From positions 1 through 47,324 of the forward strand of contig JAKFVB010000008.1 of the NCBI GenBank assembly GCA_021732405.1: DNA of 47,324 nt, read 5' to 3'. This DNA is from Methylotenera sp. GTDB lineage: Bacteria > Pseudomonadota > Gammaproteobacteria > Burkholderiales > Methylophilaceae. The notes beneath the pieces are model-generated. The model saw only the letters and a program-made list of their open reading frames with translations, was not told where the DNA came from and ran no database searches. The first letter of the stretch is position 1. Every line of letters starts with the position of its first letter. Positions 1 through 47,324 of the stretch are shown piece by piece. The translations under genes and the position numbers were made by a program.

Positions 1-469
1 TGCGCTGCACTTCAGTGGGATGCGCGGTTAATACAGGGGAAACCAGCGCGTCTTTAAAAAACGCTTCTACCGCTGCAAAAGGCAAAGCTTGACGCGCGAT
101 TTCATCTACAGAATAAGCCAACATACCAGGCAATAGCTTATCTTCATTCAAGCGCGTTTGCTGGCGCGCAAATAAATCTTCGGCGATATTGACCAAATGC
201 TTAAAGTAACTAAAAGCGCGCACCACCGAAATGGTTTGCTGCGGTGATAAGTTTTTAAGCAGTTTTTCTAAAGTTAAAGTGGCTTTTTGGTCGTTTTCGC
301 GGTGAAACTTAACGGCGGCCTGACGGATATTTTCGATTAAATCAAACGTCGCTTTGCCGTCTTTGGCCAAAATGGTTTCACCCAAAACACGGCCTAAATA
401 ACGAATATTATTTTTTAAGCTTAAATTTTGCTCATTTTGATTGATCGCTTGAAGTGATATTTCGCCCAT
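1..469 (-). CDS. ppc: Phosphoenolpyruvate carboxylase, N-terminal part (cut by window edge)
   Basis: Fixes bicarbonate onto PEP to give oxaloacetate, refilling the TCA cycle in the cytoplasm. Reading the minus strand from ATG at 469 gives 156 codons with no stop up to the window edge. The translation carries family hallmarks in order: LGRVLGETI (about residue 24), ENIRQAAVKFHRE (about 50), and near the edge SPVLTAHPTEVQR, which contains the TAHPTE motif with the catalytic histidine. The family is usually about 880-950 residues, so roughly five sixths of the protein lies outside the window. A terminator-like hairpin at 655-682 separates it from ppa, so it probably has its own promoter in the AT-rich gap 470-654. 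The family assignment is firm; nothing can be said about the C-terminal half. Confidence 0.93.
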   Translation of the reverse strand, partial: MGEISLQAINQNEQNLSLKNNIRYLGRVLGETILAKDGKATFDLIENIRQAAVKFHRENDQKATLTLEKLLKNLSPQQTISVVRAFSYFKHLVNIAEDLFARQQTRLNEDKLLPGMLAYSVDEIARQALPFAAVEAFFKDALVSPVLTAHPTEVQR

Positions 470-654
470 AGCATTGCCGTTTAAAAGTGATTTAAACAAT
501 ATAAGCAACAACTACACCATGCGTTAAAACATATAATATTTTCAATACAATCAATTAGTTATATTAAGTTTTATATACAATTAAATATTACTTGCACGTT
601 TAGTGTGCGCCTTTGTATAAAGCCATGCATATTAAGGTGCAGGTGATTGAATGC
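470..654. other. AT-rich intergenic region upstream of ppc
   Basis: Very AT-rich stretch between the ppc start and the terminator of ppa. No ORF or RNA is recognisable. It must hold the ppc promoter, but several AT-rich hexamers compete and none has a convincing partner at 16-18 bp, so no promoter is called. Confidence 0.5.
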
Positions 655-682
655 AAAAAAGGCAGCATAAGCTGCCTTTTTT
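655..682 (-). terminator. Rho-independent terminator downstream of ppa
   Basis: Perfect stem GGCAGC (661-666) / GCTGCC (671-676) with an ATAA loop, flanked by six A on one side and six T on the other. It can therefore work in both directions. It lies about 60 bp beyond the ppa stop codon and isolates ppa from ppc. Confidence 0.9.
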
Positions 683-742
683 ATTCTATTTTAGGTGTTA
701 AGTTAATGATACTTAACCACTTTTTTTGACCGAATTTAATCC

Positions 743-1291
743 CTAAAAAGCGGGTTTCACTTCTGCATTGTTGTAATTTTCAACGCCATCTAAAATTTCT
801 TTCTTAGCTGCTTCAATATCGCCCCAGCCATTGATTTTCACCCATTTGCCTTTGTCTAAATCTTTATAGTGCTCAAAGAAGTGAGAAATCATTTCTAAAC
901 GCCAAGTTGAAACATCGGTATGACTTTTTAAATGGCCATATAAACCACACACTTTTGGCACTGGCACTGCAAATACTTTTGCATCAAGGCCAGCTTCATC
1001 TTCCATCAACAACACACCTAGTGGGCGGCAACGCACTACCACGCCAGGAATCAATGGCACTGGCGTCATCACCAATACATCCACTGGGTCGCCATCATCG
1101 GCCAAAGTGTGCGGAATATAGCCGTAATTGGTAGGATATTGCATGGCAGTACCCATAAAGCGGTCGACAAAAATCGCGCCGCTATCTTTATCGACTTCGT
1201 ATTTAACAGGGTCGCCCTGCATTGGAATTTCGATAATCACATTGAAATCATTGGGTAAATCTAAGCCAGATGGCACTTGGTTTAACGACAT
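743..1291 (-). CDS. ppa: Inorganic pyrophosphatase, family I
   Basis: Hydrolyses cytoplasmic pyrophosphate and so pulls biosynthetic reactions forward. At 182 residues it matches bacterial family I enzymes (about 175). The signature [10 protein letters not shown] (about residues 66-75) supplies metal-binding aspartates, and the YEVDKDSG and NYGYIPHTL stretches are also typical. The ATG at 1291 gives the usual N-terminus ([12 protein letters not shown]). A strong hairpin terminator follows at 655-682. The gap of about 100 bp to the DedA gene suggests an independent transcription unit. Confidence 0.96.
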
Positions 1292-1395
1292 GTTGAGAAT
1301 AGCCTTGAACTAAAAAACGGCATTATACGTGAAGTTTGTTAATGATTGATTACGGGTAAGTTGGTTTAAGCACTGACTGTGTAAAAAACCAGATA

Positions 1396-2028
1396 CTAAT
1401 TTAATTTATTAAAATATTCCCAGCTTTTTTTAAAAATCACTACCAGTATTACCACAGCCAAACCTGCTAAAGTAAAGGTACCTAAATGGTGCATAATAAT
1501 TGGAATATTGCCAAAGAAGTAACCCATCAGTACACAAGTCAGCACCCATAATAGAGATCCAACCGAAGCGGCGCGTACGAATTTATAAAAAACCATCTGC
1601 GTAATACCTGCTAAAAATGGTGCAATTGTTCTTATCACTGGTAAAAACAAGCAAAATAAAAAGCCCTTTTCACCATGTCTGTGATAAAAAACACGTGTCT
1701 TATCAAGCGTCGTTTGATTTGGCCACTTTAAATAATTAACAAAAAATATTTGCCCTAAAGTTTTGCCCAAGCCATATCCACATAAATTGCCCAATATGGC
1801 TGCCGCTGTCAATACGATTAAAAGTAAGCTGATACTTAAATGAGAAGCCGCCCAGACTGCGCCACAAACGAATAAAAACGGATTACTGGGCAGAAAAAAG
1901 AACGGCAATATGCCAATTTGCAGAAAAATCACACCAAATAAAATGAAGTAAACTAAATTGGCGTGCATGGCGACTAAATCCGGCAAGTGCGCATCAAAAT
2001 TTAAAATCATCTGCCAAATTTGCATCAT
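1396..2028 (-). CDS. DedA family (SNARE-associated/VTT domain) inner-membrane protein
   Basis: DedA proteins are polytopic inner-membrane proteins linked to envelope homeostasis and undecaprenyl-phosphate or lipid flipping. The protein has several hydrophobic segments and a VTT-type core: a glycine, then F-LP-IRT-APFLAG (about residues 130-150), matching the conserved G...F.R..P..R...P..AG pattern. I choose ATG 2028 (210 aa). It forms an ATGA overlap with the upstream YkvA stop and has GGAG nine bases before it. An in-frame ATG at 2046 would add six residues. It is likely translationally coupled to the YkvA gene. The substrate is unknown. Confidence 0.85.
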   Translation of the reverse strand: MMQIWQMILNFDAHLPDLVAMHANLVYFILFGVIFLQIGILPFFFLPSNPFLFVCGAVWAASHLSISLLLIVLTAAAILGNLCGYGLGKTLGQIFFVNYLKWPNQTTLDKTRVFYHRHGEKGFLFCLFLPVIRTIAPFLAGITQMVFYKFVRAASVGSLLWVLTCVLMGYFFGNIPIIMHHLGTFTLAGLAVVILVVIFKKSWEYFNKLN

Positions 2029-2297
2029 ATTAGTTCGCTCCTGCATTCAGCCACAACCGTTTGTGGTGTTAATTTTAACGCACAATATAGCAGAATAGGA
2101 ATAATCACCATCTCATCCAGCTGGCCAATAACAGGAATAAAATCAGGGATTAAATCAAATGGCATTAATACATAGCCAATCGCTAGCCATAATAAGGCTT
2201 TGGCCAGTTTTGGTGTCTGTGAGTGTTTTTGTAGACGCTGATAAAAAACAAACTCTGCTTTTAAGCGCGCCGCAATCTGTTTTAGTTTTTCCAGCAT
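2025..2297 (-). CDS. YkvA family (DUF1232) small membrane protein
   Basis: 90-residue protein whose second half carries the DUF1232 signature: LMPFDLIPDFIPVIGQLDE (about residues 44-62), flanked by hydrophobic stretches. The N-terminal 25 residues are basic and probably helical. The family is widespread and its molecular role is not established. It starts five bases after the purC stop and overlaps the DedA start by ATGA, so purC-ykvA-dedA probably form one message. There is no good Shine-Dalgarno before its ATG, which also fits coupling to purC. Confidence 0.85.
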   Translation of the reverse strand: MLEKLKQIAARLKAEFVFYQRLQKHSQTPKLAKALLWLAIGYVLMPFDLIPDFIPVIGQLDEMVIIPILLYCALKLTPQTVVAECRSELI

Positions 2298-2302
2298 GAA
2301 TA

Positions 2303-3211
2303 TTAAAGTAGCTTTTTACCTGTTAATTTTTCAAATGCTTCACAATATTTTTCAGAGGTGCGTTGCGCAACCTCTAACGGCAAAGCTGGCGCAGGCGGTG
2401 CCTTATTCCACTGTATACTTTCTAGCCAATCGCGTACATATTGTTTATCGTAGCTAGGCGGATTGCTGCCGACTTTATAGCTTTCGGCTGGCCAAAAACG
2501 CGATGAATCAGGTGTCAACACTTCATCCATCACATGCAGCACACCATCGCTATCCAAGCCAAATTCAAATTTGGTATCGGCAATGATAATGCCGCGTGTT
2601 AATGCATATTCGGCCGCTTCGCTATAAAGCTGAATCGCTACTTTGGCGACTTTTTCAGCCATCTCATTTCCAATTAATGCGGCGCATTGCTCTAGGCTGA
2701 TATTTTCATCATGTTCACCCACTGCGGCTTTAGATGATGGCGTAAAAATCGGCACTGGTAATTTTGATGCTTCTTGCAAGCCTGCTGGCAGTTGAATACC
2801 GCATACGGTGCCTTTAGCCTTATATTCTTTCCAGCCGCTACCCACCAAATAACCACGCACAATGGCTTCTATCGGTAAAGGCTTAAGCTTTTTCACTACT
2901 ACGGCGCGGCTTAAATTGCCTGTACCCAATTGTGCTTTGTCTTCTGCGCTTGAAACCACCGAATCTGGCTCAATACCCGTTAAATGGTTAGGCACCACAT
3001 GCTTTAATTTTTCAAACCAAAAATTGGCCATCTGCGTGAGCATCGCGCCTTTATTGGCAATACCTGTGGGCAAAATCACATCAAATGCAGATAGCCTATC
3101 GGTGCTCACTAGCAACATGGTTTTGTCATCTATGGCATAGATATCACGGACTTTTCCCTGATGAATCAGGCTTAGACCTAGAAGATTAGTTTTTAACAGT
3201 GGCGTGCTCAT
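2303..3211 (-). CDS. purC: Phosphoribosylaminoimidazole-succinocarboxamide (SAICAR) synthase
   Basis: Purine synthesis enzyme that joins CAIR and aspartate using ATP. The 302 residues match the longer SAICAR synthase form common in betaproteobacteria and yeast. GKVRDIYAIDDK (about 19-30) is the N-terminal nucleotide-binding signature. IEAIVRGYLVGSGWKEY (about 114-130) and DTKFEFGLD (about 211-219) are substrate-site signatures. It lies 145 bp after pyk. In many betaproteobacteria fba precedes purC and purE/purK follow; here neither is present. Confidence 0.96.
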   Translation of the reverse strand: MSTPLLKTNLLGLSLIHQGKVRDIYAIDDKTMLLVSTDRLSAFDVILPTGIANKGAMLTQMANFWFEKLKHVVPNHLTGIEPDSVVSSAEDKAQLGTGNLSRAVVVKKLKPLPIEAIVRGYLVGSGWKEYKAKGTVCGIQLPAGLQEASKLPVPIFTPSSKAAVGEHDENISLEQCAALIGNEMAEKVAKVAIQLYSEAAEYALTRGIIIADTKFEFGLDSDGVLHVMDEVLTPDSSRFWPAESYKVGSNPPSYDKQYVRDWLESIQWNKAPPAPALPLEVAQRTSEKYCEAFEKLTGKKLL

Positions 3212-3310
3212 GGTGATTAATGCAAGTGGTAAAAGAATTGAATTATAAATTGCGCAGGCTAATTTGCACTAGTCATTTGTACGTGTGTTTGCTGCGAATT
3301 TTTCGGGGTT

Positions 3311-3346
3311 TAAAATGTGTTAAGTTCAATAAAAATACTTAAACAC
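3311..3346 (-). terminator. Weak candidate terminator downstream of pyk
   Basis: On the minus strand GTGTTTAAG and CTTAACAC pair with one bulged base around a 13-nt loop, followed by ATTTTAAA. The stem is AT-rich and the T-tract short, so termination would be weak or partial. It sits 10 bases beyond the pyk stop. Confidence 0.3.
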
Positions 3347-3355
3347 CTAGCTCGT

Positions 3356-4783
3356 TTAAATCAAATTACCTACTTTTACTACTTTAAGTGTATTAGTACC
3401 GCCTGGACTTCCAATTGGCTCACCAAATGTTAGCAGAACCGTATCGCCAGTCGCAACTGCACCGTTTCTAAGCATCACCTGCTCCATCTCATGCAAAATT
3501 TCATCCCTGTTTTTGTCTTCTTGCTCAATAGGGTAAGGAAACACATTGCGATGCAAAGTGAGTTTGCGACGCGCGATTTTATTGGGCGATAGCGCATAAA
3601 TGGGCGCACCACTATCCGCACGCGATAGCCATTGCGCAGCATTACCGGATTGCGTTAACGCGGCAATGGCTTTCACATTCAGATATTTAGACACATAAAT
3701 AGTGGCTGCCGCTATCGCCTCATCCGTTTGCTGGTGCGGCTCTGCGCGCTTCTGGCTAACATTGGCAATCTCATATTCTTTTTCAGCTTCTACGCAAATC
3801 CTGTCCACTGCTTTAACGGTTTCTAAAGGATATTGTCCACTGGCGGTTTCGGCAGATAGCATTACCGCATCCGTACCGTCCAGCACTGCATTCGCCACAT
3901 CTGATACCTCTGCCCGCGTGGGAATCGGGCTACTAATCATAGATTCCATCATTTGTGTAGCGGTAATGACTAGCTTATTTTGCGCGCGCGCCATGCGTAT
4001 CATGCGTTTTTGTAAACCTGGCACGGCGGCATCGCCTACCTCTACGCCTAAGTCACCGCGCGCCACCATAATCGCATCGCTCACGGCGATAATCTCTTTT
4101 AGGTTATCAATCGCTTCTGCGCGCTCAATCTTTGCCACAATACTGGCCGTGCCACCTGCTTTTTTAACCAAACTGCGCGCCAGCTCTACATCTTGGGCTG
4201 ATTTTGGAAAAGAGATGGCAATATAATCTGCCTCTAAAGCGACCGCTGTCTTTAAATCTTCTTTATCTTTTAAGGTTAAGGCATCGGCAGATAAACCGCC
4301 ACCTGCGCGATTAATACCTTTATTATTGCTTAGTACGCCGCCGCTAAGAATTACACAGTGTATTTGATTGTTTCGGATACGATCGACCTGCATGGTAATG
4401 CGACCATCATCCAGCAATAGCACCACACCCTCAGTCACTTCTTGTGGTAATGTTTTGTAGTCCAAGCCAACTTTATCTTGATTGCCCAGCATGCAATCGG
4501 CATCCAATATAAATAAATCACCAGTTTTTAAGGTGATTTTTCCCAACTCAAATTTACCAATCCTGATTTTTGGGCCTTGTAAATCGCACAATACACCCAC
4601 TGGCCGCCCCAGTTTAAGCGCGATATTACGCACGATTTCAGCGCGAGTGATATGCTCTGCAGCAGTGCCATGCGAAAAATTAAGGCGCACTACATTAACA
4701 CCCGCCGTAATCAGGCGCGCAATCATTTCTTCACTGCTTGAGGCTGGGCCCAGCGTGGCAACAATCTTGGTTTTTCGTAACAT
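3356..4783 (-). CDS. pyk: Pyruvate kinase
   Basis: Last step of glycolysis: PEP + ADP to pyruvate + ATP. It is 475 residues, normal for bacterial type II enzymes. Visible signatures are TKIVATLGPASS at the N-terminus, RLNFSHG (about 34-40), the active-site IVAKIERAEAI (about 216-226) carrying the catalytic lysine, the MVARGDLGVE metal-site region, and VMLSAETASG. It belongs to the tkt-gap-pgk-pyk run. The pgk terminator at 4857-4883 lies between pgk and pyk, so pyk probably has its own promoter in 4784-4856; a 10-bp palindrome TTACATGTAA sits there at 4831-4840. Confidence 0.97.
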   Translation of the reverse strand: MLRKTKIVATLGPASSSEEMIARLITAGVNVVRLNFSHGTAAEHITRAEIVRNIALKLGRPVGVLCDLQGPKIRIGKFELGKITLKTGDLFILDADCMLGNQDKVGLDYKTLPQEVTEGVVLLLDDGRITMQVDRIRNNQIHCVILSGGVLSNNKGINRAGGGLSADALTLKDKEDLKTAVALEADYIAISFPKSAQDVELARSLVKKAGGTASIVAKIERAEAIDNLKEIIAVSDAIMVARGDLGVEVGDAAVPGLQKRMIRMARAQNKLVITATQMMESMISSPIPTRAEVSDVANAVLDGTDAVMLSAETASGQYPLETVKAVDRICVEAEKEYEIANVSQKRAEPHQQTDEAIAAATIYVSKYLNVKAIAALTQSGNAAQWLSRADSGAPIYALSPNKIARRKLTLHRNVFPYPIEQEDKNRDEILHEMEQVMLRNGAVATGDTVLLTFGEPIGSPGGTNTLKVVKVGNLI

Positions 4784-4856
4784 CGTAATAGTTGGCCTTT
4801 ATTTAATCATTAAGTGAATAGACCAGAAACTTACATGTAAATCATGACATTTAAAT

Positions 4857-4883
4857 AAAAAATGGGGCATCAGCCCCATTTTT
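4857..4883 (-). terminator. Rho-independent terminator downstream of pgk
   Basis: Perfect stem TGGGGC (4863-4868) / GCCCCA (4873-4878) with an ATCA loop, flanked by A-tract and T-tract, so it can work in both directions. It lies about 25 bp past the pgk stop and separates pgk from pyk. Confidence 0.9.
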
Positions 4884-4904
4884 AAAACTGGGAAATAACT
4901 TAAA

Positions 4905-6086
4905 TTAAGCCTTTGCACGACTCTCTAAAATCTCTACTGCTGGTAAAGTCTTGCCTTCTAAAAATTCTAAAAACGCACCGCCTGCAGTTGAAATATAGCT
5001 AATTTTGTCATAAATATCGTATTTTTGAATCGCTGCAATGGTGTCGCCGCCGCCCGCCAAAGTGAATGCTTTGGTATTGGCAATAGCATGCGCAATGGTT
5101 TTAGTACCTTCACCAAATTGGTCAAATTCAAACACACCAACAGGGCCATTCCAAACCACAGTACCTGCATTTTTGATAATCTCTGCTAATTCATTAGCAG
5201 ATTTCGCGCCAATATCAAAAATCATATCGTCCGCTTCTACAGAAGCCGCGTCTTTCTTCACTGCAGGCTCTGTTGCATCGAATTTCTTACCACAGACTAC
5301 ATCAACTGCAATCGGTACTGCCGCGCCTCTTTGGCTCATTTTATCCATTAAGGTGCGCGCCACTGGCACTAAATCATCTTCACACAGCGATTTACCTACT
5401 TCGAAACCTGCCGCTTTTAAAAAGGTATTGGCAATACCGCCGCCAACCACCATCTGGTCTACTTTTTCAGACAAGCTCTCTAAAACGGTTAACTTAGTTG
5501 AAACTTTACTACCGCCAACAATCGCCACCATTGGTCTTGCTGGGTTTAACAAAGCTTTCGTTAGCGCATCTAATTCTTCTGCTAATAACAACCCTGCACA
5601 TGCAATAGGCGCAAATTTTGCTACGCCATACGTGCTGGCTTCTGCGCGGTGCGCTGTACCAAAAGCATCCATCACAAATACGTCACATAGCTTTGCATAG
5701 GCTTGCGCTGTTTCGTCTTTGTTCTTTTTTTCACCTATATTAAAACGACAGTTTTCCAAGATAACGAGTTCGCCAGTACCAACTTCAAAACCACCCTTGA
5801 CCCAATCCTTAATCAAGCGCACAGGTTTGTTTAGTTTGGCTGAAATCACATCTACTACTGGCTTAAGTGAATTCTCTTCTGAATAAACACCCTCTTCAGG
5901 GCGGCCTAAATGCGATGTCACCATCACGCTTGCGCCTTGTTTCAATGTATACTCAATGGTTGCCATACTGGCGGTAATACGCGCGTCTGAAGTCACTTTA
6001 CCATCTAAAACGGGCACGTTTAAATCTGAACGAATTAATACTCGTTTACCGCGTAAATCTACATCTGTAATTTTAATAAATTGCAT
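4905..6086 (-). CDS. pgk: Phosphoglycerate kinase
   Basis: Interconverts 1,3-bisphosphoglycerate and 3-phosphoglycerate with ATP formation. The family starts with a [17 protein letters not shown]-like segment, present here at residues about 8-24. TSHLGRP (about 56-62) and the C-terminal nucleotide-site GGGDTIAA are also present. I choose ATG 6086 (393 aa): it has a GGGG Shine-Dalgarno seven to eight bases upstream and gives the normal family N-terminus. A longer reading would need TTG at 6098. The gap to gap is 23 bp, so gap and pgk are probably cotranscribed and end at the 4857-4883 terminator. Confidence 0.96.
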
Positions 6087-6109
6087 GATTAACCCCAAAA
6101 ATCTGACAA

Positions 6110-7135
6110 CTATTTTGCTTTCATTAACGCAGCAGCGGTATCTAACATACGGCAGCTAAAGCCCCACTCGTTATCGTACCAGGCCAGCACTTTAACCAAA
6201 TTACCAATGACCACCGTTTGCGTTGCATCAAAATTGCTAGATGTTTCGGTATGGTTGAAGTCTGATGAAACTAATGGCTCTGTGTTGTATGCCAAAATGC
6301 CTTTAAGCGCTCCCTCACTAGCCTCTTTTACAATCGCGTTCACTTCTTCTCGCGTCGTTTCTCGGCTGGCAACAAACGTTAAATCGACCGCCGACACATT
6401 GGCCGTAGGCACACGAATTGCAAAACCTGATAATTTACCTTTAAGCTCAGGCATCACTATACCCACAGCTTGTGCAGCGCCTGTTTTGGTTGGAATCATA
6501 TTGAGTGCCGCAGCGCGGGCGCGATACAAATCACTGTGATGGCCATCTACCAGCAACTGATCATTGGTATAGGAGTGAATCGTGGTCATTAAGCCCGTTT
6601 CTACACCCAATTTTTCATGCAAGGCTTTTACCATTGGCGCCAAGCCGTTAGTGGTGCAAGATGCGTTAGAAATCACCGTCATGGCAGAAGTTAACACTTT
6701 GTCATTAACACCCATCACTACAGTCGCATCACAAGCATTTTTATCAGCAGGCGCTGAAATAATCACTTTTTTAGCACCGGCATCTAAATGCGGCTGACAT
6801 TTCTCTTTAGTGCGAAATACACCAGTACACTCAAGCACTACATCAACGCTCAACGCTTCCCAAGGCAATTTGGAAGGGTCTTTTTCGTTAAACATGTGAA
6901 TTTTGTCACCGTTAACGATCAAGTAGTGATGACCCGCCACATCTTGTTCATGACTCACCGTACCAGCCAATTTGCCGTGAATGGTATCGTGTTTCGTTAA
7001 ATGCGCGTTACATTCTGGGCTAGCCGTGCCGTTGATGGCTACAATTTGAATATCTTTCCGTTTTTGCTCATAAAAAGCACACAACACATTACGCCCAATA
7101 CGCCCATAACCATTAATTGCTACACGAATTGCCAT
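6110..7135 (-). CDS. gap: Glyceraldehyde-3-phosphate dehydrogenase, type I
   Basis: NAD-dependent oxidation and phosphorylation of glyceraldehyde-3-phosphate. It has the N-terminal Rossmann motif [10 protein letters not shown], catalytic-cysteine motif SNASCTTN (about residues 157-164), HSYTNDQ with the catalytic histidine, and the C-terminal [10 protein letters not shown]. The length (341) is normal. HSYTNDQ rather than the erythrose-4-phosphate dehydrogenase form argues for GAPDH. The residue after SNASCTTN is Gly, where most GAPDHs have a second cysteine. The start is supported by an AGGGTGAT-like Shine-Dalgarno. The tkt terminator lies upstream, so a promoter is expected in 7136-7190. Confidence 0.95.
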
Positions 7136-7190
7136 TACATCACCCTTTCAAAAAGACGCATTTATCACTACTATTTCAAAGTCTACAAAT

Positions 7191-7219
7191 AAAAAGAGCC
7201 TCTAAACGGAGGCTCTTTT
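7191..7219 (-). terminator. Rho-independent terminator downstream of tkt
   Basis: Stem GAGCCTC (7196-7202) / GAGGCTC (7209-7215), extended by five A before and four T after. It is near-symmetric and may work in both directions. It starts about 20 bp beyond the tkt stop and separates tkt from gap. Confidence 0.9.
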
Positions 7220-7239
7220 AACAACAGGCTACTCTATAA

Positions 7240-9222
7240 TTACAACACTGACTTAGTTACAGCAACAACATTTTCTACTGTAAAGCCAAAATGTTTCATT
7301 AATGCGCCACCAGGGGCAGATTCACCGAATGTGTCGATACCAACAACTGCGCCTTCTAGGCCAACATATTTACGCCAGAAATCCGTTACACCAGCTTCAA
7401 CTGCCACGCGTTTAACGCCTGGAGTCAACACGCTGTCTTTGTAAGCTTTATCTTGACGATCAAATACGTTAGTTGATGGCATTGAAACTACACGTACTTT
7501 AGTACCAGCAGCATTTAGTTCAGCAGCAGCTTTAACAGCCAACTCTAGCTCAGAACCATTAGCGATAATGATGACTTGCGCGCCAGCTACGTCAGACAAC
7601 ACATAACCACCTTTACGCATTAATGCGAACTGTGCAGCATCATGTTTCATACCAGCTACGTTTTGACGGCTTAAGACTAAGCTAGATGGACCAGTAGTAC
7701 GCTCAACCGCAGCAACCCAAGCTACCGCAGTTTCAGTTGAGTTGCCTGGACGCCATACATCCATATTCGGAATCAAACGTAGGCCAGCCGTATTTTCGAT
7801 TGGTTGGTGCGTTGGACCATCTTCACCTTGACCGATAGAGTCATGTGTTAACACAGCAATGGTGCGTTGTTTCATCAATGCAGCCATACGCAATGCGCTT
7901 TTTGCATAGTCAGAGAACATATGGAATGTACCACCGAATGGGATTAAACCACCGTGCAATGCCATACCGTTCATAATCGCAAACATACCAAACTCACGTA
8001 CGCCGTATGAAATGTAGTTACCTGGTTTTTTCGCATCAACATGTACAAAGCTACCTGTTGAAGTCAAGTTAGAACCAGTCAAGTCAGCAGAACCGCCTAA
8101 GAACTCTGGCAATAACGGCGCTAATGCGCCGATGACGTTTTGTGATGCTTTACGTGTTGCAACACCTTCTGCTTTTTCGTTTGTTGCAGCGACAATCGCA
8201 TCAGTTGCTTCTTTCCAGTTAGCTGGTAAGTCGCCTGCCATGCGGCGTTTGAATTCTGCTGCTTCAGCTGGGAATGCTTTTGCGTATGCATCAAACTTGG
8301 CATTCCAATCGCCTTCTACTTTTGCGCCTTTAGCAGTTGCATCCCAACCAGCGTAAACGTCTGCTGGAATTACAAACGGCTCGTGCGCCCAACCGATGTT
8401 AGCGCGTGTTGCGGCAACTTCGTCTAAACCTAATGCAGAACCGTGGCAATCATGTGAACCTGATTTGTTTGGTGAACCCATACCGATGACTGTTTTACAG
8501 CAGATCAATGATGGTTTGTCTGTTACTTTTTTAGCGGCAGCAATAGCAGCGCCAATCGCAGCAACATCGTGACCGTCTACTGACTGAACGTGCCAGCCAT
8601 ATGACTCAAAACGTTTCGCTGTGTCGTCTGTGTACCAGCCTTCGATATGACCATCGATAGAAATGCCGTTGTCATCCCAGAATGCTGTCAATTTACCCAA
8701 GCCCCAAGTACCAGCCAGCGCACAAGCTTCGTGAGAAACGCCTTCCATCATACAGCCGTCGCCTAAGAACACATATGTACTGTGGTCAACGATGTCGTGG
8801 CCTGGTTTATTGAATTGATTTGCTAATAACTTTTCAGCCATTGCAAAACCTACACCGTTGGCAATACCTTGGCCTAATGGGCCAGTAGTCGTTTCAACGC
8901 CTGGTGCGTAACCATATTCTGGGTGACCAGCGCATTTTGAATGCAATTGACGGAATGATTGTAATTCGCTCATTGGCAATGCATAACCTGTCAGGTGTAG
9001 CAATGAGTAGATCAACATTGAACCGTGACCATTAGAGAGCACAAAGCGGTCACGATTCGCCCAGCTAGGATTTTTTGGGTTGTGGCTTAAATGATTATTC
9101 CAAAGTTCTTCAGCGATTTCTGCCATGCCCATAGGCGCACCTGGGTGGCCAGAATTGGCTTTTTGCACTGCATCCATTGATAACGCACGAATCGCGTTGG
9201 CTAAGTCTTTACGTGTTGCCAT
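7240..9222 (-). CDS. tkt: Transketolase
   Basis: Thiamine-diphosphate enzyme moving two-carbon ketol units between sugar phosphates; in a ribulose monophosphate methylotroph it would regenerate ribulose-5-phosphate. It is 660 residues, normal for the family. Visible are SGHPGAPMG near the N-terminus, the ThDP/metal motif [13 protein letters not shown] (about residues 155-167), and the second-domain motif [14 protein letters not shown]. The start is set by GGGAG seven bases upstream of ATG 9222. It is followed by a strong terminator, so it is partly uncoupled from gap-pgk despite the conserved order. Confidence 0.97.
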
Positions 9223-9569
9223 AGTTTTCTCCCTAATGTTTACCTTGAAGTTTTACGATTCAAACTTGACTTAGCTTATTATTTTGACCAAAAAGAATGT
9301 AATAACAATATCTGATTGGATATAGCAAAAATTTAAGTCTTACAGAAAATCCGATAAAACCTTGATTGAATTCTTCAAAAAGTTAGTTTTTCAACTGCTT
9401 TTTTGCAAATATTAAATTATTGCCTAATTACCCTATTTGGGCAAGGGCTATGCCGCATTTCATAACGTAAATTAGTATTTATTTAAAAAATTTAAAGGCA
9501 ATTATATTGAAATTAATGTGCAAGCCTTAAGTGTGATAACACTATTAATTGCGTCACAGACTAGCTTAA
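9223..9569. other. Intergenic region between divergent tkt and ligE-type gene
   Basis: 347 bp, AT-rich, with no supported ORF. It must hold promoters for both divergent genes, but I see no unambiguous pair of hexamers. One small perfect inverted repeat, AGTGT-GATA-ACACT (9530-9543), lies 26 bp before the proposed ligase start and could be an operator or just chance. Confidence 0.5.
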
Positions 9570-10472
9570 TTGTTTTACACTACCTGCATAAAATTAAGCC
9601 GCCATCTATTGTTAACCACTATATTAAGCGCAATTTTTTTGCTGTTTTTTACGGCTCAAATAATCGCCAAACAAAATCACGCTGATTATAAAGCTGCTCA
9701 AAAATCATCCGAAATATTACTGGCAAAGGTATATCAAAGCGGCATTGATGTGCGTGAGTATTTGGTGAGTGAAAAATTTGATGGCGTACGAGCCGTGTGG
9801 GATGGAAACGCTTTGTACACGCGTACAGGCACATTAATTGCAGCGCCAGCTTGGTTTACAAAAGGCTTTCCTAAAGTACCACTTGACGGCGAGCTTTGGT
9901 TAGCAAGAGGTCAGTTTGATGTGTTATCAGGCGCTGTGCGCAAAGACAACCCAATTGATCAAGAGTGGCATGGTATATCGTATTTAGTGTTTGAACTGCC
10001 AAACGCCGCAGGCACTTTTGAGATGCGTGCAAAACGCATTACTGAAATTGTTAATGGTGCCAATATTACACACTTAAAAGCTGTGACACAATTTAGAGTC
10101 AAAGACGAAGCCGCATTAAAACGCAAGCTCAATCAAATGGTGGCTGCTGGCGCTGAAGGCCTTATGCTGCATAAGGCAGACGCACCTTACATAACAGGGC
10201 GCAGCGATGTATTACTAAAATTTAAATTGCTTTACGATGCAGAAGCAACAGTTGTTGGACACACCGCTGGGCGCGGAAAATATAAAGGCAAACTTGGCGC
10301 GCTGTTAGTAGAAACGCCTGATGGCATACGTTTTAAACTTGGCACAGGTTTCAGTGATGCGCAGCGCGAAAACCCACCTAAAATTGGCAGCCTTGTCACT
10401 TATACATATCGCGACAAAACACCTAATGGCAAGCCAAAGTTTGCCAGTTTTTTACGTGTGCGAAATGAATAA
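9570..10472 (+). CDS. Exported ATP-dependent DNA ligase (LigE type)
   Basis: Seals DNA nicks with ATP. Motif I, EKFDGVRA (K69 would be the adenylated lysine), is clear, followed by TRTG (motif Ia-like), the DGELW motif, GLMLH, and a terminal LLKFK motif. At about 300 residues it is a minimal ligase without long accessory domains. A basic start (K8, R11) then a hydrophobic stretch (about 13-33) looks like a signal peptide, as known for periplasmic LigE of naturally competent proteobacteria. An in-frame TAA lies directly before TTG 9570 and there is no ATG ahead of motif I, so translation must start at TTG 9570, TTG 9609 or another rare codon. TTG 9570 keeps the basic n-region of the signal peptide. 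Confidence 0.85.
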   Translation: MFYTTCIKLSRHLLLTTILSAIFLLFFTAQIIAKQNHADYKAAQKSSEILLAKVYQSGIDVREYLVSEKFDGVRAVWDGNALYTRTGTLIAAPAWFTKGFPKVPLDGELWLARGQFDVLSGAVRKDNPIDQEWHGISYLVFELPNAAGTFEMRAKRITEIVNGANITHLKAVTQFRVKDEAALKRKLNQMVAAGAEGLMLHKADAPYITGRSDVLLKFKLLYDAEATVVGHTAGRGKYKGKLGALLVETPDGIRFKLGTGFSDAQRENPPKIGSLVTYTYRDKTPNGKPKFASFLRVRNE

Positions 10473-10488
10473 TTTCAATATTAATAAA

Positions 10489-10803
10489 CTACACAACTCT
10501 GCGGCTAGAGCGCATTACAAAGCAAAATAAAGCCGTTAATATTAACCATGCCTGCGGTGGAATTTTTGATAACTCAATAGGCGATTCATCACTTGCTTTT
10601 GCTTTGCTGACATCTTGCCTACTGCTAGTATGCATTTGCGTTATATCGTTAGAGGCTAGCCTGATGACTGGCGAGCTGCTGCTCACTTTAGCGGTTGTGC
10701 CAACCTGAACGACCCCGCCAACTGCCGCCATGCTGCTTGTAGGCACTATTGAAACAAAGCTGACTAATGCAAATATCGTTAATTTTTTAACCATTTTTAA
10801 CAT
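10489..10803 (-). CDS. Small exported protein with PEP-CTERM-like C-terminal tail
   Basis: 104-residue protein of unknown function. The N-terminus (MLKMVKKLTIFALVSFVSI...SSMAA) is a clear signal peptide with a likely cleavage after SMA. The middle (about 30-75) is polar, Ser/Thr-rich and low in complexity. The C-terminus has IPPQAWL, then a hydrophobic run of about a dozen residues, then RSSRR, the layout of PEP-CTERM/exosortase sorting tails though without the exact PEP triplet. Start may be M1 or M4. A perfect hairpin (10816-10840) and a 20-bp palindrome (10860-10879) lie in its leader. No exosortase is visible nearby, so the sorting idea is inference. Confidence 0.65.
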   Translation of the reverse strand: MLKMVKKLTIFALVSFVSIVPTSSMAAVGGVVQVGTTAKVSSSSPVIRLASNDITQMHTSSRQDVSKAKASDESPIELSKIPPQAWLILTALFCFVMRSSRRVV

Positions 10804-10815
10804 CCAATTTAATTT

Positions 10816-10840
10816 AAAGACTTAAAGTAGTTAAGTCTTT
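10816..10840 (-). promoter_or_regulatory. Perfect hairpin in the leader of the 10489-10803 gene
   Basis: AAAGACTTAA (10816-10825) and TTAAGTCTTT (10831-10840) are perfect inverted repeats around a 5-base loop. The arm ends 13 bases before the ATG, so on the transcript it could hide the ribosome-binding region, or it may be an operator on DNA. Confidence 0.55.
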
Positions 10841-10859
10841 GCAAATCGAATGCCAAATG

Positions 10860-10879
10860 TTGATTATTATAATAATCAA
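10860..10879. promoter_or_regulatory. 20-bp perfect palindrome upstream of the 10489-10803 gene
   Basis: TTGATTATTATAATAATCAA reads the same on both strands. It is 57 bp upstream of the ATG at 10803, where an operator or a promoter could lie. Its ends resemble FNR half-sites, but the spacing is 10 instead of 4. Confidence 0.45.
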
Positions 10880-11131
10880 TGAGTTAAATTTTGTTGATGC
10901 CTACTTTATGTCGTGATTCTGACACTAATGTCAATAATGTTAAGTTAGTTCTAAAAACCACATACACATAATTTTTTGCCGAAAAATTATCCGCGCCTCT
11001 GTCAGAACTCGCAAGAAAGCACCTACAGCAATATCAGCCATTGTCTTATTCGGTATTTTTTGCAAATGTCTAAAATTGCGTTTGTGTTCTGCACAACAAC
11101 CTAAATTTTGTTTTTTTGAAAAGGAAATATC
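10880..11131. other. Intergenic region upstream of the BON-domain gene
   Basis: AT-rich region with no supported ORF. It contains a short inverted repeat TGACA-CTAA-TGTCA (10920-10933). A CTAAAATT stretch about 60 bp before the BON gene could be a stress-type -10 element, but no -35 partner supports it. Confidence 0.4.
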
Positions 11132-11440
11132 ATGAATATCAATCTAAAAAGTCTATTAATTATTGGTGCTTTAACGATGCCTTTATCTGCTTTTGCTGCA
11201 GATGGCGATACAGTGGGTACTAAAGTGGGTGACGCTGTTATTACCACTAAAGTAAAAGCAGAATTTGCTAAAGACAAAGCTGTTAGCGCTACGGATATTA
11301 AAGTAGAAACAGACAGCAACGGCTTAGTGCAATTATCTGGCACAGCAAAATCACAAGCCGAAGCGGATAAAGCTGTTGTTTTAGCTAAAAATGTTAAAGG
11401 CGTAACTGCTGTTAAAAACGATATTGTTGTAACACCGTAG
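11132..11440 (+). CDS. Periplasmic BON-domain protein (OsmY-like)
   Basis: BON domains bind phospholipid surfaces; single-BON periplasmic proteins are often stress-induced. The 102-residue product has a signal peptide (about residues 1-22, cleavage after SAFA) followed by one BON domain: VITTKVKAEFAKDKAV, then DIKVETDSNGLVQLSG with the conserved glycine, then AVVLAKNVKGVTAVKNDI. It ends directly after the domain. The start is supported by AAAGGAAA six to seven bases upstream. A terminator follows at 11484-11505. E. coli OsmY has two BON domains, so the name is only by analogy. Confidence 0.88.
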   Translation: MNINLKSLLIIGALTMPLSAFAADGDTVGTKVGDAVITTKVKAEFAKDKAVSATDIKVETDSNGLVQLSGTAKSQAEADKAVVLAKNVKGVTAVKNDIVVTP

Positions 11441-11483
11441 TAACAATAGTTTGTTTTAACCTTAGTTTACCTAAACTAAATAA

Positions 11484-11505
11484 CGGGGCTATGAGCCCCG
11501 TTTTT
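11484..11505 (+). terminator. Rho-independent terminator after the BON gene
   Basis: Stem CGGGGCT (11484-11490) / AGCCCCG (11494-11500), loop ATG, then five T. It ends 11 bases before the stop of the convergent oxidoreductase gene. The clear T-tract follows the plus-strand gene. Confidence 0.92.
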
Positions 11506-11516
11506 AATTTATCGCA

Positions 11517-12539
11517 CTATTTATCTATAGCCTGCAAAACCATCTCAATCGCCTTGCAATTCGCTTTCGCATCTTCAAACGTCAGCAAAGGCTGCTTATC
11601 GTTCAACACACAATCACTAAAATGCTCAATCTCTAAAGTAAAGTGGTTACTTGGCGTAAAGCGCTCTTCTGCGTATTTGCCATCTTCTGTCGCCCAGCTA
11701 ATCACGGGTACATCGTTTTGAAACACCCATGTAGCATTGCATTTCACCCAGCCTTTTGTGCCAATAATTTCATATTCGGATTTGCGGCTACGTTCAAAGC
11801 TAATATCGAAATTGCCAAAAAGCGCGCGCTTTTCATTGTCTAATCCAAAATCCAATACGCCGCTGGTGACGATATCCGCGCCATGTTCATTGAGTTTGGC
11901 ATGAGCGACTACTTTAACTGGTTCTGACGGTTTGCCATTTTTCTGGAAGCACCAGCGCAAGGAATGTATAGCGTATGGCCCAATATCCCACATCGCTCCG
12001 CCGCCATCTGCCATGCTACGATTGATGCGATACATACGTGCTTGCTTCATCAAAAAAGAGAAGCTGGCGCGGGCAGACAGCACATCGCCTATCAAGCCAC
12101 TTTCAATAATTTCTTGCAGGCGCGCGTGTTGCGGGTGAAAGCGGTACATAAAGCCTTCCATCACTTTCACCTTAGCCTTTTTGGCGGCCGCTTCTATTGT
12201 TTCGATATCTTTCAGCTTGGTTGCCATTGGCTTTTCAATCAAAATATGCTTGCCTGCATGAATAGCCTTGATCGCCCATTCTGCATGCTCTTCATTTGCC
12301 ATTGGGCAGTAAATCACCTCTACGTTTGAGTCGTCAATCAGGCTTTGTAAATCGTCATAACAAGTCACATTTTGGTGGCAAGGCGCGTATTTATCTAATG
12401 TCGCTTTGGCGGCACCAGCGCGGCGGCTGGCAATGGCAACCAATTCAGAATTTGGCGCTTCAATAATCGCTGGCAATAAGCGCTCATTAACGCGGGCGGC
12501 ACCCAATATGCCCCATTTTAATTTTTTCATTTCAGTCAC
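11517..12539 (-). CDS. Gfo/Idh/MocA family NAD(P)-dependent oxidoreductase
   Basis: Cytoplasmic Rossmann-fold dehydrogenase, probably acting on a sugar or cyclic diol; the substrate cannot be read from sequence. The N-terminal motif KWGILGAARVNERLLPA (about residues 7-23) is the dinucleotide-binding loop. CPMANEEHAEWAIKAIHAGKHILIEKPMA (split by position, about 76-104) carries the family EKP motif. The length (340) is typical. It lies 9 bp downstream of the thioredoxin-like gene and is probably cotranscribed with it. Start could be M1 or M4. Confidence 0.88.
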   Translation of the reverse strand: MTEMKKLKWGILGAARVNERLLPAIIEAPNSELVAIASRRAGAAKATLDKYAPCHQNVTCYDDLQSLIDDSNVEVIYCPMANEEHAEWAIKAIHAGKHILIEKPMATKLKDIETIEAAAKKAKVKVMEGFMYRFHPQHARLQEIIESGLIGDVLSARASFSFLMKQARMYRINRSMADGGGAMWDIGPYAIHSLRWCFQKNGKPSEPVKVVAHAKLNEHGADIVTSGVLDFGLDNEKRALFGNFDISFERSRKSEYEIIGTKGWVKCNATWVFQNDVPVISWATEDGKYAEERFTPSNHFTLEIEHFSDCVLNDKQPLLTFEDAKANCKAIEMVLQAIDK

Positions 12540-12548
12540 AATCTTCCT

Positions 12549-13121
12549 CTATTCACTCCATTTAATACTGCATCCAATACTGGCAATCTGCTCGCGCGGG
12601 CCTTGACCCGTTTCTGAAATCATTTTCATGGCATCAAACAAATCGCGTGTATTGTCAGCAGGCGGTTCTGGGTTACGGCCAGAAGCATCAAAGCGGCCGC
12701 GGTATTGCAACTCACCTTTGGCATTAAAGCCGAAAAAATCGGGCGTACACACCGCACCATAGGCTTTTGCAACTTCTTGTGTCTCATCTAGCGCATACGG
12801 AAAGCTGAAATGATTCAACCTTGCCTCTTCTTCCATCCGCTCAAAATTGTCATCTGGGTAGCGAACCGTATCATTGCTCTGAATCGCAATACTATTGATG
12901 CCATATCGCTCAAGTTCAAGGCAAGTGACCACCAGTCTTGTCTTAATAGTTTTAACATAAGGGCAATGGTTGCAAATAAACATGACCAGCAATCCATTCT
13001 TGCCCATGATTATATCGCGCGACACCAAGTTGCCTTCTGCACCCCTGTAATTGACGGCGGGCAATTTGAAATCAGGGGCTTTCCAGCCAAAATCACACAC
13101 AGGGGGGTGTAAACTTGCCAT
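12549..13121 (-). CDS. Thioredoxin-fold (AhpC/TSA-like) protein
   Basis: 190 residues with a thioredoxin fold: APDFKLPAVNYRG (about 15-27), then GLLVMFICNHCPYVKTI (about 43-59), where CNHC gives a CxxC site, then AYGAVCTPDFFGF with the cis-proline region. Cytoplasmic, no signal peptide. Proteins with the CNHCPYVK motif are usually annotated as thioredoxin-family or redoxin proteins of unknown partner. It is upstream of and close to the Gfo/Idh/MocA gene and diverges from rsmE. Confidence 0.87.
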   Translation of the reverse strand: MASLHPPVCDFGWKAPDFKLPAVNYRGAEGNLVSRDIIMGKNGLLVMFICNHCPYVKTIKTRLVVTCLELERYGINSIAIQSNDTVRYPDDNFERMEEEARLNHFSFPYALDETQEVAKAYGAVCTPDFFGFNAKGELQYRGRFDASGRNPEPPADNTRDLFDAMKMISETGQGPREQIASIGCSIKWSE

Positions 13122-13177
13122 GCTTTACTCCTTAATTAACTTATAATTTAATCTTAACACTTTCATTTCATGCCATC

Positions 13178-13912
13178 ATGTCTAATACCCGATTTTATAG
13201 CGCAGAAAAACTTTTCATTGGCGCACTAATCCCGTTATCAGCTAGCGCCGCCACTCATGCCACGCGTGCGTTACGCTTAAATATTGGCGATGAGTTGAAA
13301 CTATTTAACGGCGACTGCAATGACTATACTTGTGAATTAGTCAGTGTTAAAAAAAGTGAGGTGCTGGCCAAAGTATTAGCCAGCCAAGCCATTAGCAATG
13401 AATCACCCCTTAATATCACCTTGCTGCAAGGCATATCCAGCGGTGACCGCATGGATTACACCATTCAAAAAGCCGTAGAGCTAGGCGTAAATGCCATACA
13501 ACCCATTTCAACAGAACGTAGCGTTGTCAAACTCAGCCAAGAGCGCGCGCAAAAGCGGCTTGAGCATTGGCAAAATATCGTCAACTCTGCATGCGAGCAA
13601 TCAGGTCGCGCGTTTGTACCTCAAGTCCTAGCTCCCCTAGGCTTATCTCACTGGCTAGCAAAAAACCCTGCCAGCACGGATACACGTATCTTACTAAACC
13701 CTATTGGCGCAATAAAGCTGGCTGATTTGGCAAAACCAAAGGGCAACGTTACTTTATTGATTGGCGCAGAAGGTGGATTGAGCCAGGCAGAAATCAATGC
13801 CGCAACGGCAAATTGCTTTCAATCGATTATTTTGGGACCACGCATTTTACGCACAGAAACAGCTGCGCTAACGGCGATATCATCCATGCAAACACTGTGG
13901 GGTGATTTTTAA
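13178..13912 (+). CDS. rsmE: 16S rRNA (uracil-1498-N3)-methyltransferase
   Basis: SPOUT-class methyltransferase that modifies U1498 of 16S rRNA. It is 244 residues, normal length. The N-terminal PUA-like part includes ATHATRALRLNIGDELKLFNG (about 25-45). The C-terminal knot region shows LIGAEGGLSQAEI (about 194-206) and LGPRILRTETAALTA (about 223-237), which form the SAM site. It is immediately followed by the next gene (one base between stop and ATG), suggesting a two-gene operon. Confidence 0.95.
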   Translation: MSNTRFYSAEKLFIGALIPLSASAATHATRALRLNIGDELKLFNGDCNDYTCELVSVKKSEVLAKVLASQAISNESPLNITLLQGISSGDRMDYTIQKAVELGVNAIQPISTERSVVKLSQERAQKRLEHWQNIVNSACEQSGRAFVPQVLAPLGLSHWLAKNPASTDTRILLNPIGAIKLADLAKPKGNVTLLIGAEGGLSQAEINAATANCFQSIILGPRILRTETAALTAISSMQTLWGDF

Positions 13913-13913
13913 T

Positions 13914-15095
13914 ATGTGGTTTTATTTGGGGCTAGTGACCGTTTCAGTATCACTCATTATTTATCTATATCAAAAACTATCCATTCAATCGGCACTTCAA
14001 CAACGCAAAAGCTCACTCCACAATTGGACATATAATAAAAAGCCTTTTAAGTATGACTTAACCAATGCTAGCAGCAAAAATACGGGCTTATTTGTATTAG
14101 AGATTCCTTGTGTAAGCGCTTTGCAATTTTCTGCTAGACAAGAGCGCCGAAAAGATAAGTGGGCCAAACGACTGGGAGTCTCTTACGAGTTTGAAACGGG
14201 TTCGCAACAGTTCGATCAACAAACTTATCTTGCCAGCATCACCCAAGAAGATGCTGAAATTATTGGTAAAGATAGTGCCATGATGGCTGAAATACGTGGG
14301 CTAATCTTTTCAAAACAAGATGTTGATGTGATTACCAGACGAAATTTGATTATTTGTGACGGCAAACATTTGTATTTAGAAATACATTTTTTAAAAGATA
14401 GCCCTATTCAGCAAGTGAATGCTTTGGCCGCCCGTTTTTTACCTAGACTGCGAACGCTAGCCAACCTTTTGCAAAGCCAAAAGCGGGAAACAGCGCATTT
14501 CTGGAAAGTGCCCGCACAGCGCAACACTGCTATATTTTTAGCGATGAGCTTAGCCCTTGCGACTTGGGGCGGGTTAGAAGCGGCTCGCTTTTTTATCCTA
14601 GATAGAAATGCATTATTCTCACCAATCAGTTTAATGCCAGAGGCCAGCATCATCAGTGCTTTAGCTTTGCTCACTTTTATTTTATTGGCTTTTAGGTACA
14701 TTAAAAAATCGGCGCGCCGCCATCTAGTATTGATTGATATCGTAATATTTGGCGGGCTTGGATTACTCTTTACCGTTTACGGCTTGCTGTACGACTTTAA
14801 TAGTATGAGCGATAGTAGCGAACCCACAATTGCCAGTTACCAGGTATTAGACAAATACAGCGTAAAACATCGTGGGCGCAAAGGCAGGACCTATTACACA
14901 TACCACATTGAGTTAAAAGACGCGGAATACCCGATTGATTCATCTATGAAAATTGACCATGATTTTTACGATACCATCTATAAAACCGACTGGGTAAGCT
15001 TTACCATACGCGATGGTAGCCTTCACAAACCGTGGCTAGAAAATATGTATAAATGTCTTTTCTGCAAAGACTCACATCCACAAAGCGATTTTTAA
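13914..15095 (+). CDS. Unknown integral membrane protein
   Basis: Not recognised. About 393 residues from ATG 13914, one base after the rsmE stop; a GTG at 13902 would add four. One hydrophobic helix at the N-terminus (about 1-20), then a soluble region of about 180 residues rich in charged residues (lysine-rich RQERRKDKWAKR), then three hydrophobic segments (about 207-225, 243-262, 275-295), and a C-terminal soluble tail of about 90 residues with RGRKGRTYYTYHIEL, a pattern seen in the DUF3592-like extracytoplasmic domains. A CLFC pair lies near the end. Context gives no function. Confidence 0.7.
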   Translation: MWFYLGLVTVSVSLIIYLYQKLSIQSALQQRKSSLHNWTYNKKPFKYDLTNASSKNTGLFVLEIPCVSALQFSARQERRKDKWAKRLGVSYEFETGSQQFDQQTYLASITQEDAEIIGKDSAMMAEIRGLIFSKQDVDVITRRNLIICDGKHLYLEIHFLKDSPIQQVNALAARFLPRLRTLANLLQSQKRETAHFWKVPAQRNTAIFLAMSLALATWGGLEAARFFILDRNALFSPISLMPEASIISALALLTFILLAFRYIKKSARRHLVLIDIVIFGGLGLLFTVYGLLYDFNSMSDSSEPTIASYQVLDKYSVKHRGRKGRTYYTYHIELKDAEYPIDSSMKIDHDFYDTIYKTDWVSFTIRDGSLHKPWLENMYKCLFCKDSHPQSDF

Positions 15096-15097
15096 TA

Positions 15098-15126
15098 TTG
15101 TATTTTTTACATATTTAATATACTAT
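15098..15126 (+). promoter_or_regulatory. Candidate promoter of the HTH-argA gene
   Basis: TTGTAT (15098-15103) and TACTAT (15121-15126) are separated by 17 bp, compatible with a sigma70 promoter with both boxes imperfect. The start of transcription would fall near 15133, inside the inverted repeat at 15129-15143. Confidence 0.45.
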
Positions 15127-15128
15127 TT

Positions 15129-15143
15129 ATGTAATATTTACAT
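15129..15143. promoter_or_regulatory. Inverted repeat ATGTAA-N3-TTACAT, candidate operator
   Basis: Perfect six-base arms around TAT, 17 bp before the argA start codon and overlapping the predicted transcription start. A third TTACAT lies at 15107-15112. XRE-type regulators often bind GTAA/TTAC-type dyads, so autoregulation by the HTH of the encoded protein is a reasonable guess, not shown. Confidence 0.45.
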
Positions 15144-15160
15144 TTAAAAGCTTCTAAGTT

Positions 15161-16753
15161 ATGTCTTTAGGTCACTCAATCCGTCTACAGCGCAAATCAC
15201 AGAACCTCACTTTACAACAGCTTGCTACCAAAGTAGAGGCTGATGCAGGTAACCTGTCGCGCATAGAGCGTGGTGAACTAGGCGTTTCTGAAACATTGCT
15301 GCGCAAAATTGCTAACGCCCTAGAAACAACACCTGCACAAATTTATGCTTTAAGCGAATCCGGCACAACACTTAAAGCTGAAGAGCCTCATCAACCTTAT
15401 TTGGCTAGCCCAATCAGCATTCAAGCATCTGCTATTGATTTTGTTCAATGGTTTCGCTCCGCTACTCCTTATATACATGCATTTGGCGGGCGTACTTTTG
15501 TGATTGCCTTTGGTGGCGAGGTCGTCAGTGAGCAGCAATTTATTGCACTTTCACACGATTTAAATTTACTCGCCAGCTTAGAAGTAAGGTTAGTGTTGGT
15601 GCATGGCGCACGGCCTCAGATCGAGAAGCGTTTAAAACGCGATAAATTGACGCCAGCTTTTCATAATGGCTTACGCGTGACGGATGACGCAGCCATGGAA
15701 GCAGTAAAAGAAGCAAATGGCGCAGTGCGGGTAGAGATTGAAGCGCTGCTTTCAATGGGTATCGCCAACTCACCAATGGCAGGCGCCGATATTCGTGTAG
15801 CTAGCGGCAATTTTGTTACCGCTAAACCGCTTGGCGTGCGCGATGGTGTTGATTTGCAACATACAGGCGAGGTGCGTAAAGTGGATGCGATTGGTATTCA
15901 AAAACGCTTGGATGATAATGAATTAGTCTTGCTATCACCGCTTGGCTATTCACCTACAGGTGAGGCATTTAACTTAAGCTTGGAAGATGTCGCCGTTAGT
16001 GCAGCCATTGCGCTGGATGCCGATAAGCTGATTTTTTTAATGGACTCAGAAGGTGTACATAATTTGCGCGGCGATTTGTTGCGCGAAATGACGGCTGAAA
16101 AAGCCAAAAACTTACTGCGGAATGTGCAGAAAAACGAAACGCCTATCCACTTTTCTGAGGACGTTGACTACTACCTGCCTGCTGCCGTACGCGCCTGTGA
16201 ACAAGGCGTGGCACGCACGCATTTAATTTCGCGGCATATTGACGGTGCCATTATTCAAGAGTTATTTACGCACAGCGGCATTGGCACTATGGTCACAGAG
16301 CTGCCGCTAGAAACCATGCGCCAAGCTAATATCGACGATGTGGGCGGCATATTGAAACTGATTGAGCCACTTGAGAACGAAGGTGTTTTAGTGCGGCGTG
16401 GACGTGAGCGCATTGAAATGGAAATCAATCATTTTTATGTGATGGAACACGACAACCGCACCATTGGCTGCGCGGCTTTGCACCCTTTTACCTCAGAAAA
16501 ACAAGTAGAGTTTGCCTGTCTAGCGATTGACCCAGAGTATCGTGGTGGTGGACGTGGCGACAAGCTGTTTAACTACTGCCAACAACAAGCCAAAACTTTG
16601 GGTTTTAAACAGCTTTTTTGTTTAACCACACGTACCGAGCATTGGTTTTTAGAGCGTGGATTTAAAGCGGCTGATGTTGACAAACTACCGCAACTAAAAC
16701 AAGCGCTTTATAACTACCAACGTAAATCAAAAGTATTTATAAAACCACTTTAA
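15161..16753 (+). CDS. argA: N-acetylglutamate synthase with N-terminal XRE-type HTH domain
   Basis: Catalyses acetyl-CoA + glutamate to N-acetylglutamate, the committed step of arginine synthesis. Domains in order: XRE-type HTH (about residues 4-65; SIRLQRKSQNLTLQQLA, then NLSRIERGEL, then LLRKIANAL), a linker, an amino-acid-kinase domain (about 91-375; VIAFGGEVV, LVHGARPQIEKRL) that in the family binds arginine, and a GNAT domain (about 387-530; acetyl-CoA loop YRGGGRGDKL). Typical ArgA is about 440 residues and starts at the kinase domain; the extra 90 residues are the HTH. No internal ATG lies between codon 1 and the kinase domain, so the HTH is not a start-site artefact. argB lies 750 bp downstream. 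Confidence 0.92.
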   Translation: MSLGHSIRLQRKSQNLTLQQLATKVEADAGNLSRIERGELGVSETLLRKIANALETTPAQIYALSESGTTLKAEEPHQPYLASPISIQASAIDFVQWFRSATPYIHAFGGRTFVIAFGGEVVSEQQFIALSHDLNLLASLEVRLVLVHGARPQIEKRLKRDKLTPAFHNGLRVTDDAAMEAVKEANGAVRVEIEALLSMGIANSPMAGADIRVASGNFVTAKPLGVRDGVDLQHTGEVRKVDAIGIQKRLDDNELVLLSPLGYSPTGEAFNLSLEDVAVSAAIALDADKLIFLMDSEGVHNLRGDLLREMTAEKAKNLLRNVQKNETPIHFSEDVDYYLPAAVRACEQGVARTHLISRHIDGAIIQELFTHSGIGTMVTELPLETMRQANIDDVGGILKLIEPLENEGVLVRRGRERIEMEINHFYVMEHDNRTIGCAALHPFTSEKQVEFACLAIDPEYRGGGRGDKLFNYCQQQAKTLGFKQLFCLTTRTEHWFLERGFKAADVDKLPQLKQALYNYQRKSKVFIKPL

Positions 16754-16762
16754 AATCTGAAA

Positions 16763-17410
16763 TTATTTTTTGATAAATAGACCCAATATTTGGTAATCAA
16801 AAAAGCTTCGAAAATAGTTAAAGGTGACTAAATTAATTAATTTGTAGATGGCGTTAATTTGCGGACGAAAAAAATATGAGTTCTGCCATTTCAACAAACT
16901 CAACCCTGATCTAACGGCCCAGCGTTCAAGACGTTTATGAGTCATCACTTGAATATGAGTTTCATCAAATATACCTGTTGGCTGTTCTGGCCAGTCTCCT
17001 TTTAATAATAGTGTATATAGAATCCTTAATTGCCGCATATTTGGCACACTAATTAAAATCCAGCCACCTTGCTTTACCATCTTTGCGAACTGTTCAAGTC
17101 TATTCCAAGCTAAAGGCATGTGTTCTATAACATCGGCTAAAATCAGACCATCCAAACTATTTTCTGCAAATGGCATCAGTACATCCCCATTCACTAGGCG
17201 GGCAGATGTAATGCGTTCCTTTGCAACACCAACCGCTTCTGCAGAAATATCTACACCATGCACTTCACGACCAGCAGCAACTAAAACCTGTTCTGTACTC
17301 GCTCGTCCGCAACCAATAGAGCCTATTATAAAACCAGTTTTTGGCACCAAGCTTAATATATCAAACCGCACTTGGTCAGAATAAATATAATTATTATCGG
17401 TGTTTATCAT
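16763..17410 (-). CDS. Class I SAM-dependent methyltransferase
   Basis: 215-residue Methyltransf_11-like protein. Motif I is IGSIGCGRAS (about residues 31-40), with the acidic end of strand 2 in VHGVDIS (about 52-58) and motif IV in LILADVIEHMP. The pattern IFDETHIQVMTHKRLERW resembles methyltransferases of lipid or surface-polysaccharide modification, but the substrate is unknown. The C-terminal 40 residues are aromatic and hydrophobic and may touch the membrane. It is convergent with argA (nine bases between stops) and divergent from argB, interrupting the two arginine genes on the opposite strand. Confidence 0.82.
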   Translation of the reverse strand: MINTDNNYIYSDQVRFDILSLVPKTGFIIGSIGCGRASTEQVLVAAGREVHGVDISAEAVGVAKERITSARLVNGDVLMPFAENSLDGLILADVIEHMPLAWNRLEQFAKMVKQGGWILISVPNMRQLRILYTLLLKGDWPEQPTGIFDETHIQVMTHKRLERWAVRSGLSLLKWQNSYFFRPQINAIYKLINLVTFNYFRSFFDYQILGLFIKK

Positions 17411-17466
17411 GGTTTTTCACCTTAATACTGAGTTGATCATTACTCAATCATATCAAATCAAGCTAA

Positions 17467-18384
<918 letters not shown>

Positions 18385-18391
18385 CTACTGC

Positions 18392-18414
18392 TCATCCCCG
18401 CGAAACGGGAATGA
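18392..18414. repeat. Decayed REP-like hairpin
   Basis: TCATCCCCG (18392-18400), CGAAA loop, CGGGAATGA (18406-18414): nine-base arms with one mismatch. The wording resembles the TCATTCCCGCGAAAGCGGGAAT class of intergenic palindromes found in many proteobacteria. Only this copy is seen here. It may also help to end or stabilise the argB message. Confidence 0.4.
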
Positions 18415-18451
18415 AGAATTTTAATAATCCAGACTTTTTAGACGATTTACA

Positions 18452-19084
18452 ATGACACAAAAAATCTGGATTTTCGATTTAGACGATACTTTACACAATG
18501 CCTCAGCACACATTTTTCCTGTGATGAATCGCGCCATGACGCAGTACATTATGGACGAATTGCATTTAGATGAAAGCGCCGCGCATCAATTGCGCCAACA
18601 TTATTGGCGTATTTATGGGGCAACGCTTAAAGGTTTAATGCGCCATCATGGCATTGACGCATTTCATTTTTTAAAACAAACCCATGCGTTTATGGATTTA
18701 CCGAATATGGTGATTCAGGTCAAACAACTGCGTCATTTGTTGCAAAACCTGCAAGGTCGAAAATGTGTGTTCACCAATGCGCCACGCGAATACGCCATGC
18801 GCGTGCTGACGATTATGGGTATTGCCGATTTTTTTGAGCTGGTGTTCAGCGTGGAATCCACTAAGTTTCACGCCAAGCCATCCGTCCGTGGTTTTCAGAT
18901 GCTGCTAAAAACTTTAAAAACTCACCCCAAAAATTGCATCATGCTAGAAGATAACCTGCCCGCCTTGATGACGGCTAAACGATTAGGGATGAAAACGATT
19001 TGGGTTACAAAAAAACTACAAAAGCCTAATTTTGTGGATTATCGGATCAACTCAGTGTTAGCACTCACTTACACTCATATATAA
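18452..19084 (+). CDS. HAD-family pyrimidine 5'-nucleotidase
   Basis: 210-residue HAD hydrolase, subfamily of SDT1-like pyrimidine 5'-nucleotidases that dephosphorylate nucleoside monophosphates. Motif I is IFDLDDTL with D9 as nucleophile and D11 as acid/base; motif II is in CVFTNAPREYA (about 108-118); motif IV is MLEDNLPALMTAKRLG (about 173-188). The cap region lies between about 20 and 100. It lies between argB and slmA, the arrangement conserved in betaproteobacteria. Confidence 0.88.
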   Translation: MTQKIWIFDLDDTLHNASAHIFPVMNRAMTQYIMDELHLDESAAHQLRQHYWRIYGATLKGLMRHHGIDAFHFLKQTHAFMDLPNMVIQVKQLRHLLQNLQGRKCVFTNAPREYAMRVLTIMGIADFFELVFSVESTKFHAKPSVRGFQMLLKTLKTHPKNCIMLEDNLPALMTAKRLGMKTIWVTKKLQKPNFVDYRINSVLALTYTHI

Positions 19085-19123
19085 TCATACTGTCATTTAA
19101 AATAATAAATCAGGGGAAACAAT

Positions 19124-19684
19124 ATGGCATCAGACCGTAAGCAACAAATATTAGAAACTCTCGCCAAAATACTGGAAAATCCAAAACGCGAGAAAATCAC
19201 TACCGCTAGCTTAGCTGCAAAAATTGAAGTTTCTGAAGCCGCGCTTTACCGCCACTTTGCGAATAAAGCACAAATGTTCGAAGGCTTGATTGAGTTTATC
19301 GAAGCGTCTATTTTTGGCGTGATAAACAAAATCACTACTGACGAAACCGATGGCGCAAAACAAGTGCAATTAATTATCACCATGCTATTAAAATTCGCCG
19401 AAAAAAACCCGGGCATGACACGTGTGCTGACGGGCGATGCCTTAGTGAATGAAGAAGAATGGCTGCAAACACGGATTAATCAACTCTATGACAGGATCGA
19501 AGCGAGCTTAAAACAAAGCATCCGCATCGCTGAAACCAATACTGGCGTAAAGGGCGACGCAGAAGCACAAGCCAATTTGATGGTGTGTTATGTGATTGGG
19601 CGCTGGCATCAATATGCCAAGAGCGGGTTTAAGCGTAAGCCGACGGAGTTTGTGCAGCAACAGCTTAGTATTCTAGCCAAATAG
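19124..19684 (+). CDS. slmA: Nucleoid occlusion factor SlmA (TetR family)
   Basis: TetR-fold DNA-binding protein that in gammaproteobacteria binds chromosomal sites and antagonises FtsZ rings over the nucleoid. 186 residues. The HTH is at about 24-50 (ITTASLAAKIEVSEAALYRHFANKA by position) and the RKQQILETLAKILENP lead-in and AEKNPGMTRVLTGDAL core match the SlmA subfamily rather than generic TetR. The start has an AGGGG Shine-Dalgarno. Its target FtsZ is encoded at 25900-27066. Confidence 0.88.
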   Translation: MASDRKQQILETLAKILENPKREKITTASLAAKIEVSEAALYRHFANKAQMFEGLIEFIEASIFGVINKITTDETDGAKQVQLIITMLLKFAEKNPGMTRVLTGDALVNEEEWLQTRINQLYDRIEASLKQSIRIAETNTGVKGDAEAQANLMVCYVIGRWHQYAKSGFKRKPTEFVQQQLSILAK

Positions 19685-19695
19685 CAAAATTCAGT

Positions 19696-19902
19696 ATGCG
19701 TTATGAAGGAAAAATCGTTAAGTGGTACGACGATAAAGGATTTGGTTTTATTCGTGCAACAAAAGATAGCAAAGATTTTTTTTTACATATCTCGCAAATT
19801 CATCGGTTAAAAAAGAGGCCTGAAATCAATGAGCTAATTAGCTATGAGATAGCCAAAGATGAAAAAGCCGCTTTCGTGCTGCTAATGTCAGCTATGTCTT
19901 AA
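19696..19902 (+). CDS. Cold-shock-like domain, N-terminal piece of a frameshifted CSD-DUF1294 gene
   Basis: 68 residues: GKIVKWYDDKGFGFI (about 5-19) and DFFLHISQ (about 27-34) are RNP-like motifs of cold-shock domains. In relatives this domain is fused to a DUF1294 membrane domain. Here the reading frame leaves the expected path after KDEK (about residue 56) and stops. The -1 frame continues with RFRAANVSYV..., the expected continuation, so one A appears missing in the run at 19862-19866. It could be a real mutation, a sequencing or assembly error, or a frameshift site. Confidence 0.75.
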   Translation: MRYEGKIVKWYDDKGFGFIRATKDSKDFFLHISQIHRLKKRPEINELISYEIAKDEKAAFVLLMSAMS

Positions 19903-20312
19903 ATCAAGATAATCTTAAAAAACGCAGCAACCCTGTTTCATTAAGTTACAGCTTTTTAATTTTCATTTTTTTATTTTTTGCTTTTGTGATTGAGCGTGGC
20001 TTGCATGGATTTTTACCACTCTGGTTTCCGTTTGTTTATTTAGCTGCAAATTTAATTGTTTTCTTGTATTACTACCAAGATAAAGCATCAGCACTTAAAA
20101 ATAATTGGCGCACACCTGAAAATACACTGCATTGGTTGAGTTTGATCGGTGGCTGGGGTGGTGCTTATATTGCGCAGAAAATATTTAAACACAAACATAA
20201 AAAGCAATCTTTTATGTTTACTTACAAGTTAACTGTATTGATTAACTGTTTAGTGATTATTTTGTATTCGATTCCGCAATTATTTATTCATACTCTTACT
20301 TTACGATGGTAA
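19863..20312 (+). pseudogene. DUF1294 membrane domain, C-terminal piece of the frameshifted gene
   Basis: The frame is open from 19863 and contains three to four hydrophobic segments. The first (SFLIFIFLFFAFV) lies upstream of the only plausible start codon, GTG 19986, so starting there would lose a helix. RTPENTLHWLSLIGGWGGAYIAQ (by position, about 20105-20175) and the KHKHKKQSFMFTYK region are DUF1294 signatures. Function of the family is unknown. It reads as the second half of one fused protein with 19696-19902, in the -1 frame. If the A-run is corrected the product is about 205 residues. Confidence 0.75.
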
Positions 20313-20358
20313 GTTTCAATGCCGGCTAAAAGGCGCGCAATATTTTAAAAATGCAGGC

Positions 20359-21576
20359 TTAAAGCACCAGCTTAAGCGCTTCTAACCTGGCTTTAAACAC
20401 TGCCGCCTTAATCTTCTCAGGCTCACTAAATTGTTGTGCAATTTTGCCAGCATCTACACTTAAAGCTGCTTGCAAAACTCTTTTAAGCAATTCAGCTTCT
20501 GGCAAATCGCAATTTTCCAAACCTGTCCTGCCGCGCGAATCGGCTTCGCAAGCTTTTAAAAAATCGGCGAATCTGGCTGGCTGGCGAATGGCGTCCAGTT
20601 CCATTAAAAATTCCAGTAAGGTATCTGGGCGCATTTTGCTGGCTTGGTGTAATTTGCCATGAAATTTGGCCACGATGTGCGCCAGCTCTTTGCAATCATT
20701 GGGCACACGTAATCGTTTGCTAACGTCTTTAAGCAAATCCACACTGCGGATTTCATGCCCAGTATGACGCGGCAACACATCTTTTGGGGTGGTACCTTTA
20801 CCTAGATCGTGCATTAATGCGGCAAAGCGAATGGGTAAACTGAAATCCTGTTTGGCCGCATAATTGATGACCATCATCACATGTACGCCCGTATCAATCT
20901 CGGGATGATGTTGCGGTGGTTGCGGAACGCCCCAAAGCCTATCCAACTCTGGCAAGATTTTTTGTAACGCGCCACAAGAACGCAGCACTTCAAACATACG
21001 GCTGGGCTGGGCTTCCATCAGGCCTTTGGATAGTTCTTGCCAGACGCGCTCTGGTACTAAGGCATCCACCTCGCCTGCTTGCACCATTTGCTGCATCAGC
21101 TGGTTCGTCTCAGGCGCCACGGTAAAATCGGCAAAACGTGCTGCAAAGCGGGCTGCGCGCAAAATACGCACCGGGTCTTCTGCAAAAGCATCACTGACAT
21201 GGCGTAAGGTTTTCGATTTTAGGTCGGCCAAGCCATTAAATGGATCTATTAATTTACCATCTGCATTCTTGGCAATGGCATTAATAGTTAGATCACGGCG
21301 TGCCAGGTCTTCTTCCAAAGTCACCTCTGGCGAAGCATGCACAGCAAAACCTTTGTAGCCTGCAGCGGTTTTGCGCTCTGTACGCGCTAGGGCATATTCC
21401 TCATGTGTTTTGGGGTGCAAAAAAACGGGGAAATCTTTGCCAACTGGCTTATAACCGTTATCTAGCATGGCTTGTGGCGTACTACCAACCACCACATAAT
21501 CTTTATCTTTTACTGGCAAGCCCAACAATTCATCGCGTACTGCGCCGCCAACGATGTAGACCTGCATTTCAGCCAT
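20359..21576 (-). CDS. cca: CCA-adding tRNA nucleotidyltransferase
   Basis: Adds or repairs the 3' CCA of tRNAs without a template. 405 residues, the longer bacterial form. Signatures: VYIVGGAVRDELLG (about 6-19), the DxD metal site in KDKDYVVVG (about 23-31), RRDLTINAIA (about 92-101), DPVRILRAARFAARF, and an HD phosphohydrolase domain (HDLGKG, about 255-260). Start may be ATG 21576 or ATG 21567; the second fits the usual family N-terminus, the first has better ribosome-binding spacing. It ends the long minus-strand run that begins at rsmI. Confidence 0.95.
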   Translation of the reverse strand: MAEMQVYIVGGAVRDELLGLPVKDKDYVVVGSTPQAMLDNGYKPVGKDFPVFLHPKTHEEYALARTERKTAAGYKGFAVHASPEVTLEEDLARRDLTINAIAKNADGKLIDPFNGLADLKSKTLRHVSDAFAEDPVRILRAARFAARFADFTVAPETNQLMQQMVQAGEVDALVPERVWQELSKGLMEAQPSRMFEVLRSCGALQKILPELDRLWGVPQPPQHHPEIDTGVHVMMVINYAAKQDFSLPIRFAALMHDLGKGTTPKDVLPRHTGHEIRSVDLLKDVSKRLRVPNDCKELAHIVAKFHGKLHQASKMRPDTLLEFLMELDAIRQPARFADFLKACEADSRGRTGLENCDLPEAELLKRVLQAALSVDAGKIAQQFSEPEKIKAAVFKARLEALKLVL

Positions 21577-21621
21577 TAATCAAAATTCCGCCCAAAAATA
21601 GGGTTAAGTTTAGGCATATAT

Positions 21622-22587
21622 TTATCTTCTAGCGTTAATCGCACGTCCTGCAGCACTGCGAAAGCCATCATATGCGCCGCGCGGTGTGTCATTCATTAAA
21701 TATTCTGGTACGACTGCTTCTAATGGCGTTGGAATGACGTTTAGTTCTGGCGCAATAGGCTGACGCGTGACGCTATCTAAAGCCATCGATTTCACGTTGT
21801 CGCGTGTCATTAATTTAATCGGCAGCAACTCCATCGCAAATGCCTGCGCCATTGATAAGCGATCGTTTAAGCCAATGATAGGGCGTTGCTTGCCCATAAT
21901 ATCCATTACCTTTTGAACCAGGTCACGCAAGGAATAAATAGTTGGGCCACCTAATTCATAGCTTTTATCATAGGTATCTGTATTTTCCAGCGCGTTCACA
22001 AAGCAACTGGCCACGTCTTCTACCCAAATCGGTTGAAATTTTGCATCGGGTTTTGCTAATGCTATCACCGGTAAATACTTCACTAGATTGGCAAATAAAT
22101 TTAAAAAGCTATCACCACGTCCAAAGATGACGGATGGCCTAAAAATGGTGATATTAAGCTTTTTATTGAAGTCGCCAAGTGCGGCCTCACCTCTGGCTTT
22201 GCTGATTAAATATTGGCTTGGCGCATGGCTGCTGGCTTGTAACGCGCTCATATGCAATAATCGCTCAATACCCAAACTCTCACATATTTGGGCGACATGA
22301 CGCGGCAATTGATGGTGCATTTCTTCAAAGGTGATTTTGCGATTTTCGTGCAAAATTCCGATTAAGTTAATCACGGCATCGGCGCCTGTTAAGGCTTCTT
22401 TTAACGCGTGATTATTCATCACGTCAGTTTCTACCACTTGTACATTTGGCAGCAAAATCAAATGCTTACTCGCCTCACGGCGACGCGATAATACGTTGAC
22501 TTGATAGCCTGCAGCATCTAATTTAGCGACTATACTGCTGCCAACAAAGCCTGCCCCGCCCAACACACATACTACTTTTACTGTCAT
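21622..22587 (-). CDS. NAD-dependent epimerase/dehydratase, complex I NDUFA9-like
   Basis: Extended short-chain dehydrogenase fold. The N-terminal VCVLGGAGFVGSSIVAKL (about 5-22) is the GxxGxxG dinucleotide motif. The family named NDUFA9/39-kDa-like in bacteria is widespread and of unclear substrate. No YxxxK active-site pair stands out, as in many NDUFA9-type members. 321 residues. It lies between slt and cca, 12 bp after the slt stop. Confidence 0.85.
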   Translation of the reverse strand: MTVKVVCVLGGAGFVGSSIVAKLDAAGYQVNVLSRRREASKHLILLPNVQVVETDVMNNHALKEALTGADAVINLIGILHENRKITFEEMHHQLPRHVAQICESLGIERLLHMSALQASSHAPSQYLISKARGEAALGDFNKKLNITIFRPSVIFGRGDSFLNLFANLVKYLPVIALAKPDAKFQPIWVEDVASCFVNALENTDTYDKSYELGGPTIYSLRDLVQKVMDIMGKQRPIIGLNDRLSMAQAFAMELLPIKLMTRDNVKSMALDSVTRQPIAPELNVIPTPLEAVVPEYLMNDTPRGAYDGFRSAAGRAINARR

Positions 22588-22598
22588 TACTTTATCCT

Positions 22599-24623
22599 TT
22601 ATGGGCTAGTCGTCTGTAGCTCAATCGTACTTGAATCGTTTATTGTATTTGGATTGGTCAAATTTGCACTGTTTAGTTCCGCGCTATCGCTATCGGCAGA
22701 TGAAACGGTAGCTGCTTTACCTGGAATGATACCCAAACGTTGTTTTAAAGTGATGGGCTTTAGCCCTAATTGGTGCGCATATAAGTGCGCATTAGCCATC
22801 ACTTTTTGTACGTAGGTACGGGTTTCACTAAATGGGATTGTCTCTGCATAAATAGCGCCTTCTAGTGGCTCATCAGCCATCCATTTTTTTGCGCGGCTTG
22901 GCCCTGCATTATAAGCGGCAGTCGCCATCACCGTCTGGCCGTTCATCAGTTCAAGCGTATAGCGTAAATAATAGGTACCCAGCGCAATATTCGTTTCTAA
23001 TTCATGAATCATGCCGTGATGGTAATCGTCAATGCCCGCTTTGCCCGCTATCCATTTTGCAGTGGCGGGCATTAATTGCATCAAGCCAGAGGCGCCCACA
23101 CCTGATTTTGCAGAGTCCATAAATCGACTTTCTTGTCGCGTAATGCCATAAACCCATGCTTCATCAATGGCTTGCTCACTGGCGGCAGATTTCATTATAT
23201 TTCGATAAGGAGTTGGATAACGCAAAGCAAAATCATGCATTTCTGTAGTTTTGTCAGCGGTAATAATCGCTACGTCATGCCAGTTTTTGCGTTCGGCAAA
23301 TTCTGCGGCTGCTAACAACTGGCTATCATCAAACGCTTTGGTAGCAAATGCCCATTCGGCTTTTGATTCCCATTTAAAATCTAATCGCTGAAGTGCAACT
23401 GCACGTTGAATGGCAGGTATATCGGCAAACGCCTGCACTGCATCCTCTGTGGCTTTGTGCGTAGCAAGCGGCGCAGTCAGAAAACCCTCTAATTCATCCT
23501 GCGCTAGCCAGCCGTAAAAGTGACGTTCAGTTGAGAGCTTGGCCAGTAAGGTGTTGGCTTCTAAAGTTTGTTTTTGTGTTTTTAAAGCGCGTGCTTTCCA
23601 ATAGCGCCAAGCGCCTTCCTCTGCTTGGCCTGCGTCCATCTTTGATATCACGTCAAGCACAGTAGGCCAATTTTTATTACGTAGCGCAGCGCGCGCATAC
23701 CATGCAAGCTGCTCTTTATTTAGTGCATCCCCAGCTAATTTAAACCAATCTAAAGCCTGCCATTCATGACGCTGCGCCGCATACAAAGCTAGCCTGCCGT
23801 AAAAAGCCTTTTTGTCTTCTGCTTGCATGGCAGATTCGACTTTATTAAACAAACTTAATGCTTGTAAAGAGTTAGTTTTTGCCACACGGCTTAGCGCCAT
23901 TAAATTCAATTCGCGCCCTAAACGGGTTTTAAATGAAATGGTCTTTTTTGCCAGTACATCGCTTGGATTAACATTCACTTTATCGATTAACTTAAGCTGG
24001 CTTGGCTCATAGCTTTTGCTACGCTTAAGAATCCCTTTGGCTAAAGTAATACGGCTATCGTTTAAGGCCAATCTAAATCTGGCCCATATATCTTCTTCAG
24101 TTAATATATTAGCCGCTTGCATGCGGTCAAACAGACTATTGCAATTGCCCGGCTGCTCTTTGGCCTGAAGCCATAATGGTTTCGCCGCTTCTAATGAAGT
24201 CTCATCGCCATGCACTGCGCTTGCCTCTGCCGCATAACAGGCAACTGCAGCATCTTCTTGCGCATAATTTGGAAACTCAGCTGAAAAAGTAGACCAATCT
24301 TGTACCTTTGCCAGTTTTTTCAAGTATTCGCCGCGCAATCTATCGGCAAAAGGGTATTCACTATAGGCATTGATAAAATCAATCACCGATTGATTATCTA
24401 AGTCATTTAAATTCAAAAGAATCAGCCAATATTCGGCATACGGCGCAAGGATATATTGCTGATGCTGTAACTGTTGCGTGTATTCAGACAGCGCAATGAC
24501 ATTTTTTTGATTATAAGCGGCGCGCGCCTGCAAGAATTCCTCATCGCCATTTGCTGCATAGCTGGAATTGGAAAGCGATGCGAATAGCAAAACCGCATAT
24601 TTAAATAGTGAGAAGTAACGCAT
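22599..24623 (-). CDS. slt: Soluble lytic transglycosylase
   Basis: Cleaves peptidoglycan glycan strands with formation of 1,6-anhydro ends, in the periplasm. 674 residues: signal peptide (about 1-23), a long all-helical superhelix region (about 25-450), then a lysozyme-like SLT domain (about 480-640) with the catalytic glutamate in ITRQESRF, GLMQLMPATA and ATAAYNAGPSRA. The last 35 residues are Ser/Thr/Asn-rich and look disordered. Slt70-type length and layout. It lies next to the dcw cluster, which makes the precursor of its substrate. Confidence 0.92.
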   Translation of the reverse strand: MRYFSLFKYAVLLFASLSNSSYAANGDEEFLQARAAYNQKNVIALSEYTQQLQHQQYILAPYAEYWLILLNLNDLDNQSVIDFINAYSEYPFADRLRGEYLKKLAKVQDWSTFSAEFPNYAQEDAAVACYAAEASAVHGDETSLEAAKPLWLQAKEQPGNCNSLFDRMQAANILTEEDIWARFRLALNDSRITLAKGILKRSKSYEPSQLKLIDKVNVNPSDVLAKKTISFKTRLGRELNLMALSRVAKTNSLQALSLFNKVESAMQAEDKKAFYGRLALYAAQRHEWQALDWFKLAGDALNKEQLAWYARAALRNKNWPTVLDVISKMDAGQAEEGAWRYWKARALKTQKQTLEANTLLAKLSTERHFYGWLAQDELEGFLTAPLATHKATEDAVQAFADIPAIQRAVALQRLDFKWESKAEWAFATKAFDDSQLLAAAEFAERKNWHDVAIITADKTTEMHDFALRYPTPYRNIMKSAASEQAIDEAWVYGITRQESRFMDSAKSGVGASGLMQLMPATAKWIAGKAGIDDYHHGMIHELETNIALGTYYLRYTLELMNGQTVMATAAYNAGPSRAKKWMADEPLEGAIYAETIPFSETRTYVQKVMANAHLYAHQLGLKPITLKQRLGIIPGKAATVSSADSDSAELNSANLTNPNTINDSSTIELQTTSP

Positions 24624-24632
24624 ATCGATCCG

Positions 24633-24815
24633 CTATAAGCGAATAACTCTTGTGATTAAATACAGTAGCAACACAGTCACCAACATCCAGCCCGTGTACT
24701 TAAGTAATTGTTTTAATGCGTTTAAATATTTTTGTTGGCGGCTGACCAAATACATGGCTAGTAAAACCAAGCTTGCAATAAAAACCAGAATGATTGTTAG
24801 ACGGATGATTGGCAT
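24633..24815 (-). CDS. Small two-helix membrane protein
   Basis: 60 residues, two hydrophobic segments (about 3-23 and 42-58) joined by a basic loop (RQQKYLNALKQLLK). Not recognised. It fills the gap between lpxC and slt on the same strand; the start lacks a strong Shine-Dalgarno. The coherent topology and position support a real gene, but codon evidence is thin. Confidence 0.55.
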   Translation of the reverse strand: MPIIRLTIILVFIASLVLLAMYLVSRQQKYLNALKQLLKYTGWMLVTVLLLYLITRVIRL

Positions 24816-24852
24816 GGTTTCAATTACGTCAATAAGTTTATCTTAAATAGCT

Positions 24853-25791
24853 TTAACTAAAATGCGGCATAAGATTAGGGGTAAAAAACGCGGTTTGTTC
24901 CTGAAACCCTTTAGGCGCTTCTTCAATATTATCAAAAGTCGCAAACTCCCATGCATCTGCATCGGCCAGCAAGGCAATTAACAAGGCATTATTGAGCGCA
25001 TGGCCAGATTTATAAGCAGTAAATGCGCCCAGTAGCGGGTGACCCAGCATGTATAAATCGCCAATAGCATCTAACACCTTGTGTTTGGCAAATTCATCTT
25101 CGTATCGCAAACCATCGCGATTCAAAATGCGATATTCGTCTAACACAATCGCATTATCCAGACTGCCACCGCGCGCCAAGCCATTGGCACGCAGGTATTC
25201 TACTTCGTGCATAAAGCCAAACGTTCTAGCGCGGCTAATCTCTTTAATATAGCTATTATCTTTAAAGTCTATTTTGACGTTGCTACCAGAATTCTCAAAA
25301 ACAGGGTGTGCAAAATCAATGGTGAAATCCATTTTAAAGCCATGATATGGCTCGAATTTCACCCATTTATCCGCTTCTTTTACTTCAATTAACTTTTTGA
25401 TTCTAATAAATTTCTTAGCGGCAGGCTGCTCTACAACACCAGCCTGCTGCAATAAATAGATAAAGGGCCCAGCGCTGCCGTCCATAATTGGAATCTCAGA
25501 AGCGGTCACTTCAATCATCACATTATCAACACCCAGCCCTGCCAGCGCAGACATTAAGTGCTCTACAGTGCTAACACGCGCACCATTGTGTTCTAGGGCA
25601 GAACACATGCGCGTATCACGCACTGCATCAGGTTGTGCTTGTATCGTCGGCGCCCCGGGCAAATCGGCGCGCTTAAATACTATGCCTGTGTCGATTGCGG
25701 CTGGTTTCAAAGTCAGCGTGACTTTTTCACCATTGTGCAAACCAACCCCAGTAGCACTAATCTGTTTTTTTAATGTTCTTTGTTTAAGCAC
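24853..25791 (-). CDS. lpxC: UDP-3-O-acyl-N-acetylglucosamine deacetylase
   Basis: First committed step of lipid A synthesis, a zinc amidase. 312 residues, typical (about 305). Signatures: [16 protein letters not shown] (about 6-21), [15 protein letters not shown] with the first zinc histidine (about 73-87), [12 protein letters not shown] (about 98-109), and [19 protein letters not shown] with the second zinc histidine and the aspartate. It is the last dcw member and follows ftsZ by 108 bp. It is evidence of an outer membrane with lipid A. Confidence 0.97.
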
Positions 25792-25826
25792 TTAATTGTT
25801 TGCAAGCTGAAGCTAGCTGGTTCCCT

Positions 25827-25855
25827 TTTCTTATCTATCCTGTTTCTTATCTATC
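25827..25855. repeat. 16-bp tandem repeat between ftsZ and lpxC
   Basis: TTTCTTATCTATC occurs at 25827-25839 and again at 25843-25855, separated by three bases, so a 16-bp unit is repeated nearly twice. It lies 36-64 bp upstream of the lpxC ATG, in its leader or promoter. Confidence 0.6.
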
Positions 25856-25899
25856 TGGCATTTTAACAAAGCGCTAGCCGATAACAAAGCTTAAGCTAA

Positions 25900-27066
25900 T
25901 TAATCGGCTTGTTTGCGTAAAAATGCTGGAATGTCATACTCTTCTACACCCGACATTTTCATCGCCTCAACCTGCGCGCGACGATTGTTTTGACTAAACA
26001 CCGCTGGTGCTTCATCTTCCACTTCACCACCCACAAATACTGGCTGACTATTAGTACCTGTCATCAAGGTTGTCATTACACGTAATTCTGGCTTGGCTTG
26101 ACGACGCGCAATCGCGCCATTTAAGCCAGTGGCAACCATTGTTACACGCAATCTATCACCCATGTTTTCGTCTACCACGTTACCCACAATCACGGTTGCA
26201 TCTTCTGCAGTGAACGCTTTAATGGTGTTCATCACGTCATAGTACTCTTTCATTTTAAAGCTAGCACTTGCCGTAATATTCACTAAAACGCCACGCGCAT
26301 TGGCTAAGTTGACGTCTTCTAACAATGGGCTGGCAACCGCTTGTTCTGCCGCAATATTGGCACGGTTAGGGCCGCTTGCTTCAGCAGAACCCATCATCGC
26401 CATACCCATTTCAGACATTACGGTGCGCACATCGGCAAAATCCACGTTGACCAAGCCTGGGCAATTGATGATCTCTGCAATACCTGAGACAGCATTATGT
26501 AGTACGTCGTTCGCCGCGCTGAACGCTTCTGTAAAAGGCACATCTTCGCCTAGTACTTCCATCAATTTTTCGTTTGGAATCACAATCAATGAATCCACAT
26601 GCTGTGAAAGCTCTTCTAAACCTTCTGCCGCCACTTTGGTACGTTTACCTTCAAATGCAAACGGCTTGGTCACAACAGCAACAGTTAGAATACCCATTTC
26701 TTTAGCTACTTCAGCAATAATCGGCGCAGCGCCAGTGCCAGTACCACCGCCCATACCTGCTGTAATAAACAACATATCAGCGCCATCAATCATTTCTGCG
26801 ATACGGTCGCGGTCTTCTAAAGCGGCATCGCGGCCCACTTCTGGCTTAGCACCTGCACCCAAACCCTTAGTGATATCGCTACCAATTTGCAGAGTTTTAG
26901 TAGCAGAGCTTTTCTTTAAAGCTTGCGCATCGGTATTGGCGCTGATGAATTCTACGCCCAATACGTTTTTGCTAATCATATGGTTGATTGCATTGCCGCC
27001 GCAACCGCCCACACCAATTACCTTGATAACCGCTTCTTGTGAATCTTTTTCCATAATTTCAAACAT
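25900..27066 (-). CDS. ftsZ: Cell division protein FtsZ
   Basis: Tubulin-like GTPase that forms the division ring. 388 residues. Signatures: IGVGGCGGNAINHMI (about 17-31), the GTP-binding GGGTGTGAAP (about 106-115), NVDFADVRTVM (about 207-217), and the C-terminal FtsA/ZipA-binding peptide DIPAFLRKQAD at the very end. The start at 27066 has AAGGAG eight bases upstream. The linker (about 320-375) contains the usual low-complexity part. Downstream of ftsA by 74 bp. Confidence 0.98.
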   Translation of the reverse strand: MFEIMEKDSQEAVIKVIGVGGCGGNAINHMISKNVLGVEFISANTDAQALKKSSATKTLQIGSDITKGLGAGAKPEVGRDAALEDRDRIAEMIDGADMLFITAGMGGGTGTGAAPIIAEVAKEMGILTVAVVTKPFAFEGKRTKVAAEGLEELSQHVDSLIVIPNEKLMEVLGEDVPFTEAFSAANDVLHNAVSGIAEIINCPGLVNVDFADVRTVMSEMGMAMMGSAEASGPNRANIAAEQAVASPLLEDVNLANARGVLVNITASASFKMKEYYDVMNTIKAFTAEDATVIVGNVVDENMGDRLRVTMVATGLNGAIARRQAKPELRVMTTLMTGTNSQPVFVGGEVEDEAPAVFSQNNRRAQVEAMKMSGVEEYDIPAFLRKQAD

Positions 27067-27140
27067 CTCAATTTCTCCTTTTTGCCTTGATATTTGCGAT
27101 TAACTTGCGTTAAACGCTGCCCTATTTCTACTACTTAATA

Positions 27141-28379
27141 CTAAAAATTACCTTGAAACCACGACTTCATTTTTTCAAACAAACGCCCTACTGAACTTGA
27201 TTCCATTTGCCCACTGATTTGACGCTCTAACTGCTGCTTGCCCATCAAAATCAAACCTACCGCTGTGGCGTAACGCGGATTACTCACCACTTCGGACAAA
27301 CCACCTACATAACGTGGCATGCCTAAACGTACTGGCATGTGAAAAATCTCTTCACCCAGTTCAATCATGCCGCGCATCATCGCAGAGCCGCCTGTAATCA
27401 CAATGCCAGAAGCAATCATTTCTTCCATGCCACTGCGGCGTAATTCTTGTAATACAAACTCATACAGCTCTACCACGCGTGGCTCAATCACTTCTGCCAG
27501 CGTTTGCACCGATAATTGGCGCGCTTCACGGCCATCAACACCTGGTACTTCGACTATTTCGCGCGCATCGGCTAATTGACGTAGCGCACAACCGTATTTA
27601 ACTTTAATGTCCTCTGCCGATTGGGTTGGTGTGCGGAAAGCAACAGCTACGTCATTGGTGATTTGGTCACCCGCAATCGGTATAACAGCTGTGTGACGTA
27701 TAGACCCGTTTTTAAACACGGCAATATCCGTTGTGCCACCACCGATATCCACAATGCAAACGCCTAAATCTTTTTCATCATCGGTTAGCACAGCTACGCT
27801 GGATGCCAATGGTTGCAGAATCAAATCGCTCACTTCTAAACCGCAACGCTTGATGCACTTAACAATATTTTGTGCCGCGGCGACTGCGCCAGTGACGATA
27901 TGCACTTTGGCCTCTAATTTCATGCCGCTCATACCCAATGGGTCGCGTACGTCGTCTTGGCCATCGATAATAAATTCTTGCGTCAGAATATGTAGAATTT
28001 GTTGATCAGCTGGCAAAGCAATCGCACGCGCGGTTTCTACCACGCGATCAATATCCATTTGCGTGACTTCTGCATCTTTAATTTTGACCATGCCATGTGA
28101 GTTAAGGCTTTTAATATGGCTACCTGCAATGCCAGTAAATACCGCATTAATTTTGCAATCCGCCATCAATTCCGCTTCTTCAATCGAACGCTGAATCGCT
28201 TGCATAGTGGAATCAATATTAATCACCACGCCTTTTTTTAAGCCGCGCGATACATGCTGACCAAGGCCAATCACCTTTAGCGTACCCTCTGGCAGCAGTT
28301 CGGCCACAATGGTTACAATCTTAGATGTGCCGATATCTAAACCCACAATTAGGTTTTTATCTTCACGAACCTTACTCAT
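27141..28379 (-). CDS. ftsA: Cell division protein FtsA
   Basis: Actin-like protein tethering FtsZ to the inner membrane. 412 residues. LIVGLDIGTSKIVTIV (about 10-25) is the phosphate-1 loop; CIVDIGGGTTDIAVF (about 203-217) and IVITGGSAMMRGM (about 319-331) are further nucleotide-site signatures. The C-terminal GRLFEKMKSWFQGNF is the amphipathic membrane-targeting helix. Good Shine-Dalgarno GGGAG seven bases before ATG. Between ftsQ and ftsZ as in other proteobacteria. Confidence 0.97.
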   Translation of the reverse strand: MSKVREDKNLIVGLDIGTSKIVTIVAELLPEGTLKVIGLGQHVSRGLKKGVVINIDSTMQAIQRSIEEAELMADCKINAVFTGIAGSHIKSLNSHGMVKIKDAEVTQMDIDRVVETARAIALPADQQILHILTQEFIIDGQDDVRDPLGMSGMKLEAKVHIVTGAVAAAQNIVKCIKRCGLEVSDLILQPLASSVAVLTDDEKDLGVCIVDIGGGTTDIAVFKNGSIRHTAVIPIAGDQITNDVAVAFRTPTQSAEDIKVKYGCALRQLADAREIVEVPGVDGREARQLSVQTLAEVIEPRVVELYEFVLQELRRSGMEEMIASGIVITGGSAMMRGMIELGEEIFHMPVRLGMPRYVGGLSEVVSNPRYATAVGLILMGKQQLERQISGQMESSSVGRLFEKMKSWFQGNF

Positions 28380-28412
28380 TATTTACTCCCTTTTTCATTT
28401 TTAACCCTTAGC

Positions 28413-29240
28413 CTAAGCCCTAGCCGATGTGGCAGGAGCCATTGTTACTGGCTTTGCTTTAATCGCTGCGGGCACTGGTTTAATCAGTGCTGGTTTAATC
28501 GGCACTGCTTTAATTGGCATTTGTTTTGCAGAAATCGCACTTAAGCCAGCAGGCTTGCGCACTGCAAAGCCATTTGGATAACGCAAATCTGCATAGGCCA
28601 CTTGTACATTTAGCTGGCTCAATGTGGATTGATAAGCACCTGCAAACTTATTCAAACGCGCATCCATATCCACACGACCCAATGCAATCAACAGGCCTTT
28701 ATCTGTTTTAATCTCCCAAGAGCGGCGCGGAGATAAGGTTACTTGTGCGATTTTGATATTGGCTTTATTCAAAATCTGGCTATAACTGCCATAGCTTTTG
28801 GTCACCTCCATCACGCCATCGCCTGGGCCGTAAAACACGGGCAATTCAGCATCCGTAGCTGCCTGAAACAATTCACCGTGCGTATTCACCAAGGCGATAT
28901 TGCCCCAGCGCGCAAGAGCCTGATGCTCTTCAATTGCGACTTCTAACTGGTCTGGCCAGTGACGGCGCACGCTAACCTCACGCGCCCAAGGTAATTTTTG
29001 AAAAGCATCGCGCGCTTTTACTAAATCCAAGGTAAAAAAGTTACCTTTCAGGTGTTTAGCCACAATCAATTTAATTTGTTCACGGTTCACATGCACTAAC
29101 TGCCCATCAATTTTCACTTCGCGTAGCGGAAAAATAGGCAAATGCACCACCACAAACACCAAGGCGTAAAGCATCAACACCACTGAGATGGCGTATAGTA
29201 AATTGGCGAACCAATTGAGTAGGCGGGGTTTATCCCACAT
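28413..29240 (-). CDS. ftsQ: Cell division protein FtsQ
   Basis: Bitopic inner-membrane divisome protein. TM segment about residues 13-33, a POTRA domain ([18 protein letters not shown], about 40-57, then [22 protein letters not shown]), and the FtsQ/DivIB core to about residue 232. The start overlaps the ddl stop by 11 bases, implying coupling. Odd feature: a C-terminal tail (about 240-275) of repeated K-P-alanine/isoleucine units absent from E. coli FtsQ, encoded by near-repeated DNA. Order ddl-ftsQ-ftsA is standard. Confidence 0.94.
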
Positions 29241-30147
29241 TTTTATGGCCTAAGGTCATGCTTAAAATTTTCACTACCAATTCATCAAAACTGACACCTG
29301 CGGCTTTTGCGGCCATTGGTACCAAGCTATGGTCTGTCATACCTGGACTGGTATTTACTTCTAAAAAGTAATGATTACCTTCTTCATCCATTAAAAAATC
29401 CACTCTACCCCAACCACTGCAACCAATGGCGCGGAATGCCTGCAACGCCTCTTGCTGAATGACCGCTTCTTTTTCTGCACTTAATCCACTTGGGCAGCGA
29501 TACTCCGTGTCATCGCGCAAATATTTGGCTTCAAAATCATAAAACTCATTTTTAGGCACGATTCTAATAATCGGCAAAGCTTCATCACCTAAAATGCCTA
29601 CGGTGTATTCACCACCACCCACAAATTGCTCTGCAATCACCAGTGGGTCCGCTTTTGCTGCCAGTTCATAAGCGGCTTTTAATCCGCCAGCTGTTTTTAC
29701 TTTACTAATGCCAATGCTAGAGCCTTCATTGGCTGGTTTTACAAACAGTGGCAAACCCAGTTTTTTCTCAATTGCTGCAAAATCGCTATTTGCAGTCACT
29801 ACTTCAAAATCTGGTGTGGCAACACCAACCGCACGCCACATCAATTTAGTGCGCCATTTATCCATGCCCAAGCTAGACGCCATGACACCGCTACCGGTAA
29901 ATGGAATATCCATTAATTCCAGCGCACCTTGAATCGTGCCGTCTTCACCATAGCGGCCGTGCAGTGAGATAAATGCGCGGTCAAACTTGCTCAATTCGCT
30001 TAACGCTTCCGTTGCAGGGTCAAACGCGACCGCATCCACACCTTGGCGTTTTAACGCCGCCAGCACTGCCGAGCCGCTTTTAATTGACACTTCACGCTCG
30101 CCTGATTTGCCACCAAATAAAACGGCTATTTTTCCAAATTTATTCAT
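29230..30147 (-). CDS. ddl: D-alanine-D-alanine ligase
   Basis: ATP-grasp enzyme making D-Ala-D-Ala for the peptidoglycan stem. Signatures: [17 protein letters not shown] (about 9-25), [16 protein letters not shown] (about 60-75), [15 protein letters not shown] (about 142-156), and [17 protein letters not shown] near the end. I choose ATG 30147 (305 aa), which has GGTGAG seven bases upstream and overlaps the murB stop by 8 bases; a TTG at 30162 would lengthen it by five residues. Both ends overlap neighbours, so it lies firmly in the dcw operon. Confidence 0.95.
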
Positions 30148-31039
30148 TGCTGTACTCACCAATTACTCTTACCTCTTGTTGTAATGCCACACCCTGTTTA
30201 TCCAACACGGTGTCCTTCATGTGCCTAATTAATAATTCAATATCCAGTGCCGTACACTCACCCACATTCACAATAAAATTAGCATGCTTGGGTGACACTT
30301 GCGCACCGCCAATTTGATAACCTTTTAAGCCACTGGCTTCAATCAATCTTGCCGCAAAATCGCCATGCGGGTTTCTAAAAGTGGAGCCTGCACTTGGTAA
30401 ATTCAGCGGCTGACTAGCCAAACGAGTTGCCAATAAATTTTTAATCTTTCTCAGCGATTCATTGACTTCACCTAACTCCAGTTCAAACCATGCGCCCAAA
30501 AACCATTCGTCTGGCACTGGCATTTCCACATGGCGATAGCTGGCAATGAATTCCGACACATTACGTACATGCGTCATACCGTTTCTATCTATCATTAATA
30601 CTTGATGCACAATATTCCAAGTTTCACTGCCATAACAACCCGCATTCATCGCCAGCGCGCCGCCAACAGTGCCTGGAATGCCTGCCATGAACTCTGCGCC
30701 CTCTTTGCTATTATTCGCGCTAAATCTGGCTAGCTTTCCGCAAGTCACACCCGCTTCGGCATAGATATACTGTCCATCCACTCGCAAATCATTTAAGGCT
30801 TGGTGCATGACAACAACGGTGCCACGTACACCACCATCGCGCACTAATAAATTACTACCCAAACCCATAAAAACAATCGGTTCTGCATGATCCAAGCTTT
30901 GCAAAAATGTCTGCAGTTCGCCTAGGCTTTCAGCAATAAACACACGGTCAGCATTGCCTCCCACGCGCCAGCTGGTATAACGTGCCAAAGGCTCGTTTTT
31001 CAGCAATTGCGATTTAGCTTGTTGGCTGGCTTGTGTCAT
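30140..31039 (-). CDS. murB: UDP-N-acetylenolpyruvoylglucosamine reductase
   Basis: FAD-dependent reductase making UDP-N-acetylmuramic acid. 299 residues, type II-like (the shorter form). [14 protein letters not shown] (about 21-34) and [16 protein letters not shown] (about 58-73) are FAD-site signatures; [19 protein letters not shown] (about 119-137) and [12 protein letters not shown] (about 220-231) with the catalytic serine follow. Its ATG overlaps the murC stop as TAATG. Confidence 0.96.
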
Positions 31040-32472
31040 TAACTGACCAACTCCTTATTTTGCGCATATGCTTGTTCTTTCGTTTTGGCCGCCACTTGGC
31101 CAATAGAACCTGCGCCCATCACAATCACGACGTCATTTGCCTGCACTATATTCAAAATAGCGGCTGGCAATTCATCTGTTGACTCTACAAACTGCGGCTC
31201 TACTTTGCCCGCCAAGCGGATTGAGCGAATCAAGCTGCGCGTATCGGCTGCCACGATTGGCGCTTCGCCCGCAGAATAGACTTCTGTCAGCAATACTGAA
31301 TCTGCAGTTGAAAGCACGCGGACGAAATCCTCAAAACAATCTCTTGTTCTGGTATAGCGGTGCGGCTGAAACGCCATCACTAAGCGCCTATTAGGAAAGG
31401 CACCGCGCGCCGCCGCAATCACTGCTTGCATCTCAACTGGATGATGGCCGTAATCATCGATTAGGGTAAATGTGCCACCTGCTTTTGCATCTGCTTGGTT
31501 TACAGCTACTTCGCCATAGCGCTCAAAACGCCTGCCTACGCCTTTAAATTCTGCAAGCGCTTTAATAATCGCCGCATCGCTCACGTTTAACTCACTGGCA
31601 ATCGCAATCGCTGCCAGCGCATTTAATACATAATGATTACCTGGCAAATTAAGCGTTACATCAAACGTGGTGGTCACACCATTGATACGCTCAACCGTAA
31701 AATGCATCTGGCCGTTATCGGCGCGCACGTTTTTGGCACGAATGCGCGCATCTTCACTCATGCCATAGGTCATGATTGGTTTAGTGATGCGCGGTAATAT
31801 TTCGCGGATATTCGCATCATCGATACACACCACCGCCATGCCCCAAAAAGGTAATTGCTGCAAAAATTCCACAAACGCGCTTTTTAATTTTTCAAAGCTG
31901 TGCTCATAGGTATCCATATGGTCCTGGTCGATATTGGTGACCACTGCCATTACAGGTGTTAAGTGCAAGAATGAAGCATCCGATTCGTCCGCCTCAGCCA
32001 CGATATATTCACCTGTACCCAAGCGCGCATTGGCACTGGCGGCTTCTAACTTGCCGCCAATAACAAAAGTTGGGTCCATGCCCGCTTCATTTAAAATACT
32101 GGCAATTAAGCTGGTAGTAGTGGTTTTGCCATGCGTACCAGCAACAGCTATACCTTGCCTAAAGCGCATTAACTCAGCCAACATAAGCGCGCGTGGTATC
32201 ACTGGGATATTCTTCGCACGCGCAGCGATCACTTCTGGATTCGCTTCGTTTACCGCACTCGACACCACGACTACATCCGCATTTTTCAGGTTTTCTGTGG
32301 CATGGCCTTGATAGACAGTTGCACCAAAACCAGCCAAGCGCTTGGTAGTAGCGTTGCTGGCTAAATCAGAGCCTGACACTTGAAAATCCAGATTGATTAG
32401 CACCTCAGCAATGCCGCTCATGCCTGCACCGCCGATACCAATAAAATGGATATTCTTTACTTTGTGCTTCAT
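31039..32472 (-). CDS. murC: UDP-N-acetylmuramate-L-alanine ligase
   Basis: Adds the first stem-peptide residue. Mur ligase of about 477 residues from ATG 32472, which overlaps the murG stop as ATGA. A farther start at 32490 would lie inside murG. Signatures: [17 protein letters not shown] (about 8-24), ATP loop [14 protein letters not shown] (about 110-123), [11 protein letters not shown] (about 340-350), [17 protein letters not shown]. Followed immediately by murB. Confidence 0.96.
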
Positions 32473-33560
32473 AGCGCCAACTCCATACAAATTTTCGCAA
32501 CTGTCGCCGTTGCCTCTGGTTTAGCTAATTGCTTCGCTTTAACAGCCATTTCCAAGCAAATTTCACGCGTTAAACTGCGCAACATTTCAGTGGCCTTTTG
32601 CACACTAAATTCAGTTTGTTGAATCAGTTTTGCTGCACCTGCATCGCTTAAATATTGTGCGTTATAAGTTTGGTGGTCATCCACTGCATGAGGAAATGGC
32701 ACCAGAATACTGGCTACACCAACGCAGGCCAATTCAGCTACGGTGAGCGCGCCTGCACGGCAAATAACAATGTCTGCCCAAGCATACATTTCGGCCATGT
32801 TATTGATAAAAGCTTTAGCGTCCGCCTGCACATTAGCGGTTTGGTAATTGGCTTGCAGTGCGGCGATATGTTTTTCACCCGCCTGATGCACAACATTAAA
32901 CTGACCACTGGATAAGTTGGCTAAGGCTTTGGGTAGCACATCATTCAGTGCTGCTGCACCCAAGCTACCGCCAACTACCAGCAAATTCAGTTTGCCAGTG
33001 CGCTGGCTATACCTTAGCTCTGGCGATGCTGACTGCGTGATGTCTTGACGTACAGGATTGCCAACCAGTATTGCCTTATCTTCAAAAGCAGATGGGAAAG
33101 CGGCCAAAGTTTTATCTGCAATCAAGCTCAAGGTTTTATTGGTTAAGCCTGCAATCGAATTTTGCTCATGAATCACCAATGGCCTGCCTAGCAATTTGGC
33201 CATCATGCCGCCAGGAAAAGCGGCAAAGCCGCCCATACCTAACACCACATCTGGCTGATACTGGCGAATTGCAGCAAAACTTTGCTTAAAAGCGATTGCC
33301 AATTTATAAGGCAATAGCAGCCAACCTAATAATCCTTTGCCGCGTACGCCGCGCATGGTGATTGTGGCTTTGCTGTAATCTTTGCCTTCAATTAATCGGT
33401 TTTCCATACCACCTGCTGTACACAACCACACCACATTCCAGCCATGCTCTTTTAAATAATCGGCAACCGCCATAGCGGGATAAACGTGACCACCCGTGCC
33501 GCCAGCCATAATCATGATGGTAAATTTGCCAAACTGAGTAACTGGGCTACTTAGCATCAT
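32469..33560 (-). CDS. murG: Lipid II synthase MurG (UDP-GlcNAc transferase)
   Basis: Adds GlcNAc to lipid I at the inner face of the membrane. 363 residues. [20 protein letters not shown] (about 17-36) is the first glycine-rich loop, then [14 protein letters not shown] (about 188-201) and [12 protein letters not shown] (about 258-269). The ATG at 33560 overlaps the ftsW stop as ATGA. The first 12 residues before the family core are slightly long; a start at M15 or M17 would fit the core but loses the overlap. Confidence 0.96.
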
Positions 33561-34723
33561 GCTGGCAGCCCTTTCTGTAATCTTCTGTTCTCAAAATCAA
33601 TTCTGAGCAACACCGCCATCGCGATGCAATTAGCCAAAATGCCGCTGCCGCCAAAAGATAAAAATGGTAACGTTAAGCCTTTAGTCGGCAGCACACCCAT
33701 ATTCACGCCAATATTAATAATCGCCTGCGCGCCAATCCATACACCTAAACCTTGTGCCAGTAATGCAGCAAAATAGCGTTCATTCGCTACGGCTTCTTTG
33801 CCTATTCCAAACGCGCGAATCACAATCCAGCTAAACAGGCCTAAAATAGTTAACACTCCAACAAAGCCTAATTCTTCCGCAATCACGGCCAATAAAAAGT
33901 CAGTGTGTGCTTCTGGTAAGTAAAGTAACTTTTCAACACTGGCGCCCAAGCCAACGCCAAACCATTCACCTCGCCCAAAAGCAATCAGTGCATGTGATAA
34001 CTGGTAACCTGTATCGAAAGGGTCTGCCCATGGATTTAAATAGCCAGTCACACGCTTTAAACGGTAAGGTGAGCTGACGATCAGGCCATAAATAGCCACC
34101 GGCAATAGGGCCAATAGCGCAATAAATATTTTGACATTGATGCCGCCCAGCCAAAGTATGGATATGGATATTGCGGCAACCACTGCAAACGCACCTAAAT
34201 CTGGCTCACGCAATAATAAAAATCCAACTAATACCATCACCGCAACCATTGGTAAAAAGCCGCGTACAAAGCTATCCATTTGGGCCGATTTACGCACGGC
34301 ATAATCGGCTACGTACATGGCAGCAAATAGCTTCACAAATTCGGATGGCTGTAAATTAACCACAAACAAAGATAGCCAACGTTGGCTACCGTTTACATCG
34401 CGCCCAATGCCTGGAATCAACACCAATACCAGCAAAAATAATCCCGCCAGAAATAAATATGGCGCCATTTTTTGCCACCAAGCAACTGGAACTTGAAATG
34501 CGACAAAGGCGGCGAATAGGCCAACGCCTATGTAAATAGCTTGGCGAATTAAATAATAGGTGCTTTGATAACCCACATGCTTATCGGCTTCGGCAATCGC
34601 GATAGAGGCGGAATACACCATCACCAAGCCAAAACCCAGCAATATCAAAGTTACCCACAGCAACATTTGGTCGTAGCTGGTGGCATTAATCCGTTCGTTG
34701 CTGTGCATGACAGGTGCTAACAT
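33557..34723 (-). CDS. ftsW: Septal peptidoglycan polymerase FtsW (SEDS family)
   Basis: Ten-helix membrane glycosyltransferase of the divisome, acting with FtsI. 388 residues, hydrophobic throughout. Signatures: GLVMVYSAS (about 34-42), [20 protein letters not shown] (about 125-144), [10 protein letters not shown] (about 167-176), [22 protein letters not shown], and [10 protein letters not shown] near the end. Start ATG 34723 or 34708; both give the same core. 11 bp after murD. Confidence 0.96.
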
Positions 34724-34733
34724 ATTGAAAGTC

Positions 34734-36119
34734 CTAGCATATGGCCACCTGTGCTGAATATGCTTGCAAGCGTTTTACTGACTCTATAAATACTTCGGCA
34801 CGATGCACATAATTTTTAAACATATCAAAGCTGGCACAAGCGGGCGATAACAATACGGCATCGCCCGTTTGTGCTACTTTTTTGGCGATATTCACCGCTT
34901 CTGGTAAATCAGCAGCATGGTACATAGGCACATTTGCATTCATTAAAACGCTTTCAATTAATGCCGCATCGCGCCCGATTAACACTACCGCACGCGCATT
35001 ATTTTGAACAACTGCTAATAAAGGTGAAAAGTCTTGGCCTTTGCCATCGCCACCAGCAATTAGCACTACTTTTTGCGACTTACCTTGTTTTGTCATCCCA
35101 GCAATTGCGGCGCAAGTTGCGCCTACATTGGTGCCTTTTGAGTCGTCGTAATAATCCACCTCATCAATGGTCGCCACCCATTGCACACGGTGAGGCAAGC
35201 CTTTAAAGTCACTTAACGCTTTTATGATTGCTGTTTTTTCTACACCAATCGCGCTGCACAAGGCCATCGCCGCAAGCGCATTCGCAACGTTATGCAAACC
35301 TGTTATATGAAGTTGGCTGGCTTTCATTATTTTGCGCTGACCACTAGTTAAGTATTGCATGCCATCCGATTCAACCAAGCCAAAGTCTTGCTTTTCTGAT
35401 GATGCATTTAAGCCAAATGTGACCGTATGCTTGGCCGTCATAGCCAATGTAGCGGCATCATCGCGATTTAATACAGCCGCTTTTGTATGCGCAAAAATGC
35501 GTGCCTTTGCAGCAATATAAGCGTCAATGTCCGCATAGCGGTCCATATGGTCTTCACTGATATTTAGCACAGTAGCGCTATCACATTTGAGATGATGCGT
35601 TGTTTCTAACTGAAAACTAGAAAGCTCTAACACATACACATCAGGGGCTTCCATCATCAGCGCCTCTAGCACTGGCAAACCAATATTGCCTGCCACAATA
35701 GTTTTTAAGCCCGCTTCTTTACAAATTTCGCCCACTAAACTTGTAACCGTGGTTTTGCCGTTTGACCCAGTAATCGCAATCACTTTGGATTCTTTAGGTC
35801 GATATTGAGCAAACAACTCCACATCACCAATCACAGGTATTCCTGCCTGAATAGCCGCTTGTACTGCTGGTTCACTTATCGCTACACCTGGGCTAATCAC
35901 AATTAAATCGGCTTGCCTAAACATTGCTGAGTCAAATGCTCCAGTGTAAATTTGCACTTGCGGCATGCGCTTCATCACATGATCTACACTGGGTGGGTTA
36001 ACGCGTGAATCGGCGACTGACAAAATGGCACCTTGGCGCTCAAGCCAATGCAAGGCAGATAGGCCTGTGTCGCCTAGGCCTAATACCAATACTTTTTTGT
36101 CTTTTAATGCGATTTTCAT
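34734..36119 (-). CDS. murD: UDP-N-acetylmuramoylalanine-D-glutamate ligase
   Basis: Adds D-glutamate to the stem peptide. 461 residues. [15 protein letters not shown] (about 12-26) is the N-terminal nucleotide fold, [17 protein letters not shown] (about 115-131) the ATP loop, and [15 protein letters not shown] (about 329-343), [27 protein letters not shown] complete the family pattern. 10 bp after mraY. Confidence 0.97.
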
Positions 36120-36129
36120 CTAATTTGAT

Positions 36130-37233
36130 TTATCTTAATTTCAATGTAGCAAGGCCAATTAACACCAACATCATGGTAATAATCCAGAAGCGCACCACGA
36201 CTTGCGTCTCTTTCCAGCCCTTTTGTTCATAATGGTGATGCAATGGCGCCATCAAAAAAATGCGCTGGCCCACGCCTGTTTTAAATTTGGTGTATTTGAA
36301 ATACAGCACCTGTAGTGCAACTGAAAACGTTTCCACCACAAACACGCCGCCCATAATAAACAGCACAACCTCTTGGCGCACAATCACCGCTACCACGCCC
36401 AAGGCGGCGCCCAAAGCCAATGCGCCTACATCACCCATAAACACTTCGGCTGGGTAAGCGTTGAACCATAAGAAACCTAAACCAGCACCTGCCATGGCAG
36501 CGCAAAACACCATCATCTCGCCTGCACCTGCCACATAAGGAATTCCCAAGTATTTTGAGAAATACAAATGCCCTGCCACATAAGCAAATATCGCTAGCGC
36601 ACTGCCCACCATCACCGTTGGCATAATGGCCAAACCATCCAAGCCGTCGGTTAAATTCACCGCATTGCTAGAGCCAACGATGACTAAATAAGTCAGCAAA
36701 ATAAAGCCCACAGCGCCTAAAGGCAACACCAAGGTTTTAAAGAATGGAAAAATCAATGTGGTTTCCGCAGGATGGCTGGATGTTTGATACAAAAATATCG
36801 CAACACCTAGCCCAATTATGCTTTGCCAAAAATATTTGGCTTTGGCCGATAAACCTTTTGGATTTTTGTAGACCACTTTGCGGTAGTCATCTACCCAACC
36901 AATCGCGCCAAATCCTAGCGTGGTAACCAATACCACCCAAATATATTTATTATGCAAATCGCCCCACAAGATGGTGGCGATACCAATCGCCACCAGTATC
37001 AGCGCGCCACCCATGGTAGGCGTGCCTGCTTTTACCAAATGTGTTTGTGGGCCATCATCGCGCACGGCTTGCCCTACTTTATATTCAGTGAGTTTGCGAA
37101 TCATTTTTGGCCCAACCATAAATGAAATCATCAGCGCAGTTAATGTCGCCAACACAGCACGCAGCGTAATGTAGTTAAATACGTTAAAACCGCGAATATC
37201 GTGCGCTAAATACCTAGCAAGTTCTAATAACAT
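36130..37233 (-). CDS. mraY: Phospho-N-acetylmuramoyl-pentapeptide transferase (lipid I synthase)
   Basis: Ten-helix membrane enzyme that loads the UDP-MurNAc pentapeptide onto undecaprenyl phosphate. 367 residues. Signatures: [11 protein letters not shown] (about 71-81), the acidic [23 protein letters not shown] (by position about 111-133), [13 protein letters not shown] (about 193-205) and HHHYEQKGW near the end. The start has GGAGG seven bases upstream and overlaps the murF stop by 10 bases. Confidence 0.97.
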
Positions 37234-38609
37234 TGGGCGTCCTCCATTAAACTTTTTTCTGGATTTTGTTGTGTTAAGTGCTCTACTACGCGCTCCATTT
37301 TCATAAAACGTGAACCCTTAACCAAAACCGTTGTGTTTTTTTGCATTAATTTTTTTGTATTGCTAATCACATCATCCAGCACTGAAAAATGTTGCGCACC
37401 CTCACCAAAGGCGTTCGCCGCATGCACACTTAATGCACCAAAAACCAGCAAATTCTTGACCCCATTTTGTTTGGCATACAAGCCAACATCTGCATGCATA
37501 TTTGCCGCATCTGCGCCCAATTCACCCATATCGCCCATTACGAAAATACGTGCACCATCGAACGCCACCAGCACATCAATGGCTGCCTTCATTGAGTCAG
37601 GATTAGCGTTATAAGTATCATCAATTAAAAGCGCACCGTTTAAGCCAGCCTTTCGCTGCAGGCGGCTACGCACGGCTTGCATATTTTGTAAGCCATCTGC
37701 TATATCCTGATTACTAATACCCAAAGCCGCCGCCGCCGCACTGGCTGCCAGCGCATTCGCAATATTGTGCTTACCTAACACATTTAATTTAAAGTCAACT
37801 TTCCCTGTTGGAGTGGTTAATTCAACATGACTTAAACTGTCAATTTCTTGATATTTAGCGCTTACATCAGCCACTTTATTTAAGCTAAACGTGAGCACTT
37901 TTTTACCAATAGTTAACGCTTGCCAATAGCCAAAAAATGCATCATCGGCATTGATAACGGCAACTCCATTTGTACTTAGGCCATTGAAAATCTCACCTTT
38001 AGCTTTGGCGATATTTTCGCGCGAACCTAACTCGCCAATATGCGCGGTGCCTGCGTTAATAATCAGCGCTACAGTTGGCTGAGCGATTTTCGTTAAATAA
38101 TCAATCTCGCCCAAATGATTCATGCCCATTTCAATCACGGCGTAAGCGTGCTGTTTACTTAATTTCAGCAAGGTTAACGGCATGCCGATGTCATTATTCA
38201 AATTTCCAACCGTGGCATGGACTTTGGCCACATCTTTTGTGGCTGCGGCCAGAATTGCACTTAACATTTCTTTGGTGGTGGTTTTACCATTGCTACCTGT
38301 AATCGCAATCACTGGAATATCAAATTGATTGCGCCAATATTTTGCCAATTGCCCAAGCGCCAAGCGCGTGTCATTTACGACAACTGCAGGCCTTGCTTTT
38401 GTTTGAGCATCTGACACTAAAACTGCGGTAGCGCCTTGCTGAATCGCTGTTTCAGCGAATTGATTACCGTCGAAATTTTCACCTTTAATCGCCACAAAAA
38501 GTTGATTACTGACAATAGCTCGGCTGTCAGTGCCTACACTTTTTACCGCAACATCTGCCCCTAATAGCTTGCCATTCACGGCTTTTGCAATGGTCGATAG
38601 CTGCATCAT
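37224..38609 (-). CDS. murF: UDP-MurNAc-tripeptide-D-alanyl-D-alanine ligase
   Basis: Adds D-Ala-D-Ala to the precursor. 461 residues. ATP loop [14 protein letters not shown] (about 104-117), [14 protein letters not shown] (about 134-147), [14 protein letters not shown] (about 158-171), and [15 protein letters not shown] (about 328-342). It overlaps murE by ATGA and mraY by 10 bases. An N-terminal MurF-type substrate domain (SVGTDSRAI) is intact. Confidence 0.97.
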
Positions 38610-40069
38610 GTCAGCACCTCTGCTTGCGTTTGTGCATATTTTTTCAGCACTTTTTGCGCTTGTTCTGCATCGCTAAAATGATATTTTTTTTCTTTGATTT
38701 CTTGATATTGCTCATGGCCCTTGCCAGCAAGCAGCACAATATCGCCAGCCTTGGCCGCAAATATGCCCACCGAAATCGCTTTTGCGCGATCTTGCTCAAT
38801 TAAGTAATTGCCCTGCATGCCTTGCAAAATTTCGTTAATGATTTTGCGTTTGTTTTCATGCCTCGGATTATCCGATGTCACCACGACCGCATCGGCCAAA
38901 TAACTGGCTATTTTGCCCATTAACTCGCGCTTGCCTGCATCACGGTTACCGCCACAGCCAAACACGCAAATCAGTTTTGCGCCTTCCTTTTTTTGCGCTT
39001 TTAAGGTGGTTAATACTTTTTCTAGCGCATCTGGCGTGTGTGCATAATCCACCACCACCAGTGGCAAGTTATCACCGCCAAATTGCTGCATGCGGCCAGC
39101 AGCTGATTGAATATTCGAAATCGCCCCTACTGCATCTTGCAAGCCCACATTGGATGCCAGCAAAGTTGCCAATACAGCCAGCACGTTATACACATTAAAG
39201 CGGCCAATCAGATTAGCGCGCACTTCGGCTTTGCCTTGAGGCGTGACGGCTACAAAGCTGAAGTAGGTATTTTCAAAATGCAGTTTTGTTGCGCGCACAT
39301 CGCCGTGGTCAATGCCATAGGTCGTCACTGGCGCGCCTATTAACTTTAAATCTTCCTCAATTTGCTGCCCAAAACTATCATCACAATTTAACACTGACAT
39401 TTTTAAATCAATGCTATCAAACAGGCGGCGTTTGGCTGCAGCATATTCTTCTAAAGTAATGTGGTAATCCAAATGGTCACGCGATAAATTGCTCAATACC
39501 GCAACATCAAACTCAACACCATTGACGCGACCTTGGTGCAAGCCGTGCGATGAAACTTCTAGCGCCGCGACTTCTGCGCCTTGCTGCAGGTAATCAGCCA
39601 ACATGGATTGCAAAAGAATAGCATCTGGCGTGGTATTGCTGGTTTCTGATAACTGCTCTGCAAAGCCATTACCCAGTGTGCCAATAACGGCGGTTTTGCG
39701 ATTTAAATAATTAAAGCACTGACTTAACCATTGCGTGATTGAAGTTTTGCCGTTAGTGCCAGTGACGCCTATAGTCCACAGCTGTGAAGATGGCTTTTTG
39801 TAATATTGCGCCGCAATATTACCCGCCTGCAGGCGCAAATTTTTAATGCCTATATTTTCAATATTCCAATCCGCATTCCAGCTAAAGTCTGCAGAATCCC
39901 AAATGACTGCACTTGCACCTTTTGCAATCGCATCTGCAATAAAATCCCGACCATCTTTTTTATCGCCCGGGTAGGCTAAAAATAGGCTGCCTTGCACCAC
40001 ATTACGGCTGTCGGCCGTCATATTTTTAATGGGAGTTTTGATGCGATAACTCTGAATGGCTTTGGTCAT
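38606..40069 (-). CDS. murE: UDP-MurNAc-dipeptide-meso-diaminopimelate ligase
   Basis: Adds the third stem residue. 487 residues. ATP loop GVTGTNGKTSITQWLS (about 98-113), EVSSHGLHQGRVNG (about 170-183), FGCGGNRDAGKRELMG, and SDNPRHE (about 397-403), the pattern associated with meso-diaminopimelate rather than lysine. Start overlaps the ftsI stop by ATGA. Points to gram-negative A1gamma peptidoglycan. Confidence 0.97.
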   Translation of the reverse strand: MTKAIQSYRIKTPIKNMTADSRNVVQGSLFLAYPGDKKDGRDFIADAIAKGASAVIWDSADFSWNADWNIENIGIKNLRLQAGNIAAQYYKKPSSQLWTIGVTGTNGKTSITQWLSQCFNYLNRKTAVIGTLGNGFAEQLSETSNTTPDAILLQSMLADYLQQGAEVAALEVSSHGLHQGRVNGVEFDVAVLSNLSRDHLDYHITLEEYAAAKRRLFDSIDLKMSVLNCDDSFGQQIEEDLKLIGAPVTTYGIDHGDVRATKLHFENTYFSFVAVTPQGKAEVRANLIGRFNVYNVLAVLATLLASNVGLQDAVGAISNIQSAAGRMQQFGGDNLPLVVVDYAHTPDALEKVLTTLKAQKKEGAKLICVFGCGGNRDAGKRELMGKIASYLADAVVVTSDNPRHENKRKIINEILQGMQGNYLIEQDRAKAISVGIFAAKAGDIVLLAGKGHEQYQEIKEKKYHFSDAEQAQKVLKKYAQTQAEVLT

Positions 40070-41793
40070 ATCACTTCCTTAGCGTCATCATCGTTAGTCG
40101 GAATCACCACATTATTATTGGGCGCATCTTGTGGCACGGCCAGCATACGCAGCGCATCTGCCATCACCGCGCTGAATACTGGCGCGGCCACAGTGCCACC
40201 GTAATATTCGCCATTGGTTGGTTCATCAATCATCACTGCCATAATCAAGCGCGGGTTAGATGCTGGCGCCATGCCGACAAAAGAGCCTACATATTTATCT
40301 TTTTCGTATCCAGCTTTACCCAGTTTATGTGCAGTACCTGTTTTACCACCTACGCGATAACCCGCGACTTGTGCTCTTAATGCTGTTCCGCCTGGCAAAA
40401 CCGCTAGTTCCAGCATCGATTTCATTTCATTGGCAACTTCTGCTGAAAATACTTGATGCCCAATTGTTGACTCTTTTAATTTAAGTAATGAAATCGTTTT
40501 AAGCTCGCCCTCATTGGCAAAAACGGTATACGCACGTGCCAGTTGCAACAAAGTCACGCTAATGCCGTGCCCATAAGACATGGTTGCCTGCTCAATTGGA
40601 CGCCAACTTTTATATGGCCTTAAACGGCCAGATGCCTCTCCAGGAAAGCCGATATTGGCGCGCGAGCCAAAGCCGAACTGATTAAACGTGCTCCAAAGTG
40701 CTTCGCGCTTTAGGCTTAATGCCATTTTGGCAGAACCCACATTAGAGGATTTTTGTATCACTTCAGCCACGGTTAACACGCCATGTGGATGCGCGTCGTG
40801 TATGGTGGCGGTGCCAATTGTCATATAGCCAGGCGCTGTTTGAATCTGCGTATCAGGTTTGTAGTCGCCAAATTCCATCGCCGCAGCTGCCGTCATAGGT
40901 TTTAAGGTTGAGCCAGGCTCAAACACATCGGTAATGACGCGATTACGGGTTTTCCCGATAATATTCACAGGATTATTAGGGTTATAGGTAGGCAAATTAA
41001 CCATAGCCAAGACTTCGCCTGTTTTGGCATCCAGCACCACTGCGGCACCTGCCTTTGCTTTATGCTTTTCGACTGCTTTCAATAACTCTCTAAACACCAA
41101 GTATTGAATGCGCCGATCAATACTTAACACAATATCGCGTCCATCTTGCGGCACTTTTACATCTTCTAAATCTTCAACTATGCGACCTTTTGCATCTTTA
41201 ATCACCTTGCGGCTACCTGCTTTGCCTGATAAATGACTGTTCTGCGCTAGCTCAAAACCTTCTTGTCCAATATCATTAATATCGGTAAAACCCACCACAT
41301 GCGCTGTGACATCGCCCGCAGGATAAAAACGCTTATATTCGCGCTGCAAGAAAACGCCAGGAATCTTCAAACTCATGACTTTTTCGCCTAAATCTGGCGA
41401 AACGCGCCGCTTTAAATACACAAACTCGCGTTTTAAATTAGCAAATTTTTTATCAATATCTTTATTCTTTATTCCCAGCAATTTAGTAAGCGCCAGTTTT
41501 TGGTCTTTGCTGATTTTAACGTCTGGTGGGCTGGCCCAGACCGAATCTACAGGGCTACTAATCGCTAGTAAATCGCCATTTCTATCGGTAATTTTTCCGC
41601 GATGGGCTTGTAAACTGAGTGTGCGACTGTAGCGCGCCTCACCTTTTTGCTGCAAAAACTCTTTGTGTAAGCTTTGCAAATAAATACCGCGCACAAATAA
41701 CCCTGCAAGACCTATCAATATAACAATTAGCAATAGCCTACGCCGCCATACAGGCAGCTTTACCATTTGATGTTGAACAGAGTTGTAAGCCAT
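40066..41793 (-). CDS. ftsI: Septal transpeptidase FtsI (PBP3)
   Basis: Class B penicillin-binding protein crosslinking septal peptidoglycan. 575 residues. TM segment about 18-38, a dimerisation/pedestal region about 55-220, and the transpeptidase domain from about 230. Catalytic SxxK is EPGSTLKP (S295-K298); SxN is in QKSSNVG; KTG is in VGGKTGTAHK. It has no Shine-Dalgarno of note and lies 26 bp after ftsL. Partner of FtsW encoded at 33557-34723. Confidence 0.97.
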   Translation of the reverse strand: MAYNSVQHQMVKLPVWRRRLLLIVILIGLAGLFVRGIYLQSLHKEFLQQKGEARYSRTLSLQAHRGKITDRNGDLLAISSPVDSVWASPPDVKISKDQKLALTKLLGIKNKDIDKKFANLKREFVYLKRRVSPDLGEKVMSLKIPGVFLQREYKRFYPAGDVTAHVVGFTDINDIGQEGFELAQNSHLSGKAGSRKVIKDAKGRIVEDLEDVKVPQDGRDIVLSIDRRIQYLVFRELLKAVEKHKAKAGAAVVLDAKTGEVLAMVNLPTYNPNNPVNIIGKTRNRVITDVFEPGSTLKPMTAAAAMEFGDYKPDTQIQTAPGYMTIGTATIHDAHPHGVLTVAEVIQKSSNVGSAKMALSLKREALWSTFNQFGFGSRANIGFPGEASGRLRPYKSWRPIEQATMSYGHGISVTLLQLARAYTVFANEGELKTISLLKLKESTIGHQVFSAEVANEMKSMLELAVLPGGTALRAQVAGYRVGGKTGTAHKLGKAGYEKDKYVGSFVGMAPASNPRLIMAVMIDEPTNGEYYGGTVAAPVFSAVMADALRMLAVPQDAPNNNVVIPTNDDDAKEVI

Positions 41794-41819
41794 TTTTGTA
41801 TGTTTTTACTGAATCATTT

Positions 41820-42107
41820 CTACTGTATTAATTCCAAACTAACTTCTTCTTTTGCAATGACTTGAATACGCTTTGCATCTGGAACTTGCATTTTTAGCTT
41901 TTTAGCTGCCAATTCTTCTACGCGCGAATGCATGGCCCAAGTACTTTGCTCTAATTGCAATTGACCAAATTCTGTATCATATTTTTGCGTTAAGTTTTGT
42001 TGCTGCTCAAGCTCAAAATATAACTTGCGCGCTTTATGCTGGGCGGTAATTACACCCAAGCTCACGGCAATTAATGCAAAAAATAGAATGAAATTTAATC
42101 GTGTCAT
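41820..42107 (-). CDS. ftsL: Cell division protein FtsL
   Basis: Short bitopic divisome protein. 95 residues: a TM helix at about 4-22, then a coiled-coil-like stretch (ARKLYFELEQQQNLTQKYDTE, by position about 26-46) and a tail ending in VSLELIQ. Primary similarity is low in this family; the call rests on size, topology, and position between rsmH and ftsI, which is invariant in proteobacteria. Confidence 0.9.
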   Translation of the reverse strand: MTRLNFILFFALIAVSLGVITAQHKARKLYFELEQQQNLTQKYDTEFGQLQLEQSTWAMHSRVEELAAKKLKMQVPDAKRIQVIAKEEVSLELIQ

Positions 42108-42123
42108 TATTTATTAAATGCTC

Positions 42124-43143
42124 TTAAGCTATTGCCGTTCTTTCTGCCACGCGCATCACTGCACTTCTGCTGCGCGGGTTTTGTTTTACTTCAAAGGCAG
42201 TTGGCTTAATCGCTTTGCCTACTGCTTTTAACCTTGGTTGCGGCAAATCGATTGCTTTTACTGGAAAGCGCGCTGGCAAATCATCACGATTTTGTTCACC
42301 TTGAATAAATTGCTTCACGATTCGGTCTTCTAGCGAGTGAAAGCTAATCACCACCAATCTGCCTCCTACCGCGAGCAAATCTAAACACTTAGGCAAAATT
42401 AGCGATAACTCCTCAAGCTCCGAATTGACGTAAATCCGTAAAGCTTGAAAGGTGCGCGTTGCAGGGTTCTGCCCCGGTTCGATCTTGGGGATTGCACTTG
42501 CCACGATCTTGGCAAGCTGTCCTGTAGTGGTGATGGCGCGCCCGTCAGTGCGCTCCTTAATAATCGCCCTTGCAACCTGCTTAGCAAACCGTTCTTCACC
42601 ATAATCTTTTATCACTTTCCCTAATTGTTGCTCTGAAATTGTGGTTAACAGTTCTGCCACTGTTTTGCCACGCGTTTGGTCCATGCGCATATCCAGCGGC
42701 GCATCAAATCTAAAACTAAAGCCACGCTCACCCTCATCGATTTGCGGCGATGAAATGCCTAAATCCAACAAAATGCCGTCTACTTTGTTGAGGTTGTTAT
42801 TGCTTGCCAGATGATTGATTTCTGAAAAATGCAGATGTGAAATTTGGAAACGCTTATCTTGTATGCCCTGGCCTTCTGCCAAAGCGGCCAAATCGCGGTC
42901 AATCGCATATAAGTGGCCTGATTTTTCTAATCGCGATAAAATTAAACGGCTATGACCGCCGCGGCCAAAGGTGCCGTCAATATAAATGCCACTTGGTTTG
43001 ATGTTAAGTGCGTCAACCGCCTCGTTTAGCAAAACGGTGATATGTGCAGCCGATGGCGACTTTGAGGGGGAATTTGAAACTGAAGTCATAATCGATGCTG
43101 ACACTGAGGCTAATCTGGGCGCAGATTTCGCGCCCATCATCAT
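42124..43143 (-). CDS. rsmH: 16S rRNA (cytosine-1402-N4)-methyltransferase
   Basis: Methylates C1402 of 16S rRNA. Core signatures: [15 protein letters not shown] (about 34-48), [16 protein letters not shown] (about 54-69), [16 protein letters not shown] (about 121-136), [15 protein letters not shown] and [12 protein letters not shown]. From ATG 43143, which overlaps the mraZ stop, the protein has about 30 extra Ser/Ala-rich residues before the core. A start at ATG 43089 would remove 18 of them. The overlap and GAAGG upstream favour the long form. Confidence 0.95.
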
Positions 43144-43583
43144 AGTGAGAAACCTTCTAGTTCTGCAGGCATTTCAGCGCCATCGCTGGTTAAAATCCCT
43201 AGCTGTTTATTCCAAGCATCCAGATTCCACAACTCAAAGTGACTGCCCTGACCAACAAACATTACATCTTTATCTAAAGATGCAAAATCACGCAGCACAG
43301 AAGACACCAACAAGCGACCAGCACTATCCAATGTCAAGTCCTCTGCCTGTCCTACCATCATGCGTTGGTATGCACTGGTTTGCGGATTGAAACTGGATAA
43401 ACTATTGATTTTGGCTTCTATTGGCGCCCATGCTGGTTGCGGATACAGTAATAAGCAACGATGTGGATGCGCGGTTAAAATCAAATTGCCCGCACTCTGC
43501 GCCAACAAAGCATCGCGATGCTTAGCAGGCACTGCAAGCCTGTACTTAGCATCCATACTTAAAAGTGTTGCGCCGCGAAACAT
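43140..43583 (-). CDS. mraZ: Transcriptional regulator MraZ
   Basis: AbrB/SpoVT-like DNA-binding protein, first gene and autorepressor of the dcw cluster. 147 residues: two MraZ half-domains, the first with [17 protein letters not shown] (about 8-24) and the second with [19 protein letters not shown] (about 82-100), both carrying the D-x-K/G-R-L/I-x-V/P pattern. Its presumed operator, four GTGNN repeats, lies at 43686-43720. Confidence 0.96.
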
Positions 43584-43685
43584 GATTGAGATAAACCGCC
43601 CTTTAATTTTTGAGTTTTTATTGGTTTTTAGTGGTTAAGTTGGGGCTTGAGCGCAAATACTTAATACTCAAATGAGTCCAAAATA

Positions 43686-43720
43686 CCCACTAAACTCCAC
43701 TTTTCACCACTAAATTGCAC
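43686..43720 (-). promoter_or_regulatory. MraZ-box array (four repeats, 10-bp period)
   Basis: On the minus strand: GTGCA, GTGGT, GTGGA, GTGGG, each separated by exactly five bases. MraZ operators of other bacteria are 10-bp-spaced GTGG/TGGG-type direct repeats in front of mraZ. The array begins at the last two bases of the candidate -10 box and covers the expected transcription start, so MraZ binding would block initiation. Confidence 0.85.
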
Positions 43721-43747
43721 TATAGATAAAAAAAAAGGTCTTTGCAA
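43719..43747 (-). promoter_or_regulatory. Candidate sigma70 promoter of the dcw cluster
   Basis: TTGCAA (43747-43742), a 17-bp spacer holding nine consecutive T, and TATAGT (43724-43719) on the minus strand. Boxes match consensus 4/6 and 5/6. The start would be near 43712, giving a leader of about 130 nt before mraZ. Confidence 0.65.
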
Positions 43748-43913
43748 GCACTTTTTGACTATTTTTTCTTTATAAGACAAAGACTTAGCGTATTTTTCTC
43801 ATTAAAATAATAGTTATAATAATCAAAGAGATATTAAATTAAGTGAATGTAAAATATAAGCGTTGGAGATTATGTGTTTGAATTGAATCAAGAGGGTAAT
43901 AACTAAGGAAATT
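43748..43913. other. AT-rich gap between rnpB and the dcw promoter
   Basis: No ORF. It should contain the 3' trailer and end signal of rnpB and any upstream element of the mraZ promoter, but no clear hairpin-T-tract terminator is visible. Confidence 0.4.
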
Positions 43914-44262
43914 GAAGCTGGCCGATAAGCCGGGTTTTGTCAGCTTTATTGCTAAAGCGGACAGTCATTCATCTAGGCGCACCATTACTGGTACACTCAA
44001 GCTATCTACCCGCTGGCAGCGCGAGCAACGCCTTATTAACCGAAGTTAAAATGCCAGCCTATTTGATATTGCTGCAAATGGAGGTTACCGCGTTTCACAT
44101 CCACACTCGAAAGTGTTTACTCGTCTCTGTGGCCCTATTCCGCGCCTTATACTCGAGAAAACCCAAGCTTTCAGCGTACGGCCGTTAGCCGTCATCTTGC
44201 TCTGTGCAGCCCGGACTTTCCTCCCCCTAACAAGTTAGGCAGCGACTGTCTGGCCAGCTTCG
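43914..44262 (-). ncRNA. rnpB: RNase P RNA, class A
   Basis: Catalytic RNA that trims tRNA 5' leaders. On the minus strand it begins GAAGCTGGCCAGACAGTCGC and soon has GGAGGAAAGTCCGGGC (44224-44209), the conserved 5' signature of bacterial RNase P RNA, and ends with ACAAAACCCGGCTTATCGGC followed by CAGCTTC. The first and last segments (GAAGCTGGCC / GGCCAGCTTC) pair to form helix P1. Length of about 349 nt fits class A. Ends are set by P1 and are approximate by a few bases. Confidence 0.96.
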
Positions 44263-44267
44263 AATAT

Positions 44268-44273
44268 ATTTTA
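44268..44273 (-). promoter_or_regulatory. -10 box of rnpB
   Basis: TAAAAT on the minus strand ends six bases before the 5' end of RNase P RNA, the right distance for a -10 box. No good -35 is visible at 16-18 bp. Confidence 0.45.
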
Positions 44274-44298
44274 ACACGCCTGTGCGATGTATCTATTT

Positions 44299-44796
44299 TT
44301 AACGGATTTTTTGTTTGTTTTGATAAGGTAAATACACTGTACGCTGCAACCATAAGCGCAACTTAACCGATTCTGCATGCTGACTTTTTTGCAACAATGT
44401 TTGTAGATACGATTCTGAGTAAAGCCATAATTTTTCGCGCTTATCGTAAAAATAGTCGCAAGCTTTAGCTTGCCTGCGAGCTATTTCACTCACGCTTAAA
44501 CCCACAATCGGCAATATATCTTCATCAACAACCCAAAGCGCATCATTTGCCTCAACAACCCGCACTTGTAGCTGGTTAAAAGCATAGTAGCGACCTTGAA
44601 AAGGCTTAAGAGGGGCATCAGCGCAAGCGTGATAAAGCCACAATAACAGGCCTAGGATAGGCTTTGCAAGCAAGGCACCCCAAAGCACAACCACAACTAC
44701 CGCACTTGCACCCATATATTGAATCGCCAGATGAGTGAGTGCCGCACAGATTGCTACGCCTAAAGCATAATGAACAATCAGTTTCATTCGTTGCAA
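44299..44796 (-). CDS. Unknown membrane protein between pyrC and rnpB
   Basis: Not recognised. 165 residues with two hydrophobic segments near the N-terminus (about 7-25 and 29-56, short loop between) and a C-terminal cytoplasmic domain of about 105 residues containing FQGRYYAFNQLQVRV, WVVDEDILPIVGLS and DYFYDKREKLWLYSE. The regular alternation of strands and a helix suggests a small folded domain. It lies 18 bp after pyrC on the same strand, so it is probably cotranscribed with it. Confidence 0.75.
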   Translation of the reverse strand: MQRMKLIVHYALGVAICAALTHLAIQYMGASAVVVVVLWGALLAKPILGLLLWLYHACADAPLKPFQGRYYAFNQLQVRVVEANDALWVVDEDILPIVGLSVSEIARRQAKACDYFYDKREKLWLYSESYLQTLLQKSQHAESVKLRLWLQRTVYLPYQNKQKIR

Positions 44797-44814
44797 TCAA
44801 TTAAAATAATAGCC

Positions 44815-45861
44815 TTAGTCGTGCGAAACTCTCCAACCTAACAGCTGGCCTGCTCTTAAAGGTATAAGTACATCGCTATCAAACGGCAAGGTGTGTGGGA
44901 CTTGCCAAGTTTCTTTCAGCAAAGTGATTTGCTGAGTGTTGCGCGGCAAACCATAAAAATCTGCACCATAAAAACTGGCAAATCCTTCTAACTTATCCAG
45001 CGCATTGGCATTTTCAAAGGCTTCCGCATATAGCTCCATGGCTGTATGCGCGGTATACATACCTGCGCAGCCACAAGCGGCTTCTTTGGTTCGTTTGGCA
45101 TGTGGCGCACTATCTGTCCCCAAGAAAAACTTAGCATTGCCAGAAGTGGCGGCTTTCACCAGCGTCAAACGATGTTCTTCACGTTTTAAAATGGGCAAAC
45201 AATAATGATGTGGCTGAATACCGCCTTTAAACATATCATTGCGATTCATCAATAAATGATGCGCGGTAATCGTTGCTGCAACGTTATTGGGCGCAGCATG
45301 CACAAAATCAGCCGCATCCTTAGTGGTAATATGCTCAAACACAATTTTAAGTGCTGGAAAGGTGTTAAGTAATGGCACCATATTGCGCTCGATAAACACT
45401 TTTTCGCGGTCAAACACGTCCACATCGCTATCGGTTACCTCAGCATGCGCCAACAAAGGCATGCCGAGTTTCTCCATCGCTGCTAAAGCTTTAACGCAAT
45501 GACCTAAATTAGTCACACCAGAATCTGAATTGGTTGTGGCGCCCGCAGGGTATAGCTTAACGCCATGCACGATTCCGCTGGCTTTAGCGATAGCAATTTC
45601 TTCAGCTGTCGTGTTGTCCGTTAAGTACAGCGTCATTAGCGGCTCAAAATTTAGGCCTGCTGGCAGCGCATCTAAAATGCGTTGCCTGTAAGCAATCGCC
45701 AATTCAGTTGTAGTGACTGGCGGACGCAAATTTGGCATCACAATCGCCCGCGCAAATTGCTTGGCAGTATCTGGCAGCACTGCTTTCAGCGCGGCGCCAT
45801 CTCTTAAATGCAAGTGCCAGTCATCTGGGCGGGTAATCGTTAGCGTCTTTATATCAGTCAT
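44815..45861 (-). CDS. pyrC: Dihydroorotase (class II)
   Basis: Zinc amidohydrolase closing carbamoyl-aspartate to dihydroorotate in pyrimidine synthesis. 348 residues, the E. coli-like length. Signatures: [11 protein letters not shown] with two metal histidines (about 12-22), [16 protein letters not shown] with the carboxylated lysine (about 100-115), [11 protein letters not shown], and LGTDSAPH with the catalytic aspartate (about 248-255). Between rsmI and the unknown membrane protein. Confidence 0.96.
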
Positions 45862-45886
45862 TTTTAAATAGTTTCTATCATCTGTT

Positions 45887-46753
45887 TTACATATTCACTT
45901 TGGTATTTTTTAGGGTCAGCGCAAATTCGTACAAATCATTCTTCTTTTCTTGAGTGATTTCAGCGGTTAACTTTACCGCTTGTTTAAGCGGTAAATCAGT
46001 TAGCAGTAATTTTAATACGCGAACCGTTTCTTCAGAAAACTCTTCAGCTTCTTTTACTGCGGTAGCCTCAACCAACAGCACAAATTCACCTCGTTGTTGA
46101 TTAGTATCTGCCTCTAACCAAGCTTTGGCATCGGCCAAATGACAACTGTAAATTGTCTCAAAAGTTTTGGTTAACTCTCTGGCAAATGTAACGCGGCGCT
46201 CTGCGCCCAATACGTTTGCCATATCGTTCACGCTTTCTACAATGCGGTGCGGCGCTTCATAAAATACCAATGTCACCGTTTGCGCTTTTAATGCCTCTAG
46301 CGCTTTACGCCTAGCTGCGCCACTTGCAGGTAAAAATCCATGAAATAAAAAGCCGTTTTGTGCAATGCCTGAAGCGGATAATGCCGCAATCACTGCACTC
46401 ACACCCGGAATCGGCACCACTTTAATGCCTGCTTTGCGCACAAAATCCACCACTACTGCGCCTGGATCGCTAATGCCTGGCGTACCAGCATCGGTCACCA
46501 AGGCAATGTTTTCACCTGCGTTTAATTGCGCTAATAATTTTTCTGCTGATTGATGCTCGTTATGCTCATGCACCGCGATTAATTTTTTGCTAATGCCAAA
46601 ATGCGACAACAATCCAGAAGTGTGGCGCGTATCTTCTGCCGCGATTGCATCAACAGCTTTGAGTATTTCGAGCGCGCGCAAAGTAATATCGCCTAAATTG
46701 CCGATTGGCGTTGCGACAACATATAATGTGCTATTGGTTTTTAAATCGCTCAT
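45887..46753 (-). CDS. rsmI: 16S rRNA (cytidine-1402-2'-O)-methyltransferase
   Basis: Partner modification to RsmH on C1402 of 16S rRNA. 288 residues, tetrapyrrole-methylase fold: [21 protein letters not shown] (by position about 11-31), [11 protein letters not shown] (about 39-49), [14 protein letters not shown] (about 79-92), [17 protein letters not shown], and FYEAPHRI. Divergent from yraN, the usual arrangement. Both enzymes acting on C1402 (rsmH, rsmI) are in this window. Confidence 0.96.
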
Positions 46754-46802
46754 TTCACCATTTTAAGCCAAAGCGCTATTAATCATCTAAAAAATAAACT
46801 TA

Positions 46803-47156
46803 ATGAGATTAAATCAAGATAATTTAGGGTTAGCCGCAGAAAAATTAGCTGAAACTTTTTTGGTCGGTCATGGACTTAAATTATTGACACGCAATTATCA
46901 CTGCCGTTTTGGTGAAATTGATTTGATTATGCTTGACGCCAAAACACTGGTGTTTGTTGAGGTGCGATTAAGAACAAATACGCAGTTTGGCAGCGCTGGC
47001 AATAGCATTACCCCTCAAAAAATGCAAAAACTTATCCTAACAGCACAACATTACCTACAATTACATGGCGAACAGCCATGCCGCTTTGATGCCATCTTAA
47101 TGCATGCAGTTGATACAAAATCAATTGAGTGGGTGCGTAATGCATTTGACGCATAA
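46803..47156 (+). CDS. yraN: YraN family protein (UPF0102)
   Basis: Small nuclease-fold protein of unproved function. 117 residues. The restriction-endonuclease-like core shows GLAAEKLAETFL (about 9-20), NYHCRFGEIDLIMLD (about 31-45) and LVFVEVRLRTN (about 49-59), with the E-D-ExR/K acidic set. Position next to rsmI and before a BON lipoprotein matches the rsmI-yraN-dolP region in other proteobacteria (diaA is absent here). Confidence 0.92.
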   Translation: MRLNQDNLGLAAEKLAETFLVGHGLKLLTRNYHCRFGEIDLIMLDAKTLVFVEVRLRTNTQFGSAGNSITPQKMQKLILTAQHYLQLHGEQPCRFDAILMHAVDTKSIEWVRNAFDA

Positions 47157-47201
47157 AGGGCGTATGATGCGCAAAAATTACCTGTCTTTTTGGAGCAAGC
47201 A

Positions 47202-47324
47202 ATGAATTTAATCTTGAAATTTGTATTAGCAGCAACTTTAATGAGCCAACTGGCCGCTTGTGTGCCTGTAGTCGTTGGCGGCGCAGCTGCTGGCGGCGCT
47301 GTGGCGGCAGATAGGCGTACTTCT
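47202..47324 (+). CDS. BON-domain lipoprotein (DolP-like), N-terminal part
   Basis: Cut by the window end. 41 codons from ATG 47202, with GGAG six bases upstream. The translation is a lipoprotein signal peptide with lipobox LAAC (C20), then VPVVVGGAAAGG and AVAADRRTS, the typical entry of DolP/YraP outer-membrane lipoproteins. The BON domains themselves are outside the window, so the name depends on this N-terminus and on the position after yraN. Confidence 0.75.
   Translation, partial: MNLILKFVLAATLMSQLAACVPVVVGGAAAGGAVAADRRTS

Follow-up and report, generated by a model that had tools for sequence, protein, structure and literature searches.

The window, a 47,324-nucleotide stretch of Methylotenera sp. 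DNA, encodes an N-acetylglutamate synthase (NAGS, ArgA) fused to an N-terminal XRE-type DNA-binding head. This fusion, hereafter HTH-ArgA, is real and Methylophilaceae-wide, and its promoter carries a pair of palindromes, putative operators, that is conserved at argA and hardly anywhere else. We consider it likely that the Methylophilaceae ArgA is a trigger enzyme whose XRE head would bind two operators in its own promoter and shut off argA transcription. A literature search (titles and abstract openings, few subscription journals covered) found no description of an HTH-ArgA.

Architecture, conservation and spread of HTH-ArgA

An earlier note, made from the letters of this DNA, had read a helix-turn-helix domain in the same frame as the kinase and GNAT domains, and profile searches bear it out. 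Pfam places HTH_31 at residues 3–61 (E 9.6e-09) and HTH_3 at residues 7–59 (E 2.3e-07), both above cut-off, followed by AA_kinase at residues 112–357 (E 1.8e-28) and by GNAT (Table 1). The enzyme part has the features of a classical (bacteria-like) NAGS: an AAK domain precedes the GNAT domain, a single N-terminal helix opens the AAK domain, and the curated ArgA models score far above their cut-offs, with 690 bits over residues 90–530 for the NCBIfam equivalog NF003641 (cut-off 344) and 581 for TIGR01890 (cut-off 202.85). It also carries ELFTHSGIGT, which fits E-(L/I)-(F/M)-(T/S)-x-x-G-x-G-T, given as the arginine-binding motif of NAGS in the accessible part of PMC4490483; E367, L368, F369, T370, G373, G375 and T376 are invariant across 33 sequences. 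The head itself matches the Cro/C1 profiles and has the five-helix fold of XRE domains in the predicted structure. An enzyme part and a DNA-binding part thus lie in one polypeptide, as in a trigger enzyme.

The same note had seen no internal ATG from which a normal ArgA could be made, and codon 1 is indeed the sole in-frame ATG among codons 1–110. Other potential starts in this range are TTG at codons 46 and 81, CTG at codons 32 and 47 and some ATT; on sequence alone, a start at TTG-81 would be possible. In the examined argA loci the start codon coincides with residue 1 or lies no more than 3 codons away, the exception (L081) being 12 codons upstream.

Table 1. Features of the argA region, in positions of the window
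Feature	Positions	Strand	Basis or remark
Likely argA promoter (TTGTAT 15098-15103, 17-bp spacer, TACTAT 15121-15126)	15098..15126	+	Sequence and anchored alignment
Putative operator 1, core TGTATTTTTTACA	15099..15111	.	At the -35 position
Putative operator 2, core TGTAATATTTACA	15130..15142	.	Begins 3 bp behind -10; 31 bp from operator 1
HTH-ArgA (N-acetylglutamate synthase with N-terminal XRE head)	15161..16753	+	530-aa ORF, ATG start
Cro/C1-type HTH, residues 3-64	15167..15352	+	Pfam; AlphaFold, five helices predicted; Foldseek
Recognition helix region DAGNLSRIERG, residues 28-38	15242..15274	+	Most conserved part of the head
Variable linker, residues 65-90	15353..15430	+	Mostly predicted disordered
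N-terminal helix of the kinase-like domain, residues 91-108	15431..15484	+	AlphaFold model
Arginine-binding motif ELFTHSGIGT, residues 367-376	16259..16288	+	Sequence, motif match
GNAT acetyltransferase domain, residues 416-502	16406..16666	+	Pfam
argB (acetylglutamate kinase)	17500..18384	+	Beyond an opposite-strand methyltransferase gene

Of the neighboring genes, the methyltransferase gene between argA and argB (16763–17410, minus strand; Methyltransf_11, weak MetW match) has its start facing that of argB. Upstream, a 397-residue ORF with no Pfam match (13902–15095, plus strand) stops 3 bases short of operator 1. Many relatives instead have, directly upstream of argA, a sequence that ends in an LWGDF tail, as does the ORF at 13178–13912 of the window; we take this LWGDF-tailed sequence to be RsmE-like.

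The head, whose spread the earlier note had been unable to judge, is family-wide and, among the matches listed, was not seen outside Methylophilaceae. Counting the window's own genome (2.27 Mb, 89% complete), 150 Methylophilaceae genomes were searched and 147 gave an ArgA match; two weak matches (G064, G134) were set aside, and the head is present in 144 of the remaining 145 genomes with an argA-level match. By hand count, the alignment begins at residue 1–7 in 137 of these, including two in which the argA gene is in two pieces (G071, G101). Five streamlined g16 genomes (L148, L150–L153) align from residue 88–89 with the head visible in the DNA, and it was likewise read from the DNA in G092 and in G033, where a run of N splits the frame. 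The sole genome in which no head was seen, G119, holds a fragment covering residues 363–530 only. Outside the family, among the matches listed, ArgA alignments begin at residue 60 or later in 399 genomes of the order and at residue 65 or later in 369 genomes of the class, a comparison that could miss a very diverged head. The best 80 of 115 relatives in named genomes all align from residue 1–3; they include Methylotenera, Methylophilus, Methylobacillus, Methylovorus, Novimethylophilus and Candidatus Methylopumilus, and the nearest, with 94% identity, comes from a Methylotenera MAG.

As judged from substitution patterns, the head is kept by purifying selection. The median dN of a region over the dS of the gene, across 41 pairs, is 0.060 for the head and 0.000 for residues 28–38, compared with 0.157 for the linker, 0.012 for AAK and 0.026 for GNAT. 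The mean frequency of the commonest residue follows the same order (head 0.74, linker 0.25, AAK 0.90, GNAT 0.83), so that head conservation lies below that of the catalytic domains. The head has also been retained in genomes of 1.3 Mb.

AlphaFold predicts the five head helices at a pLDDT of about 90, drops below 50 at residues 69–90, and opens the kinase-like domain with helix 91–108, to which the linker ties the head in the model. In Foldseek searches, the head alone retrieved ClgR, DdrO, SinR bound to DNA, P22 c2 and 434 Cro (E 9e-05 to 4e-03). With the full model, the top match by E-value was Neisseria NAGS without arginine (2r8v), followed by the arginine-bound form (3d2p), which was the best aligned (TM 0.72/0.89). 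Aligned to the 434 repressor, head residues 29, 30 and 34 match what we take to be its base-contacting glutamines.

Paired palindromes at the argA promoter

The region 15096–15160 ahead of argA, which the earlier note had picked out for gel shifts, holds two conserved palindromes. The likely promoter around them matches 7 of 12 consensus bases in the window and was not listed by the promoter scan, since this falls below the scan threshold. In relatives, two AT-rich palindromes of about 17 bp, of the TTTGYA-N5-TRCAAA type, flank a -10-like hexamer. To quantify this arrangement we compared 110 upstream regions, comprising the window, 89 loci with identical proteins removed and 20 diverged family members; L037, being too short, is omitted from the counts of 109. 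Because these sequences are related, the counts are not independent events.

At least one exact TGYRN5YRCA lies within 110 bp upstream of argA in 83 of 109 regions (dinucleotide shuffles: mean 3.8, maximum 8), and two or more in 54 of 109 (mean 0.12, maximum 1). A looser score finds a pair spaced 29–32 or 40–43 bp in 98 of 110 (shuffles: mean 10.2, maximum 20); with the spacing left free, 31 of 45 show a distance of 30 bp. The streamlined lineages have 41–42 bp. Such spacings amount to about three helical turns, or four in the streamlined lineages, placing both sites on one face of the DNA. Where the spacing is 30 bp (63 sequences), the position of a -10-like hexamer does not vary (mean 4.65/6 matches): operator 1 contains a weak -35-like hexamer (3.22/6) 17 bp ahead of it, and operator 2 begins 2 bp behind it. 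In the 11 sequences whose sites are 31 bp apart, the -10 matches less well (3.91).

By comparison, TGYRN5YRCA was found within 150 bp of none of 20 headless argA genes from other families; in a wider stretch of headless genes, L118 has a single hit at -199 and L133 one within the gene. Conserved palindromes in the gene's own promoter, absent from the sampled headless argA, are what an autoregulatory trigger enzyme would be expected to have. A chance origin of the palindromes was rejected on the strength of the shuffles and the sister genes. An attenuator or RNA hairpin was set aside as well, because operator 1, at -35 and outside the likely mRNA, has the same symmetry.

The motif by itself is not rare. 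Over the whole window the degenerate core pattern occurs 26 times, against 29.1 in shuffles, so that location and pairing are what count. In a systematic scan of the AT-rich upstream regions, exact half-site palindromes exceed the shuffles at several spacers, most clearly at spacer 5 with TGTA; a 4-base palindrome of any kind at that spacer is seen in 84 of 89 sequences (shuffles 58.5).

An exact palindrome is missing in 26 of 109 regions, including nine of Methylophilus and five of the streamlined g16 lineage. The former (L053, L054, L056, L058, L070, L072, L076, L077 and L028, i.e., Methylophilus and near kin) keep TTTGCA half-sites about 30 bp apart with decayed partner halves, which suggests an altered operator. 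The latter (L139, L141, L146, L147 and L149) have recognition helices altered to NTSS/NISS or SVSN/SASN, and their exact palindromes are gone; L146, L147 and L149 have TTTTGCATAA and TTTGCAAAAA boxes in common, which resemble the Methylophilus half-sites, and Methylophilus also has Ser30.

Across the set, head and operator vary together. Gln40 goes with TGCR..YGCA-type half-sites in 23 of 24 sequences, and Leu40 or Ile40 with TGTA..TACA in 67 of 80; the few Ile40 sequences, mainly Methylophilus, lean to the C-type like Gln40 (mean C-type half-site: Ile40 0.72, Gln40 0.81, Leu40 0.16). Similarly, an exact palindrome accompanies Gly30 in 80 of 92 sequences versus Ser30 in 3 of 17. For operator type, no column of the whole alignment is more informative than residue 40 (0.58 of 0.92 bits); the next, at 0.51, lies in the linker, a sign that lineage contributes. 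On a tree of the ArgA part, each covariation offers 2 well-supported independent pairs (sign test p 0.5), so shared ancestry could explain both.

The specificity of the sites was assessed in 100 whole Methylophilaceae genomes. The strict tandem pattern, TGTAN5TACA-N14-32-TGTAN5TACA, was found in 21 of them, at one place each, with 79 lacking the strict form; in 20 of the 21 that place is the argA promoter, the exception being G096:C11:12241, and the reversed control was found in 1 of 100. Single strict sites do not share this specificity: TTGTAN5TACAA occurs at 27 places in 8 genomes versus 38 for its reversed control, and TTTGTAN5TACAAA at 36 places in 32 of the 100 genomes, not above the reversed control. 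An arginine regulon defined by strict single-site patterns was accordingly rejected.

Inspection of 35 of these 36 places gave 30 sites with a locus, of which 21 lie inside a mechanically found ORF and 9 between ORFs; four of the 9 are at argA (L227, L228, L239, L241), and L240, counted inside an ORF, is in fact the argA promoter. Of the five further sites, those of L245, L246 and L249 are inside ORFs and those of L247 and L248 near a gene in two g15 genomes. We take the gene of L245 and L246 to be metW-like, and that of L249, L224 and L242 to be PIN/PhoH-like. The strict TTTGTAN5TACAAA at 1501–1517 of L247 and 554–570 of L248 is kept about 200 bp upstream of a presumably cold-shock-like gene, by chance or as a second target. 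No arg gene besides argA was found at the inspected strict single sites.

Probable autoregulation by the head and its alternatives

The observations above fit a model in which ArgA acts as a single-target repressor of its own gene, probably with arginine as co-repressor. Its parts differ in strength. That the ArgA head binds the two palindromic operators is very likely. Repression upon binding is almost equally so: operator 1 covers the -35 and operator 2 starts 2–3 bp behind the -10, and both would stand in the way of transcription. We lean, with less assurance, towards arginine promoting the binding. The AAK domains would form a hexamer as in Neisseria NAGS, with pairs of heads hanging from the N-terminal helices; such a hexamer would carry three head pairs, and two of these could occupy the two operators. 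At high arginine, ArgA would be inhibited and argA repressed through the same site. According to the accessible part of PMC4490483, arginine binding shifts the N-terminal helix of Neisseria NAGS. The chances seem to us about even that one arginine site in a hexameric ArgA yields both allosteric inhibition and transcriptional repression, filling the place of ArgR at the committed step; and they are no better or worse for the rest of that reading, in which arginine moves the head-bearing N-terminal helices and the design converges on that of ArgR, a hexamer on paired palindromes.

The head might also bind with another outcome: it could activate argA, repress it at low arginine, or answer glutamate, acetyl-CoA or N-acetylglutamate. 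We regard such a response, which is not exclusive of autorepression, as unlikely. There is a precedent in PutA, which acts as a repressor when its substrate is lacking (PMC8249747, as far as its accessible text goes), but sites at the -35 and behind the -10 fit occlusion of RNA polymerase, and arginine is the known allosteric ligand of the fold (PMC4490483, accessible part).

It is less probable still that a free-standing regulator binds the palindromes while the ArgA head does something else, e.g., holds the hexamer together or contacts another protein. The DNA alone cannot name the protein that binds it, and the covariation of head and operator is not phylogenetically significant. Yet the palindromes accompany headed ArgA and were seen at 0 of 20 headless sister argA genes; since the strict tandem is also nearly unique to this promoter, argA would have to be all but the sole target of any unlinked regulator. 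In the window's genome (89% complete), the next-best match to the head is distant, with 36% identity over 42 residues (E 0.03), and ArgR was not found in the sampled genomes of the family and the order.

For ArgR we searched with PF01316. It exceeded the cut-off in 0 of 100 Methylophilaceae genomes, with sub-threshold hits in 2, and in 0 of 120 genomes of the order (a few Methylophilaceae among them), with one sub-threshold hit; among control genomes it did so in 8 of 14. It is also absent from the Pfam hits of HTH-ArgA itself. The loss of ArgR in genomes with the fusion, which the earlier note had proposed as a check, thus holds for the sampled family, but ArgR is equally missing in the sampled order, which makes its absence a background of the fusion and not its mark. 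A regulon survey of Proteobacteria describes ArgR as highly conserved in many gammaproteobacteria and absent in other classes (PMC5343134, in its accessible part).

From the missing ArgR, and from an enzyme family that senses arginine (PMC4490483, accessible part), one might go further and let the fusion regulate the entire arginine pathway in its place. We think this very unlikely: no comparable sites stand at the sampled argB, argC and argF, and strict single sites elsewhere are mostly within ORFs, with none seen at other arg genes. A PWM built from 71 sites of the argA set gave a median of 21.1 bits upstream of argA (lower quartile 10.3, minimum 0.6), scores that are not independent because the matrix derives from that set; upstream of argB (66 loci) the median was -6.75 and the maximum 7.7, and upstream of argC and argF (8 genomes each) the maximum was 5.5, at the argF of the window's own genome. 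The argB upstream region of the window (17411–17499), the other region that the earlier note had proposed for binding, contains no TGYRN5YRCA site. The promoters of argD, argG, argH, argJ and carA were covered by the genome-wide patterns only. Of the note's proposal that the first enzyme of the pathway also acts as its regulator, what stands is that ArgA looks like a transcription regulator; the pathway-wide role is not supported.

Lastly, the two TTG codons notwithstanding, we give almost no credence to the HTH being a relic or a start-codon artefact with a shorter ArgA as the real product, given the conserved start, the low dN of the recognition helix, the intact predicted fold and a head kept in 1.3-Mb genomes.

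If autorepression by HTH-ArgA is true, bacteria without a detected ArgR would obtain transcriptional feedback at the committed step of arginine synthesis through a head placed on the arginine sensor. HTH-ArgA would then offer a simple system, with one protein, one promoter and one ligand, for studying how allostery is wired to DNA binding. For the engineering of methylotrophs, feedback-resistant argA mutants might also lose or alter repression.

HTH-ArgA among known systems

Like the classical NAGS of N. gonorrhoeae (2r8v/3d2p), HTH-ArgA has an AAK domain, a GNAT domain, the arginine motif and a single N-terminal helix. The Neisseria chain, however, aligns from residue 92, whereas HTH-ArgA adds an XRE domain and a linker before this helix. 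H-NAGS, in which ArgH is joined to a NAT domain (PMC4490483, accessible part), is likewise a fusion at the first step of arginine synthesis, but it joins two enzymes, and HTH-ArgA an enzyme and a DNA-binding domain.

The ArgR of E. coli binds as an arginine-bound hexamer to two 18-bp imperfect palindromes overlapping the -35 (PMC6245113, accessible part), and the proposed HTH-ArgA complex would similarly be a hexamer on two promoter palindromes. ArgR differs in not being an enzyme and in having many targets, whereas for HTH-ArgA, an enzyme, one target was found. The ARG boxes are 3 bp apart; the cores of the HTH-ArgA sites start about 30 bp apart.

Among trigger enzymes, i.e., metabolic enzymes that also act in transcription control, as proposed for HTH-ArgA, NadR is presumably the nearest in build, with a head that we take to be of the XRE type. 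The trigger enzymes of E. coli include BirA, NadR, PutA, PepA and PyrH, and PutA is single-target, controlling its own gene (PMC8249747, accessible part). All five differ from HTH-ArgA in enzyme and pathway. Trigger enzymes are thus known as a class, to which HTH-ArgA would add a new enzyme.
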